Assembly: GCA_029252805.1 (NCBI GenBank)
Contig: JAQXAR010000003.1
Coordinates: 1-64,000 of the forward strand
Direction: 5' to 3'
Length of the DNA: 64,000 nt
Origin: Rickettsiales bacterium
GTDB lineage: Bacteria > Pseudomonadota > Alphaproteobacteria > Rickettsiales > JALZUV01
Made by a program: the position numbers and the translations under genes. Shown piece after piece: positions 1 through 64,000 of the stretch (positions are counted from its first letter, which is position 1; every line of letters begins with the position of its first letter). Below the pieces are notes generated by a model. The model saw only the letters and a list, made by a program, of their open reading frames with translations, made no database searches and was not told where the DNA came from.

Positions 1-2
1 AT

Positions 3-149
3 CAGGCAAAACGCCATCTTCGCAAGTTCAATGGCGTACCAAAAGAGCATTTTAATCTGTTCTTGAAAGAATGTGAGTGGAGGTTTAATATGGGCACACC
101 AAGTGACTTACTGGCAGACCTGAAAAAGTTGCTCAAAGAACATTATTAG
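3..149 (+). mobile_element. IS1595-family transposase, C-terminal 48 residues (cut by window edge)
   Basis: An open frame enters from the left edge and ends at TAG 147-149. Its product contains the segment RHLRKFNGVPKEHF followed by LFLKECEWRFN, which resembles the conserved C-terminal end of IS1595/ISXO2-like DDE transposases. Only the tail is visible, so whether the element is intact lies outside the window. The stop codon runs directly into GGTGTCAGCCCC (149-160), which could belong to the terminal inverted repeat, but the other end is not visible to confirm it. The following 150-405 contains no gene that I can support. Confidence 0.75.
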
Positions 150-336
150 GTGTCAGCCCCAAAAGAATTAGATTTCTAAGATTGAAAATTCCGACCTGAG
201 GAAAATTCTTGAAATGTATTAATTATGCCTGACATAGATGCGGGAATAATCAAACTCGTTGTTGGGGTGCGGGATAGATTTCCGGCATAAATGAAAAGAG
301 ACATAAGTAATACCCGAAGACTATACCCGATTTGCC

Positions 337-345
337 TGTGGATAA
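337..345 (-). promoter_or_regulatory. Perfect DnaA box (TTATCCACA on minus strand)
   Basis: TGTGGATAA on the plus strand is the exact complement of the consensus DnaA-binding 9-mer. It lies in the gene-free stretch between the transposase tail and the bc1 chaperone gene. One isolated box is not an origin; it may titrate DnaA or be a chance match. Confidence 0.4.
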
Positions 346-405
346 ATGTTACGGTTTGATGACAATTATGCGTGTTAGCGGCGCTCAGTCTGTAAAAGAG
401 GCGGA

Positions 406-987
406 TTAGGCCTGTTCCATCAAATCATCAAGACTGGGGAGTTCTAGGCTGCCTTCGGCAAGTCTGGCAGCGTCATAATGGTTCAGGTGATCGGTGATAT
501 GGCCGAGATAAAGCTGCAGCAGGTTAATATCATCCGCATCGCCCTTGCCGGCGTAAACATTCTTCTGGATGGCTTCGTGGATGGCCTCCTTGCTCTCCAA
601 AGCATCTTCATAGGCTTCCACCCTGCCATAGAGCGCTTGCCCCATCGCCTTAATACGGCGTGAAACACCGGTATCACCCACGCCGAGTTCACGCAGAACC
701 GTATCCATATCGTCAAACAGCACTTCTAGCAGTTGTTTGGTCACGGGCTCATAAGCCTGAACATAGTTATTTTCCTGCTTCATACGGTTAATCCATAAGA
801 AAATGTGGAGAATCAGCATCTCAAAGCGGCCATCGAGTGTATCGGGTACGTTGGCCGTCTCGTAAAACCACGGATCTCTTGCCTGTTCGTGTAGCTCGCC
901 ATAAATTAGCATTGCTTGCTCGCGTGCATCGGGTAGAAAGAACTGTGCAATATGTTTTAGCGTTGAGAGAAATGAAGAGGATGACAT
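406..987 (-). CDS. Ubiquinol-cytochrome c chaperone (Cbp3/UPF0174 family)
   Basis: A 193-residue protein related to Cbp3, which helps assemble cytochrome b into the respiratory bc1 complex at the inner membrane. Family hallmarks are visible: an N-terminal ...YGELHEQARDPWFY segment, then VPDTLDGRFEMLILH, and later DDMDTVLRELGVGD followed by KAMGQALYGRVEAYEDAL. The frame stays open further upstream to 1152, but that extension is antisense to bamE and does not resemble the family, so I take the ATG at 985-987, giving MSSSSFLSTLKHIAQFF. That ATG shares the palindrome CATG with the start of bamE on the other strand. No good ribosome binding site precedes it. The family assignment is strong; the start is fairly secure. 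Confidence 0.88.
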   Translation of the reverse strand: MSSSSFLSTLKHIAQFFLPDAREQAMLIYGELHEQARDPWFYETANVPDTLDGRFEMLILHIFLWINRMKQENNYVQAYEPVTKQLLEVLFDDMDTVLRELGVGDTGVSRRIKAMGQALYGRVEAYEDALESKEAIHEAIQKNVYAGKGDADDINLLQLYLGHITDHLNHYDAARLAEGSLELPSLDDLMEQA

Positions 988-1438
988 GGCTCGTTTTTGG
1001 CAGATAGTTTTAGCAGGGTCAATGGCCGTACTGTTATTGAGTGCGTGCGATCCGAAAATATCGGAGCGTGGCAAGCAGCAGCTGGTAGAGGCGGCTGAGC
1101 AAATTACACCGGATGAGACTACACGCGCAGAGGTGATAGAGCTTTTGGGCACGCCTTCAGCGGTTGGGCAGTTTGCTGATAAAGCGTGGTATTATGTCGC
1201 GCAGCGCAAAGAGGGCGTTGGTTTTTTTGCGCCTGAAGTGGTGGATAGCCATGTGCTTCGCCTCACTTTCTCCGGTGATACAGTGGATGATGTGCGCAAC
1301 TATGATCAATCAGATACACGTCAGGTAAGCTTTTCAGATCGCGCAACACCGACAGAGGGTCAAGAATACGGCTTTATCGAGCAATTAATCGGTAATATCG
1401 GTAAATTTAACAAACAGGGTGCCGATTCGGTTCAGTAA
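986..1438 (+). CDS. bamE: Outer membrane assembly lipoprotein BamE (SmpA/OmlA)
   Basis: A 150-residue lipoprotein subunit of the BAM complex, which inserts beta-barrel proteins into the outer membrane. The N-terminus is a lipoprotein signal with lipobox LSAC and Cys21 as the expected lipidation site. The BamE domain follows, including TRAEVIELLGTPSAVGQF and the aromatic AWYYVAQRKEGVGFF stretch. A GAAGAGGA sequence upstream of the ATG is a convincing ribosome binding site. The gene is divergent from the bc1 chaperone, with overlapping start codons, and is followed two bases later by cytochrome b561, suggesting co-transcription. Confidence 0.9.
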   Translation: MARFWQIVLAGSMAVLLLSACDPKISERGKQQLVEAAEQITPDETTRAEVIELLGTPSAVGQFADKAWYYVAQRKEGVGFFAPEVVDSHVLRLTFSGDTVDDVRNYDQSDTRQVSFSDRATPTEGQEYGFIEQLIGNIGKFNKQGADSVQ

Positions 1439-1440
1439 AA

Positions 1441-1971
1441 ATGCAGCGCTATAATAAAATTGCCATTGGATTTCATTGGATTGTGGCGCTAATCATGATT
1501 GGCCTGTTGGCGCTCGGCCTGATCATGGTTGATATGCCCAAGCCTGATAAATATGTTTTTTACGGATGGCATAAGGCGTTTGGTATTATTGTGCTGGGAT
1601 TGGTGACGTTGCGCCTGATATGGCGAATCATGAGAAAACCACCCGAATTGCCCCAAAATACTCTGAAAATGCACAAAATAGCCGCTCATGTCACTCATAT
1701 CGTACTTTATGTGCTTATGTTTGCGATGCCGCTTATTGGTTGGACGATGTCTTCTGCGGGAGGACATCCGGTTTCTGTTTTTGGTTTGAAGATTCCGGCG
1801 ATTGTTGGGAAAGATAAAGAACTGGGTTCATTGATGCATGATTTGCATGAATGGGGGAGCTGGGCACTGATCGCCGTGATTATGCTACATTTAGGCGCGT
1901 CGCTCTATCACCATTTCATTTTGAAAGATGGCATCTTGTTGCGGATGCTGCCCGGCAAAGAATCTTCGTAA
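1441..1971 (+). CDS. Cytochrome b561 family protein
   Basis: A 176-residue inner-membrane di-haem cytochrome of the bacterial b561 (YodB/CybB) type, expected to pass electrons between quinol and periplasmic acceptors. It has four hydrophobic helices, with candidate haem-ligand histidines in the first helix (H12, in GFHWIVA), in the second (H44, GWHKAF) and in the C-terminal part (HDLHEW and MLHLGASLYHH). The length is typical. It starts two bases after the bamE stop and is probably translationally linked to it. Electron partners are not evident from the neighbourhood. Confidence 0.85.
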   Translation: MQRYNKIAIGFHWIVALIMIGLLALGLIMVDMPKPDKYVFYGWHKAFGIIVLGLVTLRLIWRIMRKPPELPQNTLKMHKIAAHVTHIVLYVLMFAMPLIGWTMSSAGGHPVSVFGLKIPAIVGKDKELGSLMHDLHEWGSWALIAVIMLHLGASLYHHFILKDGILLRMLPGKESS

Positions 1972-2009
1972 AGCCGCTCTCTGCTTAGAGTTTCTTAACA
2001 TTTTCACGT

Positions 2010-2015
2010 TATAAT
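2010..2015 (+). promoter_or_regulatory. Consensus -10 element TATAAT six bases before a start codon
   Basis: A perfect TATAAT ends 6 nt before the ATG at 2022, so transcription would begin at or next to the A of the start codon. There is no Shine-Dalgarno sequence in between. No clear -35 element lies 16-18 bp upstream. The arrangement predicts a leaderless mRNA for the patatin-like gene. Confidence 0.5.
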
Positions 2016-2021
2016 GGATGC

Positions 2022-3266
2022 ATGGTTGCCCCTTTAGAACAAAAACCCAAAATTACCCTACGGCCTGATGACTGGCCCGTTCTGACGGCCGATTTACAGA
2101 ATATTGAAATGGTGGCACTTGAAGGCGCGGGGGTGACGGGCGTTGTTTATACGGGTGCGTTGCGGGCTTTGCATGAGCAAGGCCTGTTGGGGAAGGTTAA
2201 GCGATTCTCGGGAACGTCCTCTGGTTCAATTGTGGCTCTAGGGGCCGCTCTTGGTTACCGGGGCGCTGAACTTGAGTCTATCGCACTAAATCAAGATTTT
2301 AGATCCTTTTGCCGTACCAATGGTCGCTGGCTAAGGCAAATGCGTCAAAATTTTAAACGTGACGGGATCTTCAGCGGGGCTGAAATGCGTCGGTGGGTTA
2401 GTAACCTTTGTGCAAGACGCATTGGCCAAGATGCGCTCTCATTCGCTGACTTAGAAGAATATCGCAAGCAAGCTGAAGCAGGAAATAGGACATTCTTTGA
2501 AGAAAAATACAAATGGGCGATGGAGCATAAATTACATTTCCGCCGTCATTCACTCGATCGCTCCCAGTTCACATATGATTTTGAATGTGGAACACCAAAA
2601 GAATCCATTGCTAGAATGATGGAAGTGGCCGCTAGTTTTCGATCTTTAGAAGTCGCAGCAGCAGAAGTAAAAGAAGACGAAAGAGGCAATAAAAGTGAAC
2701 ATTCGGCCCTTTTTAACGAGAAAAACACCCCAAATCTCACTTTAGCAAGTGCAGTTCGCGCATCTGCTTCTTATCCGTTTGTGTTCCGCAATGTTCAAAT
2801 TGAAGATGATAAGGGGGTAGTGCGCAGTTATACTGATGGTGGCTTCACTCAACCGATTCCGATGACTTCAATGGATGAAGAGGGAATTCCGAATAACAGA
2901 GTGCTGGGGTTCGTAAGTGAGTATTTCCCAGATAAACCACAAGAAGTGAGCCATACTCCAAAGGTGGGGTGGGCCTCAAAGAAGTTGACGAGCCTCATTG
3001 CAACAGCGGTCGGAAGAAAATATATAGAGAAACATGGTAGTGAAGATAGAACCTCACGTGAGGTCGGTTTGAGGCTGATGGATGAGGCGACAGCACGTTT
3101 TCATGAGAGAGGAAAAATCCGCGCAAATAATCCCCATTTAATGTGTAGAATCATACCTTTAGACCGAGATGGCGTGGATGGGAAAGACTTTGAACTTACG
3201 ACGTCACGTAAAGAACAGCTTATCAAATCGGCTTACGCAACGACGCTGAATACGATTAAACCATAA
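2022..3266 (+). CDS. Patatin-like phospholipase
   Basis: A 414-residue member of the patatin/cPLA2-like serine hydrolases, which cleave acyl esters of phospholipids with a Ser-Asp dyad. The glycine-rich oxyanion-hole segment EGAGVTG (residues 34-40), the nucleophile elbow GTSSG (64-68, Ser66) and the Asp motif YTDGGFTQP (Asp272) are present in the expected order. The oxyanion motif departs from the usual GGGxRG. No signal peptide or membrane segment is obvious, so it is probably cytoplasmic or peripherally attached. It stands alone, with its own promoter-like TATAAT. The substrate is unknown; similar folds occur in secreted effectors and in housekeeping RssA-like proteins. Confidence 0.85.
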   Translation: MVAPLEQKPKITLRPDDWPVLTADLQNIEMVALEGAGVTGVVYTGALRALHEQGLLGKVKRFSGTSSGSIVALGAALGYRGAELESIALNQDFRSFCRTNGRWLRQMRQNFKRDGIFSGAEMRRWVSNLCARRIGQDALSFADLEEYRKQAEAGNRTFFEEKYKWAMEHKLHFRRHSLDRSQFTYDFECGTPKESIARMMEVAASFRSLEVAAAEVKEDERGNKSEHSALFNEKNTPNLTLASAVRASASYPFVFRNVQIEDDKGVVRSYTDGGFTQPIPMTSMDEEGIPNNRVLGFVSEYFPDKPQEVSHTPKVGWASKKLTSLIATAVGRKYIEKHGSEDRTSREVGLRLMDEATARFHERGKIRANNPHLMCRIIPLDRDGVDGKDFELTTSRKEQLIKSAYATTLNTIKP

Positions 3267-3372
3267 CCTGAGGCACGCAAAGAGTTGCCCCTTCTCGCTG
3301 AGAAACGAGATCATGGTCCGATTGGATTGAGAAATAGGGTGAAAAACATGCTAATTTCGTTAATCTGCGACG

Positions 3373-4968
3373 ATGTTTGTATCTGTAAAAAACCTATCCA
3401 TTTCATTTGCTAAACCTGAGGGCGGCACTGCTTTTGCGGTGAAAGGGGTTGATTTTGAGATTCAAGAGGGCGAAACCCTCGCTTTGGTGGGAGAGTCTGG
3501 CTCAGGCAAGTCTCTTACGGCGCTTTCATTAATGAAGCTTTTGCCGAGATCAGCGCAAACAAAGGGTCAGTTTGTCTTCCAAGGTGAGGAGGTTCATACA
3601 AAAACAGAACGAGAGATGCAGAAAATACGAGGTTCACGTATTGCAATGATCTTTCAGGAGCCGATGACAGCGCTAAACCCGCTTCATACCATCGGTAAGC
3701 AAATCACAGAGATATTAGAGCGGCATCAACCCTTAAGTAAGAAGTCAGAGCGGTTAGAGCAAATTCACGCACTCTTAGAAGAGGTGGGGTTGGGTAAACT
3801 AAAATCACGTCTAAGTGCCTATCCACATCAATTATCGGGAGGAGAGCGTCAGCGTGTGATGATTGCAATGGCGATTGCGTGTGAACCGGAACTATTATTG
3901 GCCGATGAACCGACAACCGCCGTCGATGTGACACTTCAGGTCCAGATACTTAGGCTGCTGAAAAAGATACAAAAAGAGCGAAATCTATCGATATTATTTA
4001 TTACGCATGATTTGAAAATTGTTGAGCAAATGGCTGATCGAGTTGCCGTATTAAAGCAAGGCGAATTAATTGAAACCTCGTGTGTGAAAACTTTCTTTAA
4101 AAAGCCCAAACATGAATATTCGCGTTTATTATTAGATTCTCGTCCCAAGGGAGAGCCTCCCGCTCCCGCTTTTGAAGGGAATATTGTGATGAGTGCAAAA
4201 GACGTTAGCGTTAAGTTTGCATCGAAGAAGAACCTATGGGGCAAAGTAACTCACTGGAATATAGCAGCAAATGAGATTTCGTTAGAAATTAAGAAGGGGC
4301 AGTCTTTGGGAATTGTCGGAGAGTCTGGTTCCGGTAAAACGACGCTTGCGATGGCTTTGCTTCATTTGCAAAAGGCATCCGGGAAGATTGTCTTTATGGG
4401 AGAAGATATTTCGAATTTTTCCGCATCTGAGCTTCAGAGCTTACGTTCAAAATTACAAATTGTTTTCCAAGACCCTTTTGGGAGTTTAAACCCGCGCTTA
4501 TCGATTGGTGAAATTATCGGTGAGGGGTTAAGGGTTCATCAACCCAAGCTTTCTCGTGAAAACCGCCGAGTCTTGTCTGCTAAGTCATTGGAAGGGCTGG
4601 GGTTATCAGCTGATATGTTGGACCGGTATCCGCATGAGTTTTCTGGTGGGCAGCGGCAGCGCATCGCGATTGCCCGTGCGATGATTTTAAAGCCAGAAAT
4701 CGTCGTTATGGATGAGCCGACATCAGCCCTAGATGTGACCGTACAGGCTCAAATTGTTGAATTACTTAGGGATTTGCAGAATAAAACAGGCGTGAGTTTT
4801 CTTTTCATCAGTCATGATTTGCAGGTAGTTCGCGCGGTTTGTCATGAAGTGATAGTGATGCAGGCCGGAAAACTAGTCGAGCAGGGTTCGGCAAAGCAAA
4901 TATTTGAGAACCCGAAACAAGAATATACACGCAATTTGGTCAATGCTTCATTGGGGGAGGCTTTATGA
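3373..4968 (+). CDS. Double-domain ABC transporter ATPase (YejF/Dpp-Opp type)
   Basis: A 531-residue protein with two complete ATP-binding cassettes, as in YejF of peptide/microcin C importers. Domain 1 has Walker A GESGSGKS (residues 40-47), signature LSGGERQR and Walker B LLLADEPT. Domain 2 has another GESGSGKT, a QIVFQDPFGSLNPR Q-loop, signature FSGGQRQR and VVMDEPTSALD. Both sites look catalytically intact. No permease or binding-protein gene is nearby, so partners must be encoded elsewhere. The last codon overlaps the mnmE start (ATGA), implying translational coupling to a tRNA-modification gene. TAATCT six bases before the ATG may be a -10 element. Confidence 0.88.
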   Translation: MFVSVKNLSISFAKPEGGTAFAVKGVDFEIQEGETLALVGESGSGKSLTALSLMKLLPRSAQTKGQFVFQGEEVHTKTEREMQKIRGSRIAMIFQEPMTALNPLHTIGKQITEILERHQPLSKKSERLEQIHALLEEVGLGKLKSRLSAYPHQLSGGERQRVMIAMAIACEPELLLADEPTTAVDVTLQVQILRLLKKIQKERNLSILFITHDLKIVEQMADRVAVLKQGELIETSCVKTFFKKPKHEYSRLLLDSRPKGEPPAPAFEGNIVMSAKDVSVKFASKKNLWGKVTHWNIAANEISLEIKKGQSLGIVGESGSGKTTLAMALLHLQKASGKIVFMGEDISNFSASELQSLRSKLQIVFQDPFGSLNPRLSIGEIIGEGLRVHQPKLSRENRRVLSAKSLEGLGLSADMLDRYPHEFSGGQRQRIAIARAMILKPEIVVMDEPTSALDVTVQAQIVELLRDLQNKTGVSFLFISHDLQVVRAVCHEVIVMQAGKLVEQGSAKQIFENPKQEYTRNLVNASLGEAL

Positions 4969-6269
4969 GTGAATTAGATACGATCTTTGCCAGAGCGACA
5001 GCATCTGGCCGTGCCGGAGTCTCGGTTCTTAGAATTTCAGGAAAGGATGCTCTAAAGGCATGCGAGCATTTTGGAAGAACGGAACCCCCTACGCCCCGAC
5101 ATGCGATCTTACATTCTTTCAAAGTGGATGAAGAATTTATAGATTCTGGATTAATGCTCTTCTTTCAAGGGCCACTCAGCTTCACGGGTGAAGATATCAT
5201 TGAATTCCAGATGCATGGAGGTGTGGCAATCATGAACCGCATGATGAAGGAGCTTTCAGCCCTTTCCTCTTTTCGTTTAGCAAAGCCAGGAGAGTTTTCT
5301 CAACGGGCTTTTCTGAATCAGAAAATGGACCTTACAGAAGCGGAAGGGCTGGTAGATATTATCAATGCTGAGACGGAACGTCAGCGTATTCAGGCTTCTC
5401 GACTCACTCAAGGTCATGCAGCTGACTTCTTTGAAGCGCTCCGCAATAGAGTTCTAGAGCCAATGGCATTGATAGAGGCTTATATTGATTTCCCTGAGGA
5501 AGAGATCCCTGAGGAAGTGACGCGTCAGATTGATGAATCTATTGTGTCTTTGAAAGAAGAAATTACGTACCAACTTTCGTCCGGACAATCAGCAGAGCGT
5601 TTGAGGGAGGGGTTTGTTGTCCTATTGATGGGTAAGCCGAATAGTGGAAAGTCGAGTTTACTTAATGCAATTGTGAAGCGAGAAGCGGCAATAGTGACGG
5701 ACATACCTGGAACAACCCGTGATTTGATAGAAATTGGATGTGAAATAAATGGATTGCCGGTTACATTAATAGATACGGCGGGCTTGAGAGAGTCGGAGGA
5801 CGCGATTGAGCAGCAAGGCGTGGCCAAGGCGAGGCTTAGAGCCAAAGAGGCAGATATTATTCTCTATTTGAGAGATGCTGAGGATATGCAGAGTGAAGAT
5901 GTGATTGTTTCCGAGGCTCCCATCTATCGAATTGCGACGAAAATTGACCTGGCGCCCTGCCCTGTATTTGAATCTGATTATCAAATTAGCACCCGATCAC
6001 TTGATGGGCTTGATGAGCTGATGGATGCTATGAGTCGAGATTTGGAAAATAAGTTACCAGCATCTGACTGTTTTGCCCTTCACCAACGTCACCGACAATT
6101 ACTCCAAGATTCGCTCAAGGCATTAGAGCTATTTGATGAATCCTCCGCTCTAGAAATTAGAGCGGAACATTTAAGAGAGGCTGCGACAGTGCTCGGTGAC
6201 ATTATTGGTTCTCATAGCGTTGAGGATCTTTTAGATATTATTTTTAGTTCATTCTGTATTGGGAAATAG
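4965..6269 (+). CDS. mnmE: tRNA uridine-5-carboxymethylaminomethyl modification GTPase MnmE
   Basis: A 434-residue GTPase that works with MnmG to modify the wobble uridine (U34) of certain tRNAs. The N-terminal tetrahydrofolate-binding domain begins with DTIFARATASGRAGVSVLRISG. The G domain has the P-loop GKPNSGKSS, the DIPGTTRD switch and DTAGLRE; the NKxD position reads TKID. The protein ends in FCIGK, with the conserved C-terminal Cys used by the family. It overlaps the ABC ATPase by four bases and its partner mnmG follows about 90 bp downstream. Confidence 0.96.
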   Translation: MSELDTIFARATASGRAGVSVLRISGKDALKACEHFGRTEPPTPRHAILHSFKVDEEFIDSGLMLFFQGPLSFTGEDIIEFQMHGGVAIMNRMMKELSALSSFRLAKPGEFSQRAFLNQKMDLTEAEGLVDIINAETERQRIQASRLTQGHAADFFEALRNRVLEPMALIEAYIDFPEEEIPEEVTRQIDESIVSLKEEITYQLSSGQSAERLREGFVVLLMGKPNSGKSSLLNAIVKREAAIVTDIPGTTRDLIEIGCEINGLPVTLIDTAGLRESEDAIEQQGVAKARLRAKEADIILYLRDAEDMQSEDVIVSEAPIYRIATKIDLAPCPVFESDYQISTRSLDGLDELMDAMSRDLENKLPASDCFALHQRHRQLLQDSLKALELFDESSALEIRAEHLREAATVLGDIIGSHSVEDLLDIIFSSFCIGK

Positions 6270-6344
6270 TCTTACAGACTCATACTCTGTCCTGTATTTT
6301 ATCAATCAGTCATGATATAGCCTCGTCCTGAGGCGGAACAAAAA

Positions 6345-6360
6345 CGTTTCACGTGAAACA
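6345..6360. promoter_or_regulatory. parS centromere site (15/16 match), overlapping the mnmG start codon
   Basis: CGTTTCACGTGAAACA matches the bacterial parS consensus TGTTTCACGTGAAACA in 15 of 16 positions, and the central 14-bp palindrome is perfect. Its last base is the A of the mnmG ATG. ParB encoded about 3.3 kb downstream is the expected ligand. Bound ParB could also affect mnmG expression, since the site replaces the usual ribosome-binding region. Confidence 0.93.
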
Positions 6361-8213
6361 TGGAAAACAAATTTGATGTAATTATAATTGGCGGCGGACA
6401 TGCCGGAACTGAGGCTGCAAGCGCCTCAGCACGTATTGGCGCGCGTACGCTACTGGTGACACATAAGGCGGAAACTGTGGGTGTAATGTCCTGCAATCCT
6501 GCTATTGGCGGAGTTGGCAAGGGTACGCTAGTTAAAGAGATTGACGCTCTGGGCGGTGTTATGGGGCGTGCGATTGATCGCGCCGGCATTCACTATAAAA
6601 TGTTAAATGCGAGTAAGGGGCCGGCTGTCTGGGGCCCCCGCGCTCAGGCAGACCGTGAATTATATCGAAATGCGGTTCAGGAAATTCTCTTTAATCATCT
6701 GAATCTGTCAATCCGCGAAGACGAAGTAGCCGATCTTTTGATTGAAGGTAGTGTTGTGCTAGGGGTGAAGTTGTCGAATGGTGAAGATATAAAGGCCTCA
6801 AAAGTTGTTCTAACAACCGGCACCTTCTTGAATGGCGTTATTCATTTTGGCCATGAGTCAGAAGGTGCCGGTCGTATAGGAGAGCGCCCCTCTCTATCTT
6901 TGGCCAAGAGGTTGTATGATCTAAAATTAAGGATGGGTCGCTTGAAAACGGGAACCCCTCCCCGCTTAGATCGTGAAACAATTGATTATAACCGATGTGA
7001 ATCTCAGCCCGGAGATGATTCCCCGAGTCCATTCTCGTTCTTAACTACAGAGATTTCGATTCCGCAAATTCCGTGCCATATTACCAGAACGTCCCTAGAG
7101 ACAAAGAAAGTTATAGAAGAGAATATTCATTTATCTGCTATATATGGAGGAAAGATTTCAGGGGCGGCCCCTCGGTATTGTCCGTCGATTGAGGATAAGA
7201 TTTCACGTTTTGCAGATAAAGAAACACATCAAATATTCTTGGAGCCAGAAGGCCTAAATTCTAATTTGGTCTACCCTAATGGACTATCCACTTCTTTGCC
7301 ACGTGGAACACAAGATGCTTTCATTCAGTCTATTCCAGCCTTAGAAAAGGCAAAAATCATCCAATATGGTTATGCAGTTGAGTATGATTATGTTGACCCT
7401 CGCGAATTGCGCTCCACCTTAGAGCTGAAAAGGATTCCAGGTCTGTATATGGCGGGGCAGATTAATGGAACAACCGGATATGAGGAGGCGGGTGGGCAGG
7501 GCCTTGTTGCGGGTGCAAATGCGGCGCTGAGTTTTAGCAATCAGTCGCTCACCCTCTCTCGAAAAGAGTCTTATATCGGGGTGATGATTGATGATTTGAC
7601 GGCTCTGGGGGCGAGTGAGCCCTATCGAATGTTTACTTCTCGAGCGGAGCATCGATTGATCCTTCGCCAAGATAATGCCGACCGTCGATTGACCCAAAGG
7701 GGTCGAGAGCTGAATCTGGTTGATGATAGCCGGTGGGAGTTGTTTGCCGTGAAAAATGAAGAAATTCAGCAATGGAAATCGGTCATGGCTCAGGTTATGA
7801 TGGCCCCGACTGAATTGGTTAAGCATGGAATAGAGGTGAAGCAAGATGGTCGTCGGCGTGCTATTTCAGAATTAATAGCTCACCGGCTGATGGGTTGGGA
7901 GGATGCTGAAGCGATTAGTCCGGCTTTTAAGGCTATACCCCCGGTGATCCGACGGGCATTGGAAAATGACTCTCTCTATGCTGCGTTTGAGGCTCGCCAT
8001 AATCATGAGGTTGTGGCATTTGAAGAAATGCAGAATGTACGCCTTCCGGACGGCTTTGATTATTGGGCGATTAATGGATTGTCTTCCGAGCTCTCCGAAA
8101 AGTTGTCCTTGGCTCGTCCTGAAGCGATGTCACAAGTGAAGCGAATTGAAGGGATTACACCTTCTGCGGTTGCGGCGATTCTTGTCGCTTTGCGGAAACG
8201 AAAGGTCGCGTAA
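6360..8213 (+). CDS. mnmG: tRNA uridine-5-carboxymethylaminomethyl modification enzyme MnmG (GidA)
   Basis: A 617-residue FAD enzyme that, with MnmE, installs carboxymethylaminomethyl groups on tRNA wobble uridine. The FAD-binding motif [10 protein letters not shown] lies near the N-terminus, followed by [10 protein letters not shown]. Later signatures are [16 protein letters not shown], and [21 protein letters not shown]. The length is typical. The start is fixed by the family N-terminus ([13 protein letters not shown]). Unusually, the parS palindrome abuts the ATG and no Shine-Dalgarno sequence is seen. The stop TAA shares one base with the rsmG ATG. Confidence 0.97.
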
Positions 8214-8812
8214 TGGAATACGAAGAATTCACAAAATCTATAAGTGTTTCACGTGAAACACATTTGAGGCTTTTGCGTTACGTTGAGCTGTTAGAAGAGT
8301 GGGGGAGCGCTATTAACCTCGTTTCCAGCAATGAGAACCTGTGGCATAGACACATCATCGACAGTGCGCAGATGGCGAATTATGTTGATTCTGACGCGAG
8401 CAAACGGATTCTTGATTTGGGAAGTGGGGGAGGTCTTCCGGGAATTGTCCTGGCAGTTATGATGCCAAACCCAATAACCCTCGTTGAATCAGATAGACGC
8501 AAATCGCTCTTTTTAAAGCACTGCATCCATGAGCTAAAGCTTACTCATGCAGAAGTTGAGAATCAGCGCATTGAGAAATGTGAACTGGAGGGGGCTATTA
8601 TTGTCGCTCGAGCTCTTGCGCCATTGAATGATTTGTTTGGCTATGTTCGCCCTTTTTTATTAGAAGACTCAACTTGCCTCTTTCCCAAAGGGCGAAATTA
8701 CGTTAAAGAATGTGAAGAAGCTTCTCGCTTTTGGGAATATGAGAAAGAAGTCATTCCCAGCCTCTCTGGAGATGGTGCGTTGCTAAGAATAAGAAAAATA
8801 AGAAAAAAGTAG
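8213..8812 (+). CDS. rsmG: 16S rRNA (guanine-527-N7) methyltransferase RsmG
   Basis: A 199-residue SAM-dependent methyltransferase that modifies G527 of 16S rRNA. The SAM-binding motif ILDLGSGGGLPGIVLA and the downstream LVESDRRKSLFLKH and VARALAPL segments are characteristic. It overlaps mnmG by one base and precedes parA by seven bases, the classic origin-region order gidA-gidB-parA-parB. A perfect parS site lies inside the coding sequence near the N-terminus, which encodes VSRETH, a common location in other bacteria. Confidence 0.95.
   Translation: MEYEEFTKSISVSRETHLRLLRYVELLEEWGSAINLVSSNENLWHRHIIDSAQMANYVDSDASKRILDLGSGGGLPGIVLAVMMPNPITLVESDRRKSLFLKHCIHELKLTHAEVENQRIEKCELEGAIIVARALAPLNDLFGYVRPFLLEDSTCLFPKGRNYVKECEEASRFWEYEKEVIPSLSGDGALLRIRKIRKK
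8245..8260. promoter_or_regulatory. Perfect parS centromere site within rsmG
   Basis: TGTTTCACGTGAAACA matches the 16-bp parS consensus in every position. It lies in the 5' part of rsmG, about 570 bp upstream of parA and 1.9 kb from the first parS. Two sites close to parAB are typical of origin-proximal centromeres. Confidence 0.97.
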
Positions 8813-8819
8813 GGAATCA

Positions 8820-9620
8820 ATGACCACAGTATTGGGTATTGTAAATCAAAAAGGCGGAGTTGGTAAGACAACGACAGCGATTAACCTGGCAACAGGTTTG
8901 GCCGCGATTGGCAAAAAGGTGTGTGTGATTGATCTGGATCCTCAAGGAAATGCTAGCACAGGCCTTGGTATCGAACGCAAGGACCGTAAAATAACCAGCT
9001 ATGATTTATTGATTCATGGCCAAGATCCGCGCAAGGCGCTCCTAAAAACATCGATCCCAAAGCTAGATGTTATCCCGGCAACGATTGATTTATCGGGTGC
9101 TGATTTAGAATTGGCGCCGATGCGGAAACGCGAATTTCGTTTGCGCATGGCATTGGCAAAATTGGTTGCAGAGGGTGATTATCACACCATTGTTATTGAT
9201 TGCCCGCCCTCTTTAAGTTTATTAACTCTCAATGCCTTAGCGGCAGCAAATAAAGTTCTGATTCCGTTGCAATGTGAGTTTTATGCTTTGGAAGGATTGA
9301 GCCATCTTTTGAAAACAATCAAGATTGTTCAATCTCGCTATAATGATGCTTTAAAGGTCGATGGGGTTGTTCTCACTATGTATGATCGGCGTAATAAACT
9401 GACCGAAAATATTGAACAAGATGTTCGGGCCTATTTGGGCTCACAAGTTTACGAAACGGTTATTCCACGAAACGTTCGTGTTTCGGAGGCCCCGTCATAT
9501 GGAATGCCATCTATTCTTTATGATATGCATTGCGCCGGTTCGCAGGCTTATATTGCTCTGGCAAAAGAGATGATTAAACGAAATAAATTCAAAAAACTAA
9601 CAGTAAAAATGGCGGCGTAA
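8820..9620 (+). CDS. parA: Chromosome partitioning ATPase ParA (Soj)
   Basis: A 266-residue deviant-Walker ATPase that moves ParB-parS complexes along the nucleoid. It carries the ParA-type Walker A KGGVGKTT (residues 11-18), DLDPQGNAST and the Walker B-like VIDCPPSLSLLTLNA. No N-terminal DNA-binding extension is present, consistent with chromosomal ParA rather than plasmid type Ia. It sits between rsmG and parB; parB begins two bases after the stop. Confidence 0.96.
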   Translation: MTTVLGIVNQKGGVGKTTTAINLATGLAAIGKKVCVIDLDPQGNASTGLGIERKDRKITSYDLLIHGQDPRKALLKTSIPKLDVIPATIDLSGADLELAPMRKREFRLRMALAKLVAEGDYHTIVIDCPPSLSLLTLNALAAANKVLIPLQCEFYALEGLSHLLKTIKIVQSRYNDALKVDGVVLTMYDRRNKLTENIEQDVRAYLGSQVYETVIPRNVRVSEAPSYGMPSILYDMHCAGSQAYIALAKEMIKRNKFKKLTVKMAA

Positions 9621-9621
9621 T

Positions 9622-10527
9622 ATGTCTCAAACAAAATTAGGAAAAGGCCTCTCAGCCTTGATGGATGAAGAATATAGCGATGCTCCAGAGAGCAAAGAGA
9701 AGTTGAATAAATTAAATAACTTGGATGTTCATAAAATTCGTTCAGGGAAATATCAACCGCGTAAGAGTTTTGAAGAAGGTGAGCTGGGTGAACTAGCGGC
9801 ATCAATTGCTCAAAATGGAGTGATGCAGCCGATTGTTGTACGCCCAGTTGAAGCCGAAGGTGATGTCGCCTACGAAATTATTGCGGGTGAGCGTCGTTGG
9901 CGTGCCTCAAAGCGTATAGGCCTTGATTCGGTGCCGGCTATTATTCGTGTGATGACCGACCAGCAGGCTTTAGAACTAGCTTTGGTCGAGAATATCCAAC
10001 GTGAAGACCTTTCTGGCTTGGAAGAAGCGGCTGGTTATCAACAATTAATTGAAGAATTCAATTACACTCAAGAGCAGCTAGCCGGTGCAGTTGGTAAGAG
10101 TCGGAGTCACATTGCAAATCTATTGCGTTTGTTAAGCTTGCCAGATGAAATTAAGGTGATGCTTGAAGCAGGAAATTTGAGTATCGGACATGCACGAGCT
10201 TTGATGACCGCTGAAAATGCGGTTGAACTTGCAAAACAAGTCGTCGCAAAGAATTTAAATGTTCGCCAAACGGAGAAACTTGCCAAAGGCGAAACATCTG
10301 AGGCTTCTAAGTTAAAGGCAAAATCATCGCCTTCTTCTGCGGTCATGTCACGCCAAGCAATTGAGAAGAATGAAGATATTTTGGCTCTTGAAGAAACGTT
10401 AGCAGAAAGTCTGGGACTTAAAGTTCAGATAAATGATTTCGGTGGCCAGCAAGGCGAAATCGTCACCAACTACGAGTCTCTCGAAGAATTGGATATGATT
10501 TTGCGTCGTCTGGGTGACGCCGCTTAG
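9622..10527 (+). CDS. parB: Chromosome partitioning protein ParB (Spo0J)
   Basis: A 301-residue DNA-binding CTPase that loads on parS and spreads. The N-terminus has LGKGLSALMDE, the usual ParA-interaction segment. The ParB/Srx domain includes YQPRKSFEEGELGELAASI, the CTP-binding GERRWRA motif and the ENIQREDLS motif. A helix-turn-helix follows in the region of EQLAGAVGKSRSHIANLLRLL, and the C-terminal segment around LEELDMILRRLG is the dimerisation part. Two parS sites upstream (6345 and 8245) are its presumed targets. Confidence 0.96.
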   Translation: MSQTKLGKGLSALMDEEYSDAPESKEKLNKLNNLDVHKIRSGKYQPRKSFEEGELGELAASIAQNGVMQPIVVRPVEAEGDVAYEIIAGERRWRASKRIGLDSVPAIIRVMTDQQALELALVENIQREDLSGLEEAAGYQQLIEEFNYTQEQLAGAVGKSRSHIANLLRLLSLPDEIKVMLEAGNLSIGHARALMTAENAVELAKQVVAKNLNVRQTEKLAKGETSEASKLKAKSSPSSAVMSRQAIEKNEDILALEETLAESLGLKVQINDFGGQQGEIVTNYESLEELDMILRRLGDAA

Positions 10528-10636
10528 TTCGCTATCTACTTTCTAGGAATTTAGGACAGAATCTTAACACATTCTTGAGAATTATCGATTAGGGTGAAGT
10601 TGAATGTAATCAACTCATTGGTGAAAGAACACGCCC

Positions 10637-12424
10637 ATGCCTAGCTATAATGCCCCCTTAGAAGATTTTGAATATCTGATTCGCGAATACCTAAAGATTG
10701 ATGAGTATCAGTCTCTTGATGGATTTGCTGATGCCAGAGAACTTGTGACGCCACTGTTAGATGAGGCGGCAAAATTTTGTGAAAATGTGATTTTCCCGCT
10801 TAATCAGTCAGGTGATGAAGAGGGATTAAAATACGATGATGGCAAGGTCATCACACCGGCCGGATTCAAAGAAGCTTACAAACAATATTGTGATGCCGGG
10901 TGGATGAGCTTTACCTGTGATTCAAAATATGGCGGGCAGGGGCTTCCGGAAGTATTAAATATGCCAATGATTGAGATGACTTGCTCAAGTAATCTGGCAT
11001 TTGGTATGACGCCGGGTTTGAGTCACGGCGCTTATAGTGCCATTCACCATTTTGCGAGTGACGAATTGAAACAAACCTATTTACCAAAAATGGTGACAGG
11101 GGAGTGGTCGGGCGTGATGTGTCTGACAGAACCGCACTGTGGAACTGACTTAGGGCTGATTTATACCAAAGCGGAGCCGGCTAATGACGGGTCGTTTAAT
11201 ATTACCGGCGGCAAGATTTTTATTTCCTCTGGTGAACAAGATAAAACCGAAAATATTATTCATCTGGTATTAGCGAAATTACCGGACGCTCCGGAAGGCG
11301 TGAGGGGTATTAGTTTGTTCCTTGTTCCGAAAGTGATGGTCAATGAAGATGGCTCGCTAGGCGATCGTAACGGTGTGCGCTGTGAAAGCATCGAGCATAA
11401 AATGGGTATCCATGCCTCGCCAACCTGTGTGATGAATTATGATAATGCTAAAGGGTATTTAGTGGGTGAGCCTAATAAAGGCTTGAAGGCTATGTTCACT
11501 ATGATGAACGAGGCAAGATTACTTGTTGGAATTCAAGGGCTTGGGCTTGCCGAGGTTTCTTGGCAGAATGCGAAAGCTTACGCGCAAGAGCGGCTTCAGG
11601 GGCGTGCGTTAAAAGGTGGGCCTGCGGCTCCCGAAAAAGCCGCCGATCCGATTATTGTGCATCCGGATGTACGCCGCATGTTATTGACAATGAAGAGTTT
11701 TACGGAGGGTGCGCGAGCATTGGCTTTGGAAACGGCATTGAAATTGGATATTCTGAAACGTTCGGATAATGAGGAAGATAAAGAACAGGCTGATCATTGG
11801 ATGCAACTAATGACGCCGATCATTAAAGCGTATTATACCGATATGGGTTTTGCCGTTTCAAGTGAGGCGATGCAGGTGCATGGCGGTTTTGGTTACATTA
11901 AAGAATATGGCGTAGAGCAATATACGCGCGATGCCCGTATTGCGATGATTTATGAAGGAACGAATGGAATTCAGGGGCTCGATTTAATTGGTCGGAAGTT
12001 GCCTTATAAATTTGGTAAATATGCGCGTGTTTTCTTCCATCCTGTTACGGAATTTATTGAAGAAAATCGTGTGGTTGAGGGAATGGCTGAATTTACTAAG
12101 CCATTGTATCAGAATATAAAGCACCTTCAAAATGCAACGCTTTGGTTGGCCAAAACTGGAATGGGAAATCCCAATGACCCGGCAGCCGGTGCAACAGAAT
12201 ATCTACGTATGTTTGCACTTTGTGTGATGGGTTATGTATGGGCGCGTCAGGCGAAACTAGCATTAGAAAAAATTGAAAGTGGCGACGGCCTACACTCAAA
12301 AGAATTTTATGAAGCGAAACTCGATACGGCGCGCTTTTTTATGCAGCGTCAATTGCCGGACTGTGTAAGCTTATTGTTGAAAATCACCAATGGCAGCAAA
12401 TCGATTATGAAAGCTGCAATTTAA
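10637..12424 (+). CDS. Acyl-CoA dehydrogenase with extended C-terminal domain (DmdC-like)
   Basis: A 595-residue flavoprotein expected to introduce an alpha-beta double bond into an acyl-CoA thioester. FAD and substrate regions typical of the family are visible: CLTEPHCGTDL, the KIFISSGEQD strand, MQVHGGFGYIKEYGVEQYTRDARI and IYEGTNGIQG, which carries the catalytic Glu region. The roughly 130-residue C-terminal extension resembles the acyl-CoA dehydrogenases that include DmdC (methylmercaptopropionyl-CoA dehydrogenase). Substrate cannot be assigned from sequence; no dmdB or dmdD gene is adjacent. A TTAAC-N6-TTGAG half-match to a CtrA box lies at 10564-10579. Confidence 0.88.
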   Translation: MPSYNAPLEDFEYLIREYLKIDEYQSLDGFADARELVTPLLDEAAKFCENVIFPLNQSGDEEGLKYDDGKVITPAGFKEAYKQYCDAGWMSFTCDSKYGGQGLPEVLNMPMIEMTCSSNLAFGMTPGLSHGAYSAIHHFASDELKQTYLPKMVTGEWSGVMCLTEPHCGTDLGLIYTKAEPANDGSFNITGGKIFISSGEQDKTENIIHLVLAKLPDAPEGVRGISLFLVPKVMVNEDGSLGDRNGVRCESIEHKMGIHASPTCVMNYDNAKGYLVGEPNKGLKAMFTMMNEARLLVGIQGLGLAEVSWQNAKAYAQERLQGRALKGGPAAPEKAADPIIVHPDVRRMLLTMKSFTEGARALALETALKLDILKRSDNEEDKEQADHWMQLMTPIIKAYYTDMGFAVSSEAMQVHGGFGYIKEYGVEQYTRDARIAMIYEGTNGIQGLDLIGRKLPYKFGKYARVFFHPVTEFIEENRVVEGMAEFTKPLYQNIKHLQNATLWLAKTGMGNPNDPAAGATEYLRMFALCVMGYVWARQAKLALEKIESGDGLHSKEFYEAKLDTARFFMQRQLPDCVSLLLKITNGSKSIMKAAI

Positions 12425-12446
12425 TTATTTATTTACGGAGAATATA

Positions 12447-12887
12447 ATGACCGAAAAAAGTCATAACACAGAAAAGAAAATATCTGTTCTGGGGTTATTA
12501 AGTATTATTTTTGGTGGCCTGAGTATGGTGCCGCTTATGGGAATATTATCCTTTCCGGGATTGGTATTGGGAGTGATCGGTCTTGTCAGGAAAGGCGGAA
12601 CTTTGGCCATTGTTGGAACCGTGCTTTCTTGTGTAGGTGTGGCAACCAGTCCGACACTTTGGGCGATGGTGGGCTGTACCTTTAATCCCTCAGCATGTGA
12701 AGAAATGGCAGAAGAAGTTAAAGTTAAGCACGCAGCAAGAACAGCCGAATTGAAGAAAAAAATTAAACTGTTAGAGCGTCAGCAGACCGAGGCTGATAAA
12801 GCAGAAGAGAAACTTGAAGCGGTCACAGAGAAATTCCAAGACCTAGAAGAAAAATCAAATCAAGCGCTCGAGACACCCGCTTTTTAA
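12447..12887 (+). CDS. Small membrane protein with C-terminal coiled coil (DUF4190-like N-terminus)
   Basis: A 146-residue protein I cannot assign. Residues about 12-85 form hydrophobic segments rich in Gly/Ser/Leu (VLGLLSIIFGGLSMVPLMG, then FPGLVLGVIGLV), similar to the small DUF4190 membrane domain. The last 55 residues are charged and heptad-like (KKKIKLLERQQTEADKAEEKL), predicting a coiled coil. GGAG nine bases before the ATG is a fair ribosome binding site. It follows the acyl-CoA dehydrogenase by 22 bp and may share its transcript. The 3' end overlaps the next, convergent gene by four bases. Confidence 0.6.
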   Translation: MTEKSHNTEKKISVLGLLSIIFGGLSMVPLMGILSFPGLVLGVIGLVRKGGTLAIVGTVLSCVGVATSPTLWAMVGCTFNPSACEEMAEEVKVKHAARTAELKKKIKLLERQQTEADKAEEKLEAVTEKFQDLEEKSNQALETPAF

Positions 12888-13081
12888 CGAATTAAGACTT
12901 TTATTAAAAACACTGCACCAATAATGAGGGCAAATAGATTAAATCCGAGCCATAGCGCGTAAGCACAGGCACCTAAAATGAGAGCGGGGCCGATATAGTC
13001 GCGAATATCGTGAACTTTATCCATACCTATAAGCGTGCCAAAAGCGGTAAGTGCAATGCAAATAATGATGTCTATTACCAT
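12884..13081 (-). CDS. Small hypothetical integral membrane protein
   Basis: A 65-residue, almost entirely hydrophobic protein with three short predicted helices (MVIDIIICIALTAFG, GPALILGACAYALWLG, LFALIIGAVFLIKVLIR). Nothing in it identifies a function. It is convergent with the coiled-coil membrane gene, overlapping by four bases, and its 5' end lies about 67 bp from divergent mutL. The unbroken hydrophobic pattern and the Arg/Lys-ended last helix suggest a real gene, but a small ORF of this size could be fortuitous. Confidence 0.45.
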   Translation of the reverse strand: MVIDIIICIALTAFGTLIGMDKVHDIRDYIGPALILGACAYALWLGFNLFALIIGAVFLIKVLIR

Positions 13082-13147
13082 AGGGTGAGTGTAATATTTT
13101 TCTGAATCGAGGCTAGGTTTTTATACCTAATCGCGATATAAAACAGT

Positions 13148-14995
13148 ATGAACGCCATTCGTATATTGCCTAATAACACCGTTAACCGTATTGCCGCAGG
13201 TGAAGTGGTGGAGCGGCCTGCTTCGGTGGTGAAGGAATTGGTTGAGAATGCTATCGATGCGCGGGCGACGTCTATTGATGTTTCCGTTAAAGGCGGCGGC
13301 AAACGCGAAATTATTATTTCCGATAATGGCAAGGGAATGGCCCGCGAGGAACTGGAATTAGCCATTCAACGTCATGCGACCTCGAAGCTTCCCGATGATG
13401 ATTTATTAATGGTGCAATGGCTGGGTTTTCGGGGAGAGGCGCTCCCTTCTATTGGTTCGATTAGTCGAATGAAACTGACCAGTCGTGCCAAAGGAGCTGA
13501 CGAGGCGTGGAGCATTTCTGTCGGGGGAGGTGAAGTTTCACAAGCAACGCCTGCGGCTCATGCTGTGGGCACGCGAATTGAGGTGCATGATTTATTTTAT
13601 GCCACGCCGGCGCGCTTGAACTTTATGAAAACGGAGCGCTCGGAGACGTCGGCGATCAGCGATATTCTGAAGCGTATTGCGATGGCAAATCCCGGAATTG
13701 GTTTTAGTTTTAGCCATGAGGGTAGGGGCTGGAAAGCGGAAGCCTCAAGAATAAATTCATCGTTGCTCGGTTTATCCGAGAAATCCATGGATCACCCGAA
13801 CAAGTCGAGTGATGACGATTCGATGAAACAAAGATTATCCCAAATCTTAGGCAAAGAGTTTGCACAAAATTCTGTGTTGGTGGAGGGGGAGCGTGACGGT
13901 CTCTCTCTCTCGGGTTTTGCCGGGCTACCAACCTATAATCGTGGCAGTAGTTTACAGCAATATTTATTCGTTAATGGGCGTCCTGTGCGTGATCGTTTGC
14001 TGCTTGGCGTGGTGCGGGCGGCTTATCAGGATTTTCTTGCGCGCGACCGTCATCCGGTTTTGGTATTATTTGTCGAAGTGCCTCCGCAAATGGTCGATGT
14101 GAATGTACATCCAGCGAAAGCGGAGGTGCGTTTTCGCGATGCGCAATCGGTTCGCTCTATGATTTTACGAGGATTGCGTGAGGCGCTGGCGGCGTCGGGC
14201 CATCAGGCCAGTACCACAGTGGCTTACGATGCGCTGCGTAAAATCCAGCCGGAGCAGATGCAGGCGCAAGCGGCAATGGGTTTCCACCAGCCGGTGAATT
14301 ATGCGTATAATCCGGCGAGCCATGGGGCGGGGCGCCCCTCTTCTGCGGCGGTTGCGATGCAGGCATTGGAGGTGCTTGACTCGCAAGATGAATCGGTGCC
14401 AGCGCCCTCGACGGATTTGCCACTCGGCTTGGCCCGCGCGCAGCTACATGAAACGTATATTGTCGCGCAAACGACAGAAGGCATTGTTATTGTTGATCAA
14501 CATGCCGCACATGAGCGTTTAGTTTATGAGCGTATGAAGGCGCAGATCGCGAAAGAGGGCGTGAAAACTCAACCACTTTTATTACCTGAAGTGGTGGAAT
14601 TGAGTGTTGATGGTGCGGCGAATTTATTGGCACGAAAAGAGGAATTAGCCGAACTCGGTTTGATCATGGATGACTTTGGTTCAGGTGCGGTGGTGGTTCG
14701 TGAAGTGCCGGCCTTGATGGGTGAGGGCGATGTTCAGGGGCTTATCCGCGATATGGTCGATGAGTTGGATGAATTTGGCGAGGCGCTTAAATTACGCGAC
14801 CGGATGGAAGATATTTGTGGCACGATCGCCTGTCATGGCTCTGTGAGGGCGGGGCGCAAACTTAATATTGACGAGATGAATGCGTTGCTGCGTCAGATGG
14901 AAGCAACGCCGTATTCTGGTCAATGTAACCACGGACGCCCAACCTACGTAGAGCTCAAGCTCAAAGATATTGAGCGTTTATTTGGCCGCCGGTAA
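13148..14995 (+). CDS. mutL: DNA mismatch repair protein MutL (endonuclease-type)
   Basis: A 615-residue mismatch-repair ATPase. The GHKL N-domain has [30 protein letters not shown] and [10 protein letters not shown]. The C-terminal domain has [12 protein letters not shown], fitting the metal-binding endonuclease motif DQHA(X)2E(X)4E, with supporting ACHGSVRAG and QCNHGRPT motifs. The protein is therefore probably a nicking MutL, as in bacteria without MutH, unlike E. coli MutL. TATAAA ends five bases before the ATG with no ribosome binding site, suggesting a leaderless message. Confidence 0.95.
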
Positions 14996-15029
14996 GGTTT
15001 AGTTAATATTTCTCTGCTAGGATCGATTT

Positions 15030-15161
15030 ATGGATGAGCCAGATTATCGTGCCAGAGCTTTCATGGCAGAGGCATTTATTAAGCAGGGGTTGATCTCAAT
15101 ACCTGACGGGGATGCGTCGATCATTGCTCGGGGTGAAGCGTTGGAGTGGTTAAAAAAATAG
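15030..15161 (+). CDS. Small ORF of 43 residues, 5' part of a gene split at an A7 run
   Basis: An ATG preceded by TAGGAT six bases upstream opens a 43-residue frame, too short for most ORF callers. The product begins MDEPDYRARAFMAEAF and ends EALEWLKK, then TAG. The last codons are TTA AAA AAA TAG: a seven-A run (15152-15158) directly before the stop. In the -1 frame the sequence continues smoothly into the next ORF, so the two are probably one 105-residue protein. I recognise no domain in it. Confidence 0.5.
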   Translation: MDEPDYRARAFMAEAFIKQGLISIPDGDASIIARGEALEWLKK

Positions 15162-15346
15162 AGGATGCGACTCCTTTGGTTTCAATGAAGGAAGGCGAAC
15201 TGCAAGGGTTGATAATAGAGCAAGATCGCTATGGAAAGAGAGCAATTGTACCAGAATATTTTTTAGAGAGCGTTTTGAGTATTATTTATTTATCTGAAGC
15301 GCTAAAATGTATTGAAAGACAAACTGGCCCAGTAACAGAACGGTAG
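15146..15346 (+). CDS. Small ORF, 3' part of the split gene
   Basis: An open frame of 66 codons from a GTG at 15146, overlapping the preceding ORF by 16 bases in the -1 frame. The GTG has no ribosome binding site at a proper distance, so independent initiation looks unlikely; an internal ATG at 15185 is similarly weak. Read through a -1 shift at the A7 run, the product continues as KKIEDATPLVSMKEGE and ends in CIERQTGPVTER. The central part (LIIEQDRYGKRAIVPEYFLE) has the look of a small folded domain but matches nothing I know. Confidence 0.45.
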   Translation: MVKKIEDATPLVSMKEGELQGLIIEQDRYGKRAIVPEYFLESVLSIIYLSEALKCIERQTGPVTER

Positions 15347-15451
15347 TTCTGCCATGTTGGCCGCTCGCCTTCTTTGCTTTTGAGGTTTCTCACACCCTTA
15401 AAACCAAATCCCCTCTAGATTTTTTGCCCCTTGTGCACTACATCATCAAGC

Positions 15452-18109
15452 ATGATAGGAAATATTGCTAAGAGCCTTTTTGGCTCCTCGAATGATCGTT
15501 TTGTTAAGCCTCTCCAGAAGGATGTTTTGCGCATCAATGCGCTGGAGGAAGAAACCGCTAAATTAAGCGATGAAGAGTTGCGTGGCCGCAGCCTGTGGTT
15601 CCGTGAACGCCTATCAGGCAAAGAGACATTAGATGATATTCTACATGAAGCGTTTGCCACCGTGCGTGAGGCATCAAAGCGTGCGTTGGGCATGCGTCCG
15701 TTTGATGTGCAGTTGGTCGGTGCGATGGTGCTGCATAAGGGCATGATTTCGGAGATGAAAACCGGTGAGGGTAAAACGCTTGTGGCAACACTGGCTGTTT
15801 ATCTCAACGCGGTCGAAGGCAAAGGCGTGCATGTGGTAACGGTCAATGATTATCTCGCTGAACGTGATGCGGCCTGGATGGGGGCGCTCTATGAATTCCT
15901 CGGCCTGTCAGTCGGTTGCATTTTGAATAATCTCGACGATGCTGAGCGCCAAGCGGCGTATGCGTGCGATATCACCTACGGTACGAATAACGAATTTGGC
16001 TTCGATTATTTACGCGATAATATGAAATTCAGCCGCGAAGAAATGGTGCAACGCCCGTTTAATTTTGCGGTGATTGATGAGGTGGATTCGATCTTGATCG
16101 ATGAAGCGCGTACGCCGTTGATTATTTCCGGCCCGACGGAAGATAATTCCGATCTCTATACTCAGATCGATAAGCTTCTTCCTGAAATTAAAGAAGAGCA
16201 TTTCGAGAAAGATGAAAAATCTCGTTCCGTTTCTCTCACCGAAGAAGGGGTGGAGTTTATGGAAGAATTGCTTATTCGCGGTGGGCTAATGGAGCAGGGT
16301 GAGGGCCTTTATGATATTAATAATGTTTCGCTCGTGCATCATGTGAATCAAGCCTTAAAAGCGCATACGTTATTTACGAAAGAAGTCGATTATATTGTCC
16401 AAGATAATAAAGTCGTGATTATTGATGAATTTACCGGTCGCATGATGGAAGGTCGCCGTTATTCGGAAGGGTTGCATCAGGCATTAGAAGCCAAAGAAGA
16501 TGCGCAAATTCAGAATGAAAATCAGACGCTTGCGTCAATCACCTTCCAGAATTATTTCCGCATGTATCCGAAACTTTCCGGCATGACCGGTACGGCCATG
16601 ACTGAGGCATCGGAGTTTGGCGATATTTACGGGCTAGAGGTGATTGCGATTCCAACCAATGTGCCGGTTGCGCGTGATGATTCAGATGATGAAATTTACC
16701 GTACAGCAGTCGAGCGTTACGAGGCGGTGATTGAACAAATTAAGGATTGTCATGATCGTGGCCAGCCGGTCTTGGTCGGTACGGTCAGTATCGAGAAATC
16801 GGAATATTTGGCGAATTTACTGAAGAAAGCAAAAGTGCCGCATCATGTTTTAAATGCGAAGCACCATGAATCGGAAGCACAAATTGTCGCGCAAGCAGGG
16901 CGTCCGGGTGGCGTAACAATTGCGACGAATATGGCCGGTCGTGGTACGGATATTATGCTGGGCGGGAATCCTGAATTTGAAGATGAAAAAGGTAAGAAAC
17001 TCTCATCATCGGCCTATGCGGCGAATAAGCAGAAAGTGCTGGAGGCGGGTGGCCTTTATGTGATTGGTACGGAGCGTCACGAATCTCGCCGTATTGATAA
17101 TCAGCTGCGGGGGCGCTCTGGTCGTCAGGGAGATCCGGGTGGTTCGAAATTCTATCTGTCGTTGGAAGATGATTTAATGCGTATTTTTGGTTCCGAGCGG
17201 ATTGATGGCGTATTGAAAAAGCTTGGCCTGCAAGAAGGTGAGGCGATCACCCATCCATGGATGAATAAAGCAATCGAGAAAGCCCAAGGTAAGGTCGAAG
17301 CACGCAACTATGATATGCGTAAGAATTTGCTAAAATTTGACGATGTGATGAATGATCAGCGTAAGGTTATTTTCGGCCAACGCATTGAAATGATGGAAGA
17401 AGAAGATCTCTCAGATGTGACCGAAGAAATGCGCGAAGACGTCACGAGCGAAACAGTTGAGGGGTATATTCCGCCGAAATCTTACCCAGAACAGTGGGAA
17501 CCTGAGTCGTTAGAGAAAGAGGTTTACCGCCTCTTTGGTTTGCATCTTCCCGTCACAGAATGGGCAGCAGAAGAAGGCATCGGTACAGAAGAAATTTCAG
17601 AACGCGTGATGCAAGCGGTGGCGGCATTAATGCAAGATAAAGAAAAGCGCTTTACCGAACCAATGATGCGCATGGTAGAAAAGCACGTGCTTTTACAGAC
17701 ACTTGATGAGTTATGGAAAGATCATTTGCTACAACTCGATCAACTTCGTCAAGGCATTGGCCTGCGTGGTTACGGTCAGAAAGACCCGCTTAACGAATAT
17801 AAACGTGAAGCTTTCGCTTTATTTTCTGATTTGCTTACACGCTTGCGTGAGTTGACGACGAATCGTTTGGCGCATATTGAAGTTCAGACGCAGGCCCCAG
17901 AAGAGTTGGAGCCGTTACAGCAAACCCAAGAAATGCATGAAAACCGTGGCCCTCAAGCCGAGTCGGAAGGTGCTTCGGCTCAAATGCGTGTACGTCCTGA
18001 GCATCGTGATGCAAATAATCCTGAGAGCTGGGGGCGAGTGGGGCGTAATGAATTATGCCCTTGTGAATCCGGTAAAAAATATAAACATTGTCACGGTAAA
18101 TTGGATTAA
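15452..18109 (+). CDS. secA: Preprotein translocase ATPase SecA
   Basis: The 885-residue motor that pushes unfolded preproteins through SecYEG. Walker A MKTGEGKT, Walker B region [21 protein letters not shown], the HQALEAKE segment and [10 protein letters not shown] are all present. It ends in the zinc-binding SEC-C motif [16 protein letters not shown], which binds SecB and ribosomes. The frame opens seven codons earlier at a TTG (15431), but the family N-terminus [17 protein letters not shown] fixes the ATG at 15452. The thioredoxin-like gene starts four bases after the stop. Confidence 0.97.
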
Positions 18110-18113
18110 ACTT

Positions 18114-18632
18114 ATGTGGAAATGGTTCAGACTTATTTCGCTGCTTATCGTTATCCCAGCGGCAATATTTCTGGTGATCTCAGCTGATGAGCCGCTCGAT
18201 ATTTATCAAAAACGCCCAATGCCACCGCTCGAATTAAATGGATTAAATGGCGGGACTGTTTCGACGGCAAAATGGGCGCTGGAAACGGATGGCCCGAAGG
18301 TCATCAATTTATTTGCCAGCTGGTGCAGCCCGTGCATTAAAGAAATTCCGGCACTTCAAAGTCTCCGCCGCCATCTTCCTGTTTATGGGATTGCCTTTAG
18401 AGATAAACCAAAAGATTTAAAGAAGTGGCTGGCCAAGCACGGTAATCCGTATACGGAAATTGGTATTGATAAAGGTCTGACTTTTATTTGGGATTTAGGT
18501 ATTACGGGCGTGCCGACCACCTTGTTACTAGATGCGACACAGAAAATAGTCTATATTCATCAAGGGCTTTTAACGGAATCGGATATTCAGAACGAAATTC
18601 TGCCGCGATTGGAGAAATTGGAAAATGACTAG
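18114..18632 (+). CDS. Membrane-anchored thioredoxin-like protein (CcmG/DsbE/TlpA type)
   Basis: A 172-residue protein with one N-terminal membrane anchor (FRLISLLIVIPAAIFLVI) and a periplasmic thioredoxin fold. The redox motif WCSPC lies in LFASWCSPCIKEIP, and the cis-proline loop TGVPTT is present. The family reduces disulfides in apocytochrome c or other periplasmic proteins. The frame extends upstream into secA, but the ATG at 18114, four bases after the secA stop, gives a complete anchor. No other cytochrome c maturation genes are here, so CcmG identity is tentative. It overlaps the next gene by eight bases. Confidence 0.82.
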   Translation: MWKWFRLISLLIVIPAAIFLVISADEPLDIYQKRPMPPLELNGLNGGTVSTAKWALETDGPKVINLFASWCSPCIKEIPALQSLRRHLPVYGIAFRDKPKDLKKWLAKHGNPYTEIGIDKGLTFIWDLGITGVPTTLLLDATQKIVYIHQGLLTESDIQNEILPRLEKLEND

Positions 18633-19608
18633 ATTTTTTATTTTATGCGGCGTTATTTTGGGCATTATCGCACCTTCTTTAACAGGCTGTGCAAAGCCAC
18701 GACCCACAACACCGGAAACGGCAAAAGCGCAAACATTAACCTCATCGAAAAATAAAGTGAGAGCTGGAAACGAAGTGTATCATTACTTCTATGGATTAAA
18801 CAGTGTGCGCTATGCAGAGCTGGCCGGTTCTCATGCCGCAAAAATAATGGTGGTGGATGTTGATGATGCAAAACTCACTGCGGCGCAGGTAAAAGAATTA
18901 CGTGACACTCAGAAAACCGTTTTTTCCTATCTTAGTATCGGTGAGGCAGAGAATTATCGGACTTATTGGAAGCAAAGCTGGTCGGCAAATAAACCAGACT
19001 TCTTATTAGATGAAAATAAAGATTGGCGTGGGAATTTCCGTGTTAAATTCTGGGATAAGAATTGGCAAAATATTATTATTTCGAAAGCGAAACAAATCGC
19101 GCAAATGGGTTTTAATGGCGTCTATTTAGATATTATTGATGGCTATCAGCAAAAATCAGTTATTAAAGCTTATCCTGGAAGTAAGGCACAGCTGCGTCAG
19201 GAAATGGAGAATTTTGTGATTCGTATTTCGAATGCGACAAAACAAATAAACCCATCCTTTAAGGTTATTCCACAAAATGCAGTCGAGTTAATTGCGATGC
19301 CAAAGGATGAAAACGTACCGAATACGAATTATCTGCGTGCCATCGATGGGGTAGGCGTTGAGGACTTATGGTACGATGATGATGATGAAGCGGATTGGAC
19401 AAAATATGATCTTCAGAAAATTCGTCTCGCGCAAGTTCAAGGTAAGTTTATTCTCGCTACGTCCTATCCGACCGATGCGAATAAACAGGAAAAGTTTGTC
19501 AATAATGCATTAAAGGCAGGTTTTATCGCGTTCGTGGGAGAGCGTGAATTATCGAATAAAGTTCCGACCATTAATAAGCAGCTCCTAAAGAGAGTCCTAG
19601 CTAAATAA
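18625..19608 (+). CDS. Lipoprotein of the GH114 / TM1410 glycoside-hydrolase-like family
   Basis: A 327-residue protein with a lipoprotein signal (lipobox LTGC near residue 22). The mature part resembles TIM-barrel proteins of the GH114-type family (endo-alpha-1,4-polygalactosaminidase relatives, MJ1477/TM1410): MVVDVDDAKLTAAQV, VFSYLSIGEAENYR, the WGN-like DWRGNFRVKFWD segment and GFNGVYLDIIDGY, whose Asp is the likely catalytic residue. It is probably anchored to the outer membrane and may act on an exopolysaccharide or matrix. It overlaps the thioredoxin-like gene by eight bases, so expression is coupled. The exact substrate is unknown. Confidence 0.78.
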   Translation: MTRFFILCGVILGIIAPSLTGCAKPRPTTPETAKAQTLTSSKNKVRAGNEVYHYFYGLNSVRYAELAGSHAAKIMVVDVDDAKLTAAQVKELRDTQKTVFSYLSIGEAENYRTYWKQSWSANKPDFLLDENKDWRGNFRVKFWDKNWQNIIISKAKQIAQMGFNGVYLDIIDGYQQKSVIKAYPGSKAQLRQEMENFVIRISNATKQINPSFKVIPQNAVELIAMPKDENVPNTNYLRAIDGVGVEDLWYDDDDEADWTKYDLQKIRLAQVQGKFILATSYPTDANKQEKFVNNALKAGFIAFVGERELSNKVPTINKQLLKRVLAK

Positions 19609-19627
19609 GCGATTAAAACGTTATGGA

Positions 19628-21424
19628 TTAACTGTGAAATTGCCGCCAGATGGTTTGGGCTGTTTTGGTGTTAATGCCTTCGACGGCGGAAATTTCTTCT
19701 AGGCTGGCATTGCTAACGGCGCGCGCTGAACCGAAATGTTGTAGCAGCGCCTTTTTACGTTTGGCGCCGATGCCGGGGATCGTGTCGAGCTCAGATTTTT
19801 TTAAGGCGGAAGAGCGTTTGCTGCGATGCGCGCCAATGGCAAACCGATGCGCCTCATCGCGCAAGCGTTGGAGGTAATGCAGGGTAGGATCGTTTATCGG
19901 AAGTTGGAATTCTGGTTTACCTTGCAGGTGGAATTTCTCTCGCCCAGCATGACGGTTAGGGCCTTTGGAAATAGCAACCACGGGCACTTCGCCCCATACG
20001 CCGAGCTCTTCCATCACGGTGCGCACGGCAGAAAATTGGCCTTTTCCACCATCAATAAGTAGGAGCGGGATGGGAGTATCCTCTTCGCCGAGCCGTTTAA
20101 GGCGGCGGGTCAATACCTCGCGCATCATGGCGAAATCATCATCGGGCGCGGCTTCTTTGATGGTGAATTTGCGATATTGGTTTTTGATGAATCCGTCTGG
20201 CCCTGCGACAATCATTCCGCCGACAGCATGCGTACCAGAGATATGGCTATTATCGTAAACTTCGATTCGCTCCGGCGGGGCGTCGAGGCCGAACAATTCA
20301 GCTATTTTCTCCAGCTGTGCCGTTTGGCTCATGCGTGTATCTAGATGGCGGCGGAGCGATTGCTTAGCATTTTGAATCACTTGCTTCATCGCATCAGCTT
20401 TATCGCCGCGCTTGGGGGTAATGACGCGAGTGTTTAGGGCTTCTTGTAGTAACTCAGTTTGCTCGGTCTCATGGCTCAGCAAGAGCTGTTTTGGCGTTGC
20501 GCGATTTTGGTAAAATTGTGGAATAAACGCACTGAGAATTTCGATTTCGGTTTGTCCGTCTTGGATTCTCAAGAAATGCGGCTGGTTGCCATAATTTTGT
20601 CCGTCGCGGAAAAAGAATACCTGCACACAGGCCATGCCTTTTTCTAAGGAAATACCAATAATATCGGCATCTTTGACTTGGGGAAAATACAGCCCTTGTT
20701 CGCGCTGAATTTGCGACAGGGCACGTAAGCGGTCGCGCAATTTAGCGGCTTGCTCGTAATCTTGTGCCTCGCTTGTTGTGGTCATTTCGGCGAGTAAATC
20801 ATTCTGCACATCACGGCTTTTACCGCGTAAGAAATCTTTAGCCTGCTTTAGCAATGCACGGTAATCAGATTTCCCGATATAATCGACACAAGGGGCCGAA
20901 CAGCGTTTGATTTGATATTGCAAGCAGGGACGATTGCGGCTTTCAAACATCGTATCGGAGCAGGGACGAAGCAGGAACGCGCGTTGAAGTTGCTTAATGA
21001 CTTTATCGACATCACCCGCCGAAGCGAAGGGGCCGAAATAATCACCTTTATCTTCGCGTGTGCCGCGATATTTGCAGATTCGCGGAAATTCATGCTCGGT
21101 CATGCGCAGAAAGGGGAATGTTTTACCGTCGCGCAGTAAAATATTATAGCGCGGTTCGAGTTTTTTGATGAGATTGGCTTCGAGTAGAAGGGCCTCGGCT
21201 TCGCTACGAGTAGTGACGAATTCCATACTCACGGTTTGCATAATCATGGTCGCAAGGCGATTATTCTTTCCTGCAAGTGAGGTGTAATTTGTGACACGGT
21301 TCTTGAGATCACGTGCCTTGCCGACATAAAGAATCTTGCCGGCAATATCGATCATGCGATAAACTCCCGGCCCATGAGGCAGGGTTTTGACATAATGTTT
21401 GATGGTTTCAGTGCCAGCTTCCAT
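19628..21424 (-). CDS. uvrC: Excinuclease ABC subunit C (UvrC)
   Basis: A 598-residue nuclease that makes both incisions around bulky DNA lesions in the UvrABC system. The N-terminal GIY-YIG domain shows GVYRMIDIAGKILYVGKARDLKNRV. A UVR segment follows (AQDYEQAAKLRDRLRAL). The RNase H-like C-domain carries IEVYDNSHISGTHAVGGMIV and LLLIDGGKGQ, and a helix-hairpin-helix pair (LDTIPGIGAKRKKALLQHFGS) ends the protein. It is convergent with the GH114-like gene. No clear ribosome binding site precedes the ATG. Confidence 0.96.
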   Translation of the reverse strand: MEAGTETIKHYVKTLPHGPGVYRMIDIAGKILYVGKARDLKNRVTNYTSLAGKNNRLATMIMQTVSMEFVTTRSEAEALLLEANLIKKLEPRYNILLRDGKTFPFLRMTEHEFPRICKYRGTREDKGDYFGPFASAGDVDKVIKQLQRAFLLRPCSDTMFESRNRPCLQYQIKRCSAPCVDYIGKSDYRALLKQAKDFLRGKSRDVQNDLLAEMTTTSEAQDYEQAAKLRDRLRALSQIQREQGLYFPQVKDADIIGISLEKGMACVQVFFFRDGQNYGNQPHFLRIQDGQTEIEILSAFIPQFYQNRATPKQLLLSHETEQTELLQEALNTRVITPKRGDKADAMKQVIQNAKQSLRRHLDTRMSQTAQLEKIAELFGLDAPPERIEVYDNSHISGTHAVGGMIVAGPDGFIKNQYRKFTIKEAAPDDDFAMMREVLTRRLKRLGEEDTPIPLLLIDGGKGQFSAVRTVMEELGVWGEVPVVAISKGPNRHAGREKFHLQGKPEFQLPINDPTLHYLQRLRDEAHRFAIGAHRSKRSSALKKSELDTIPGIGAKRKKALLQHFGSARAVSNASLEEISAVEGINTKTAQTIWRQFHS

Positions 21425-21534
21425 GCGGGCAGTCTTATCAGGTCCATTTGCTTTGTCTCAGAATAAATGGCTTCACGCCAGAAATTTGACGAGCAAGCGT
21501 TGTTCGCTATTCCTTTGGGCTTGATAAAAGAATG

Positions 21535-22170
21535 CTAGAATTTATATCCGAGGCCGACGCCATAGATGGTGGGATCAAAATTCACTTTGGCATTAGCGGC
21601 GCCCCCGTTGATTTTTGCTTCTGTATCCGCCCATATTTTTTTCACGTCTAAATTGGCATAAAATTTATCCGTAATAGCAATATCGACACCGGCTTGAATA
21701 ATGGCTGCGATATCATCCTTATATTGCAGTTGATCCACGGTATCATCTTCAAAATATTTGACATAAGCCATGCCGATACCAAGGTAAGGCTTTATACGCT
21801 CGGTCACGTCTTTGTGATATTGCAACATAACCGTGGGGGCGAGCGCGTAAATATAGCCCGCATCACGTGTGCCAAGAGCGGTGTTTCTTGCTTTGGCGCG
21901 GTGGGGGATAATACCGATGATACCTTCAACGGCGATATTATCGGTTAGAAAATAACTTAAGCTTGGCTCAGGCAAAATAGCGGTGGAGATGTGAGGCTCG
22001 CCGCCGATGGGTACGATGTTTCCGCTCGTGTCGGGTACAACGGCGACAACGCGCCCACGAAACAAGGTATCGCCTTTCTTCGGAGAGGAGTTCTCAAAGG
22101 CTTGCGCACCCCAAGCCACCAAAGTGACATAGAGCATGCAAGAGGCAAGTGTGAGTATTCGTAATAACAT
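21535..22170 (-). CDS. OmpW-family outer membrane protein
   Basis: A 211-residue secreted beta-barrel protein. The signal peptide runs to about AQA (residues 20-24). Family hallmarks are the strands SLSYFLTDNIAVEGIIGI, ALAPTVMLQYHKD, KPYLGIGMAYVKYF and the C-terminal GVGLGYKF, ending in an aromatic as BAM substrates do. OmpW proteins form small eight-stranded barrels for hydrophobic solutes. TATGCT ends six bases before the ATG (plus strand 22177-22182) with no ribosome binding site, a leaderless-type arrangement. Confidence 0.85.
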   Translation of the reverse strand: MLLRILTLASCMLYVTLVAWGAQAFENSSPKKGDTLFRGRVVAVVPDTSGNIVPIGGEPHISTAILPEPSLSYFLTDNIAVEGIIGIIPHRAKARNTALGTRDAGYIYALAPTVMLQYHKDVTERIKPYLGIGMAYVKYFEDDTVDQLQYKDDIAAIIQAGVDIAITDKFYANLDVKKIWADTEAKINGGAANAKVNFDPTIYGVGLGYKF

Positions 22171-22226
22171 GAGCCCAGCATAGCGGGCAATTATTAAGGA
22201 ACCTTAAAGATGGTGGGAGAGTTTAG

Positions 22227-22457
22227 CTAAAGACCGAATGCTGCTTTGACAATCGCGATCGCCCAATTAATGAGATGGTCCCCAATCACTTGGAAGCGAT
22301 CAATCCAGCTTGCTGCATGGGCGACACAAGCATCTGCTTTATCGATATCGAAAAGACAATCGCCAAAACCCATACCAAAGCCAGCGAGTGATACACCTGC
22401 TATCCCGATAAATGCTTGTTTACGCTTTGAAATACTTTTAATTGCGGTCATTTCCAT
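22227..22457 (-). CDS. Small hypothetical protein with one membrane segment, downstream of a CtrA box
   Basis: A 76-residue protein with a basic N-terminus (KSISKRKQ), a glycine-rich hydrophobic segment (AFIGIAGVSLAGFGMGFG) and a short C-terminal hydrophobic end. It has three cysteines, counting the CLFDIDKADACVAH stretch. I recognise no family. AGGA seven bases before the ATG is a good ribosome binding site. A TTAAC-N6-TTAAC box on the same strand lies 34-49 bases upstream, so cell-cycle control is plausible, which supports this being a real gene. Confidence 0.5.
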   Translation of the reverse strand: MEMTAIKSISKRKQAFIGIAGVSLAGFGMGFGDCLFDIDKADACVAHAASWIDRFQVIGDHLINWAIAIVKAAFGL

Positions 22458-22490
22458 AAAGACATCCTAACATAAAACTATGACAGTTGG

Positions 22491-22506
22491 GTTAACGGGA
22501 GGTTAA
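22491..22506 (-). promoter_or_regulatory. CtrA-type box TTAAC-N6-TTAAC upstream of the 76-residue membrane protein gene
   Basis: On the minus strand the sequence is TTAACCTCCCGTTAAC, a perfect match to the alphaproteobacterial CtrA consensus. It points toward the small gene at 22457 and overlaps the stop codon of rpiB. A TATGTT follows 15 bases after the second TTAACC and could be the -10 element of a promoter whose -35 region is the CtrA box. Confidence 0.6.
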
Positions 22507-22946
22507 GGCTCAATTTTATCGACACGTTTTTTGTGTCGGCCACCCTCAAATTCGGTACTGAGAAAGTTGCGTAATGCGTCTTTTGCATTCTCAATGCCGA
22601 TAATGCGGGCGCCGAGCGCTAAGACATTCGCATCATTATGTTTACGAGAAAGTCTGGCATCCAGGCCGCTGTGGCAAAGGGCCGCGCGGATATTTGTATG
22701 GCGATTTGCGGCGATAGAAATACCAATGCCGCTACCACAAATCACAATGCCGCGACTCGTTTCGCCGGATGATATTTTGCCTGCGACGGCATGTGCATAG
22801 TCAGGGTAATCAACGGACTCAGTGCTATGAGTGCCGAGATCGAGCGGCGTGTAACCGAGTGCATTGAGCTCTTTAATGAGCTGGGCTTTGAGGTCAACGC
22901 CCGCATGGTCAGAGGCAATGGCGATAGTTTCAGACGTGTGTGGCAT
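22503..22946 (-). CDS. rpiB: Ribose-5-phosphate isomerase B
   Basis: A 147-residue RpiB/LacAB sugar isomerase interconverting ribose 5-phosphate and ribulose 5-phosphate in the pentose phosphate pathway. Signatures: IAIASDHAGVDLKAQL at the N-terminus, DYPDYAHAVA, and GIVICGSGIGISIAANRHTNIRAALCH with the active-site Cys. Length is typical. GGAG precedes the ATG. In many alphaproteobacteria rpiB lies next to glyA and nrdR; here it is about 30 kb away from them. Confidence 0.93.
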   Translation of the reverse strand: MPHTSETIAIASDHAGVDLKAQLIKELNALGYTPLDLGTHSTESVDYPDYAHAVAGKISSGETSRGIVICGSGIGISIAANRHTNIRAALCHSGLDARLSRKHNDANVLALGARIIGIENAKDALRNFLSTEFEGGRHKKRVDKIEP

Positions 22947-23037
22947 GGATGCTCCAGAATTTACATTTCAGACTTTGGGTTCTAGCAGGATTGTGAAGGA
23001 GCTGTCACCCACAACCTGAACAGGATAGTTTATTTTT

Positions 23038-23799
23038 ATGGATTATGTTCTCGTTATTTTGGTGGGCCTGTGTTTTGGCAGTTTTGTCACTATGGCTAGT
23101 TATCGCCTACCGTTAGAGAAATCGATCGTCACTCCAGGCTCTTTCTGTACCTTATGCAAGCATGGTCTCAGAGCTTTAGATTTAGTTCCTGTGTTTTCGT
23201 GGTTGTTTTCAGGCGGAAAATGCCGCAAGTGCCAAGCGAAAGTGAGTGTGCGTTACCCGCTGATTGAATTAATCTGTGCGTCGCTCTTCTTACTGGCCTA
23301 TGAATTATACGGCTTGACCGCACAGGCGACCATTATTGCTTTATTCGGCGCGACTCTACTGACCATGATTATTTCGGACTTGGAGACTCAACTAATTCCA
23401 GATGAGATTCATTTATTTCTTATCCCATTGGGAGTCGGATATCATTGGCTTGTTGGGACACTCATGGCGGATATAGTTGGATGTGTTGCTCTTGCCGGAG
23501 GGGTCGGGTTGCTGTTGCATTATGGTTACTATTGGTTGCGTGGAATACATGGGTTAGGGTTCGGCGATGTAAAGTTTCTGTTTGTTGTCGGAGTGTGGTT
23601 GGCATCTTTAACGCAACTCTCAGCTTTTATATTTTACAGTGGGTTGCTTGGTATTTTGACGGGGATTCTCTGGAAGTTTATCTCCAAGGATCCTCGCTTT
23701 CCCTTTGGCCCGGCGCTAGCAATTTCATTGTTTCTTTTAGTTGTTTGGCCTGATTTGACGCAGCCTTTCTGGGATATGCTGACCCGAATGCTCGCTTAA
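23038..23799 (+). CDS. Prepilin peptidase (A24 family, PilD/GspO)
   Basis: A 253-residue bifunctional membrane enzyme that cleaves and N-methylates type IV prepilins or type II pseudopilins. The N-terminal cytoplasmic domain has the zinc-type CTLCK...CRKCQ pair of CxxC motifs, and aspartates of the active site appear in SDLETQLIPDE and in GFGDVKFLFVVG. Several transmembrane helices are obvious. TAGTTT six bases before the ATG with CTGTCA 18 bp upstream makes a plausible promoter. An MshL-like secretin gene follows. Its substrates may include the pseudopilin-like protein at 43823-44578. Confidence 0.88.
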   Translation: MDYVLVILVGLCFGSFVTMASYRLPLEKSIVTPGSFCTLCKHGLRALDLVPVFSWLFSGGKCRKCQAKVSVRYPLIELICASLFLLAYELYGLTAQATIIALFGATLLTMIISDLETQLIPDEIHLFLIPLGVGYHWLVGTLMADIVGCVALAGGVGLLLHYGYYWLRGIHGLGFGDVKFLFVVGVWLASLTQLSAFIFYSGLLGILTGILWKFISKDPRFPFGPALAISLFLLVVWPDLTQPFWDMLTRMLA

Positions 23800-23893
23800 G
23801 AAAAAAATAAGAATTTTTACTTGCTGCTAGGGTCATTGAGGCGCTAGAGTACCGCTTAAGAATTATAAAAATAAGAATAATAATAGCTTGGGC

Positions 23894-25723
23894 ATGGGTA
23901 GTTCTATCACCAAAGTAGCATTTTTAGCGGTCGTCGGCCTGCTTGCGTTAAGCGCATGTACCGATAAGCTACGTGCTAAATTTGACCCTGAGAACCATGA
24001 TCACATTGATACAGCGCTGGATTTGAGCCGTGAAGATTACCGTCAAATGGCGCGTCCTGAGATTCGCGAAAAGATCAATAAAGTTGAGCTTCTGCCGCCA
24101 CCGCCACCGCCACTTCCCAATTTAAAGCAAATTCTTTCGGCCCCTAAGCCACCTAAAATCTCAGAGACACAACTGGTCTCGATTGCTGTGACGGATGATG
24201 TGCCGTTGAAAGATGTTTTGCTTGAGCTCGCCCGTCTTGCCGAGGTCGATATTGAGTTGGATGCAGGAATAAAGGGCGGTATTTCGTTCATCGCGAATAA
24301 TAAACCTTTTAACCAAGTGGTTGACCGCATCGCCTCAATGGCCGCCTTGCGTTATACGATGACCGCGGGCGTTTTGCGGATCGAGCGTGATTTACCTTAT
24401 ATTGATAGTTATCCGATGGATTTTCTTAATATTGAGCGCAGCAGCACCAGTGATGTTAATATCAGTACGAATGTACTTTCTTCAGGCGGCGGTGAAGGCG
24501 GTTTAAATACCGGTTCAACGCAAACGATTAACTCAGTGACCGAAAGCGATTTCTGGCAGTCGCTAGAAAGCGGTATCCGCCAAATTTTAAGTTACACGCC
24601 GGCTTCGAAAGTAGCAACGGTGAGCCTCTTCTCGGTACAGGGTGAAGACGTTGCGGTAACCGGTGCGGCTGCGAGCGATGCTGCTGCATCTGCCGTCGTT
24701 TCAAGCGCTCCTGCGGGAGCAGAAGTTCTTCCGGGTGGTGGCTTTTATGTTCTGAATAAGCAGGCCGGTATTTTAACGATTTCAGCGTCAGAGCGTCAGC
24801 ATGAATTGATTGGTCGTTTCATTAATCGCATTCGAACGAATGCCTCGGCGCAGGTTTTAATTGAAGCAAAGATTGTTGAAGTGGCATTGAATGACCGCTA
24901 CCAAAGCGGTGTCGAATGGTCGACGATCAGCGATAAAATTGGCTTGGTAACAAATTTTAATGCGGTTGATTTCACGAATGGCGGCTTCACGGCGACGCTT
25001 TCGGATAAGCTTTTGGGCGGACTCGGTGGAGATGTCGATGGCGCCGCGGGCCCCGATCTAAACGACTTTCTGCAACTTGTCGAGGGTTTCGGAACGACTC
25101 GGACATTGTCTAGCCCGCGCTTACACGCGATAAATAATCAACAGGCGGTACTGACTTTTGCTGAAAATTTTGTTTATTTTGAGATTAATGTAGAGCGTGA
25201 AACCGATACGACGACGGGTACTAACCAAGAGTTGCTGACCGTTGATAGTCAGGTAAAAACCGTTCCGATTGGTATTATCCTAACCTTGCAACCATCGATT
25301 AATGCGGATACCGGCGAGATTACGTTGATGGTTCGTCCGACGCTTTCTCGCGTGACGAATTTTGTAAGTGATCCGGCAGTTGCCTTCCTTGCAACGCAAG
25401 GGGGAGGGGCCAATATCACGAACGAAATTCCGGTGGTTGAGGTGCGTGAACTGGATTCCATCCTCAAACTTAAGAGTGGTCAGGTGATGATCATTGGTGG
25501 TTTGATGGAAGATTCATCTCGCAACACAGATAATGGCGTGCCGGGAGTCAGTTCGGTTCCATGGCTTGGCAATCTTTTCAAATCAGTTGATAAAACAGAT
25601 ACGAAGCGTGAGTTAATTATCTTTATTAGGGCGACTTTGGTTGGTACAGACGGCTATGCTCACGATGCTGATAAAACGATCTATGAAAAGTTCACAGATG
25701 ATCCGCGCCCATTAAAGTTCTAG
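23894..25723 (+). CDS. Secretin lipoprotein (MshL/PilN/GspD-like)
   Basis: A 609-residue outer-membrane secretin. A lipoprotein signal (lipobox LSAC) is followed by a polyproline linker (LLPPPPPPLP), an STN/N0 domain (KDVLLELARLAEVDIELD), an N1-like domain (KQAGILTISASERQHELIGRF) and the secretin core with LIEAKIVEVALNDRYQSGVEW, LSSPRLHAINNQQAVL and SGQVMIIGGLMEDSSR. MshL-type secretins extrude type IVb pili. The frame opens at TTG 23888, but the ATG at 23894 gives a cleaner signal. No assembly ATPase or platform gene is nearby, so the rest of the machine must be elsewhere. Confidence 0.87.
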   Translation: MGSSITKVAFLAVVGLLALSACTDKLRAKFDPENHDHIDTALDLSREDYRQMARPEIREKINKVELLPPPPPPLPNLKQILSAPKPPKISETQLVSIAVTDDVPLKDVLLELARLAEVDIELDAGIKGGISFIANNKPFNQVVDRIASMAALRYTMTAGVLRIERDLPYIDSYPMDFLNIERSSTSDVNISTNVLSSGGGEGGLNTGSTQTINSVTESDFWQSLESGIRQILSYTPASKVATVSLFSVQGEDVAVTGAAASDAAASAVVSSAPAGAEVLPGGGFYVLNKQAGILTISASERQHELIGRFINRIRTNASAQVLIEAKIVEVALNDRYQSGVEWSTISDKIGLVTNFNAVDFTNGGFTATLSDKLLGGLGGDVDGAAGPDLNDFLQLVEGFGTTRTLSSPRLHAINNQQAVLTFAENFVYFEINVERETDTTTGTNQELLTVDSQVKTVPIGIILTLQPSINADTGEITLMVRPTLSRVTNFVSDPAVAFLATQGGGANITNEIPVVEVRELDSILKLKSGQVMIIGGLMEDSSRNTDNGVPGVSSVPWLGNLFKSVDKTDTKRELIIFIRATLVGTDGYAHDADKTIYEKFTDDPRPLKF

Positions 25724-25751
25724 AGAGCGATTTGAGTTTTAAGAGGGACCC

Positions 25752-26516
25752 ATGATTACTAATATTCGATATATTCTACTCACTGCTTTGCGGGACTATT
25801 TATTCCTAGGGCTTTTAATTGCACTTGCGCTTGCAACTTCTGTTGCGGCGATATTGGGTGGCACGGCAATGGTTGAGAAAGAAGCCATGACGCTCGTCTT
25901 TAGTGGTGCTGCATCTCGTTTGATTTTGATGTTCGGCTTAACCGTATTTATCGCATTTCATATTCGTCAAGCCTTCGACCAAAAGGAAATTGATGTTCTT
26001 CTATCGCGCCCCTTATCGCGTTTCCAAATTCTCTTTTCTTATTGGCTCGGTTTTTCTTTCGTTTCATTTCTGCTCGTACTCGCGGCGGTGATGATTATCT
26101 CATTCTTACCGATTATTAATTTAACCGGTTTTGCTTATTGGGGGGTAAGTTTGCTGCTAGAGAGTTGGTTAATGGTAGCGATAGTGCTTTTTGCGAGCTT
26201 CACCCTGTCCAGTGCGGTCACGGCAGTTTTAGCCTCCATGGGGCTGTATATTGCGGGGCGTATGATGGCATTTTTTCTCGCCACCTCAGAGTCGCACATA
26301 TTATTTAAAGATCATGCACTTAATGAATTTTTACGTTTTATTATCGAGGGCACTTCAATGATTATTCCGCGATTGGATTTATTTACACAATCGGAATGGT
26401 TGGTTTACGGGGTGCTGCGTCCTGAAGATACGGGCATCGCCTTGCTGGGAGTGTTGATTTATATTCCACTCCTTATCTTTGCGGCGACGATTGATTTTAA
26501 ACGTAAAGAGTTTTAG
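25752..26516 (+). CDS. ABC-2-type membrane permease-like protein
   Basis: A 254-residue protein with about six transmembrane helices (LFLGLLIALALATSVAAILG, LILMFGLTVFIAFHI, then four more) and the cytoplasmic motif QKEIDVLLSRPLSRFQILFSYWLG, which is typical of ABC-2 transporter permeases that work with a separate ATPase. No ATPase is next to it. The gene follows the secretin by 28 bp, with GAGGG as ribosome binding site, and precedes a periplasmic-type gene by 13 bp. The three probably form one transcript. Transported substrate is unknown. Confidence 0.65.
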   Translation: MITNIRYILLTALRDYLFLGLLIALALATSVAAILGGTAMVEKEAMTLVFSGAASRLILMFGLTVFIAFHIRQAFDQKEIDVLLSRPLSRFQILFSYWLGFSFVSFLLVLAAVMIISFLPIINLTGFAYWGVSLLLESWLMVAIVLFASFTLSSAVTAVLASMGLYIAGRMMAFFLATSESHILFKDHALNEFLRFIIEGTSMIIPRLDLFTQSEWLVYGVLRPEDTGIALLGVLIYIPLLIFAATIDFKRKEF

Positions 26517-26529
26517 GCGGAGTCTGCTC

Positions 26530-27240
26530 ATGCGCCCCTCAATGACAATAAGTTGGCTGGTATTTGGGATTTTCCTAAGTATGCAGCTGCTCTTTTGGAT
26601 TGAGACGCGGCCTCATAAACCAACGATGGAGATCGTACCAGCGGTACCGGGGGAGCTGGCAGTGAAGGCGCTTGCCTTTGGGGATAATGAAGTATTTTTC
26701 CGCTTGCTGGCTCTTCATTTGCAGAATTTTGGCGATACATTCGGTCGCTTTACCGCGTTGCGAGAGTATAATTTTGAACGCCTGAGTGCCTGGTTTGATC
26801 TGATGGATACGCTCAATGATAAGTCCGATTATATCCCGACCTTGGCGAGTTATTATTTCAGCCAAACGCAAAATAAGCCGGATGTGATTCATGTGGTGAA
26901 TTACTTGCGCAAGCATTCGCAGAATCGTCTAAATGAGAAATGGTGGTGGCAGGCGCAAGCGGTTTATTTAGCGAATCACAAGCTGAAGAATGATGACCTA
27001 GCTCTTGAGCTTGCAAAGCCATTACTTTACGCAGAAAATGTTCCGCTTTGGGTGAACCAGCTGCCGGCTTTTATTTATGAAAAACGCGGTGAGTTTGGCG
27101 ATGCTCTCGCGATTATGGAGCATATCAAGGCGAATGCGAAAGATATCAAGCCAGGCGAGTTACGCTTCATTAAACACTTTATTGATGAGCGCCTTGGCGC
27201 GCTAGAGCGCAGCCAAGCGATTGAAGAAGTAACGCCGTAA
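26530..27240 (+). CDS. Hypothetical anchored protein with TPR-like helices
   Basis: A 236-residue protein with one N-terminal membrane anchor (ISWLVFGIFLSMQLLFWI) and an all-helical soluble part. Segments such as KWWWQAQAVYLANHKLKNDD and LPAFIYEKRGEFGDALAIME look like tetratricopeptide helix pairs. I cannot assign a function. The frame opens upstream at 26479 inside the permease gene, but the ATG at 26530 fits the anchor. Its position behind the secretin and permease genes suggests a role in the same envelope process. It is convergent with panB, with one base between the stops. Confidence 0.55.
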   Translation: MRPSMTISWLVFGIFLSMQLLFWIETRPHKPTMEIVPAVPGELAVKALAFGDNEVFFRLLALHLQNFGDTFGRFTALREYNFERLSAWFDLMDTLNDKSDYIPTLASYYFSQTQNKPDVIHVVNYLRKHSQNRLNEKWWWQAQAVYLANHKLKNDDLALELAKPLLYAENVPLWVNQLPAFIYEKRGEFGDALAIMEHIKANAKDIKPGELRFIKHFIDERLGALERSQAIEEVTP

Positions 27241-27241
27241 T

Positions 27242-28066
27242 TTAACCGGTTTCTTTGGGCAAGTAGCATTGTTCTTTGCCAGGAAAACTACGCGACTTTA
27301 CTTGATTCGAGTAATCGCTCACCGCTTGCGTAACCTGCTCTTTTAGCTGCGCAAAAGCATGTACGAACTTGGGAGGGTTGTCCGTTAGACCTAGCATATC
27401 TTCGGTCACGAGCACCTGACCATCGCATGCGGCAGAGGCGCCAATACCGATAGTGGGAATCGCAACGGCTTCGGTTATTTCTTTGGCTAGCGGCTCAAGC
27501 ACGCCTTCAATGACCATGGCAAAAGCACCCGATTTATCAACCGCAACTGCATCGCGTAGAGCTTTATTCCAGCTCGCCTCATTTTTGCCCTGTATTTTAA
27601 AGCCACCCATTTGCTGGACATGCTGTGGTGTGAGGCCAACATGCCCCATCACTGCAATCCCGCGCTGGGTTAGATAGTGGATCGTATCTACCATTTCTTC
27701 GCCGCCTTCAAGCTTGACGGCCTGTGCACCGGTTTCTTGCAATAGCTTTGCAGCGTTGCGGAAGGCAAGTTCTGGGGATTCTTGGTAACTGCCGAAAGGC
27801 ATATCAATGATGACAAGTGAATGCTTGTTGCCTCGCATAACGGCCTGTCCGTGTAGGATCATTGCTTCGATGCTAACAGGCAAAGTCGTTTCCATCCCCA
27901 AGCGTACCATCGCGAGAGAATCGCCAACGAGCAGCATATCGCAATGCTTATCGAGCAGGGCTGCGATCAGCGCATCATAGGCCGTGAGCATCACGAGAGG
28001 CTCGCCTCCTTTACGATTACGGATGGCGGAAGTCGTCAAGCGACGTGCTTTAGAATGTTTACTCAT
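27242..28066 (-). CDS. panB: 3-methyl-2-oxobutanoate hydroxymethyltransferase (PanB)
   Basis: A 274-residue enzyme that converts alpha-ketoisovalerate to ketopantoate using methylene-tetrahydrofolate, the first committed step to pantothenate and CoA. Signatures include LVMLTAYDALIAALLDKHCD, LLVGDSLAMV with the metal-binding Asp, AVKLEGGEEM, GHVGLTPQHV and IPTIGIGASAACDGQVLV. Length is typical. No panC is adjacent. TATATC ends six bases before the ATG (plus strand 28073-28078) with no ribosome binding site. Confidence 0.95.
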   Translation of the reverse strand: MSKHSKARRLTTSAIRNRKGGEPLVMLTAYDALIAALLDKHCDMLLVGDSLAMVRLGMETTLPVSIEAMILHGQAVMRGNKHSLVIIDMPFGSYQESPELAFRNAAKLLQETGAQAVKLEGGEEMVDTIHYLTQRGIAVMGHVGLTPQHVQQMGGFKIQGKNEASWNKALRDAVAVDKSGAFAMVIEGVLEPLAKEITEAVAIPTIGIGASAACDGQVLVTEDMLGLTDNPPKFVHAFAQLKEQVTQAVSDYSNQVKSRSFPGKEQCYLPKETG

Positions 28067-28107
28067 AACAGTGATATAGGCATTTTCTGGAAAAATGCTA
28101 GAGCAGA

Positions 28108-30018
28108 TTAGCGTTCCGAAGGCTCTGACGTGTCGGTAGGCACTTCAAAGGCAGACTCAGAGAAGCCTTGTTTCGAGGGTGCTTGTGTGAGAGCGGGGTC
28201 TTGCAAAGGGTTTACAAAAGGCTCGGACTCAGCAGGAGCTTCTTCAGCTACGTTTCGCTCCAGATCTTCAGTCGCCGGAACTTCAAAAGGTTGAGGTTGT
28301 ACGGCTTCTTCGGCTTGAGGCTCTGGTATTTCGGGCTCGGTTGGCTCCGCGGGTGGGGGTGCACTAAATGCTTCAGCACTCTGGGGTGCTGGTGTTTCGG
28401 CAGCGGTGGCGGCAATAATAGGTGCGGCGGCTGGCACAGCTTGTGCTTGTGGTTCTGCGGCTCTTGTTTCAAGCGCCTTAGGCGCTTCTTCCTCAGCGGC
28501 AGAAACAACATTCATTGGTAGGCTAAAGCGAACTGATGTTCCTTGGCCCTCTTCGCTCTCCATGACAAAGGTGCCGCCCATAATTTCCACGAATTTCTTC
28601 GTAAGCGGAAGGCCAAGGCCGGTTCCTTCATATTTACGACTAAGGGCGCTGTCTACTTGTCCGAAAGGTGCAAGCGCCTTGGAAATATCTTTCGGAGCGA
28701 TACCGATACCACTATCTTTGACTTCGACGGAGAGTGAGTTTTCCATTACATCTTGCCACAGGCTCACAGTGATAGACCCGCCTTCAGGGGTGAACTTCAC
28801 GGCATTAGAAAGCAGGTTAAGCAAAATTTGTTTCACTTTTTTGCCATCCGTGTGGATGACAAAATGCTCTTTTGGTACTTCGGTTAGCAAGGTTACCTGC
28901 GCATGTTCTGCACGGGGTGAAACAAGGCGCATGCTGGAATGGATGAGTTTTGTTACATCCACTTCGTCCATATACATGTCGAGTTTGCCCGCCTCCGCTT
29001 TAGAATAATCGAGGATGTCGTTGATCAGGCTGAGTAGGTGAACGCCAGAATTATGAATATCTTTGATATAATCTTTATATTGTTCATTTCCGATCGCGCC
29101 CATGGTTTCATTTTTGATGATCTCAGAGAAACCGATAATCGCATTGAGTGGGGTGCGAAGTTCATGGCTAATACTAGCAAGGAATTGCGATTTATTTTCA
29201 TTCTCAGTTTCGGCGGCGGCGGCGTGGGCCGCGAGTTCTAGGTTGGCATCATGTTGTTTTGCGATAATCCCTTCGGCCTTCGCTGCCACCAAAATAAGCG
29301 TTCCAATAAGTAGCAGGAAGATGAGGATAATTGCTCCTGTACCGACATACTGGAATTGATAGAGCTGTTCCCATTGACGAGTGACATCGTAATAAATTTC
29401 GACCATGCCCTTGATATTACTTTTCTTATCGTAACCGGCGGATCCAGCGACAAGAGGAACATAGCTATCCGATAGGATCGGCACGGCGGTTTGCACGAGC
29501 GTCCCTGTTTTGCGCGAGCTATCGGCAATTTGGAATATAGAATCTTGCAAGACGGTTGAGGCCACAGAGCCAGAAAGGGCATTAAGCACCGTACTCTGTG
29601 CTTCGTCAGTATCTTCCGATTGTATGCCCATCGCAGATGTATCAAGGATTCCAGACTGGTTTAGCGATAAGAGTTTCGCACCACTACTATCGTAAATTGT
29701 GACATGTACGACTGGCATTTCTTCAAAATATTTAAAAACATCGCGGCTAAAGGTTTCGTAATTTTCTTTATACCCACGATAGCGGTTCCAGTTATCTGGG
29801 GTGACGTTGTGTTTGCGAAAGAGCTCCAGCATCTTCACCATTTGGTGCTCGCTCCACACATTATTGATAAAGCCTTGAGTGAGTACCTTATTGTTCTTAA
29901 TCACCAAATCACTCAAGTCGCCTTCGGCGGAGTTGCGGAAATAATAGCCAAGCGCAATGGCTGCTATCGTGACGATAACAGCGCTGATCATTGAGAAATA
30001 GCGTAGGTATGAAAACAT
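28108..30018 (-). CDS. Membrane sensor histidine kinase with long acidic/proline tail
   Basis: A 636-residue two-component kinase. TM1 spans about residues 8-25, a periplasmic sensor domain of roughly 200 residues follows (fold unclear, possibly Cache-like), and TM2 spans 227-247. The HisKA domain has SHELRTPLNAIIGFSEI with phospho-acceptor His285. The ATPase domain shows KQILLNLLSNAVKFTPEGG and VKDSGIGIAP, and GTGLGLPLTKKFVEIMGG. The last 120 residues are rich in Ala, Pro and Glu and appear disordered. No response regulator is adjacent. AGGAGT precedes the ATG. The cognate partner and signal are unknown. Confidence 0.9.
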   Translation of the reverse strand: MFSYLRYFSMISAVIVTIAAIALGYYFRNSAEGDLSDLVIKNNKVLTQGFINNVWSEHQMVKMLELFRKHNVTPDNWNRYRGYKENYETFSRDVFKYFEEMPVVHVTIYDSSGAKLLSLNQSGILDTSAMGIQSEDTDEAQSTVLNALSGSVASTVLQDSIFQIADSSRKTGTLVQTAVPILSDSYVPLVAGSAGYDKKSNIKGMVEIYYDVTRQWEQLYQFQYVGTGAIILIFLLLIGTLILVAAKAEGIIAKQHDANLELAAHAAAAETENENKSQFLASISHELRTPLNAIIGFSEIIKNETMGAIGNEQYKDYIKDIHNSGVHLLSLINDILDYSKAEAGKLDMYMDEVDVTKLIHSSMRLVSPRAEHAQVTLLTEVPKEHFVIHTDGKKVKQILLNLLSNAVKFTPEGGSITVSLWQDVMENSLSVEVKDSGIGIAPKDISKALAPFGQVDSALSRKYEGTGLGLPLTKKFVEIMGGTFVMESEEGQGTSVRFSLPMNVVSAAEEEAPKALETRAAEPQAQAVPAAAPIIAATAAETPAPQSAEAFSAPPPAEPTEPEIPEPQAEEAVQPQPFEVPATEDLERNVAEEAPAESEPFVNPLQDPALTQAPSKQGFSESAFEVPTDTSEPSER

Positions 30019-30079
30019 AATACTCCTATTCTCAATTAAGCACGATGGGACTTAATTTTTCACTAATAAAAGGTGTTTT

Positions 30080-30108
30080 TTGACAATAAACAGACAAAGC
30101 CTTATCGA
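30080..30108 (+). promoter_or_regulatory. dapB promoter: TTGACA - 17 bp - TATCGA, six bases before ATG
   Basis: A perfect -35 TTGACA (30080-30085) is followed after exactly 17 bp by TATCGA (30103-30108). The dapB ATG starts six bases later, at the predicted transcription start. This is the best-supported leaderless promoter in the window because both promoter elements are recognisable. Confidence 0.65.
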
Positions 30109-30114
30109 TGGTGG

Positions 30115-30900
30115 ATGAAAATTATCATTACAGGCATAAATGGCCGCATGGGGGGTGAAGTTGCACATGCTATATTAGCCGGTCCAACATACGAAATTAT
30201 AGGGGCAACCCTACGCAATCCCTCACTTATCGGTAAAGATGTTGGCGAAGTTTTGGGCGTGAAACCTTTGGGTGTTGCGGCAACGCCTCTGTCAGAAACC
30301 GATTTCACTGCGGCCGATGGGGTGATTGATTTTACCCTGCCAGCAGGTTTGCCCGAATTAGCAACCAAATGCGCTCAAGCTGGTGTTGCATTAGTGACCG
30401 GCACCACGGGTTTATCTGATGAACAGCAAGCGGTCGTAAATCAGGCGGCGACGGAAATTCCAATCGTACAATCTTTCAATATGAGTCTCGGTGTGAACCT
30501 ACTGGCGGCGCTCGTGGAGAAGGCTGCCGCGACCTTGGATGAAAGCTTCGATATTGAGATTAATGAGCTGCATCATCGTCATAAGAAAGATGCGCCTTCC
30601 GGCACGGCGAAACTGTTAGGTGAATCAGCAGCAAAAGCGCGTGGAGTCACTTTAAGCGAGGCGGGTGTTATGGATCGCGACGGAGAACGTAACGTTGGTG
30701 ATATCGGTTTTTCGGTTCAACGTGGTGGTGGGGTGATTGGGGATCATACGGTGATGCTGGCGGGCGAGAATGAGCGGCTAGAGTTAATTCACCGTGGTCA
30801 TAATCGTGCGATCTATGCGGATGGCGCCCTTAAAGCGACCAAATGGTTGCAAGGCAAGCCCGCCGGCTTATATTCGATGCGTGATGTGCTAGGGCTTTAA
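30115..30900 (+). CDS. dapB: 4-hydroxy-tetrahydrodipicolinate reductase (DapB)
   Basis: A 261-residue NAD(P)H-dependent reductase in lysine and diaminopimelate synthesis. It has the nucleotide-binding ITGINGRMGGEVAHAI at the N-terminus, VTGTTGLSDEQ, the NMSLGVNLL segment and the dipicolinate-binding HHRHKKDAPSGTA motif. The frame opens earlier at 30073, but the family N-terminus MKIIITG fixes the ATG at 30115, which also sits exactly where the promoter predicts transcription to begin. It is convergent with the glutamine amidotransferase gene, four bases apart. Confidence 0.95.
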   Translation: MKIIITGINGRMGGEVAHAILAGPTYEIIGATLRNPSLIGKDVGEVLGVKPLGVAATPLSETDFTAADGVIDFTLPAGLPELATKCAQAGVALVTGTTGLSDEQQAVVNQAATEIPIVQSFNMSLGVNLLAALVEKAAATLDESFDIEINELHHRHKKDAPSGTAKLLGESAAKARGVTLSEAGVMDRDGERNVGDIGFSVQRGGGVIGDHTVMLAGENERLELIHRGHNRAIYADGALKATKWLQGKPAGLYSMRDVLGL

Positions 30901-30903
30901 GCG

Positions 30904-31626
30904 TTAGCGCTTTGCCGCCTCAATAAACGCCGCGAAGATTTTCGTGTCGGCGCCGGTAATATGAAATTCAGGGTGCCATTGTACGCCGAGGCAGAATTTA
31001 TAATCGCTGCATTCTACGCCTTCAATCACACCGTCAGGTGCGGTGGAGTTGATGATAAGCCGATCGCCGACCGTTTCAACGGCTTGATGGTGGGCGCTAT
31101 TTACCTCAATTTTATCTTTGCCGACAATGCGGTGCAGCAGGGTATCATGTTCGATCTTCACGCTATGGCCGGCCTCATTACGAGGGTTCGGCTGTTCATG
31201 CGGTAGCGGATTTTCGATAGTATCGGGAATGTGTTGTATTAATGTTCCGCCGAGTGCGACCGCGAGAAGCTGCTGACCGCCGCAAATGCCCAGTACAGGC
31301 AGGTTACGCTCCAATGCGCCACGTGTCATGGCGAGCTCAAATGCAGTGCGCCTCTCTTTGAGGCTGACCGTATCGCTTTCGACTGCTTGTCCGTAATAAT
31401 GGGGCGGGACATCGAAGTCTCCGCCGGTCACAATTAACCCATCAATCATGTTGAGATACTCTTCGACTAGATCTAGCTCATGCGGTAGTGGAAGCGGGAT
31501 TCCGCCTGCTTGTGTCGTAGAGGCGAAGTAGTTCTCACGCATGGCGTACCAAGGATAAAGGGAATATTCTCCTTTGCCACCGAACTCGAAATCCAGCGTA
31601 TAGCCGATAATAGGTTTTTTACTCAT
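30904..31626 (-). CDS. Class I glutamine amidotransferase-like hydrolase (peptidase C26, PuuD-like)
   Basis: A 240-residue protein of the gamma-glutamyl-GABA hydrolase type. The nucleophile motif is LGICGGQQLLAVALGG, and the His-Glu pair of the triad is in VQWHPEFH. The N-terminus has IGYTLDFEFG and a GLIVTGGDFDVPPHYYG loop. Related enzymes cleave gamma-glutamyl amides in polyamine catabolism, but no other puu genes are here, so the substrate is open. It is divergent from motA, about 68 bp apart. Confidence 0.85.
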   Translation of the reverse strand: MSKKPIIGYTLDFEFGGKGEYSLYPWYAMRENYFASTTQAGGIPLPLPHELDLVEEYLNMIDGLIVTGGDFDVPPHYYGQAVESDTVSLKERRTAFELAMTRGALERNLPVLGICGGQQLLAVALGGTLIQHIPDTIENPLPHEQPNPRNEAGHSVKIEHDTLLHRIVGKDKIEVNSAHHQAVETVGDRLIINSTAPDGVIEGVECSDYKFCLGVQWHPEFHITGADTKIFAAFIEAAKR

Positions 31627-31694
31627 ATACCGAATATGAAGGAAAGATCCGCGATCTCAATACTTTTTTAACTTCTTGGCGTTCTAATGGTCTC

Positions 31695-32495
31695 ATGTCT
31701 TTTTCGTCTTTATTAGGAGTGCTGTTTGGGTTCGGGTTGTTTTTTACCTCAATCTACATGAGTACCGATAACTGGATCGCTTTTGTTAGCCTTTCCAGTA
31801 TTTTAATGGTTGTGGGTGGTACGACTGCCGCAGCCTTTATGAGTTTTCAAGCACGTTATGTGTTCCAGGCGTTCAAGGCGCTGTGGTGGATGCTTAAGGC
31901 GCCGCAATCGACGCGTGAAGGGTTGAATACGGAAATCTTACGTCTCATTCAATGGGCCTATTTGGTGCAAAAGAGCGGATTACCGTCGCTTGAGAATGAA
32001 ATTAAGAAGGTGAATACAAATGATCCGGTACTGCGTTTTGCGCTGACCATGGTTTCCAGCGGTTATAAGCCTGAAGAGGTGCGTGAGATTATGGAAACGG
32101 CGGTGGAGAGCGAGTTTGACCGTCATACGGTTCCTGTGGCGGTACTGAAACAAATGGCAGCCGCGGCTCCGGCTTTCGGGATGATCGGTACGTTGGTGGG
32201 GCTAGTTGTGATGCTGCAAGGGTTAGATGGCGATATGGCCAAGCTAGGCCAAGGTCTCTCTTTAGCGCTTTTAACGACGCTTTATGGTGTGGTGCTTGCG
32301 CGGATGTTCTTTATTCCGGCGGCCTTAAAATTAATGCAAAAAGAAGAGATTCAGCGTTTTCGTAATGAGATGATGGCTGAAGGTCTGATCATGCTCTCGG
32401 AGAAGAAAAATCCGCGTTATATGCAAGATCGTCTCAATAGTTATCTGGATCCAGAAATCCACTTTAACCTCGATAAGCAGTTGCGAGGTAGATAA
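31695..32495 (+). CDS. motA: Flagellar motor stator protein MotA/PomA
   Basis: A 266-residue proton- or sodium-conducting stator subunit. Four hydrophobic helices flank a cytoplasmic loop with MVSSGYKPEEVREIMETAVESEFDRH, where the charged residues that contact FliG lie. The C-terminal pair of helices reads AAAAPAFGMIGTLVGLVVML and LGQGLSLALLTTLYGVVLARMF, the MotA/PomA signature. TCTAAT ends six bases before the ATG. The stop overlaps the motB start by one base. Sequence alone does not separate proton from sodium use. Confidence 0.9.
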   Translation: MSFSSLLGVLFGFGLFFTSIYMSTDNWIAFVSLSSILMVVGGTTAAAFMSFQARYVFQAFKALWWMLKAPQSTREGLNTEILRLIQWAYLVQKSGLPSLENEIKKVNTNDPVLRFALTMVSSGYKPEEVREIMETAVESEFDRHTVPVAVLKQMAAAAPAFGMIGTLVGLVVMLQGLDGDMAKLGQGLSLALLTTLYGVVLARMFFIPAALKLMQKEEIQRFRNEMMAEGLIMLSEKKNPRYMQDRLNSYLDPEIHFNLDKQLRGR

Positions 32496-33169
32496 TGGCG
32501 CGGCGTAGATCGAGAAAGCCTCGCGATGATAGCGAAGATGAGGCATGGCTGAGTACCTATGCTGATTGCGTCACGTTGCTTTTATGTTTCTTTGTGATTT
32601 TGCTTTCGGTCTCAGAGCCAAAGATTGATAAATTTGAAGCAATTACTGAGGCGATGACGTCCGGTTTTGTTACCGATATTATCGAACTTCCGTTCAAATC
32701 CCTCTATGATGATTTTCAGCTTATTATTGAAGATAATGCGGTGGAACTGGATGTTGCAGCTGAATATACCGATCAAGGTGTGCGGTTAGATATTGGCTCA
32801 ACGGCCCTTTTTACGTCCGGTTCAGCTACGCTAAAGCAAGGGGCGATGCCGATTTTGCGTGAAATGGTACTCGCGATTAAAGAGATGAACCTAGAAGATT
32901 ACCGCGTGGAAATTGAAGGTCATACGGATGATGTGCCTATTATGGGGGCACGTTTTGCCAGTAATTGGGAGCTTTCAGCGGTACGTGCTGCGGGGGTCAC
33001 CCGTGTGATGATCGCCGAAGGGATTGAAAAAGAGCGGATGCAAATGGCTGCATTTGCAGACGTGAAGCCCAAGGTCGATAACTTAGATGCTCAAGGGTTG
33101 CCTATTTCTGATAATCGCGCGCTCAACCGAAGAATCGCGGTCCATATTATGCGTGGTGACGGTGAGTAG
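32495..33169 (+). CDS. motB: Flagellar motor stator protein MotB/PomB
   Basis: A 224-residue stator subunit with a single N-terminal helix, YADCVTLLLCFFVILLSVS, in which Asp24 is the predicted ion-binding residue. A plug/linker region follows, then an OmpA-like peptidoglycan-binding domain with IEGHTDDVPIMGARFASNWELS and ALNRRIAVHIM. It is one base overlapped with motA. The pair is far from the flagellar block at 55-64 kb. Confidence 0.92.
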   Translation: MARRRSRKPRDDSEDEAWLSTYADCVTLLLCFFVILLSVSEPKIDKFEAITEAMTSGFVTDIIELPFKSLYDDFQLIIEDNAVELDVAAEYTDQGVRLDIGSTALFTSGSATLKQGAMPILREMVLAIKEMNLEDYRVEIEGHTDDVPIMGARFASNWELSAVRAAGVTRVMIAEGIEKERMQMAAFADVKPKVDNLDAQGLPISDNRALNRRIAVHIMRGDGE

Positions 33170-33194
33170 TCATGCTTTATTAACTTTATTCTGT

Positions 33195-33200
33195 TATAAA
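33195..33200 (+). promoter_or_regulatory. -10 element TATAAA six bases before the start of the Ham1-LOG fusion gene
   Basis: TATAAA ends six bases before the ATG at 33207, again predicting a transcript that starts at the initiation codon. No Shine-Dalgarno sequence is present and no strong -35 is visible. It suggests the fusion gene has its own promoter in the 37-bp gap after motB. Confidence 0.45.
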
Positions 33201-33206
33201 TAACTC

Positions 33207-35777
33207 ATGATAGATATGCAGATTCTTGAAGATTTACCAACAGGCTCAACCATTATTCTTTCGACCACTTCGCCGGATAAGCGAGCGGAATATGAGATTA
33301 TGTTTCAGCGGTTCGACATTAACTTCATTTTTTTAGAAGATCTTGGTCTCTCCCCCCAAAAGACCGATGAAATGACCAACAGTTATGATGGTAATTTATT
33401 ACAAAAAGCGGCGGAAGTTTCGCTCTCCCTGCATACGAATATAGAGGCGATTAAAAATCGTTTAGCGACGGTCGAGTTTGATATGTCAAAACCGATTGTG
33501 GGCATGGTCGAAGATTCCGGTATCGAAATTTATCCGATTAATAAAGATCGTAAAATCCGCACCGCGTTTCGCAAGGAGTTTCGTAAACGCATTGATGATC
33601 GAATCTATGACGAATTTTTGACGAATAAGGAACTCAAGGCGGAAGTCTTCCCAGAAATGTCGAATGATGAAGTCCTAGAGTTTTTAAGCAATGTCGAAAT
33701 TAATAATCTTTGGATGACAAAGCTTAAGGGCGCCAAGAATTTTCCCGGTCCTAATTATAAACCGATTTATGAAGTACTGCCGGGTGGAGTCAGGGAATTC
33801 TACGATATTATGCACGAGTCGATGGAAACGGTATCAAAAGAATATGAGCTCGATAGCCGTTCTTACGGGAGCCGATCGTTGCTTCGCTTCCGTAACCATT
33901 GTTCGATGATGTTAGTCGCGCCGCATGAGTTGCCACAAGATTATTTAACGGCAGAAGACATTATTGAAGGCGAGAGTAAAGGGCGTATTGCCAGTCAGGA
34001 TGAGATTGATAGTTTAATTCAATATCGCCTTGATTCACCAAAGCCAAAACACCGTTTGGGACGATTATTTACCAGTGATTTTATTATTCCCGATAAACAA
34101 ACGAATCGTACCGATTATACGCAACGTCAATTAATTGAGAAATATAACCTCCTCGAAAGTGAGGGGAATACTGTCGCGCCGTATTATCGTTTGCATGCGA
34201 TTAGATCGTTACAAGAGAAATATAATATTCCAATGGTTGGGCGTGATGAAGAAGGTCAATGGAAATATACGCAACGTGTGCAGAACGAACAACCCCCTGA
34301 AGTTCTGGTCTTATATAGTGGGAAAAAGAAACCGTCGTTAGTCGAAGAATTTGAAAAGAAATTAAAGAAAGAGGGATTCGATACGCTCCAGAGACTGACC
34401 CAGACGCAATTATTATCGAATCCAAATGCACGCCTATTGGGACATGCAGATATTGTATTTTTAATTCCATCAAAGGCGGCGACTCATTTGCAAAATGCGC
34501 AACTTATTTTAGGGGCGACGGTTGATAAGCAAGTGATGCCCTCTGCTAAAGAAAAAACACTGGTGATATTAAATCCGAAGAATAAAAAGAATATGGGTCC
34601 GTTTGATGGTGCTTTAAAAATATTACGTCATAAGAAATATACCGGCCTTAAAAATGGTATTTCAGAGGTGAACCATGTTTTCGAATATGATCCAAGTGAT
34701 TATAAAGACGAGGCGGGCGCGCAACAGTTATTTGAGAATGTCAAAAAGCTGTTGGACAAAGAGCGTTCGCGTAAACGCCACCGCCTGACAGGGGTGGAGC
34801 GGATTCAACCAAAGAAACATATACCGCCAGAGCAAATTCCGGCGCTTGAAGTAGAAGAAAAGTTCACGGTCTTTGTCGCAGGCGGTGCGGCGAATGAATA
34901 TCCGGGATTTAAAGCGCCGGCCAATCAAATGGGGCGATTTATTCACGATCAAGACTGGGTGCTGGTAACGGGTGCCGGTCAAAAAGAAGGGCCGATGGGT
35001 GCGGTGCATTCCGGCTACGTCGAAGCCTATTTAACGCGTCACCTAAAAAAGAGATCAGACGCATCTGATTTAAGTACAAAGCAACTGGAAGCGATGAAGA
35101 AGATCATCAAAAAACTTACCGTACAAAATACGACCGATCGTCGGTTGAGTGGTGAGAATGCAGAGTCACATCAAAAAGCGATTATGAAGGCTGTCTTTAA
35201 AGTACCAAATGTGGAGTTTTTATTGCATGAAGCACTGGAGGTGTTGTCTAGGATATTACGTCCACGCGAAGGCAGTCAGGTTGAGGAAATATTGGGTTCG
35301 CTGAAGGAGTCAGGCAATATGGTGGGCTACTCAATGCCACCGCTATTGATCTCGGAAGGTTCGGGTAAATGGCCGTTAGGGATGCAAGGACATAATGCCG
35401 GAAATATGCAACGACGTATGCATGAGATGCTTCGATCTGCCGCGCATGTTTTTTTGGCGGGTGGTCAGGGAACGGATCAAGAATTGGTCGAAAGTGCGTT
35501 ACTGGCGATTGAACAAAATAAAGATCGATTGGATGCAGGTTTAAAACCCAAGCCCATTTATATTTTAGACCAAGAAGCCTATAAAGATGGAATTTATTCG
35601 CAAGATGGGACGGTCTTTTTACCGTCTTTTGAGATCATCGATAGTGAATTAAAATCGCACGGGCTGACCCGTGAAGAGATTGGATTAAAAACCCATGATA
35701 ATATGCGCTCCATGGAGTCCAACCTTAAAGCTTACAGGGATTCCCACTGGCAGGGTGACAAAGAAACTAGCGTGTAA
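33207..35777 (+). CDS. Fusion protein: ITPase/Ham1-like domain + Rossmann-like domain + LOG-like nucleotide phosphoribohydrolase domain
   Basis: An 856-residue protein of unusual architecture. Residues about 14-260 resemble Ham1/RdgB/ITPA pyrophosphatases: STTSPDKRAEYE at the N-terminal phosphate loop, a DGNLLQKAAE stretch in place of the NAxxKA motif, VEDSGIEIYP for the acidic DDSG motif, and NFPGPNYKPIYE, closely like the PGPYxKWF of eukaryotic ITPA. Residues 363-520 look like an alternating beta/alpha domain (EVLVLYSGKKKPSLVEEFEK, KTLVILNPKNKK), perhaps a degenerate LOG/SLOG unit. Residues 552-830 carry LOG-like motifs: FVAGGAANEYPG, VTGAGQKEGPMGAV, QRRMHEMLRSAAHVFLAGGQGTDQELVE. A roughly 90-residue insert separates the last two. 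The inferred activity is NTP to NMP to base plus ribose 5-phosphate. The closing stops with metF are one base apart. Confidence 0.72.
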   Translation: MIDMQILEDLPTGSTIILSTTSPDKRAEYEIMFQRFDINFIFLEDLGLSPQKTDEMTNSYDGNLLQKAAEVSLSLHTNIEAIKNRLATVEFDMSKPIVGMVEDSGIEIYPINKDRKIRTAFRKEFRKRIDDRIYDEFLTNKELKAEVFPEMSNDEVLEFLSNVEINNLWMTKLKGAKNFPGPNYKPIYEVLPGGVREFYDIMHESMETVSKEYELDSRSYGSRSLLRFRNHCSMMLVAPHELPQDYLTAEDIIEGESKGRIASQDEIDSLIQYRLDSPKPKHRLGRLFTSDFIIPDKQTNRTDYTQRQLIEKYNLLESEGNTVAPYYRLHAIRSLQEKYNIPMVGRDEEGQWKYTQRVQNEQPPEVLVLYSGKKKPSLVEEFEKKLKKEGFDTLQRLTQTQLLSNPNARLLGHADIVFLIPSKAATHLQNAQLILGATVDKQVMPSAKEKTLVILNPKNKKNMGPFDGALKILRHKKYTGLKNGISEVNHVFEYDPSDYKDEAGAQQLFENVKKLLDKERSRKRHRLTGVERIQPKKHIPPEQIPALEVEEKFTVFVAGGAANEYPGFKAPANQMGRFIHDQDWVLVTGAGQKEGPMGAVHSGYVEAYLTRHLKKRSDASDLSTKQLEAMKKIIKKLTVQNTTDRRLSGENAESHQKAIMKAVFKVPNVEFLLHEALEVLSRILRPREGSQVEEILGSLKESGNMVGYSMPPLLISEGSGKWPLGMQGHNAGNMQRRMHEMLRSAAHVFLAGGQGTDQELVESALLAIEQNKDRLDAGLKPKPIYILDQEAYKDGIYSQDGTVFLPSFEIIDSELKSHGLTREEIGLKTHDNMRSMESNLKAYRDSHWQGDKETSV

Positions 35778-35778
35778 A

Positions 35779-36681
35779 TCAGCTATTTTCCGTAATCCCC
35801 AGCATCCGGCAGAGTGCATAGGTAAGGCCTGCGCGGTTTAGCGTGTAGAAATGGAAATCTTCGACTCCAGCTGCGCGTAGACGTTGGCAAATTTCGGCGG
35901 CGATAGAAGCGGCGACCATCTCATGCGTGCGTTCATCTTCTTGCAGGCCCTCAAACATTTTATCGAGCCACTGAGGAATATCCGTACCGCACATGGTGCC
36001 GAATTTTTTTACCGTCCAGAAATTCCCAATCGGAATAATCCCCGGAATAATAGGAATCGTAATACCCGCATCCACCGCCTGGTCGCGGAAACGTAAGAAG
36101 GAATCCGGATCAAAAAAGAATTGGGTGATAATGCGATCGGCGCCGGCATCAGCTTTGCGTTTTAAATTATCCAGATCCTCTTGGGCTGAGCGTGCCTCAG
36201 GGTGAACTTCCGGATACGCGGCGACGCTAATATCAAAATCGCCAATTTTCTTGAGACCGGCCACAAGATCGGCCGCATAGGCATAGCCTTGCGGATGGGG
36301 TGAGTAGGGAACCGAGCTATCCGGGGCATCACCGCGAAGTGCTACGATGTGTTTGACTCCTGCCTCCCAATAATCACGTGCGACTTCGTCCACTTCATCC
36401 TTACTCGCATCAACACAGGTGAGATGTGCGGCGGGAGTGAGTTTGGTTTCTTTGGCTAGGCGACGTACCGTATCGTGGGTGCGCGCGCGGGTCGTGCCGC
36501 CGGCGCCATAGGTCACGGATACAAATTCGGGGCTCAAAGGTGCCAATCGTTTGATATTCTTCCAAAGCTGGCGCTCCATCTTTTCGCTTTTCGGCGGAAA
36601 GAACTCAAAAGAAATGCGTGGCTTATTTGCCACAACGGCATGTTTTAATCCGATGGGGTCGTTGGTATGAGCGAGTTTCAT
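35779..36681 (-). CDS. metF: 5,10-methylenetetrahydrofolate reductase (MetF)
   Basis: A 300-residue FAD enzyme that makes 5-methyltetrahydrofolate, the methyl donor for methionine synthesis. Signatures include RISFEFFPPKSEKME, FVSVTYGAGGTTR, AAHLTCVDAS, HIVALRGDAP and GADRIITQFFFDPDSFLRF. The family-typical NRAGLTYALCRMLG ends the protein. Length is typical. It supplies substrate to the metE product encoded at 41300-43606. It is divergent from mlaA, with about 80 bp between. Confidence 0.95.
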   Translation of the reverse strand: MKLAHTNDPIGLKHAVVANKPRISFEFFPPKSEKMERQLWKNIKRLAPLSPEFVSVTYGAGGTTRARTHDTVRRLAKETKLTPAAHLTCVDASKDEVDEVARDYWEAGVKHIVALRGDAPDSSVPYSPHPQGYAYAADLVAGLKKIGDFDISVAAYPEVHPEARSAQEDLDNLKRKADAGADRIITQFFFDPDSFLRFRDQAVDAGITIPIIPGIIPIGNFWTVKKFGTMCGTDIPQWLDKMFEGLQEDERTHEMVAASIAAEICQRLRAAGVEDFHFYTLNRAGLTYALCRMLGITENS

Positions 36682-36763
36682 GATGATGAGTAAGGCTTTG
36701 TTAAGAGTTATACGGTAGAACGGTTATCAATAAGTTACTTGATATAAAGCCTGTTTATGGTAG

Positions 36764-37531
36764 ATGGCAAGGTGTATGGATAAAATGAAACATTTTTTGA
36801 TGATTTGCGTGCTCGCGGTATTTTTGCCGGTTGCCGCAATGGCAGATGCTGATGAGTTTGAAGCAGATGATTATTTAAACTTCTCAAAAGAGGCGCGTGC
36901 AGGTGATTCGGATCCCTTTGAAGGATTAAATCGCGGCGTGCATGAGTTCAATTATGTGGTTGATAGCGTTCTATTCGACCCCCTAGCCAGTGTTTATAAT
37001 ACGGTGTTACCTGAATTTGCTCGCACAGGGGTTCATAACTTCCTCGAAAATATTGAAGCACCGGTGGTTTTTGTGAACTCGCTGCTTCAAGGCGATCCGC
37101 AAAATGTATTTGTGACCTTTTGGCGTTTTGTATTTAATAGCACTTTAGGGGTGGCTGGCGTTTTTGATATTGCGACTGATCTGGGTATGCCAGAGCGCAA
37201 CCATGAAGATTTTGGCCAAACACTCGGAGTATGGGGTGTCGGGCATGGCGCTTATCTCGTGCTGCCGCTCATTGGCCCCTCCTCTTTGCGTGATGCGCCG
37301 GGTATGGTGATTGATGTGTTGTTGAACCCGCTAACCTATAATGTTGCGAACTGGCCTGAAGATTATGGTCTGGCAGTGACTCGCGCAATTGATACACGTG
37401 CACGTTTGGATAAATTTATTGATCAGGTGAATGGGTCCTCGTTGGATCCATATGCGACTTTCCGTAGTCTCTACTTGCAGCGTCGTGATGGGTTGGTTAA
37501 TAACTTTGCAGATGCGGATAAAATCCGCTAA
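36764..37531 (+). CDS. mlaA: Phospholipid-transport lipoprotein-like protein MlaA (VacJ)
   Basis: A 255-residue MlaA/VacJ protein, which extracts phospholipids from the outer leaflet of the outer membrane for return to the inner membrane. After a signal sequence (MKHFLMICVLAVFLPVAAMADA) come DPFEGLNRGVHEFNY, NFLENIEAPVVFVNSLLQGD, RNHEDFGQTLGVWGVGHGAYLVLPLIGPSSLRD and the DPY segment near the end. There is no lipobox Cys, unlike E. coli MlaA. The start may be 36764, 36776 or 36785; all keep the signal intact. TATAAA (36743-36748) is a likely -10. mlaC follows. Confidence 0.9.
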   Translation: MARCMDKMKHFLMICVLAVFLPVAAMADADEFEADDYLNFSKEARAGDSDPFEGLNRGVHEFNYVVDSVLFDPLASVYNTVLPEFARTGVHNFLENIEAPVVFVNSLLQGDPQNVFVTFWRFVFNSTLGVAGVFDIATDLGMPERNHEDFGQTLGVWGVGHGAYLVLPLIGPSSLRDAPGMVIDVLLNPLTYNVANWPEDYGLAVTRAIDTRARLDKFIDQVNGSSLDPYATFRSLYLQRRDGLVNNFADADKIR

Positions 37532-37569
37532 ACTAGCGCAGCTTTAGCTTTTAAATAGGATACAGACTT

Positions 37570-38148
37570 ATGAAACAGGTGGTTTTGTCACTTTTTTTGA
37601 TGATCGCTTTTGCGTTCACTGCGCAAGCAAATGAAGAGGGTGCTCGTAAATTTGCATTAGATACTGCGAACCAAGCGGTGGAGGTGTTGGCTTCTGGCAC
37701 GTCGGATTCAGCGAAATTGCAGTCATTAGAAGACCTCTTTAAGGCGGCGGTAAATACCGATTGGATCGGTCGATTCGTGGTTGGTAAGCATTGGCGCAAT
37801 ATGGACGCGACGCAACAAAAGAGTTATTTGGCGAATTACAAAGCATTTCTTGTAAAGCATTATACATCCAATTTTACGGAATATGCTGAAGGCACTGAAT
37901 TTGAAGTGACTCGTAGTAAGGTATTGAAGAAAAATCAATATATGGTGAGCATGAATATTAAGCGCCCGACGGGTGGCGCGGCAGTAAAAGTCGATTACCG
38001 TATGCGTCAAAAGAGCGGTAAATACGCAATTATTGATATTGTGGTGGAAGGTGTGAGTCTGTTGAACACGCAACGTTCAGAATTCTCATCGGTTATTCAG
38101 CGTAAAGGCTTTGATCATTTAATCGAGCAATTGCAGCCGAAAAGCTAG
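37570..38148 (+). CDS. mlaC: Phospholipid-binding periplasmic protein MlaC (Ttg2D)
   Basis: A 192-residue periplasmic shuttle that carries phospholipids between MlaA and the MlaFEDB complex. It has a signal peptide ending in AQA, then WIGRFVVGKHWRNMDATQQKSY, YTSNFTEYAEG and the C-terminal YAIIDIVVEGVSLLNTQRSEF, a family hallmark. It follows mlaA by 38 bp. The mlaFED genes are not in the window. AGGA upstream of the ATG is a likely ribosome binding site. Confidence 0.92.
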   Translation: MKQVVLSLFLMIAFAFTAQANEEGARKFALDTANQAVEVLASGTSDSAKLQSLEDLFKAAVNTDWIGRFVVGKHWRNMDATQQKSYLANYKAFLVKHYTSNFTEYAEGTEFEVTRSKVLKKNQYMVSMNIKRPTGGAAVKVDYRMRQKSGKYAIIDIVVEGVSLLNTQRSEFSSVIQRKGFDHLIEQLQPKS

Positions 38149-38165
38149 CGAGATAGCATTATCTC

Positions 38166-38777
38166 ATGAGCATTCTTGAAGCTGGCTTTCCGGCTATTTG
38201 GCGCGCGGTTTCAGAGCAAATTTCTTTGGCAGCGCAAGGTCGCGGCCATCCGTGGCATTTAATGAATTTAGCCACAATTTCGCCAGATGGTTTTCCGGAG
38301 GCACGCACGGTGGTGTTACGCGAGTTCGAACAAGATAAGCCTGCGCTATGGTTTCATAGTGATGCGCGCAGCCCGAAAGTTTTAGGGTTAGAGATCAGCG
38401 ACGGCGATGTGGAGTTGATGGTGTATGATCCCAAACAGCGCCGTCAATTGCGCTGCCGTGGCAAAGCTATTTTGCATCACGCCGATAACCGTGCGCGTAT
38501 GCGTTGGGACGCCTCGAAAGATAGCAGCCGTCGGTGTTACATGGCCGGTACGGGCCCATCCGAGAGAGTAGAGTCACGTGATTCGACCTTGCCGGCAGCC
38601 GTCACTCATAAAGTGCCAACTCATGCCGAGGCTGAGCCGGGGTTTTTGCATTTCACGGCGGTAGAATGCCGGATTAATTATATTGATGTGTTGCAGTTAA
38701 ACGCCCTTGGCGGCGAGCGCTGTAAATTGCATTTTCAGCAAGGTGAGCTAGAAAAAGGCGAGTGGCTCGCGCCGTAA
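38166..38777 (+). CDS. Pyridoxamine 5'-phosphate oxidase family flavoprotein
   Basis: A 203-residue split-barrel FMN protein. It has PEARTVVLREFEQDKPALWFHSDARSPKV and RRQLRCRGKAILH, which match the FMN-binding core of the PNPOx family, and a C-terminal INYIDVLQLNALGG. It lacks the canonical RLSP-type C-terminus of PdxH, so true pyridoxine oxidase activity is uncertain. A perfect 6-bp hairpin, GAGATA-GCAT-TATCTC, occupies 38150-38165 immediately before the ATG, and TAGCAT within it sits six bases from the start. Confidence 0.75.
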   Translation: MSILEAGFPAIWRAVSEQISLAAQGRGHPWHLMNLATISPDGFPEARTVVLREFEQDKPALWFHSDARSPKVLGLEISDGDVELMVYDPKQRRQLRCRGKAILHHADNRARMRWDASKDSSRRCYMAGTGPSERVESRDSTLPAAVTHKVPTHAEAEPGFLHFTAVECRINYIDVLQLNALGGERCKLHFQQGELEKGEWLAP

Positions 38778-38778
38778 A

Positions 38779-39681
38779 TTAGGCGGCTTTGGCTGATACT
38801 TCTTCAAACTGGTAAAGCTTCTGCGCATTGCTATAGAGCAGCTGCATCTGTAGCATTTCGAAAGATTTATTGCTTTTACTCGCCGTTAGCTCAATCAGAC
38901 GATTGAGGTAATTAACGATCATTTCATAGCCGATCACTTCCAGGTTCTTTTGGCCAGAAAACTGACTGCCTTTTTCAACCACCGGGCCAGCAAAAGGAGC
39001 ATCCGATGCGCCGAGGATCAGTTGGCTATCGCCAAACATCTTAATGATTTTCACCAAGAAGGGTGCGGTCTTTCTCGGTTCGAAACTGGTGCGATAGCCG
39101 GGGCCTTTAAAGTAAATCGGTTGGCCGCCCTTAAAACGCGAAGAAAGATCAGCAAGTAGTAGCGCATAATCATTCTGGTTTTCGCCCTCATGCGCATTGG
39201 GCATACCCAGATGGTCGATCAAGAGTGTAAGGTCGTTCGGTAGCTGCGCCACCAGTGCGCGAGCCAGCGCCGGAGTGCCAAACACACAAATATGTTTTTT
39301 AGAGTGACGTATGAGCGTGAATAATCGGTCCCATTTTGCTTTATCTGCCGCGAAATTGGGAATTCCGGTTATCCCGTAAAGGCGGATCCCGGCGACATTT
39401 GGTTGTTTAATCCAATCAAAGCTGCGGGCATCTTCGATATTACCACGAATGATACCTTTGGCGGGGATCCCGGCGGCGGCTAGGGGGGCGAGCGACTCCA
39501 TCACATGATCGGAGGTTTAAGCCATGCTGAAATCGACAATCACGGTGCCTGCAGGTCGGTTCGCTTGTAAGCCCTTGGTATAAGTTTCCACCGAGTTAAA
39601 ACGACCCTTAATGAGCACGGGCTTTTTGCCCGCGGTTTCTTTTGTGAAAATATGTGCGTGGCTATCGATCCATTGGGTCAT
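38779..39681 (-). pseudogene. Amidohydrolase (TIM-barrel metal hydrolase) interrupted by an in-frame TAA
   Basis: Read from ATG 39681, the gene starts MTQWIDSHAHIFTKE, carrying the HxH metal-binding motif of amidohydrolase-2 enzymes. Codon 55 is TAA (39517-39519). The same frame then continues for 245 more codons through HVMESLAPLAAAGIPAKG, LLIDHLGMPN and LGASDAPF, with the metal-ligand His and Asp of the family. The downstream part alone (GTG start at 39504) would lack the HxH strand and should be inactive. A single base change (for example GAA or CAA to TAA) would explain it. The start overlaps the nitrilase stop by four bases, so the two form an operon. Confidence 0.8.
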
Positions 39682-40496
39682 AAGGTGAACTTTCTATCAT
39701 GGTTTAAGCTGGGCATAAGTTGGCGAGTTTGGGGGACTTCGGCAAGGTCAATCTCGGCGTAGATAATACCTGGTTGGCCGGACCCTTCGGCGAGGATTTC
39801 GCCCCAAGGGTTGATGATAAGCGAGTGGCCATAGGTTTTACGGCTAGCCCAATGTTCGCCGCATTGAGCGGGGGCGATTACAAAACACCCGGTTTCCATC
39901 GCGCGGGCGCGGCACAGGACATGCCAGCCGCCTTTTTCACCGGTAAATTGGGTAAAGGCGGCGGGGATAGTCAGAATCTCGGCACCGGCTTTGGCGAGCG
40001 CACGGTAAAGGTAAGGGAAGCGCACATCATAGCAGATGGATAATCCGAGCGCCGCATTTGCCGCTTTGGTCAGGATGGCCTGCTCGCCATATTCAAACCG
40101 CGCCGATTCCTGATGCGATTCGCCTTGGGGGATAGAAATATCGAACAGGTGAATTTTATCATAGCGCGCGGTGATGTCTGCGTTAGGGGAAATAATAAGT
40201 TGTCGATTGGCGTATTTGCGTGCATCGACTGTATCTTTCACCGTGACGCTGCCGATGATAATCCAAACATTCAGTTCTATTGCCCAAAATTGCGCGGCGG
40301 CAATGCCCGGATGTTCGTTCTCTAAGGTGACTTGTTCATGGAATTTTCGCCCTGAGGCCATAAGGAAAGCATTTTCAGGCAAGGCAATCAACGTCGCGCC
40401 CTCGGCTGCAGCTTGTCTCACCATGGGTGCGATCATCATGATATTATCTTGGATCGAATCCGTACTGGTGATTTGAATGCAGGCGAGTTTCATCAT
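39678..40496 (-). CDS. Nitrilase-superfamily carbon-nitrogen hydrolase (Nit2/omega-amidase-like)
   Basis: A 272-residue amidase of the nitrilase superfamily. The Glu-Lys-Cys triad is visible in IALPENAF, YDKIHLFD and LSICYDVRFP, with the second Glu region following. Members similar to Nit2 and deaminated-glutathione amidases have this length and layout. It is the first gene of a two-gene transcript with the interrupted amidohydrolase. The ATG is one of two consecutive Met codons. The substrate is not predictable. Confidence 0.87.
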   Translation of the reverse strand: MMKLACIQITSTDSIQDNIMMIAPMVRQAAAEGATLIALPENAFLMASGRKFHEQVTLENEHPGIAAAQFWAIELNVWIIIGSVTVKDTVDARKYANRQLIISPNADITARYDKIHLFDISIPQGESHQESARFEYGEQAILTKAANAALGLSICYDVRFPYLYRALAKAGAEILTIPAAFTQFTGEKGGWHVLCRARAMETGCFVIAPAQCGEHWASRKTYGHSLIINPWGEILAEGSGQPGIIYAEIDLAEVPQTRQLMPSLNHDRKFTL

Positions 40497-40561
40497 GCAC
40501 CCAGTGTGACATAGGCAATGGTAAGGTCAAAGGTCAAATGACTAATGCCACCCCGGCGTCA

Positions 40562-40589
40562 TTAAGTTGTCATGAAGCGCGCGTATAAT
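40562..40589 (+). promoter_or_regulatory. Promoter TTAAGT - 16 bp - TATAAT for the cloverleaf RNA / small lipoprotein gene
   Basis: A perfect TATAAT (40584-40589) with TTAAGT 16 bp upstream. The expected transcription start, about seven bases after the -10, coincides with 40596, the first base of a 10-bp stem. The coincidence of promoter and RNA structure supports both. Confidence 0.6.
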
Positions 40590-40595
40590 ACTCCT

Positions 40596-40694
40596 GTTCC
40601 CTTGTGTCTTTGATTTTTAAAGACCACTATATTTGATTTATTAATATCAAATCTCAGTCTGAGTTTTTCTAAAACTCTACAAGGGAACGTTTTT
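40596..40694 (+). ncRNA. Predicted cloverleaf-structured RNA (sRNA or 5' leader), no known family
   Basis: GTTCCCTTGT (40596-40605) is perfectly complementary to ACAAGGGAAC (40679-40688). Between these arms are three successive perfect hairpins: GTCTTT/AAAGAC (40606-40624), ATTTGAT/ATCAAAT (40631-40652) and GAGTTTT/AAAACTC (40661-40677), making a four-way junction with short linkers. A TTTTT run at 40690-40694 directly follows the closing stem, so it could terminate transcription or act as a regulated leader for the lipoprotein gene starting at 40719. I do not recognise a riboswitch or sRNA class. Confidence 0.6.
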
Positions 40695-40718
40695 CCTAAT
40701 GTCAAAAACATAAACGAC

Positions 40719-41057
40719 ATGAAACGATTCCTTTTATTAACTATCTTCGCGATAGTAACAACTCTCTATTTTAGCAGCTGCGATTCTTTCAAAGCTGATC
40801 CACTCGTTTCCGCTTCCGAAAGACTTCACGAAGCATGTGAAGCTGATGGATTTCTTAGTTGGAAAGCCTGTGCGGAGATTGAAGTGGTCAGAGGCTTACA
40901 AGCAACCCGAAAACATCTTTTAGAGGAAAAGGCTGCAGGTAACTGTGTCCCGGCGCTCGTGATGAAGACCTATCTTTCAGCAGCTAAATCTTATTGTCAG
41001 AATGATGATGAGAAAAAGTTGGTGGAACGACAGGTCAAGGATGTGCCGCGCTGCTAA
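40719..41057 (+). CDS. Small hypothetical lipoprotein with conserved-looking cysteines
   Basis: A 112-residue protein with a lipoprotein-type signal (LLLTIFAIVTTLYFSSC, lipobox FSSC). The mature part is mostly helical and contains further cysteines in EACEAD, KACAEI, NCVPAL, SYCQND and the terminal PRC, which could form disulfides in the periplasm. No family is recognised. It lies 25 bp after the U-run of the cloverleaf RNA and is followed by a strong terminator. No clear ribosome binding site precedes the ATG. Confidence 0.6.
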   Translation: MKRFLLLTIFAIVTTLYFSSCDSFKADPLVSASERLHEACEADGFLSWKACAEIEVVRGLQATRKHLLEEKAAGNCVPALVMKTYLSAAKSYCQNDDEKKLVERQVKDVPRC

Positions 41058-41081
41058 TAACACCAGCAGCTTCGTGCCCTC

Positions 41082-41124
41082 AAAAGGCTCAATACGTAAT
41101 TTTTTATTACGGGTTGAGCCTTTT
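41082..41124 (+). terminator. Strong intrinsic terminator
   Basis: AAAAGGCTCAA (41082-41092) pairs with TTGAGCCTTTT (41114-41124), and an inner CGTAAT/ATTACG stem extends the hairpin around a T-rich loop. A T-rich tail follows. It ends the lipoprotein transcript and separates it from metE. Confidence 0.85.
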
Positions 41125-41153
41125 CTTTTGCCTAAATTTACAGTTATTCTTGG

Positions 41154-41162
41154 TGGTATAAT
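41154..41162 (+). promoter_or_regulatory. Extended -10 promoter (TGGTATAAT) for metE
   Basis: TGG precedes a perfect TATAAT (41157-41162), matching an extended -10 element. Transcription from about 41169 would give a leader near 130 nt before metE. The leader holds a nested stem: TTAGGT (41180-41185) with ACCTAA (41220-41225), enclosing GTGGAA with TTCCGC (41192-41215, one G-U pair). I do not recognise a known SAM or cobalamin riboswitch in it. Confidence 0.5.
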
Positions 41163-41299
41163 AGGAATCAACATGCATATTAGGTGAAAAATGTGGAATT
41201 CGGGCTATCTTCCGCTTGAACCTAAGGAAATTCTGCGTCATGTTGCTTGCTCGCTCTTTTTGAAAGGGTGAATTAATAGATAAACCAAGGAGTAAGAAC

Positions 41300-43606
41300 A
41301 TGGTCATAGCGGCTAATTTAGGATTTCCGCGCATTGGCGCGCAACGTGAGTTAAAAAAAGCAGTTGAGAGCTATTGGAAAGGCTCCATGACCGCAGACAT
41401 GCTCATGCAAGTGGCCGCTGACTTACGCCGCGAACATTGGACCTTGCAACACCGTCAAGGCATCGACCATATCCCGTCGAATGATTTCTCATTCTACGAC
41501 CAAGTCTTGGATATGATCTGCACGACGGGCGCGATTCCAGAACGTTATAATTTTGAGGGCGAGCAAGTGGATTTAACCACCTATTTCGCGATGGCACGTG
41601 GTGCGCAACAAGGTGGTTTGGATGTTCCAGCGATGGAAATGACCAAATGGTTCGATACGAACTACCACTATATTGTTCCAGAATTTTCCGCTGAGACAGA
41701 CTTCAAATATCTTTCTCGCAAAGCGGTAGAGCAATTTAAAGAAGCAAAAGAGCAAGGCATTCACACGCGTCCGGTGATTATCGGCCCGGTGACATTCCTA
41801 TTGTTGGGTAAGATGAAGGGTGCGGAAAATGCACTTGGCCTATTGCCGAAATTGCTCCCTGTTTATGAAGAACTATTGGCTGAATTAGCTGCCGCTGGTG
41901 CGGATTGGATTCAAGTCGATGAGCCAATGTTGGTGATGGATTTGCCAGCGGGTGCGAAGGAAGCTTACACTACTGCTTTCGATAAGCTCAATGCAGTATC
42001 AGGTAAATTGCATCTGATGGTCACAACGTATTTTGATACATTGGGCGATAATCTTGAAACAGCGGTGAACCTCAATGCAGCCGGTTTGCATATTGATTTG
42101 ATCCGCGCGCCGAAACAGCTAGACGCTGTGCTTGCCGCATGGCCGGGTAAGAAGGCACTTTCACTCGGTGTAATTGATGGCCGTAACATCTGGCGTGGCG
42201 ATTTGACCCAAGCCGTGAAGGTGATTGAGAAAGCCGCTGATGCGATTGGTACGGAATGGATTCAAGTGGCGCCAAGCTGCTCACTCCTGCATACGCCAGT
42301 CGATCTGGATCAAGAGAAAGAATTGGATGCTGAGCTAAGGGGCTGGCTCAGTTTCGCCAAGCAAAAGCTTGCAGAAGTCGCCGTTGCGGCGACGGGCGTG
42401 AGCAAAGGTCGTTCAGCGATTCGTAGCGAGATGGAAGCCAATGCCGCGCTTCTACGGCAACGCGCTACTTCGCCTAAAACGAACGATACGGCTGTACATG
42501 AGCGCATGAAGCAAGTGACGCCTGAAATGGCGAAACGTGATTCTGCTTTTTCCGATCGTATTGGCAAGCAAGAGCAAGCCCTTGGTTTACCGATGTTGCC
42601 AACCACGACGATTGGTTCATTCCCACAAACGCAAGAAGTGCGTGCAAAACGTGCGGCCTTTAAGAAAGGTAACATTGATGCGCAAGCCTATGATGCTTTC
42701 TTGAAAGAAGAGACGGAACGTTGCATCCGTGGTCAGGAAGAAACTGGCCTCGACATGCTGGTGCATGGTGAGTTTGAACGTAACGACATGGTTGAGTATT
42801 TCGGCGAGCAGCTGAAAGGTTTTGCCTTCACGAAATTTGGTTGGGTTCAATCTTACGGTTCACGTTGTGTGAAACCACCGATCATTTTCGGTGATGTGTC
42901 GCGTCCAACGGCGATGACGGTTTTCTGGGCGGAATATGCGCAGAGCCTGACGTCGAAAATTATGAAGGGCATGTTGACGGGTCCCGTTACGATCCTTCAA
43001 TGGAGTTTTGTGCGTAACGATCAACCGCGTTCTGAAACTTGCCGTCAAATCGCACTTGCGATTTGTGATGAAGTGCAGGATTTGGAAGCCGCCGGTATTC
43101 AAGCTATTCAAATCGATGAAGCCGCATTCCGTGAAGGTCTGCCACTTCGCCGTAGCGATTGGAAAGAATATTTGGATTGGGCCGGCGAGTCATTCCGTCT
43201 GTCAACGACCGGCGTGAAAGACGAAACGCAGATTCATACGCATATGTGTTATTCGGAATTCAACGATATTATTGAAGCCATTGCTGCGATGGATGCGGAT
43301 GTGATTTCGATTGAAACGTCACGTAGCCAGATGGAGCTATTGGATGCATTTGTTGATTACAATTATCCGAACCAGATCGGCCCTGGGGTTTATGACATTC
43401 ATAGCCCGCGTGTACCAAGTGTGATGGAGATGGAGTTATTGCTTCGCAAAGCACTCGAAGTGCTCGCGCCAAGTCAGGTTTGGGTAAACCCGGATTGCGG
43501 TTTAAAAACGCGTGGCTGGGCTGAAGTGAAGCCTGCTTTGCAGAATATGGTGAAATCAGCCGAGAAACTCCGCGCTGAACTAGCCGATAAGAAAATAGCT
43601 AGCTAA
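41300..43606 (+). CDS. metE: Cobalamin-independent methionine synthase (MetE)
   Basis: A 768-residue zinc enzyme that transfers the methyl group of 5-methyltetrahydrofolate to homocysteine without B12. The N-terminal barrel begins NLGFPRIGAQRELKKAVESYWKG. The catalytic C-terminal barrel shows TTTIGSFPQT, LVHGEFERNDMVEYFGEQL, QIDEAAFREGLPLR, THMCYSEF with zinc ligands and VNPDCGLKTRG with the final Cys ligand. AAGGAG precedes the ATG. Its substrate supplier metF is at 35779-36681. Confidence 0.97.
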   Translation: MVIAANLGFPRIGAQRELKKAVESYWKGSMTADMLMQVAADLRREHWTLQHRQGIDHIPSNDFSFYDQVLDMICTTGAIPERYNFEGEQVDLTTYFAMARGAQQGGLDVPAMEMTKWFDTNYHYIVPEFSAETDFKYLSRKAVEQFKEAKEQGIHTRPVIIGPVTFLLLGKMKGAENALGLLPKLLPVYEELLAELAAAGADWIQVDEPMLVMDLPAGAKEAYTTAFDKLNAVSGKLHLMVTTYFDTLGDNLETAVNLNAAGLHIDLIRAPKQLDAVLAAWPGKKALSLGVIDGRNIWRGDLTQAVKVIEKAADAIGTEWIQVAPSCSLLHTPVDLDQEKELDAELRGWLSFAKQKLAEVAVAATGVSKGRSAIRSEMEANAALLRQRATSPKTNDTAVHERMKQVTPEMAKRDSAFSDRIGKQEQALGLPMLPTTTIGSFPQTQEVRAKRAAFKKGNIDAQAYDAFLKEETERCIRGQEETGLDMLVHGEFERNDMVEYFGEQLKGFAFTKFGWVQSYGSRCVKPPIIFGDVSRPTAMTVFWAEYAQSLTSKIMKGMLTGPVTILQWSFVRNDQPRSETCRQIALAICDEVQDLEAAGIQAIQIDEAAFREGLPLRRSDWKEYLDWAGESFRLSTTGVKDETQIHTHMCYSEFNDIIEAIAAMDADVISIETSRSQMELLDAFVDYNYPNQIGPGVYDIHSPRVPSVMEMELLLRKALEVLAPSQVWVNPDCGLKTRGWAEVKPALQNMVKSAEKLRAELADKKIAS

Positions 43607-43627
43607 AGCCTATTTGGTTTAAGATAT

Positions 43628-43663
43628 AAAAGGGGCAGGGGAGTTATTCTCGGCCCCTTTTTT
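43628..43663 (+). terminator. Intrinsic terminator after metE
   Basis: AAAAGGGGC (43628-43636) pairs with GCCCCTTTT (43653-43661), followed by more T residues. It lies 21 bp after the metE stop. The 160 bp from here to the pseudopilin-like gene hold only a further short hairpin TGAGGCA/TGCCTCA (43751-43772). Confidence 0.9.
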
Positions 43664-43822
43664 GTGTTTGCTGCATGGGTGATAAAGTAAAGTAGCGCTG
43701 CTGCCCCACTTTGAAATTCTGCCGCTCAGCTGGGCATTATTGAGTGATCGTGAGGCACATATTATTGCCTCAGATTTTGTCTATGATGGGCCAGATAGGT
43801 TGCGGTTGGTAGAGAGGTGATA

Positions 43823-44578
43823 TTAATTCATTCGGAAATAGACGCTACATTTCGCATCTTTAGATAAGTGGGTCGCATAATGTGCGACCTGTTTGCCAAC
43901 GAGCGTCTCGCGGTGGTAATTTTCTAAACACCCTTCTTCAGGCGTGCTGTGTGACAGGACCGTACCGGTAGAGGCGATACCATCATCCATTTTATGGTCA
44001 ATGGCCATGGCATCGGAAAGGGTAACGGCGGCATTCTCAAATTGCCAGCCGCTCATCGCTCCAACTTTGAGGTGGTGCGCATTATCCCATGATGCGTGAT
44101 GGTAGGCGATATCGTGACTAATCAGGTAGCCTGAATCTTTATAAGGGGCAGCGGGGATATTCTCACCTGGTACGTAGTAACCGCTGATTAAGTCGCCAGA
44201 ATAATTCTCTGAGACCATGCCTGAGAGGGATAAATGTTGCCACACTTGCGCTGCTTCAGGGGTGCTGTCGCTGGCTGAGTTGCTGATGACGCCATCTCCA
44301 TTTCCATTACAAGCGGTCATGTCGTGGCGGCAGTTCGCCCAATAACTTGAGGCATTGCTCATATCACCCGGCAGGGCGTTGTAAGTGGTTTGAAAGTGAT
44401 TCAGCAAGGATTCGTAGTGTGCCACATCGCTGGCAAGGGCTTTTGTATGTGATTTATGTGTGAAATCAGCACCGACCGTAATGCTTCCAGCAAGAAACGC
44501 CACGAGCACCAATAACATCAAAATATAGATGAGTGGAAAGCGTGTGATTTGCAGAGTGTTCATTACGAGTGATGTCAT
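43823..44578 (-). CDS. Pseudopilin-like protein with non-canonical N-terminus
   Basis: A 251-residue protein with one N-terminal hydrophobic helix (FPLIYILMLLVLVAFLAGSI) and an extracytoplasmic domain. The segment FQTTYNALPGDMSNASSYW followed by NGNGDGVIS closely matches type IV pilin-like and type II pseudopilin proteins of alphaproteobacteria. However the canonical prepilin cleavage motif G-F-T-L-x-E is missing, and no Glu occupies position 5 of the helix. It may be a degenerated or unprocessed pilin-like protein. An alternative start lies six codons in. Divergent to a glycosyltransferase gene across a CtrA-type box. Confidence 0.6.
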   Translation of the reverse strand: MTSLVMNTLQITRFPLIYILMLLVLVAFLAGSITVGADFTHKSHTKALASDVAHYESLLNHFQTTYNALPGDMSNASSYWANCRHDMTACNGNGDGVISNSASDSTPEAAQVWQHLSLSGMVSENYSGDLISGYYVPGENIPAAPYKDSGYLISHDIAYHHASWDNAHHLKVGAMSGWQFENAAVTLSDAMAIDHKMDDGIASTGTVLSHSTPEEGCLENYHRETLVGKQVAHYATHLSKDAKCSVYFRMN

Positions 44579-44636
44579 TAAAACTGAACCCTTTATATAT
44601 TAATTTCCAGCAACCTAGCATAAAAGTATGAAGAAG

Positions 44637-44652
44637 TTAACTAAATATTAAC
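44637..44652 (+). promoter_or_regulatory. CtrA-type box TTAAC-N6-TTAAC
   Basis: TTAACTAAATATTAAC is a perfect match to the CtrA consensus. It lies between the pseudopilin-like gene and the glycosyltransferase gene, 61 bp before the latter. A TATGCT lies about 13 bp before that ATG, and AAGGGG serves as ribosome binding site. Confidence 0.6.
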
Positions 44653-44712
44653 TATTAGGAGAGAATAAATAGCAGATCTTGCGCTTTTGGTGATCTATGC
44701 TAGCTAAGGGGA

Positions 44713-46002
44713 ATGAAAATACTCTTTATTCACCCCAGCTTTCCGGCCCAGTATAAACATCTCATCAAACATTTTGCGGCGAGTGCTGAACACCAAGTAT
44801 TGTACATTAGCAAAAAGCACCAAAACCCAGTGCCAGAAGGGGTTATAAACGTCATTTATGAAGTTCCGCGGGACGCCAGCCCTGTAACGCACCGCTATTT
44901 GATCGGGGCTGAGAAGGCGGTCTTGCAAGGACAAGAAGTTTGGCGAATCTGCCGTCAGCTGAAAGAAACAGAAGGTTTTACGCCAGATATTATCTGTACG
45001 CACCCGGGGTGGGGTGACGGGTTATTTTTAAAAGATATTTATCCGGAAGTACCGATTCTCTCCTATTTTGAGTTCTTTTACCGTTTCCACGGCGCGGATG
45101 TGAACTTTGATCCTGAAACACCGAGTGGTTTGGATGATGGTGCCCGCGTACGAATTAAAAACACGACTAATTTGCATAATTTAGAAATGAGCGATTGGGG
45201 TATCTCACCGACCCATTGGCAAAAATCGCTGCATCCAGAAGCCTATCAAAATAAGATTAGCGTGATTCATGAGGGCATTGATACCGATAAGGTAAAACCG
45301 GATGACTCCGTCAGTATTACCCTGAAAGAGGGAGTTACGCTGAAAAAGGGTGACCCTATCATCACCTATGTGACACGTAATTTTGAGCATTATCGTGGTT
45401 CACATCAATTCTTACGTGCGGTGAAACATATCCAAGAAATGCACCCAACGGCAATGGTTGTCGCCGTGGGCGCAGATGAAATATCCTATGGCCGCGCGGC
45501 TCCAGATGGAAAGCGTTATCGCCATATATTATTAGATGAAGTGAAGCCGGATATGTCGCGCCTATTCTTTACCGGTGCAATTCCATACGAGGGTTTCTTG
45601 AAGGTTCTACAAATATCCGCTGCGCATGTTTATTTGACGGTACCATTTGTGCTTTCATGGTCGATGTTGGAGGCGATGGCGGCTGAATGTTTGGTTATCG
45701 GTTCTTCCACTGCGCCGGTGCAAGAGGTGATTAAAGAGGGTGAAAATGGGATGCTGGCAGATTTCTTCTCCCCGAAAGAGATTGCTGAAAAGGCAGTCGA
45801 TGTCTTGAATAATCCAGAGAAATATGCCCCGATGCGCAAAGCTGCACGCCAGACTATCTTGGATCATTATGATATTAAGAAATTGCTGCCGAAACAGATT
45901 CGCTTGATTGAGCAAATTGCCGCGAGGCAGCTACCCCCGAAAGTTCATAAAACCCTCGATGCGCCGATCTCACAAGAAACATTATTCAAGAAGGTCGGTT
46001 AG
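44713..46002 (+). CDS. Glycosyltransferase family 4-like protein
   Basis: A 429-residue GT-B enzyme. The N-terminal Rossmann domain begins KILFIHPSFPAQYKHLIKHF, a pattern seen in glycosyltransferases of polysaccharide and teichoic-acid-like clusters. The C-domain has ITYVTRNFEHYRGSHQFLRA, LFFTGAIPYEGFLKVLQIS and PFVLSWSMLEAMAAECLVIGS, the nucleotide-sugar-binding part with the Glu of E-x7-E type motifs. It probably acts on a surface glycan. It is followed nine bases later by a methyltransferase gene. A CtrA box upstream suggests cell-cycle control. Confidence 0.87.
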   Translation: MKILFIHPSFPAQYKHLIKHFAASAEHQVLYISKKHQNPVPEGVINVIYEVPRDASPVTHRYLIGAEKAVLQGQEVWRICRQLKETEGFTPDIICTHPGWGDGLFLKDIYPEVPILSYFEFFYRFHGADVNFDPETPSGLDDGARVRIKNTTNLHNLEMSDWGISPTHWQKSLHPEAYQNKISVIHEGIDTDKVKPDDSVSITLKEGVTLKKGDPIITYVTRNFEHYRGSHQFLRAVKHIQEMHPTAMVVAVGADEISYGRAAPDGKRYRHILLDEVKPDMSRLFFTGAIPYEGFLKVLQISAAHVYLTVPFVLSWSMLEAMAAECLVIGSSTAPVQEVIKEGENGMLADFFSPKEIAEKAVDVLNNPEKYAPMRKAARQTILDHYDIKKLLPKQIRLIEQIAARQLPPKVHKTLDAPISQETLFKKVG

Positions 46003-46011
46003 GAAATAGTT

Positions 46012-46815
46012 ATGCCTCGTAAAAAACAAAAACCTCGTAAAGCGACGATTCAGAAAAACCTAAAGCAAGCCGTAAAGCCGACCGTTATTCAGGCCGAACC
46101 GGGGCAAAAGCTCGTGCTGCATGTTGGGTGTGGGCGGGCTCGAAAACAGGATATGCATCAGGGTTTCCACGGAGATGAATGGAAAGAAGTGCGTCTTGAT
46201 ATCTCCAACTCGGTCAATCCTGATATTGTAGGCGATATGCGCGATATGCCAACCGTGGCAAGTCATTCGATGGATGGTCTATTTTCCTCGCATAATTTGG
46301 AACATGTCTATGCTCACGAAGTACCAAAGGTACTTGGAGAGTTTTTCCGAGTTATTAAACCCGGTGGATTAGCGGTCATTACCTTGCCAGATATTCAATC
46401 GGTTGCGTTTAGTATTGCGAAAGGTGGATTGGAAGAGGCGTTATATGAGTCTCCTGTTGGCCCTATTACGCCGTTGGAAATGCTCTATGGTTATAATAAG
46501 TCACTCGAACAAGGTGAACATTATATGGCCCATAAAACAGCCTTTACCGCCCAAACATTAGCGGTAAAAATGCTGAATGCGGGTTTCCATAACGTCACTG
46601 TCGCACGACAGGCTGAGGGGCATAGCCTTTGGGCACGGGGCTTTAAGCCGGGCGAGAAGCTAAAGAATGCAGTGCACAAAGCCGAGCTGAAGGGGAATTA
46701 CGATAAAGCTGTTATCGACCTGCCTAGGCCAGGCGAGAAAAAGGATGATTTGGATGCAAGCCCCAAGCTGTGGAAAGCTCTAGGTCTAAATAAAGGCCAG
46801 CAGAGTTTATTCTAA
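46012..46815 (+). CDS. SAM-dependent class I methyltransferase
   Basis: A 267-residue protein with a basic N-terminal tail (KKQKPRKATIQKN) and a Rossmann methyltransferase domain: LVLHVGCGRA for SAM binding, VRLDISNSVNPDIVGDM with the acidic motif II, and FSSHNLEHVYAHEVPKVLGEFFRVIKPGG. It lies in an apparent operon with the glycosyltransferase, so methylation of a sugar or glycolipid is a reasonable inference. Substrate unknown. Confidence 0.85.
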   Translation: MPRKKQKPRKATIQKNLKQAVKPTVIQAEPGQKLVLHVGCGRARKQDMHQGFHGDEWKEVRLDISNSVNPDIVGDMRDMPTVASHSMDGLFSSHNLEHVYAHEVPKVLGEFFRVIKPGGLAVITLPDIQSVAFSIAKGGLEEALYESPVGPITPLEMLYGYNKSLEQGEHYMAHKTAFTAQTLAVKMLNAGFHNVTVARQAEGHSLWARGFKPGEKLKNAVHKAELKGNYDKAVIDLPRPGEKKDDLDASPKLWKALGLNKGQQSLF

Positions 46816-46931
46816 CTCTTTCATAAGATCATAAGCGGAGTGGTGCTCTTCTCTTGAGAGAGGGAAGGTGTAGAATATTGCTTATTTTTAGGAGAAATGG
46901 TGGCGGTGACTGATTTACAGTGAGAAGCATA

Positions 46932-46962
46932 AAGAAAGGGTGGCACGCGGCCACCCTTTCTT
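46932..46962. terminator. Bidirectional terminator between methyltransferase and porin genes
   Basis: AAGAAAGGGTGGC pairs perfectly with GCCACCCTTTCTT around a five-base loop: a 13-bp stem with A-rich and T-rich flanks on opposite sides. It serves the convergent methyltransferase (+) and porin (-) transcripts. Confidence 0.9.
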
Positions 46963-46988
46963 AATTCTAAAACTGAATTCTAGTTAGA

Positions 46989-48077
46989 CTAGAATGCTAG
47001 TTCAGTACCGATGATAACAACAGAACCGTCATTATCAGAAGCTGTACCAGCTGCGTCAGCGTCAAAGAAGCTAACTTCAGCATATGGCGTTAGGCCAGGT
47101 GCTAGAGAGTAGTCAGCGCTAACAACGAGGTTGTTAAAGTCGCTTGTACCTACTTCTGAATCTAACCAAGTCACAGAAGCGCCGAATGGACCGAAGTCAT
47201 AAGCAGCACCAAGTGTGTAATAGTCAGCAGAAGTGCTAGCGCCTAGAGTATCACCCCAGTCACCGTATGAACCAGCAAGAGCAACGCCCATGTAGCTAGT
47301 TGCTAGACCAGCGTTCCAACCTTCAAGGTCTTGTGCGCCAGCGATTTCAGCATCACCCCAGATACCGGTAGCTGCAGCAGCAATACCGAATCCAGCAAGA
47401 TCACCTTCGTAGCTCAAACCAGCTTCGATAACGTCGCCGAATGAACCAACAGTGTCAGTACGAGCAACAAGTTGACCGCGATCATCTAAATCAGGAGTGT
47501 AAGACAAGCCGACTTGGAAGCCACTGAAGCGTGGGCTGTAATAGTTGATTTTGTTTGAGTTATAAAAAGCTTCGCTGCCGTAAGCAAGAGTTGAACCATG
47601 CTCAGCCAATAGTGCTGGAGTCGTAATGAACGAAGCGCCAGTTGGGTTAGCAAAATAAGTCCAATCACCATCAATACCACCGGTACCGCGAGCGATGTTA
47701 TCAGCTTCTACAGCAAGCGTTTCAGCTGCACCAGAAGTTGAACCCATTTCGAAGCGACCGAAAGAGCCGTCCAAGAACACATAAGTGTTTGAAGCGTTTA
47801 AGCCTTCACCGTCAGCATCACCTGTTACGTCTGCTTCTAGATCAATTACAGCACCATAACCGAGGCCGTTGTCAGCTTTTCCGTGTACGGAGAAAGAAAC
47901 TTCAGTATCGTTACGGAAACCGTGTCCACGTTGTGCAGCGTCGTTGTCCTGACTGGCGAAACCAGCTTGGAAATCAATTACACCACCAACCATTACTTTT
48001 GGGTCTTCAGCTTGAGCCGCGCCTGCAATCATTGCAGCGCCGATCAGAGCAGTTGTACCAATCAAAAACTTTTTCAT
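46989..48077 (-). CDS. Outer membrane porin (general diffusion type)
   Basis: A 362-residue trimeric-porin-like beta barrel. The signal peptide MKKFLIGTTALIGAAMIAG ends in AQA. The mature protein has alternating amphipathic strands, a constriction-loop-like central segment (GRFEMGSTSGAAETLAVEAD) and ends in GTELAF, the BAM-recognised terminal Phe. It is Gly/Asp/Ala rich with few Cys, and uses frequent codons, suggesting strong expression. AGGA seven bases before the ATG is the likely ribosome binding site. Confidence 0.88.
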   Translation of the reverse strand: MKKFLIGTTALIGAAMIAGAAQAEDPKVMVGGVIDFQAGFASQDNDAAQRGHGFRNDTEVSFSVHGKADNGLGYGAVIDLEADVTGDADGEGLNASNTYVFLDGSFGRFEMGSTSGAAETLAVEADNIARGTGGIDGDWTYFANPTGASFITTPALLAEHGSTLAYGSEAFYNSNKINYYSPRFSGFQVGLSYTPDLDDRGQLVARTDTVGSFGDVIEAGLSYEGDLAGFGIAAAATGIWGDAEIAGAQDLEGWNAGLATSYMGVALAGSYGDWGDTLGASTSADYYTLGAAYDFGPFGASVTWLDSEVGTSDFNNLVVSADYSLAPGLTPYAEVSFFDADAAGTASDNDGSVVIIGTELAF

Positions 48078-48192
48078 GATAATATCCTAATGCTTTGTTA
48101 CTACTATCGTTAGATGCAAAGAGAAATTCCTCGCATCACCTGTGGCCATATTTAGCTGTTTCGGTTACGATATACAAGTACCAAAAAACATC

Positions 48193-48201
48193 TGTGGATA
48201 A
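48193..48201 (-). promoter_or_regulatory. Perfect DnaA box
   Basis: TGTGGATAA is the complement of TTATCCACA. It lies in the porin-yggS intergenic region, 93 bp before a second perfect box at 48286 in the same orientation. Confidence 0.4.
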
Positions 48202-48259
48202 AACAGCAGCATTATGGCCACGCTGTTGCATTGAAAACACAGCAATACTGGGGGATAGG

Positions 48260-48928
48260 GTGAGTATAGAGACGAAAATCAAAACTGTGGATAACTACCT
48301 CGGGGCGCTGTCAGAGCGGCCTTTAACTGCAAATAATGTCCCGAAACTGATCGCTATTAGTAAACGACAGCCTGATGACAAAATTGATGCAGCTTTAGCG
48401 GCAGGCCATCGTATCTTTGGTGAAAATCGTTTGGATGAAGGGATTGAGCACTGGAAAACTCGAAAAAATGAGGTCGAAAATCTCGAATTACACTTTGTTG
48501 GAGCCCTGCAGAGTAAAAAAGCGGCTGATGTGGTCGGTTTTTTTGATGTGATCCATTCTATCGATAGAGAGTCGGTTGCAAGCGCCGTTTCCAAGGCGAT
48601 GGATAAGACCGGTAAACGCCCTGATTGCTTTATTCAGATTAATACGGGCGAGGAGCCGCAAAAGTCCGGTATTTTACCGACAGACGCCGCCGCCTATATA
48701 AAGAAGTGTCAAAAAGAGTGGGATTTGCCGATCGTAGGGCTGATGTGTTTGCCGCCTCAAGGCGTGAATCCGGTCCCACATTTCGCCTTTCTAAAGAAAC
48801 TAGCTAACGATCACGGTCTCACACAGTTAAGTATGGGCATGAGTAATGATTGGGAATTAGCCGTAAGAATGGGTGCGACGCATATAAGGTTGGGCACGGC
48901 GGTGTTTGGCGAAAGAGAACAAAAATAA
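48260..48928 (+). CDS. yggS: PLP homeostasis protein (YggS/PROSC family)
   Basis: A 222-residue pyridoxal-phosphate-binding single-domain protein related to alanine racemase barrels. The PLP lysine lies in KLIAISKRQPDDK, followed by GHRIFGENRLDEG, LHFVGALQSKKA and CFIQINTGEEPQKSG; the phosphate-binding end is SMGMSNDWELAVRMGATHIRLGTAVFG. The open frame extends to 48095, but the GTG at 48260 after GGGG gives the family-typical length. A DnaA box (48286-48294) lies inside its 5' end. Confidence 0.92.
   Translation: MSIETKIKTVDNYLGALSERPLTANNVPKLIAISKRQPDDKIDAALAAGHRIFGENRLDEGIEHWKTRKNEVENLELHFVGALQSKKAADVVGFFDVIHSIDRESVASAVSKAMDKTGKRPDCFIQINTGEEPQKSGILPTDAAAYIKKCQKEWDLPIVGLMCLPPQGVNPVPHFAFLKKLANDHGLTQLSMGMSNDWELAVRMGATHIRLGTAVFGEREQK
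48286..48294 (-). promoter_or_regulatory. Perfect DnaA box within yggS
   Basis: A second TGTGGATAA, 93 bp from the box at 48193 and in the same orientation. The surroundings are not conspicuously AT-rich and there are no further clustered boxes, so an origin is not supported. Confidence 0.4.
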
Positions 48929-48969
48929 AGCCCCAATAAAACTGGCGAGTTCTACGAGGGCTTTATTTT
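48922..48969. terminator. Terminator after yggS
   Basis: AAAATAAAGCCC (48922-48933) pairs perfectly with GGGCTTTATTTT (48958-48969). The yggS stop codon is inside the 5' arm. The A/T-rich ends allow function in both directions, serving the convergent small gene as well. Confidence 0.8.
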
Positions 48970-48985
48970 CTTATCAAAATTGATT

Positions 48986-49288
48986 TCAATCTGTCGAGAC
49001 GGATAAATTGATTGTTTCAATCAAATTTGTTGTTCCGTGCTCGTCAATTTGTACAGAGTGAGGTTGAGAGGTTACACTTGCACGGTGGGATTGCCCCGTG
49101 GTGCGAGTGCTTCCTAACCAATCATCCCCACATGTAAGGTTTTCTCCGTACATTGTGTGGCAAGAGACTTTTGGGCCGTGATGCCAAGTGTAAGTTGATT
49201 GACTTTCTTGGCCTTCGTAAATTACCTCTACTGAAATACTTCCGTCAGAGGATTGTCCTGTTAATTTTATTGCTTTTGGTACTTCCAT
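48986..49288 (-). CDS. Hypothetical protein, 100 residues
   Basis: A soluble, Ser/Thr/His-rich protein without signal peptide or membrane segment. Its N-terminal half could form beta strands (KAIKLTGQ, SISVEVIYEG, STYTWHHG), and two cysteine-containing turns follow. I recognise no family. It stands alone on the minus strand, convergent with yggS and downstream of the rib operon. The 178 bp gap to ribB is AT-rich and holds a CTCTCT/AGAGAG hairpin near 49340 but no gene. Its reality rests on length and isolation only. Confidence 0.4.
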   Translation of the reverse strand: MEVPKAIKLTGQSSDGSISVEVIYEGQESQSTYTWHHGPKVSCHTMYGENLTCGDDWLGSTRTTGQSHRASVTSQPHSVQIDEHGTTNLIETINLSVSTD

Positions 49289-49466
49289 GATTGGTGTGGT
49301 TTAGTTTATGAAAAATATAATGATTTCAAATCTGGGTGCTCTCTAAAAAGAGAGGCTAGTAAATATAAAAATTATATACAAAAATCACGCTATGATACCA
49401 AAAGCTAAGAGAGAGAGCAATCTTTGGCGAGCTATTGTCATGAAATCTTCATAATTGACGGTAGAG

Positions 49467-50561
49467 TTATATAGACTTGTAATCCGAGATACTCAGACCG
49501 TAGCCTTCTAGGCCGATGACGGCGCTGCGGCTGTTGGATAGAAGGGTCATTTCGCGGATGCCTAGATCGAGCAAGATTTGTGCGCCGATACCGTAATCGC
49601 GTAGCATGGGCGGGCGTGTTTTGCTGTCACCGCTGCGAAGGCTAAGTAGATCAGACAGCGTTGTGCGGCGGGGTTCGCGGATGATAACGACGATCCCTTC
49701 GCCGTGATCTGCAATTTTGTTCATCGCTTTGGCGAGTTCGCCGGTTTTATCGCCGAACATATCGCCCATGGCATCGCGCAAGGGGTCGAACGCATGCATG
49801 CGCACCCAGACTGGCTTGCTTGTGTCAGGATTGCCCTTTTTTAATACCAAATGCTCGGCATATTCTAGGGTGCTGGTATAAACGCTAGCACTCCAGTCGC
49901 CGCCAAACTGGCTTTGGAGGGTGGTTTCAATGCCGGCCTCGACCAATTTATCGGTACGACGGCGATAGGCGATGAGGTCCGCGATGCTGGCAATCTTCAG
50001 CTCGTGTTTTTCGGCAAAGGGTAGGAGGTCTGGCAAGCGGGCCATTTCGCCATCATCTTTCATGATCTCGCAAATGACGCCGGAGGGGTTGAGCCCTGCC
50101 ATGCGCGAAATATCGACAGCGGCTTCGGTATGACCGGCGCGAACAAGCACTCCGCCATCACGTGCTTCCAGTGGGAAAACGTGGCCGGGAGTGGCGATCT
50201 CGGTTTGGCGACATTGTGGGTTAATGGCAGTCAGAATGGTATGTGAGCGGTCAGCGGCGCTGATTCCGGTCGTCACACCTTCGCGCGCTTCAATCGAAAC
50301 GGTAAAGGCCGTTTCGTGACGCGAGGTATTATGCTGCGCCATTTTCGGTAGGCCAAGGCGTTTAATTTGTTGGCTCTCGAGCGGCAGGCAGATGAGGCCA
50401 CGACCATGCATCGCCATAAAATTGACGACTTCAGGGGTCGCAAATTCAGCGGGGATGACCAGATCACCTTCATTCTCGCGGTCTTCATCATCGACCAAAA
50501 TGAACATTTTACCGGCTTTCGCATCGGCAATAATATCTTCAATAGGAGAGAGTTCGGTCAT
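49467..50561 (-). CDS. ribB: 3,4-dihydroxy-2-butanone-4-phosphate synthase with degenerate GTP cyclohydrolase II domain
   Basis: A 364-residue RibBA-type protein. The N-terminal RibB domain is intact: [57 protein letters not shown] and [10 protein letters not shown]. The C-terminal RibA-like domain has lost the zinc-binding cysteines (normally CxxGDxxxSxxCDCG): here the region reads [19 protein letters not shown]. It probably lacks GTP cyclohydrolase II activity, as in some alphaproteobacterial RibBA variants. A true ribA should exist elsewhere. It overlaps ribE by four bases and is last in the operon; ribH and nusB do not follow. Confidence 0.9.
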
Positions 50562-51163
50562 GCCGCTTCCTGTTCTTGTTTTTGTGCGAGCAAATAGCGC
50601 GCGATTAAATCGGCTTCTAAATTGATGAATGAACCTTTTTCTAAATGGCCCAAATTGGTTTCGTCTAGCGTATGCGGAATCACCATCACGCTAAAGATGA
50701 GCGCATCTCGTTTCACACTATTGACGGTGAGGGAGGTTCCGTTAATGGCAACGGAACCTTTTTCGGCCAAGTAAACACCAAAGGGTTTGGGGTATGAGAT
50801 CACTAAGGCCCAAAACTCGCCGTAATTCTCAAATGCTTCGACTTTGCCAACGACATCGACATGTCCGGTCACGAAATGTCCGCCAAATTCATCGCCTACG
50901 CCAACGGGGCGCTCCAAGTTTACCTTAGTGTCAATTTCCCACGCGCCAAGCGTGGTGCGCTCGAGTGACTCTGGCGAAATTTCAACCGTGAAGTTATTGG
51001 CAGTTTTCTCGATTACCGTCATACACGCGCCATCACAGGCGATGGAGGCGCCCATTGGGATGGCATCCATTTCAAAGTTGCAGGCTAGCGTCATGCGTTT
51101 GCCGCTCTCCATATTTTCGATAGCAGTGACGGTCGCGACATCGGTGATAATTCCAGTAAACAT
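50558..51163 (-). CDS. ribE: Riboflavin synthase alpha chain
   Basis: A 201-residue trimeric enzyme that dismutates two lumazines into riboflavin. It consists of two similar lumazine-binding repeats: MFTGIITDVATVTAIEN with ACDGACMTVIEK, then GHFVTGHVDVVGKVEAFE with INGTSLTVNSV. Downstream DETNLGHLEKGSFINLEADLIARYL is a family hallmark. It starts two bases after ribD ends and overlaps the ribB start by four bases. Confidence 0.95.
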   Translation of the reverse strand: MFTGIITDVATVTAIENMESGKRMTLACNFEMDAIPMGASIACDGACMTVIEKTANNFTVEISPESLERTTLGAWEIDTKVNLERPVGVGDEFGGHFVTGHVDVVGKVEAFENYGEFWALVISYPKPFGVYLAEKGSVAINGTSLTVNSVKRDALIFSVMVIPHTLDETNLGHLEKGSFINLEADLIARYLLAQKQEQEAA

Positions 51164-51165
51164 AG

Positions 51166-52203
51166 TTAGCTCTGTAACAGGCTTTGCGGATCTGTAAAAC
51201 GATAAACCGTGAGTGTGTTGATGCCGAGTTGAGTTTCGCTCATTTTGAAGGCGTCTAGACCGATGGTTTTATACGCGCCATGGAAGGCTTCGATCCCTTG
51301 CTCAAGGGCTTGAGGAGCGCGGTACCAATAGAGTTCGTCGATGAGGCCTTCTTTTAAGAACGCGAGTGAGAGCTCGGCGCCGGCTTCGACCATCAGATAG
51401 TTCACGCCCTCATCAGCGAGGTGGCGTAGGGTGTTTTGGAGGTTATCATGGCGCAAGAGAGTGAAATCAGATTCCGTAACTTTGCCGCTTCGATCTAAAA
51501 CGTAGCGGGCAGGGGAGGCATCTTCCAACCCCTCAATGCGGCAGGTGAGTTGAGGTTGATCATAAAGATAAGTGCCACTGCCCGTTAGAATCGCATCATT
51601 CTGCGCTCGCACGCGATGGCCGTGATTACGCGCATCTTCAGAGGTAATCCATTTGCTGCTGCCATCCGGTTTGGCGATGAATCCGTCAGACGAAGTGGCG
51701 GTTTTGAGTGTGACCCACGGGCGCAGGCGGCGGACACGGCTAAAGAAGCCCCGGTTAATCTCGATTGCTTGAGTTTCGCCGATGCTGGTGACGACCTCGA
51801 TACCCGCTTCTCGCAGTTGAGTGATGCCATTGCCATCTACCTTTATATAGGGGTCGGTGCAGGCGACGATAACGTTAGCGATCCCGGCGGTGATAATCGC
51901 ATCTACACAAGGCGGCGTTTGGCCGTGATGCGCGCAAGGCTCCAATGTAACATAAAGCGAGGCCCCTTTGGCGGCATCCCCGGCTTTGGCGAGCGCTTGG
52001 GTCTCGGCATGCGGGCGGCCACTATTGGCAGTGCGAGCTTGCCCGATAATCTTCTCATTCTTTACGATGACGCAGCCGACGGTTGGGTTAGGCGCGCAAC
52101 GGCCAATGCCTTCCCTCGCAAGGTCGAGCGCTTGCTGCATAAAGGCGGAGTCAGTCAACGCAGAGTACGGGTGCGTTTGGATCGCTCGTTTTCTTAACGA
52201 CAT
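51166..52203 (-). CDS. ribD: Bifunctional riboflavin deaminase/reductase RibD
   Basis: A 345-residue enzyme for the second and third steps of riboflavin synthesis. The deaminase part shows FMQQALDLAREGIGRCAPNPTVGCVIV, the zinc motif HAETQALAKAG and TLEPCAHHGQTPPC. The reductase part has VTLKTATSSDGFIA and the MVEAGAELSLAFLKEGLIDE segment. From ATG 52203 it overlaps the preceding lipoprotein gene by 53 bp; a later ATG at 52140 would avoid overlap but cut into the family-conserved DSAFMQQAL, so I keep the longer form. Confidence 0.93.
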   Translation of the reverse strand: MSLRKRAIQTHPYSALTDSAFMQQALDLAREGIGRCAPNPTVGCVIVKNEKIIGQARTANSGRPHAETQALAKAGDAAKGASLYVTLEPCAHHGQTPPCVDAIITAGIANVIVACTDPYIKVDGNGITQLREAGIEVVTSIGETQAIEINRGFFSRVRRLRPWVTLKTATSSDGFIAKPDGSSKWITSEDARNHGHRVRAQNDAILTGSGTYLYDQPQLTCRIEGLEDASPARYVLDRSGKVTESDFTLLRHDNLQNTLRHLADEGVNYLMVEAGAELSLAFLKEGLIDELYWYRAPQALEQGIEAFHGAYKTIGLDAFKMSETQLGINTLTVYRFTDPQSLLQS

Positions 52204-52909
52204 CTACTTGCCCATGATTGCTGATACGAATGTCGCGGTTCTCACGCGGGGCGCAATTGACGAATACATCCGTGTTGCGAAGCATCCAGCCGTCGGAATA
52301 TTTCTCTAACACTGCCCCGCAGAGTGCTTTGGCTGAGAAGCCTTGATTGCCCATGCCTTGGCCTAAGCTGCCCGAAAGGTAAGCCCATGCGAGGGCGGCT
52401 TCGTCACTGGTGAGAGTCAAAGGCACATTCTTGAGATCGGCTTTGGTTGCAATAATGCTTTCGCTACCATCCGAGCTATCCTTAATGATAAGAAGTGAGA
52501 ACCATTTTCCGGCAAAGCCGTAGTTGGTGAGGAGATCTGCTTTCTCAGCATGGCCGCCGAGCGTTTCTTTGACAAGGGCAGGAGCGAGGCCTTCATTATT
52601 AGGAAAGCCAGGGCTAAGCAGTTCTGATTTACAGAGGTATAGCGCCACCTGATTTTCCATACGCACACCAGAGAGTTCGAGCAAGTTACAGGCTTTACCA
52701 AAGCGGTGGGCGCTGGAATCGAGTTTTTTGCTACCGGGGAAAGCCTGATTCTGGCAGATTTTCTCTGTGATGGAGAGTGCGGTGGGCGCAATTTCAGCTT
52801 CGGTTTTTGTTTCTTTGACAGGCGCAACAGGTTCGCTATTGCTTTCTGCCTCCTCAATGCAGGCAGTTAGTGTGCCGAGAAGGAATATGAGGGATAGCAG
52901 CAAGCGCAT
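52151..52909 (-). CDS. Hypothetical lipoprotein inside the glyA-nrdR-rib operon
   Basis: A 252-residue protein with a lipoprotein signal (LLLSLIFLLGTLTAC, lipobox LTAC), a Glu/Ser/Pro-rich linker and a folded region with scattered cysteines (EKICQNQAFP, KACNLLEL, LYLCKSEL). No domain is recognised. It begins two bases before the nrdR stop region and overlaps the 5' end of ribD by 53 bp, so it is co-expressed with riboflavin genes. I know of no lipoprotein in the canonical nrdR-ribD order, so this looks like a lineage-specific insertion. Confidence 0.7.
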   Translation of the reverse strand: MRLLLSLIFLLGTLTACIEEAESNSEPVAPVKETKTEAEIAPTALSITEKICQNQAFPGSKKLDSSAHRFGKACNLLELSGVRMENQVALYLCKSELLSPGFPNNEGLAPALVKETLGGHAEKADLLTNYGFAGKWFSLLIIKDSSDGSESIIATKADLKNVPLTLTSDEAALAWAYLSGSLGQGMGNQGFSAKALCGAVLEKYSDGWMLRNTDVFVNCAPRENRDIRISNHGQVDVVKKTSDPNAPVLCVD

Positions 52910-52911
52910 GT

Positions 52912-53397
52912 TTATTTTCCATCCATCGTTTCGTCGGAGTGTGCGAGGGTGCCTTGTAGGCTCTCAACAAAGGTCTCAAAGTCGCGCGCTTCACGGAAGT
53001 TACGGTAGACGCTTGCATAACGGATATAAGCCACCTTATCGAGTGTTTGCAGGCCGTCCATTACCAGCTCTCCAATGCGAGTCGATTTAATTTCGGACTC
53101 ACCTGACGTTTCGAGCGAGCGCATGATGCGATTAACCAATTGGGTCACTTGTTCAGGTTCAACGGGGCGCTTACGTGTGGCAATGGAAATAGAGCGGTGG
53201 ATCTTGTCACGATCAAGCGCCTTACGGTCGCCATTATTTTTGACCACGGTCAGCTCACGTAATTGCACCCGTTCGTAAGTGGTAAATCTGGAATCACAAG
53301 ATGGACAGTTACGGCGGCGGCGGATAGACTCCCCTTCTTCGCCAGCGCGAGAGTCCTTAACTTGCGTATCTAGATGACCACAGAACGGGCATTTCAT
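52912..53397 (-). CDS. nrdR: Transcriptional regulator NrdR
   Basis: A 161-residue zinc-ribbon/ATP-cone repressor of ribonucleotide reductase genes. The zinc ribbon is [17 protein letters not shown] with [15 protein letters not shown], and the ATP-cone has [20 protein letters not shown] and [13 protein letters not shown]. It follows glyA by 12 bp. NrdR binds dATP/ATP and represses nrd operons, none of which is in the window. Confidence 0.96.
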
Positions 53398-53409
53398 GGC
53401 GTTACCTTA

Positions 53410-54777
53410 CTATCCTTTATAGTGCGCGTAGATTGGGAAGCGATCGCATAAGGCTTTCACCTGCGCTTTGACTTCGGCTTCTTTCGCACCGTTATTATCA
53501 GGGTTTGCAACAAGGCCATCTAATACATCGGCGATGAACGTTCCAACCTGGCGGCATTCTGTTTCGCCAAAACCACGGCTGGTAATGGCCGGAGTGCCGA
53601 GACGTAAGCCTGATGTTATCATAGGCGGTTGTGGGTCAAATGGGATTGCGTTTTTATTGGCGGTGAGACCGGCGCGCTCCAAACATTCTTCCGCATCTTT
53701 ACCGGTGAGGCCTTTGGGGCGAAGGTCAACCAGTACCAGGTGGTTATCCGTACCGCCAGAAACGATATCGAGGCCACGTTCTTTTAAGGTTTCACACATG
53801 GCGCGTGCGTTGGTGATGACATCATGGCCATATTGTTTGAACTCAGGGGTGAGGGCTTGGCCGAATGCAATGGCTTTACCGGCAATCACATGCATTAAAG
53901 GTCCGCCTTGAATACCCGGGAAGATGGCCGAGTTAATGGCTTGGCCAAGGGTGATGTCTTTGCCTGATTTGGTCTGACGCACGACCTTATCGGCTTTGGT
54001 AGAAAGAATGACACCGCCACGAGGGCCGCGTAGAGTTTTATGCGTGGTTGAAGTGACGATATCTGCGTAAGGCACGGGCGATGGATAGCTGCCAGCGGCG
54101 ATGAGACCAGCGACATGTGCCATATCGACCATGAACCAAGCGCCAACTTCATCCGCGATTTCGCGGAATTTTGCCCAATCGACTACACGGGGGTAAGCAG
54201 AGAAGCCAGCCACGATTAGTTTAGGTTTGCACTCAATGGCTTGTTGGCGAATCACTTCATAATCTAACAGGCCATCTGTCTCGGATACGCCGTATTGTAT
54301 TGCGTTAAACCATTTACCAGATTGGTTCGGTGCGGCGCCATGAGTGAGGTGACCCCCGGCTGCAAGCGATTGACCGAGAATCGTATCGCCCGGCTTTAGG
54401 ATGGCGTTAAACACGCCTTGGTTAGCTTGCGAACCTGAGTTCGGCTGAACATTAGCGTAAGTCGCGCCGTAAATTTCGCAGAGGCGGTCAATCGCCACCT
54501 GTTCGATTTCATCGGCAAACTCGCAGCCGCCATAATAGCGCTTGCCGGGATAACCCTCGGCATATTTGTTTGTGAAGACGGAGCCTTGTGCTTGCATGAC
54601 TGCAAAGCTGGTTAGATTTTCACTGGCAATGAGTTCAATTTGATTTTGCTGGCGCTCTAATTCGCGCTCCATCGAACCAAAAATGGCAGGATCTGCGAAT
54701 TCTAGCGCCTCATTAAAAAATTTAGGGGCGTTATTTTCAGTGTTTTCATCGGCTTTTTGTGCCACGGCGCTGCTCAT
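53410..54777 (-). CDS. glyA: Serine hydroxymethyltransferase (GlyA)
   Basis: A 455-residue PLP enzyme that converts serine to glycine and charges tetrahydrofolate with a one-carbon unit. Signatures: [58 protein letters not shown] and the PLP lysine in [14 protein letters not shown]. The N-terminal tail before EFADPAIF is somewhat longer than usual. First gene of the minus-strand operon with nrdR, a lipoprotein, ribD, ribE and ribB. Confidence 0.97.
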
Positions 54778-54820
54778 CTTTATCTTTTCTCCAAGCTAGG
54801 GTTGTGTCCTTTATGCCGCT

Positions 54821-54849
54821 TATATAGAGTGTTTTAAGGGATTTTACAA
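54821..54849 (-). promoter_or_regulatory. glyA operon promoter: TTGTAA - 17 bp - TATATA
   Basis: On the minus strand TTGTAA (plus 54844-54849) and TATATA (54821-54826) are separated by exactly 17 bp, giving a start near 54815 and a leader of about 40 nt with GGAG before the glyA ATG. Confidence 0.6.
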
Positions 54850-54887
54850 GAAATGGCTGACAATAAAAGACATAAAACTCTCAGTTG

Positions 54888-54903
54888 TTAACGTTGTGTT
54901 AAC
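54888..54903 (+). promoter_or_regulatory. CtrA-type box TTAAC-N6-TTAAC upstream of flagellin
   Basis: TTAACGTTGTGTTAAC is a perfect CtrA consensus match. Its second half, TTAACC, is placed 17 bp from TATCTA (54922-54927), so the box would cover the -35 region, as in known CtrA-activated promoters. The start would be near 54934, 70 nt before the flagellin ATG. The glyA promoter faces the other way in the same gap. Confidence 0.65.
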
Positions 54904-55003
54904 CTTTAGTTGTTATTCTGGTATCTAATGGCCGGAGTGGCTATTGTATTTGTGAACAGGTAGTTCGAAAATAACTTTATTAAATCCAAGTAGGAGAATT
55001 AAA

Positions 55004-56692
55004 ATGGCTTTAAATTCAATCAATACAAACATTGCTGCGCTTTCCGCACAGCAAAACATTAACAGAGCTTCTTCATCTGCAGGTGGCTCAATTGCTCGTT
55101 TGTCTAGTGGTAATCGTATCACTCGTGCAGCGGATGATGTGGCTAGCCTATCGGTTGGTACTTCACTTCGTACGCAGGTGACTACACTACGTCAAGCGTT
55201 GGTAAACAGTAACCAAGCGAATAGCTTGCTACAGGTTGCCGATGGCGCACTTGGCCAAGTAACTGACATTCTACAACGTCAAAAATCAATTTCGGTGCAA
55301 GCCGGTTCTGGTTCATTGACCGATACAGAACGTGGTTTCTTGAACCAAGAATTCCAAGCACTCGCTCAAGAAATTGACCGTCTCGTAGACAGCACTAACT
55401 TTAACGGTGTGTCGCTTATCGGTGGTGGATTGGGTAATTCAACTTCAATTATTGATACTGACGCTCAAGTTGCGACGATTAACTTGGCTGGTACTGACGC
55501 GACCGTGACCAACGCGGCTGTTTCTATCCAAGCATTCAACACTGATACTGGTGCTGAGTTGCAAGGTGTAGCTGCAGCGGGTGAAGTAGAACTTGTTGCT
55601 GCTGATGGTACAACTCCATTAACAGATGGTGAGTATCTCGGTGTTAACTCTGCGGTAGCCGGTGCATTCGATAGCTTCACGCTTTCAAATGTGACCTATG
55701 GTGCGGCAAACGTTGGTACTGCGACTCTAACCGTATCAATCGGTGGTACTGATTTTACCGGTAACGTAGTTGCAGGTGCAACTAGTGTAGTTGTTTCAAA
55801 CGGTGAAACGCGTATCGGTTTAGGTGTTACAGCAGTTGCTTTAACAGATGCTGGTACCGTGGCACTTGCTGAAGTGACACTAGATAATGACTTCGTTGAT
55901 ACGGAGATCGTTCGTACATCTACCGTTACTGGAGTAGACTTTTCTGGTACGGCACTTGAAGGTGCTGTCGGTTCGGCTGCATTTGGTGGTACTGCTGCAG
56001 TTCGTGTTGGTACTTCAGGTGATGTTGATATTTCAAACTTCAATTATGTTTCAGGGGCTGCGGCCAATACGAACATTCTGACGGTTGATATTAACGGTGA
56101 AACCTACACGGCGACCGCTGTAACAGATCTTATCTCTGCTGCAACGAACATCGTGTTCACTAACGGTGACCAAGAAGCACTCAATGTTAACCTGACCGGT
56201 ATTGCGGCTGCGGATAACATCACGAACATTCGTACTGAAACAGATGATCGTGCTGATTTCCTCAATGCACTAAACACTGCATTCTCTCGTTCAGGCGGTG
56301 GTTTGAACTTTGCGGTTGGTGCAAGTGCTACTGATACAATCCGTGTGCAAATTAGCGATACGTCGACTAACGCGCTTTACGGTGGTCAAGCACTAACGGT
56401 TGCTTCTTCTGCAGAAGCAGATGTAGCGTCAGCGGCAATTGATATTGCGATTAAGAACGTAACTGCAGTTCGTGCCAACGTTGGTGCATTGCAATCTCGT
56501 TTTGACTTTGCATCCGCTAACGTTGAAAGCTCAATCCAAAATCAGGATGCCGCTCGTGGTACTCTTTTGGATACTGATATCTCGGCTGAATCTACTGCCT
56601 TTGCTTCGGCTCAGGTACAGTTACAGGCTGGTATCTCCGTGTTAGCTCAGGCAAATCTGTTACCACAGAACTTGCTCAAGTTGATCGGTTAA
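55004..56692 (+). CDS. Flagellin
   Basis: A 562-residue filament subunit. The N-terminal D0/D1 region is classical: SINTNIAALSAQQNINRASSS, RLSSGNRITRAADDVASLSV and SLLQVADGALGQVTDILQR. The C-terminal D1/D0 has RANVGALQSRFDFASANVES, DTDISAESTAFASAQVQLQAG and LAQANLLPQNLLKLIG. The roughly 300-residue centre is Val/Thr/Ala-rich beta structure exposed on the filament surface. AGGAG precedes the ATG. The only flagellin gene in the window; whether paralogues exist is unknown. Confidence 0.96.
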   Translation: MALNSINTNIAALSAQQNINRASSSAGGSIARLSSGNRITRAADDVASLSVGTSLRTQVTTLRQALVNSNQANSLLQVADGALGQVTDILQRQKSISVQAGSGSLTDTERGFLNQEFQALAQEIDRLVDSTNFNGVSLIGGGLGNSTSIIDTDAQVATINLAGTDATVTNAAVSIQAFNTDTGAELQGVAAAGEVELVAADGTTPLTDGEYLGVNSAVAGAFDSFTLSNVTYGAANVGTATLTVSIGGTDFTGNVVAGATSVVVSNGETRIGLGVTAVALTDAGTVALAEVTLDNDFVDTEIVRTSTVTGVDFSGTALEGAVGSAAFGGTAAVRVGTSGDVDISNFNYVSGAAANTNILTVDINGETYTATAVTDLISAATNIVFTNGDQEALNVNLTGIAAADNITNIRTETDDRADFLNALNTAFSRSGGGLNFAVGASATDTIRVQISDTSTNALYGGQALTVASSAEADVASAAIDIAIKNVTAVRANVGALQSRFDFASANVESSIQNQDAARGTLLDTDISAESTAFASAQVQLQAGISVLAQANLLPQNLLKLIG

Positions 56693-56704
56693 TTTTGAAC
56701 TGAC

Positions 56705-56732
56705 GGAGATGGGGGTTTCGGCCCCCATCTCC
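56705..56732 (+). terminator. Stable hairpin after flagellin lacking a U-tract
   Basis: GGAGATGGGGG pairs perfectly with CCCCCATCTCC around TTTCGG, an 11-bp GC-rich stem 13 bp after the flagellin stop. No T-run follows, so it may stabilise the 3' end of the abundant flagellin mRNA or give partial termination before flaG. Confidence 0.65.
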
Positions 56733-56773
56733 AGCGTTCACTAGCATAATAAAGTTTAAGGGAGTTTGGAAAA

Positions 56774-57160
56774 ATGGAAATTAGCGGAGTAAATGCTCAG
56801 CCATCCAATCCCGTATTTAGCGGGGCCAAGAAGGCAGAGGCAGTCAAAGAAGTTGCGCCACAAACGCAAAATGTACAACCAGACAAGGTTGTATCTCAGG
56901 AACAACAAGTACAAGATGTGCAGCGCACAGAACGACAACGCTTAGATACCGTTGTTCGTGCGGCCTCACAATTTAAGAATACCTACGCCGTAAGTGATAC
57001 GACTTTCAGTATTTTCAAAGACAGTAGCGGACAGTTTGTCACTCGCTTTACGAGTCTGAAGGATGGGTCAGTCACCTATATCCCAGAACCGGATATTGAG
57101 CGCTTCATTGCAAGCAATAATGCCCGGCACAGTAGTGCAAATATCTCAATCGACGTTTAA
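56774..57160 (+). CDS. flaG: FlaG family protein
   Basis: A 128-residue protein. The Gln/Lys-rich N-terminal half looks disordered (KEVAPQTQNVQPDKVVSQEQ). The C-terminal half has the FlaG-like pattern: TTFSIFKDSSGQFVTRFTSLKDGSVTYIPEPDIERFI, similar to the LxFxxDExTGRxVVxVxDxxTGEVIRQIP region of FlaG. FlaG proteins influence filament length and lie between flagellin and fliD in many bacteria, as here. The ribosome binding site is GGGAG upstream of the ATG. Confidence 0.8.
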   Translation: MEISGVNAQPSNPVFSGAKKAEAVKEVAPQTQNVQPDKVVSQEQQVQDVQRTERQRLDTVVRAASQFKNTYAVSDTTFSIFKDSSGQFVTRFTSLKDGSVTYIPEPDIERFIASNNARHSSANISIDV

Positions 57161-57173
57161 GCATAGGGATGCT

Positions 57174-57190
57174 TTGGTATAGATATTGCA
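57174..57190 (+). promoter_or_regulatory. Sigma-54 promoter for fliD
   Basis: TTGGTATAGATATTGCA has GG and GC in the required 12-bp register, and the -12 element TTGCA is perfect, while the CAC after GG is weak. Transcription near 57201 gives an 82-nt leader with two perfect hairpins: CGAACCC/GGGTTCG (57221-57236) and GGTGC/GCACC (57248-57264), the latter just before the ribosome binding site. Confidence 0.55.
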
Positions 57191-57282
57191 GGCCTACCAC
57201 ACATCACCACGTAAAATATACGAACCCGAGGGTTCGCAAACAGGACAGGTGCATTTAAAGCACCAGGAAAGAAAACAAGAAA

Positions 57283-59535
57283 ATGATCTCAAGCATACAA
57301 TTAGGTAATATTTTTACTTCCGGCGATAAGACACTCGTCAGTGGTGGTAGTACCGGATTTGATATTGAAGCCCTTGTCGGCGGATTGACAGATATTAAGC
57401 GTTTGCCTGCAGTTCAGCTGGAAACGCAGCTAGAAACAAATGCATTGCGTCAGACTGCTTTCGGTGAGTTGCGTACGATCATTTCCAATTATAGTGATGC
57501 CGCAAATTTATTGCGCAACCCTCCCGGCGTTAATAATGCCGAAGCTAATATTTTTGAATATCGCAACAGTAATCTTAGTACGAATGACGGAACCGATGCC
57601 TCCACTTATTTGAGTGTGACGGCCGCTCCGGGAGCCGCGCTAAGTAGTTACGATATTACCGTTGATTCGGTCGCGAGTTACAGTACGAAAACAACGGAAA
57701 CGTTTGCATTAGCAGATTTAGATACCGTTGCAGTCGGGGGTGGTTTGCCGTTTAATGCCGGCACGCTGACGTTAGGTCCCAATGAAATTGATATCACGAT
57801 TGATGCGGGTGATACGCTTGCGCAAATTCTGACAAAGATTAATGCGGTCGAAGATGATAGCGGAGTACGTGCAACAGCACTACAAGTGAGCGATGGCAAT
57901 TATCGCCTACAGTTTAAGACGATAGAAACGGGCGCTGATCAAAATTATTCATTCTTTGGAGTGCATGCGCAGGTCGGTAACGAGGTTGTTATCGAGGCCG
58001 AAGATTTCATCACTAATATCAGCCGTAGTGGTGACACCTTTACCAGCGGTGGTGCTGCGGGAGCTTCGGGCGGGCAGTATTATAGTGCTCAAACATCTGA
58101 TGGAGATATCTACTTAGCGAATATTGAAACAACCGCACCGGAGATGGTATTTGAAGTAGAGTTTGATGCCCCTGGGCGCTACTATATTCATGGTCGTGCG
58201 CGTGGCGGCAGTGCGAATGATTCATTCCACGTTGGCTTAAATGGCGTGGCTCCGACAAGCGCTCAAGGCTTTACGCTTTATAATAATGCGACGTTTGAAT
58301 ATTCCAATATTGCACAAGGTGCAGGCGGACCCGGTTATATCGATGTAACGGAAGCAGGCCAGCAAACCGTAAGCATTTATGCGCGTGAAGATGGCACAGC
58401 GATTGACCAACTCGTGTTATCAACGGATGGAGCTTATGCGCCAGCGGGTGTTGAAGCGAGTACGCGTGTTGCAAAAAATACCGGTATTTTGAATATTGGT
58501 TTTGCCATTCAGGAAGATGCGGATGATGCACAATTAACGATCGATGGTACGACCATCACCCGTTCGACCAATAATATTGACGATCTCATTGAAGATGTGA
58601 CGTTCAATTTGAATCAAGCGACGCCGTTAAATACGGAAGTCAGTGTTGAAATCGAACCGGATACAGAAATTGTCAGCGCCGCGATTACGAATTTTGTCGA
58701 TACGTATAACTCCTTGCGAGTGTTTGCTTCTAAGCAAAATGAAGTTGATGGCAACGGTAATTTTGTTGAAGGTGCGGTGCTTAATAACAGCCCAACGATG
58801 CGGAGTTTGGTTAACAATATATTGAACGAACTAAGCTCAGTGGTAAGTGGCCTAACGGTAGAGCCGAATAAGCTTGCAGATTTAGGCATTACTTTGGATG
58901 ATTTCCAGGGTGATGATGAAACCCCTTTCACTCGTAATATTTTGGTATTGGACCCAGCGAAATTAGAGAATGCATTGGTCGCAGATTTTGATGCGGTACG
59001 TGATGTATTTGAATTCAATTTCGTGAGCGACAATACGGAGGTTCAAGTCTTTAGCCGTACTAACTCGTTAGAGGTTACAGATTTTGAGTTGGATATTGAT
59101 ATTACAAATGGCGTTTATGAGGCACGGACTGATTTGGGTGTTCTCATCACAACCTTAGAGGCTGAGCCTATTATTGGTGGCGGACTGCTCTTAAAGGGCC
59201 TAGTCGGTACGGAGCTTGAAGGGTTAGAGCTTATTTTTGGTGGCACGGCAGATACTACGGCGACCATTGGTCTTAGCCAAGGGATTGGGGACCGTATTTT
59301 CAATATTCTAGATGCGGCATTGGATGCAGACGAGGGTATTATCCAAACCGAGTTGGATAGTATTGCGGATTCAAATGACCGTCTTAATGAAGATATTGCG
59401 CGAATCGATGAAATTGTGGAGCGTTTTAGACTTCAGCAGTTGGAGCGCTTTGCTTCGCTGGAGGCACTTATTTCGTCAGTTAACACTATTCTGCAATCGC
59501 TCGATGCGAGTGCAGCAGCGGCGGCGAATAGCTAA
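57283..59535 (+). CDS. fliD: Flagellar filament cap protein FliD with inserted carbohydrate-binding-like module
   Basis: A 750-residue cap protein (HAP2) that helps fold flagellin at the filament tip. The N-terminal part has STGFDIEALVGGLTDIKRLPA and the FliD_N pattern around ASTYLSVTAAPGA. The C-terminal part has NFVDTYNSLRVFASKQNEVDG, the FliD_C signature, and a helical end. Residues about 234-383 differ: VVIEAEDF, a Gly/Ser-rich loop, MVFEVEFDAPGRYYIHGRARGG, and TAIDQLVLSTDG match the beta jelly-roll pattern of CBM6/CBM35-type modules. This would place a sugar-binding domain at the filament tip. It is longer than most FliD proteins. Confidence 0.88.
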   Translation: MISSIQLGNIFTSGDKTLVSGGSTGFDIEALVGGLTDIKRLPAVQLETQLETNALRQTAFGELRTIISNYSDAANLLRNPPGVNNAEANIFEYRNSNLSTNDGTDASTYLSVTAAPGAALSSYDITVDSVASYSTKTTETFALADLDTVAVGGGLPFNAGTLTLGPNEIDITIDAGDTLAQILTKINAVEDDSGVRATALQVSDGNYRLQFKTIETGADQNYSFFGVHAQVGNEVVIEAEDFITNISRSGDTFTSGGAAGASGGQYYSAQTSDGDIYLANIETTAPEMVFEVEFDAPGRYYIHGRARGGSANDSFHVGLNGVAPTSAQGFTLYNNATFEYSNIAQGAGGPGYIDVTEAGQQTVSIYAREDGTAIDQLVLSTDGAYAPAGVEASTRVAKNTGILNIGFAIQEDADDAQLTIDGTTITRSTNNIDDLIEDVTFNLNQATPLNTEVSVEIEPDTEIVSAAITNFVDTYNSLRVFASKQNEVDGNGNFVEGAVLNNSPTMRSLVNNILNELSSVVSGLTVEPNKLADLGITLDDFQGDDETPFTRNILVLDPAKLENALVADFDAVRDVFEFNFVSDNTEVQVFSRTNSLEVTDFELDIDITNGVYEARTDLGVLITTLEAEPIIGGGLLLKGLVGTELEGLELIFGGTADTTATIGLSQGIGDRIFNILDAALDADEGIIQTELDSIADSNDRLNEDIARIDEIVERFRLQQLERFASLEALISSVNTILQSLDASAAAAANS

Positions 59536-59540
59536 ATGAG

Positions 59541-59556
59541 GTAACACTATATTAAC
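59541..59556 (+). promoter_or_regulatory. Near-consensus CtrA box upstream of fliS (9/10)
   Basis: GTAACACTATATTAAC matches TTAAC-N6-TTAAC except for the first base. It sits between the fliD stop and fliS, 34 bp before the fliS ATG. Weaker evidence than the three perfect boxes. Confidence 0.35.
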
Positions 59557-59589
59557 GAAGTTCAAGTAGAATGATGTTAGGAGCAGATT

Positions 59590-60096
59590 ATGGCTTTTGG
59601 GAAAACAGATCAATATAACGCCTATTACATGGCAGCGCAGACCGTTTCGAAAACGCGACAGGTGGTGATGTTATACGATGGTGCGATTCGTTTCATGCAG
59701 CAGGCACGCCTTGCGGTGGAAGAAACCCGGATTGAAGATCGCTTCAATTTGCTCAATAAAGCATCTGAGGTTTTGCTCGGTCTACAGGGCAGCTTAGATT
59801 TCGACAATGGCGGCAACGTCGCCCCGCTCCTTTATGATTATTATTCATCGTTGGATGCCCGTATTCTTTATGTTCAGCGCAGCAATGATCTTAAAATTCT
59901 CGATAGTGTGATTGCAGAGTTGAAGCAGATGCGTGGCGCTTGGGGGGATGTAGATTCCCAGCAAACGACAGGCGCCCCCGCACCGGCAAAAGCGGAAGTA
60001 AACCCTGCGAAATTGCAAAGTAGCACGGCAGTGGCACCCTCTAGTCCGGCATCCGCACCGATTTCCGTTGATGGTTCGGTTTTCGTCTCGGCTTAA
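59590..60096 (+). CDS. fliS: Flagellin export chaperone FliS
   Basis: A 168-residue helical chaperone that holds flagellin for export. Family features: NAYYMAAQTVSKTRQVVMLYDGAIRFMQQARLAVEE (the Y-x-x-x-x-v and LYDGAI pattern) and LRxL-like LYDYYSSLDARILYVQRSND. The core ends near residue 120; the remaining 45 residues are Pro/Ala/Ser-rich and probably disordered, an extension over the usual 120-135 residues. AGGAG precedes the ATG. Confidence 0.92.
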   Translation: MAFGKTDQYNAYYMAAQTVSKTRQVVMLYDGAIRFMQQARLAVEETRIEDRFNLLNKASEVLLGLQGSLDFDNGGNVAPLLYDYYSSLDARILYVQRSNDLKILDSVIAELKQMRGAWGDVDSQQTTGAPAPAKAEVNPAKLQSSTAVAPSSPASAPISVDGSVFVSA

Positions 60097-60152
60097 GACT
60101 AACATCCTTTATTCTAACGTTATTATATTCGAGTTTCTCGGCAGCTTAGCGC

Positions 60153-60161
60153 TGTGGATAA
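60153..60161 (-). promoter_or_regulatory. Perfect DnaA box upstream of fliK
   Basis: TGTGGATAA, complement of TTATCCACA, in an AT-rich gap 33 bp before the sigma-54 promoter of fliK. Together with the other three perfect boxes this exceeds chance expectation for the window. Confidence 0.4.
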
Positions 60162-60193
60162 TTATTTCCTTAAGAAATCACTCATAGCCTAAA

Positions 60194-60210
60194 CTGGCAC
60201 AGCACTTGCA
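60194..60210 (+). promoter_or_regulatory. Sigma-54 promoter for fliK
   Basis: CTGGCACAGCACTTGCA matches the RpoN consensus YTGGCACG-N4-TTGCW with one mismatch (A for the last G of the -24 box). Predicted start near 60221 gives a short leader with AGGAG before the GTG start of fliK. Confidence 0.85.
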
Positions 60211-60237
60211 AACCTTGTTTATACAAGGAGAACCAAT

Positions 60238-62142
60238 GTGCAGATAAATTTACTTTCTATCTTATCGTCTTCATCTGAAGCTGCAGCCCCGAATGCGTTG
60301 GGTACAGCAATTGATCCTGAAGCAGGCGAAGCGCTTGCCGCCGCCACACCGGAGCAGTTTGATCAGCTTTTTGAAGGAAAATTAACGGAAATGACACCGG
60401 AAGGCGCTGAATTGCTGCCCACACCGAAGTTAATGGCCGCATTTCTACAGCGCCTCCATCTTGTTTCGCCAGAGGCGGAGGGCTTGCCAACGGATATCGC
60501 CCCCGCTTTACCTGAGTTAACAACAGAGCAGCTAGAGGCAATGGCGCGTGTTTTAGGCGTCGATCCGGCGGCTTTGCAGCTTAATAGGGCAAATTCTGCC
60601 GAGCAGATTTTTCCACCCGGTGAGGGTTTGCAACATGAATCTGTAACAGGGCTCCTTTCCGTTTTGCGCGAATTGGCTGAGTTAGGTCAAGCATTACATC
60701 AGAAGGGTCTAACTCTCGTCGATGTTAGCGCTGCGGGGCAGAGTGAATTAAAGAAGGGTTCGATTGCGAATCTTATTTCTACACCCAAAGAGGTGCCGGC
60801 AGTTCAAGAATTTGAGCTTTCGGATGAATCGATCGGAATTTTGGCGCAGTTGTTTGGTGTCGTCGTTTCGGAAATTCAAGAGAACTTGGAGTCTCTCCGC
60901 TTAGTGCCGATTGACCCGACAGAGATAGTTGCTGATCTGGGCGTGGAATTAAATTTCGCAATCTCAGGCGATGATATTGAAGAGAAGGCCAAGGCGCCGG
61001 GGCTATTACAACTGCTTGCGCGCATATTGGATAAGCCAGTCGAAGAGGTCTGGGAGCAATTAGAAATGGTGACGGATGGCGAAGCAGATTTGCCTTTTGG
61101 CGTTGTGCTCTCTGCTTTCGTGAAGGAAACGAGTCACAATGCGTTGTTGGCTTTTAATCGAACGTCGCCAGCATCTGAAGCTGCAACGGCTGGACTAGAG
61201 AAAGCTTTGTTATTGCCGGCAGGTTCGGCTGAGCTTGCGGCACGTGCAGGGCGTCAGGTGGTAGGTTCAGAAGTCGCTTCAGGCGCAAGAGTGGCAGGCA
61301 TGGTGCCGCTAGCAGAATCAAAACAAGAATCGCGTTTAGCGAATTCCTCTCAACCGTTTTCAGTGCTGAAAGGCGAGGGTGAAGGAGATCGTTTTGAGCC
61401 ATTGCCGCGTATGAATGATCGTCCAGATGCGCAGGTTGTTCCGGCGGAAGCCGCGCGCCGTAATAATGTCTTAAGTGCGCAGGCGCGTGAGGTAAATCCT
61501 CGTGCGGCGGCCCTATTGCGTCAGAATTCCGTTCAACCGTTATTGCGTGAGTCAGCAGAGCGTCCGATTGAAACGCGCGGAACATTTGAGTCTTCATCAT
61601 CGCTTGCTTTAAGTGCGAGTGATTCAAAACTCGATTTTGATGCGAAGCTTCGCGAAGCTCGCTCGTTTAAAGCGCGCGCGCATTTGAATCCAAATTCTGT
61701 ACGCGACCAAGTCGCGGTACAGGTGAAGCAAGGTATTGAGAAGGGCGATACGAATATTAATATTCGTCTCCGTCCGCATGAGTTAGGCCGTGTCGATGTA
61801 CGCGTTGAAGTGGCGATAGATGGTCGTACGACGCTGGCCATCGTTGCGGAGAATCGCGATACGCTTGAGATGCTGCAACGCGATAGCCGCTCATTAGAAA
61901 AAGCTTTCGCTGATTTAGGCATGGATATGTCTGATAGTGGTATGAGTTTTGACCTGCAAGAGCAATTTGCAGGCGATCAGCAAGAGCGCGAAGAAAGTGC
62001 ATCGAGCAACCCACAAGCAGAAGAAGAGAGTTTAGATGCGATGATGGCGAGCCCCGATGAAATGATCGCCGAGGCATTGCTCGATGGGTCACAAGTAAAT
62101 TATATGGTTGGGGTAGATGATAGCCTCAATATTAAGGTTTAG
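60238..62142 (+). CDS. fliK: Flagellar hook-length control protein FliK
   Basis: A 634-residue ruler protein that sets hook length and switches export specificity. The C-terminal Flg_hook domain is clear: GDTNINIRLRPHELGRVDVR, VEVAIDGRTTLAIVAENRDTLEML and LEKAFADLGMDMSDSGMSF. The long N-terminal part is poorly conserved, as usual, but contains three similar helical units near residues 97-114, 198-220 and 256-276. The start is a GTG with AGGAG eight bases away; an ATG two bases earlier is out of frame and hits a stop at once. Confidence 0.93.
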   Translation: MQINLLSILSSSSEAAAPNALGTAIDPEAGEALAAATPEQFDQLFEGKLTEMTPEGAELLPTPKLMAAFLQRLHLVSPEAEGLPTDIAPALPELTTEQLEAMARVLGVDPAALQLNRANSAEQIFPPGEGLQHESVTGLLSVLRELAELGQALHQKGLTLVDVSAAGQSELKKGSIANLISTPKEVPAVQEFELSDESIGILAQLFGVVVSEIQENLESLRLVPIDPTEIVADLGVELNFAISGDDIEEKAKAPGLLQLLARILDKPVEEVWEQLEMVTDGEADLPFGVVLSAFVKETSHNALLAFNRTSPASEAATAGLEKALLLPAGSAELAARAGRQVVGSEVASGARVAGMVPLAESKQESRLANSSQPFSVLKGEGEGDRFEPLPRMNDRPDAQVVPAEAARRNNVLSAQAREVNPRAAALLRQNSVQPLLRESAERPIETRGTFESSSSLALSASDSKLDFDAKLREARSFKARAHLNPNSVRDQVAVQVKQGIEKGDTNINIRLRPHELGRVDVRVEVAIDGRTTLAIVAENRDTLEMLQRDSRSLEKAFADLGMDMSDSGMSFDLQEQFAGDQQEREESASSNPQAEEESLDAMMASPDEMIAEALLDGSQVNYMVGVDDSLNIKV

Positions 62143-62153
62143 GAGAAGGTAAG

Positions 62154-62864
62154 ATGCTAGATTTATCAACATTAGGTTTTAGCGAGGCGGCGAGCCCTGC
62201 GACGTCTACATTGCGTCGTGAAGATGCGGAGTTGTCTTCGGCAGATCAGACGCGTAAGTCATTGGCGGAAGATTTTGACGAGTTTATGCTCCTCTTTACA
62301 ACGCAGCTTCAGAACCAAGACCCCACAGAGCCGCTTGATACGAATGAGATGACGGCGCAATTGGTTTCCTTCACCGGCGTCGAGCAATCGGTCGAAACGA
62401 ACAAGTTACTTGAAGACTTGATTTCATTAAACAGCACGTCGCAAGCCGACAGTGCCGTCGCTTATATCGGTCAATATGTCGAAACGTCCGGCAATAGCGG
62501 ATTTTTACAAGATGGCCAATCGGCATTCTCATATAACCTTCCAGCTGGAGTGCAGACGGCCTCTATTACGGTTCTCGATGCAGCAGGGCGACCGGTTAGT
62601 ACTCAGACAGTAGAAGCTTCAGAAGGAAGCTACAGCTATAATTGGGATGGGGTGAATAGCTTCGACGGCACGGATATGCCAAATGGGACCTATAGTTTTG
62701 GTGTTGCCGCGCGCGATATTAACGGTGATTTAGTCGATGCTGAGACCTTTACTTCGGGTGTCGTGACTTCGGTTGCGCTGAATGGGCCAAAACCAGTGAT
62801 GACACTGAATGGAGCTCTTGAGGTGGATGTTGATAAAATCGCCTCTGTTGTAGGAAGATTTTAG
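62154..62864 (+). CDS. flgD: Flagellar hook capping/assembly protein FlgD
   Basis: A 236-residue scaffold for hook assembly. The N-terminal export/cap motif is present: EDFDEFMLLFTTQLQNQDPTEPLDTNEMTAQLVSFTGVEQSVETN. The FlgD Ig and tudor-like part follow with VAYIGQYVETSGN, FSYNLPAGVQTASITVLDAAG and SYNWDGVNSFDGTDMPNGTYSF. It starts 11 bp after fliK with AGGAG upstream, and is followed by flgE. Confidence 0.96.
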   Translation: MLDLSTLGFSEAASPATSTLRREDAELSSADQTRKSLAEDFDEFMLLFTTQLQNQDPTEPLDTNEMTAQLVSFTGVEQSVETNKLLEDLISLNSTSQADSAVAYIGQYVETSGNSGFLQDGQSAFSYNLPAGVQTASITVLDAAGRPVSTQTVEASEGSYSYNWDGVNSFDGTDMPNGTYSFGVAARDINGDLVDAETFTSGVVTSVALNGPKPVMTLNGALEVDVDKIASVVGRF

Positions 62865-62878
62865 TCATTCATTAAAAA

Positions 62879-62894
62879 TGGCACGAAAGTTGTA
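62879..62894 (+). promoter_or_regulatory. Sigma-54 promoter for flgE
   Basis: TGGCACGAAAGTTGTA has a perfect -24 element TGGCACG; the -12 element is TTGTA rather than TTGCA. Spacing is correct. The predicted start near 62906 gives a leader of about 30 nt with TAGGAG before flgE. Confidence 0.75.
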
Positions 62895-62936
62895 AGGTAA
62901 ATACAGAACATATTATTGCAGGATTAGGAGACAGTT

Positions 62937-64000
62937 ATGAGTTTATATGGAGCATTATTTGCAGGGGTATCTGGGCTAAAAGCACAGGCGAGCAAAATCG
63001 GCGTTATCTCGGATAACATCGCTAACGTGAACACGGTCGGTTACAAAGGGGCGGAAAGCCAATTTGAAACACTGGTGGTTAATGGTAGCTCAGGTTCAAA
63101 CGGGGTTTATTCTCCAGGCGGGGTTTTGGCGACAACGCGTCAGGCAGTTGATAAGCAGGGTTTGCTACTGGCAACCGATGCGCCCACCGATATTGCAATT
63201 TCAGGCGATGGTTTCTTCGTTGTGAATGGACGAACCGATGGTACAGACGTACCACAATATACACGTGCCGGCTCATTCCGTGCTGATTCTCTCGGTAACT
63301 TCCGTAATGCTTCAGGCTTCTTCCTCCAAGGGTGGAGACTCGATACCGCAGGCAATATTCCAACTACAAGTGCGAATCTTGATAGTTTGGAAACTGTTAA
63401 TGTGGATACAGCAACGGGTGATGCGAGTGCGACCACAGCGGTCAATATCGGTGCTAACTTTGATGCACAACAAGTAATTTTCCCGGGTGAAAGTGATCAA
63501 GTCACTTTAGATGCAATCTCAACAGCAAACTTTGGCGCCTCTGCCGATGATATTTTGGTTCCGGATGAGTTTAGCTTAGCGCCAACTAACAGCATTACTC
63601 GTAGTGATCAATTTACGATAAATACGGGTAATGGTCTGGAATTTACTTATGCTTATGGTGGGTTCTCGATTGGTCGTAATGTGACAACAGGAGGGCTTGC
63701 TAACATTGGTGACGGGGGTGTTGATAATACGACTGTCACGACTTTAGCCGCCGCTGATCTTCAAACAACAGGCCTCACCTCTGTATTGCAAGTGACGATC
63801 CCAAATCATGGATTGATTAGTGGCGGTACGGTAACTCTTGCAGGTGTGGCGGCATTTGATACGTTTACAGCAGCGGAACTCAATAGTACCCATGTGGTGA
63901 CACGTACCGGTGCGAATACTTTCACAATTTCGGTGACCAACAATGCTTCAGCCGGTGGTCTTAATGGGGGGTCGGGGACGGTAAATACTCGTCAGTTCGT
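62937..64000 (+). CDS. flgE: Flagellar hook protein FlgE (5' part, cut by window end)
   Basis: An open frame of at least 354 codons runs off the right edge. The N-terminus LYGALFAGVSGLKAQASKIGVISDNIANVNTVGYKG and then GDGFFVVNGR, YTRAGSFRADSLGNFRNASGFFLQGW are hallmarks of FlgE. From about residue 270 on there is an inserted beta-rich segment (VTIPNHGLISGGTVTLAGV, then VVTRTGANTFTISVT) of a type also seen in phage tail and other alphaproteobacterial hook proteins. AGGAG precedes the ATG. Confidence 0.94.
   Translation, partial: MSLYGALFAGVSGLKAQASKIGVISDNIANVNTVGYKGAESQFETLVVNGSSGSNGVYSPGGVLATTRQAVDKQGLLLATDAPTDIAISGDGFFVVNGRTDGTDVPQYTRAGSFRADSLGNFRNASGFFLQGWRLDTAGNIPTTSANLDSLETVNVDTATGDASATTAVNIGANFDAQQVIFPGESDQVTLDAISTANFGASADDILVPDEFSLAPTNSITRSDQFTINTGNGLEFTYAYGGFSIGRNVTTGGLANIGDGGVDNTTVTTLAAADLQTTGLTSVLQVTIPNHGLISGGTVTLAGVAAFDTFTAAELNSTHVVTRTGANTFTISVTNNASAGGLNGGSGTVNTRQF

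Follow-up and report, generated by a model that had tools for sequence, protein, structure and literature searches.

A Ham1-like, pseudo-LOG and LOG fusion protein of Alphaproteobacteria with a putative role in nucleotide disposal

House-cleaning pyrophosphatases of the Ham1/ITPA type stop at the monophosphate, whose later fate is rarely addressed. LOG proteins have active sites at the dimer interface (PMC4979012), and Arg99 and Glu122 are the proposed catalytic pair of the C. glutamicum enzyme (PMC4979012). PpnN (YgdH), a nucleotide 5'-monophosphate nucleosidase, adds flanking domains to a LOG-type core, one of which resembles a second LOG monomer (PMC6717881). LOG is also known joined to the enzyme that acts before it, in the IPT-LOG fusions of Claviceps purpurea and Rhodococcus fascians (PMC8234997), and a Ham1-like protein is linked with a deaminase and a non-canonical nucleotide in the Kongming system (KomA deaminase, KomB Ham1-like sensor, KomC NADase; PMC12948488).

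The protein described here, encoded in the window (the whole 64,000-nucleotide stretch of DNA that was analysed), carries a Ham1-like domain, a degenerate LOG domain (pseudo-LOG) and a LOG domain, in that order on one chain, with both catalytic residue sets conserved. With Ham1/RdgB/ITPA (PF01725) it shares the fold, the catalytic K, E, K and D and, in most fusions, an aligned Arg of the SHR motif; it differs in its fusion with LOG modules, in an insert between the EDSG and FPGP motifs and, for the window protein, in lacking the S and H of SHR and falling under the Pfam cut-off. With LOG (PF03641, TIGR00730) it shares the fold, the glycine-rich motif with MG, the catalytic Arg and Glu and the (P/A)GGxGTxxE motif; unlike stand-alone LOGs it falls outside their clade, has a pseudo-LOG in front and a changed MHxRK motif and, in the clade of the window protein, contains an insert. 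It resembles PpnN in having extra domains beside a LOG-type core, but has a Ham1 domain instead of DUF4478/DUF3412 (PAG). The IPT-LOG fusions differ in partner (isopentenyltransferase) and product (a plant hormone), whereas Kongming is a defence system of separate proteins with an NAD-depleting effector, and the fusion is one chain with LOG, found mostly in housekeeping loci. The Ham1 and LOG families are both known, and what is likely to be new is their combination, the pseudo-LOG and a sister fusion of LOG to DeoC; no earlier description of these was found in the open-access literature searched, a limited test, and an earlier note, made from the sequence alone, had likewise known of no described protein with this domain order.

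The window, contig C3, belongs to a 2.19-Mb genome that is 99% complete. In the 856-residue product of the fusion gene (Table 1) the motifs follow in the order STTSPDKRAEYE, VEDSGIEIYP, NFPGPNYKPIYE, VTGAGQKEGPMGAV and LAGGQGTDQELVE. The reading frame starts 37 bases after two genes on the same strand that, from reading their sequences, we take to be motA and motB (31695-33169), and the next gene, in convergent orientation, we take to be metF; no nucleotide genes are among the neighbours (motA, motB, metF, mlaA). Ordinary stand-alone Ham1 and stand-alone LOG genes are also present in this genome, as is a second fusion gene. This second copy is flanked by a phage-type integrase (346-1530 of its contig) and a tRNA-Pro gene (5081-5157), which suggests an integrated element.

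Table 1. Positions of the fusion gene, its domains and key residues, and of related genes; positions without a locus name are those of the window.
Feature	Position	Strand	Basis
Ham1 / pseudo-LOG / LOG fusion gene	33207..35777	+	intact ATG ORF, 856 aa; same-architecture homologues; purifying selection in family
Ham1/ITPase-like domain, residues 10-345	33234..34241	+	hhalign, PDB hmmsearch, Foldseek
Lys25 = Lys of Ham1 TxxxxK motif	33279..33281	+	27/27, counting sequences that have a residue there; aligned to stand-alone Ham1
Glu55 = human ITPA Glu44	33369..33371	+	28/28
Lys67	33405..33407	+	28/28
Asp103 in VEDSG = human ITPA Asp72	33513..33515	+	28/28
Arg328, aligned with Arg of ITPase SHR motif (ITPA Arg178)	34188..34190	+	kept in 22/28; hhalign alignment
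Pseudo-LOG, residues 360-535	34284..34811	+	hhalign to LOG
LOG-type phosphoribohydrolase domain, residues 550-842	34854..35732	+	hhalign, PDB profile search
LOG-domain insert, about residues 612-706	35040..35324	+	clade-specific (14-sequence alignment)
Arg737 = proposed catalytic Arg99 of C. glutamicum LOG	35415..35417	+	28/28
AGGQGTDQE, PGGxGTxxE variant, ending in Glu759 (= Glu122 of C. glutamicum LOG)	35457..35483	+	Gly755, Thr756, Glu759 28/28
Second fusion gene of the window genome	L020:2317-4833	+	27% identical; 5.2-kb contig
Pseudo-LOG+LOG-DeoC fusions	L165:5541-7790, L166:6266-8377, L167:1396-3510	-	TIGR00126 above cut-off

Domain assignment required profiles, a single-sequence phmmer search of PDB with the window protein giving chance dipeptidase matches only. 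The Ham1 part aligned with stand-alone Ham1 of related genomes over essentially its full length (hhalign 97.6%, E 2.6e-12, Ham1 columns 2-198), against 0.1-0.2% for mismatched domain pairings run as controls, and its profile found Ham1 structures in an hmmsearch of PDB (3tqu, 9.1e-6; 4bnq, 2.1e-4; also 6wwd). AlphaFold models were of low confidence (pLDDT 56 for the window protein and 67 for a homologue, L061) and were therefore used solely via Foldseek, with weight placed on the profiles; the top match of the window model was RdgB (1k7k, E 1.7e-4), and the homologue's model matched both Ham1 and LOG structures. The N-terminal part of the window protein stays below the Pfam Ham1 cut-off (PF01725, Ham1p_like; 14.7-18.3 vs 22.5 bits), which one homologue, L160, passes (25.8 bits).

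Within the family the Ham1 domain is highly divergent, mostly at 14-31% identity to the window protein, and in an alignment of 26 sequences the only invariant columns are K25, E55, K67 and D103. These four align with the ITPase catalytic K, E, K, D set; that the site is active is inferred. The human ITPA residues equivalent to the two acidic positions, Glu44 and Asp72, have been named crucial (PMC9016069), and Lys25 and Lys67 we take to be equivalent to K13 and K53 of RdgB. An insert at about residues 110-168 separates the EDSG and FPGP motifs. At the position of SHR, a signature of substrate binding and selectivity, the window protein reads YYR, and since S and H are thus not kept, substrate choice may have changed.

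The LOG part aligned with stand-alone LOG at 99.6% (hhalign, E 6.8e-25), and its profile matched LOG structures (2a33, 5.5e-21; 3sbx, 9.9e-21) and PpnN (6gfl, 1.8e-11) in a HMMER search of PDB. Here too the window protein is below the Pfam cut-off (PF03641, Lysine_decarbox/LOG; 18-19.5 vs 27 bits, C-terminal part), which is exceeded in two homologues (L109, 41.2 bits; L160, 73.7 bits). The roughly 90-residue insert is present in the clade of the window protein and absent from L067, L069, L109 and others, and AGG in place of PGG is common to the window protein and its sister L060 in the 14-sequence alignment; each departure is confined to a clade and spares the catalytic residues, activity again being inferred. 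Two residues of the prenyl pocket of C. glutamicum LOG, His97 and Lys100, are not kept (MQRRM instead of MHxRK), and the NCBIfam cytokinin-LOG match is far under its cut-off (15.9-19.4 vs 300 bits). None of the 14 members scanned gave a Pfam match to DUF4478 or DUF3412, the flanking PAG domains of PpnN. A Sigma54_activ_2 Pfam match of the window protein was set aside, since it overlaps with the region of the LOG motifs and was seen in one of the 14 members only.

The middle domain matched LOG columns 90-183 (hhalign 97.5%, E 5.1e-12; 95.9% with a smaller alignment). We named it pseudo-LOG because this match covers just the C-terminal half of the LOG fold and the motifs (GGG/MG and PGGxGTxxE) are missing. 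In PDB its profile found LOG with the last part of the domain only; matches to pentatricopeptide and designed helical repeat proteins were judged composition artefacts.

The structural claims of the earlier note held. It had described one protein with a Ham1-like N-terminus and a LOG-like C-terminus, with the quoted motifs in order at 33207-35777, and both are borne out, the former by profiles, fold search and conservation; a non-Ham1 or non-LOG fold would have refuted it, and domain-wise profile and structure comparison returned Ham1 and LOG. The further alpha/beta domain that it placed between them is confirmed and refined to a degenerate LOG, and the departures from LOG consensus that it listed (AGG, a 90-residue insert) are real, clade-specific and compatible with intact catalytic residues.

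Its remaining refuter, that the reading frame might be an assembly artefact, also failed, because the same domain order, uninterrupted by stops, recurs in 28 homologues from other genomes or from other places in the window genome. We aligned 28 fusions, from nine alphaproteobacterial families, with a truncated copy (L066) in a tenth; their lengths are 701-986 residues, except for two near contig ends (L152 and L164). The source records of the homologues are metagenome-assembled genomes, filed under Rickettsiales, Alphaproteobacteria or Pseudomonadota. At the level of the order, a search with one query sequence found the fusion in 10 of 131 genomes, and a 14-sequence profile found about 26 fusion loci in 25 of 263 genomes. 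Other orders of the class supplied two more fusions (G262 and G265), and a phylum sample of 299 genomes contained none outside the order. The searches of class and phylum also gave weak matches to LOG alone; these, not each inspected, were taken for stand-alone LOG or for proteins of PpnN size, because the LOG part of the model alone matched and most of the open frames were too short.

Trees of the Ham1, pseudo-LOG and LOG domains have 15-17 of 25 splits in common, most of them well supported; the fusion is therefore old, with a single origin, and its parts have been passed on together. All three domains are under purifying selection: for the pair L063 and L065 (dS 0.34, dN 0.015), dN/dS was about 0.05 for Ham1, 0.03 for pseudo-LOG and 0.04 for LOG. 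This pair was chosen because synonymous sites between the window protein and L060 are saturated, leaving that ratio uninterpretable. No relatives of the fusion were found in viral contigs (single-sequence query) or in plasmids or phages (window protein), which lends no support to the idea that the family as a whole is of mobile or phage origin.

In most cases the fusion lies among housekeeping genes, in an arrangement conserved within the lineage (neighbours are named from our reading of their sequences): between recA and rimM (L063, L065), between radA and an mla transporter (L028, L029, L154, L159), between miaA and ilvB (L161, with a deaminase interposed in L160 and L162), with miaA and no ilvB (L068, L153, L152), or beside motAB (the window and L060). 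In one family, six genomes have miaA (tRNA dimethylallyltransferase) adjoining either the fusion or the deaminase partnered with it, possibly as synteny only.

Directly upstream of the fusion, on the same strand, five genomes of three families have a cytidine-deaminase-like gene, in which the CAE and CGxC zinc-motif residues are invariant and which passes the PF00383 Pfam cut-off in three of the five cases. In G007, the only genome with an adenosine deaminase beside the fusion, deaminase, fusion and adenosine deaminase form a run in which each gene begins with a one-base overlap with the stop codon before it, and opposite this run lie, divergently, a tandem-LOG gene and a second deaminase. As an observation in its own right, L109:1437-9060 (cytidine-deaminase-like gene, Ham1-LOG fusion, adenosine deaminase, tandem-LOG gene, deaminase) has the look of a compact nucleotide-breakdown or nucleotide-signal locus. 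The window genome, searched for both, has neither an upstream cytidine-deaminase-like gene nor a LOG-DeoC fusion.

The LOG-DeoC fusions occur in three of the 263 genomes, two of which (G055 and G537) also have the Ham1 fusion. Their DeoC part (deoxyribose-phosphate aldolase), C-terminal to pseudo-LOG and LOG, scores 174-200 bits against a cut-off of 117 for the TIGR00126 equivalog and keeps KTSTGF and VKASGG, which we take to be the DeoC lysine motifs. Such a protein could be a two-step deoxynucleotide breakdown enzyme, a possibility that is inferred from its sequence only. In the LOG tree the fusion, tandem-LOG and LOG-DeoC proteins group together, apart from the stand-alone LOG clade (support 0.987). 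The module is thus joined either to a preceding enzyme (Ham1) or to a following one (DeoC), which matches a route from (d)NTP to (d)NMP, to base and (d)ribose-5-phosphate, and on to glyceraldehyde-3-phosphate and acetaldehyde.

On balance we lean towards reading the fusion as a bifunctional disposal enzyme, taking (d)NTP through (d)NMP to base and (d)ribose-5-phosphate, with activity and substrate inferred in the absence of biochemistry. The Ham1-like domain would hydrolyse a (d)NTP, probably deaminated or otherwise non-standard and perhaps a deoxynucleotide, to monophosphate and pyrophosphate, and the LOG domain would then split the N-glycosidic bond, leaving free base and (deoxy)ribose-5-phosphate. 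Most likely the pseudo-LOG would be a built-in dimer partner or gate of the LOG active site; a partner subunit is probable because LOG active sites lie between two monomers and a flanking domain of PpnN resembles the second. That both steps might occur in sequence had been proposed in the earlier note and is supported by the invariant catalytic residues of both domains, the neighbouring deaminases and the LOG-DeoC fusion, yet it is still inference that both sites are active and act one after the other, and the same holds for the substrate and for what the pseudo-LOG does. That relatives have deaminase neighbours and a LOG-DeoC fusion is itself established; the DeoC fusion argues for deoxynucleotide substrates, and the deaminases for deaminated or pyrimidine species.

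Against the disposal reading stand the sub-cut-off Pfam scores, the lost S and H of SHR and the separate Ham1 and LOG genes of the window genome, as well as the lack there of both deaminase and DeoC fusion, the non-nucleotide neighbours and the low-confidence AlphaFold models. Should the disposal reading be correct, Ham1 joined to a monophosphate nucleosidase offers a testable answer to what becomes of the monophosphate, namely, destruction to base and sugar-phosphate, so that the faulty nucleotide is not rephosphorylated, and with the LOG-DeoC fusion the route would reach central carbon metabolism. A LOG enzyme with a degenerate LOG copy would also help in studying the gating of LOG/PpnN active sites. 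A bolder version, which we hold as no more than a possibility, is an unrecognised single-chain nucleotide-shredding line in Alphaproteobacteria, in which a pseudo-LOG+LOG core with Ham1 or DeoC, coupled to deaminases, destroys specific non-standard deoxynucleotides, possibly conditionally (e.g., in phage defence).

The earlier note had alternatively suggested that the LOG/SLOG part may sense a nucleotide and control the pyrophosphatase; related sensor readings are kept here as rivals, and we regard them as unlikely. In the main one, drawn by analogy with Kongming and SLOG sensors, the Ham1 domain would sense or make a non-canonical nucleotide (e.g., dITP) and control LOG as a nucleotide-destroying effector. 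For it speak the KomBC structures among the Foldseek matches and a weak KomB match in the Ham1 profile search of PDB (E 0.041), the adenosine deaminase adjacent to the fusion in G007, and the position of the second window-genome copy between integrase and tRNA-Pro. However, most copies are in conserved housekeeping loci (recA/rimM, radA/mla, miaA/ilvB, motAB/metF) and the domain histories agree; PADLOC gave no match for the fusion and plasmids and phages none for the window protein; and the invariant catalytic residues exceed the needs of a pure sensor.

It is also improbable, in our judgement, that just one domain is catalytic and the other a regulatory nucleotide sensor, for example a triphosphate-binding Ham1-like fold gating LOG. 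PpnN, whose flanking domains gate the LOG-type core in response to pppGpp (PMC6717881), sets a precedent, and the Ham1 domain is strongly divergent within the family, but both catalytic sets are fully conserved in 28 sequences at about 20% identity and dN/dS is low in both domains. Least tenable is cytokinin-like or tRNA-derived processing, in which the enzyme would handle isopentenyl-adenosine nucleotides released from tRNA: LOGs do release cytokinins from riboside monophosphates (PMC4979012) and six genomes have miaA adjoining the fusion or the associated deaminase, but this arrangement is limited to a single family in which synteny is conserved, the residues of the prenyl pocket are lost (MQRRM vs MHxRK) and the NCBIfam cytokinin-LOG score is far too low.

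Other arrangements of the same modules were seen. Pseudo-LOG+LOG proteins without Ham1 are present in the order. Seven fusions (L028, with PGGLYALRGALELI, L029, L154, L156, L157, L159 and L160) carry an extra N-terminal LOG-like segment, giving the order LOG-like / Ham1 / pseudo-LOG / LOG. A 638-residue protein (L168:5269-7182, + strand) has a fusion-type Ham1-like domain at residues 267-576 with no LOG behind it, and its N-terminal part may possibly hold a LOG-like half, as far as can be inferred from sequence alone.

Follow-up and report, generated by a model that had tools for sequence, protein, structure and literature searches.

Positions 40596-40688 of the window (the whole stretch of DNA analysed, 64,000 nucleotides) hold a nested set of pairings which is real, statistically strong and not a product of chance. 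The structure is followed by a run of five T and then by a gene for a small cysteine-rich putative lipoprotein. It may plausibly be a terminated leader or an sRNA, in either case an orphan, and is probably a small RNA which doubles as the leader of that gene. The reading we prefer, to which we give a probability of about one half, is that of a lineage-specific transcription unit in which a strong branched intrinsic terminator serves as the leader and the lipoprotein mRNA is produced by read-through. The features of the locus are listed below in order of position.

39678-40496, minus strand: carbon-nitrogen hydrolase (amidase) gene, divergent, upstream of the RNA element
40584-40589, plus strand: TATAAT, candidate -10 element, read from the sequence
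40596-40605, plus strand: 5' arm of the closing stem, from the fold; 40596 is the predicted transcription start, placed by its spacing from TATAAT
40606-40624, plus strand: hairpin 1 (40606-40613 with 40617-40624), from the fold; 8 bp with one G-U pair, triloop
40626-40658, plus strand: hairpin 2 (core 40631-40637 with 40646-40652), from the fold; 7 bp, 8-nt loop, outer 3-bp ACU/AGU clamp
40661-40677, plus strand: hairpin 3 (40661-40667 with 40671-40677), from the fold; 7 bp, triloop UCU
40679-40688, plus strand: 3' arm of the closing stem, from the fold
40690-40694, plus strand: U5 tract, read from the sequence; with the closing stem, an intrinsic-terminator-like end
40719-41057, plus strand: very probable gene, by codon score, for an orphan 112-aa Cys-rich putative lipoprotein; signal peptide ending FSSC-D
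41082-41131, plus strand: long hairpin with T-run, from fold scan and sequence, able to fold on either strand; the unit probably ends here, ahead of metE
41300 onwards: metE, downstream of the lipoprotein gene

Fold of the predicted RNA element

The minimum free energy (MFE) structure of 40596-40688 was a four-way junction of -30.4 kcal/mol in which a perfect 10-bp closing stem, GTTCCCTTGT (40596-40605) paired with ACAAGGGAAC (40679-40688), encloses three hairpins. The closing stem and all three hairpins were present in both the MFE and the centroid structures, with pair probabilities of 0.90-1.00 in the outer stem and near 1 in the hairpin cores. An earlier, sequence-only reading of this DNA had described the 10-bp stem with three hairpins of 6, 7 and 7 bp, and all of these were recovered, hairpin 1 having 8 bp including one G-U pair. 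The strands at the junction measure 0-2 nt, and plain AU-rich helices make up most of the arms. Little of the RNA is left unpaired beyond the 8-nt loop UUAUUAAU and the triloops. The pair-probability analysis revealed no competing (antiterminator) fold, with the closing stem near 1.

None of 5000 dinucleotide shuffles reached the energy of the native sequence (z -6.2), and a comparison with 200 shuffles gave a z of -6.8 for the four-way-junction fold. To allow for the look-elsewhere effect, 357 kb of sequence from this genome, the window being part of it, was surveyed for perfect 9-bp inverted repeats enclosing 50-130 nt, and a fold was kept if its closing stem survived in the MFE structure together with at least three hairpins. 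The fold at 40596-40688 ranked first by z-score among the 79 cases obtained over the two strands. Its score (-6.95) and that of its own reverse complement (-6.88) were the top two, and the next unrelated fold scored -5.74. The sequence-only reading had held that such nested perfect pairings were very unlikely by chance, and the shuffles and the survey both bear this out. Ranked by GC-corrected MFE only, the fold was among the strongest of the window and not the strongest, several of the others being simple hairpins. Perfect 10-bp inverted repeats at the spacing of the closing stem occurred 5 times in the window against a mean of 5.8 in shuffles; the closing stem by itself is ordinary and the rarity belongs to the whole nest.

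Promoter-like and terminator-like signals

As candidate signals for a promoter and a terminator of its own, the element has the TATAAT and the U5 tract, and the -35 is absent, no upstream hexamer reaching 4 of 6 in a promoter scan. The perfect TATAAT noted earlier at 40584-40589 is indeed there, 6 nt ahead of the closing stem, which predicts a start at 40596. Mapped sRNAs of Rickettsia conorii have a -10 close to TATAAT and a weakly conserved -35 (PMC5105140), and the missing -35 is therefore not fatal. TATAAT occurs 205 times in 714,270 strand-bases (approx. 0.0003 per base) and TTTTT at 0.0024 per base. Calibration of start sites by TATAAT-to-ATG spacing, following the leaderless-mRNA idea, was dropped, with no enrichment seen among 278 ORFs.

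An intrinsic terminator needs a stem that is completed just upstream of a U-run. Folding of successively longer transcripts gave the full closing stem as the last step, immediately ahead of the U-run. The TTTTT had been described as following the stem directly; the run is present at 40690-40694 and starts one base past the stem, with G40689 intervening. A stable stem followed by a U-tract, as in an intrinsic-terminator leader, was thus found, and the U-tract is weak and short (U5).

The reverse strand folds equally well (-31.6 kcal/mol) and, since there is hardly a pair that is not Watson-Crick, the fold alone cannot reveal the strand. TATAAT, U5 and the one G-U pair in hairpin 1 favour the plus strand as the one likely to be transcribed. 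What comes after the structure on the minus strand is AGGAGTAT and not a T-run.

In the terminated-leader reading that we prefer, transcription would start at about 40596, seven bases after TATAAT, and the nascent RNA would fold its three hairpins in order. The closing stem would zip as base 40688 emerges, just ahead of U5, and much of the transcription would stop at U5, the product being a compact RNA of some 95-99 nt with protected ends, which may or may not act in trans. Polymerases that read through would transcribe the lipoprotein gene and go on to the 41082-41131 hairpin. The structure would then be a built-in transcription attenuator that keeps the lipoprotein at a low level. A GC-containing stem and then a U-run, as here 24 bases before an ORF, are also seen in intrinsic-terminator attenuators of 5' leaders. 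Unlike in those attenuators, the stem of the element encloses 73 nt and three hairpins in place of a short loop, the U-run is short, and no antiterminator was found. Counting against the preferred reading are the lack of a -35 match, the equally good fold of the opposite strand, the lack of an alternative pairing for the closing stem, a U5 that is short for a terminator and set off from the stem by a G, the missing Shine-Dalgarno ahead of the lipoprotein gene, and the lack of a homologue, in the genomes searched, that could show covariation.

The lipoprotein gene and its surroundings

The 112 aa encoded by the ORF at 40719-41057 include several cysteines and a signal of the lipoprotein type. 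The ORF had a codon score of 0.093 in frame and of -0.23 to -0.43 in the other five frames (the 38 larger ORFs in the window averaged 0.204, sd 0.051); since the score is positive in its own frame only, the ORF is very probably a gene. No Shine-Dalgarno was seen ahead of its ATG, and many genes here have weak ones. Relatives of the protein were found neither in Pfam, NCBIfam, PHROGs or PDB, nor in 343 genomes of the order and 385 sampled from the class, nor in viral contigs, plasmids and phages; a scan of 84,980 species genomes, by short peptides only, also gave none. A single-sequence AlphaFold2 model had a mean pLDDT of 68, and a fold comparison with PDB gave nothing with E below 2. In a read-through RNA a weak hairpin around the ATG would be possible (CGUUU/AAACG, AUGUC/GACAU), marginally better than shuffles.

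The RNA element and the lipoprotein gene are flanked by two conserved genes, the amidase gene and metE, which are transcribed away from each other. The amidase product resembles deaminated-glutathione amidase, and its score falls short of the curated cut-off for this name. The lipoprotein ATG comes only 24 bases after the U-run, too close for a separate promoter to fit in after the structure. With a divergent gene upstream and this short gap, a plus-strand transcript of the lipoprotein gene, if made, would have to start before or within the structure. The sequence-only reading had offered two alternatives, a new sRNA or a leader of the lipoprotein gene. Both fit the locus; with the gap as short as it is, they are not mutually exclusive.

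We regard it as unlikely that the element is an independent sRNA of some 97 nt which acts in trans and has a promoter and a terminator to itself, with the lipoprotein gene incidental or transcribed only by leakage. Both ends of such an RNA would coincide with the promoter-like and terminator-like signals, and in R. conorii it is usual for orphan sRNAs to have a TATAAT and to lack an Rfam match (PMC5105140). This reading would, however, leave the same-strand gene 24 bases downstream with no other promoter space; the RNA has little single-stranded seed (the 8-nt loop UUAUUAAU and the triloops), and no homologue was found in the genomes of the order or class searched. The likeness to the lineage-specific sRNAs and leaders of R. 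conorii (PMC5105140) extends to an intergenic position, a strong TATAAT with weakly conserved -35, predicted hairpins, the lack of an Rfam match and a narrow distribution. The R. conorii sRNAs differ in that they were detected by RNA-seq at 120-373 nt, whereas the element, in a different genome that is probably from the same order, is approx. 97 nt and predicted from sequence.

In the one congener compared, the amidase gene and metE lie 80 bp apart, with neither the RNA element nor the lipoprotein gene between them. This genome is 86% complete, and the absence at the locus was read directly from one contig. Outside the genus the amidase gene adjoined metE in no locus examined, and gain of the unit can therefore not be distinguished from its loss. 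The congener metE (L027:520-1796) aligns over the first 389 residues alone, out of 768, and continues into an unrelated short tail, which suggests that the gene is truncated or the contig rearranged.

The hairpin at 41082-41131, between the lipoprotein gene and metE, is very stable and has T-runs usable on both strands; it gave a weak, sub-threshold match to ctRNA_p42d (18.5 bits, gathering score 50). The 168-bp stretch from 41132 to 41299, before metE, matched none of the riboswitches in Rfam, also when the threshold was permissive.

Search for relatives of the predicted RNA and comparison with known RNAs

The Rfam scan that the sequence-only reading had called for, after recognising no family, returned nothing at gathering score and only chance-level matches at permissive thresholds. 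A covariance model built from the single sequence of 40596-40688 yielded no credible homologue in the 343 genomes of the order, the 385 sampled from the class, or 87 loci around related amidase and flanking genes. Its best candidate (24.4 bits) was rejected, with many broken pairs and overlap with ORFs. Covarying homologues, by which a conserved structured RNA family would be recognised, were thus absent from these 343 and 385 genomes. DNA searches of the 343 genomes gave only AT-rich chance matches of 20-40 nt, and BLASTN against plasmids and phages gave none or short chance matches. In viral contigs the exact-stem pattern was not found, and seven matches to a version with a 9-bp stem were rejected, as they do not fold alike. 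The element is single copy in its own genome, where the second match to the covariance model was weak (19.9 bits). No target-site duplication was visible beside the stem, and the flanks, CTCCT and GTTTT, differ.

These searches bear on a reading in which the palindrome acts at the DNA level, as the relic of a small mobile element or as a cruciform or protein-binding site, and RNA folding is a by-product. Both strands fold equally well with nearly all pairs Watson-Crick, the segment is AT-rich relative to its surroundings, and the RNA and the lipoprotein gene are missing together between the same two genes of the congener. We nevertheless hold this to be rather improbable, given a single genomic copy with no duplicated target site, the absence of matches from the plasmid, phage and viral collections, and the different folding of the 9-bp stem matches.

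A closing stem joins the 5' and 3' ends of the element, as it does in 6S RNA and the bacterial small SRP RNA, the latter also being of similar length. The Rfam models of both do not match the element and do match elsewhere in the genome; with its own 6S and SRP RNAs encoded there, the element is neither. With three hairpins inside a closing stem, all within some 90 nt, the element also recalls the tRNA cloverleaf. The stem is, however, 10 bp long, there is no TPsiC-type arm, and ARAGORN found no tRNA or tmRNA in the element.

A ligand- or protein-responsive riboregulator of a new class, such as a riboswitch or a T-box-like attenuator, would suit the position, the terminator-like end and the four-way junction, and is very improbable in view of the 0-2 nt junction strands, the plain AU-rich arms, the lack of a competing structure and the lack of conservation from which an aptamer could be defined. 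We attach just as little credence to a new class of compact four-way-junction RNA which would sense a signal, toggle between terminator and read-through by its closing stem and so control a lineage-specific envelope lipoprotein. Since no antiterminator, aptamer-like junction or exposed seed was found, we claim neither a riboswitch nor a particular role in trans; a ligand, an antiterminator or a target is not supported. There is likewise no evidence for a new RNA class, and a structure from a single genome without known relatives cannot found one. If it is transcribed, the element would represent an orphan structured RNA carrying a branched terminator, from a little-known lineage of Alphaproteobacteria. 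It would have been gained or lost, between two conserved genes, along with the orphan lipoprotein gene, and so be a modest illustration of the way in which new regulatory units come about.

Other folds were seen in the same genome. The next-best unrelated closed multi-hairpin fold of the 357-kb survey (z -5.7) lies on the minus strand of another contig (C10, L145:4707-4828) and has no Rfam match. Downstream of it on that strand is a lipoprotein-like gene (4085-4630, minus), and a separate terminator-like hairpin with TTTTTT lies between the two. Downstream, CTCCCAGAC is complementary to GTCTGGGAG inside the 4707-4828 structure, so that a switch is conceivable at that locus. A transposase-like ORF is found nearby. 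Within the window, the strongest long hairpins by GC-corrected energy were those at 6779-6902 and 56639-56782, on both strands, the former sitting inside a long ORF (6360-8213).
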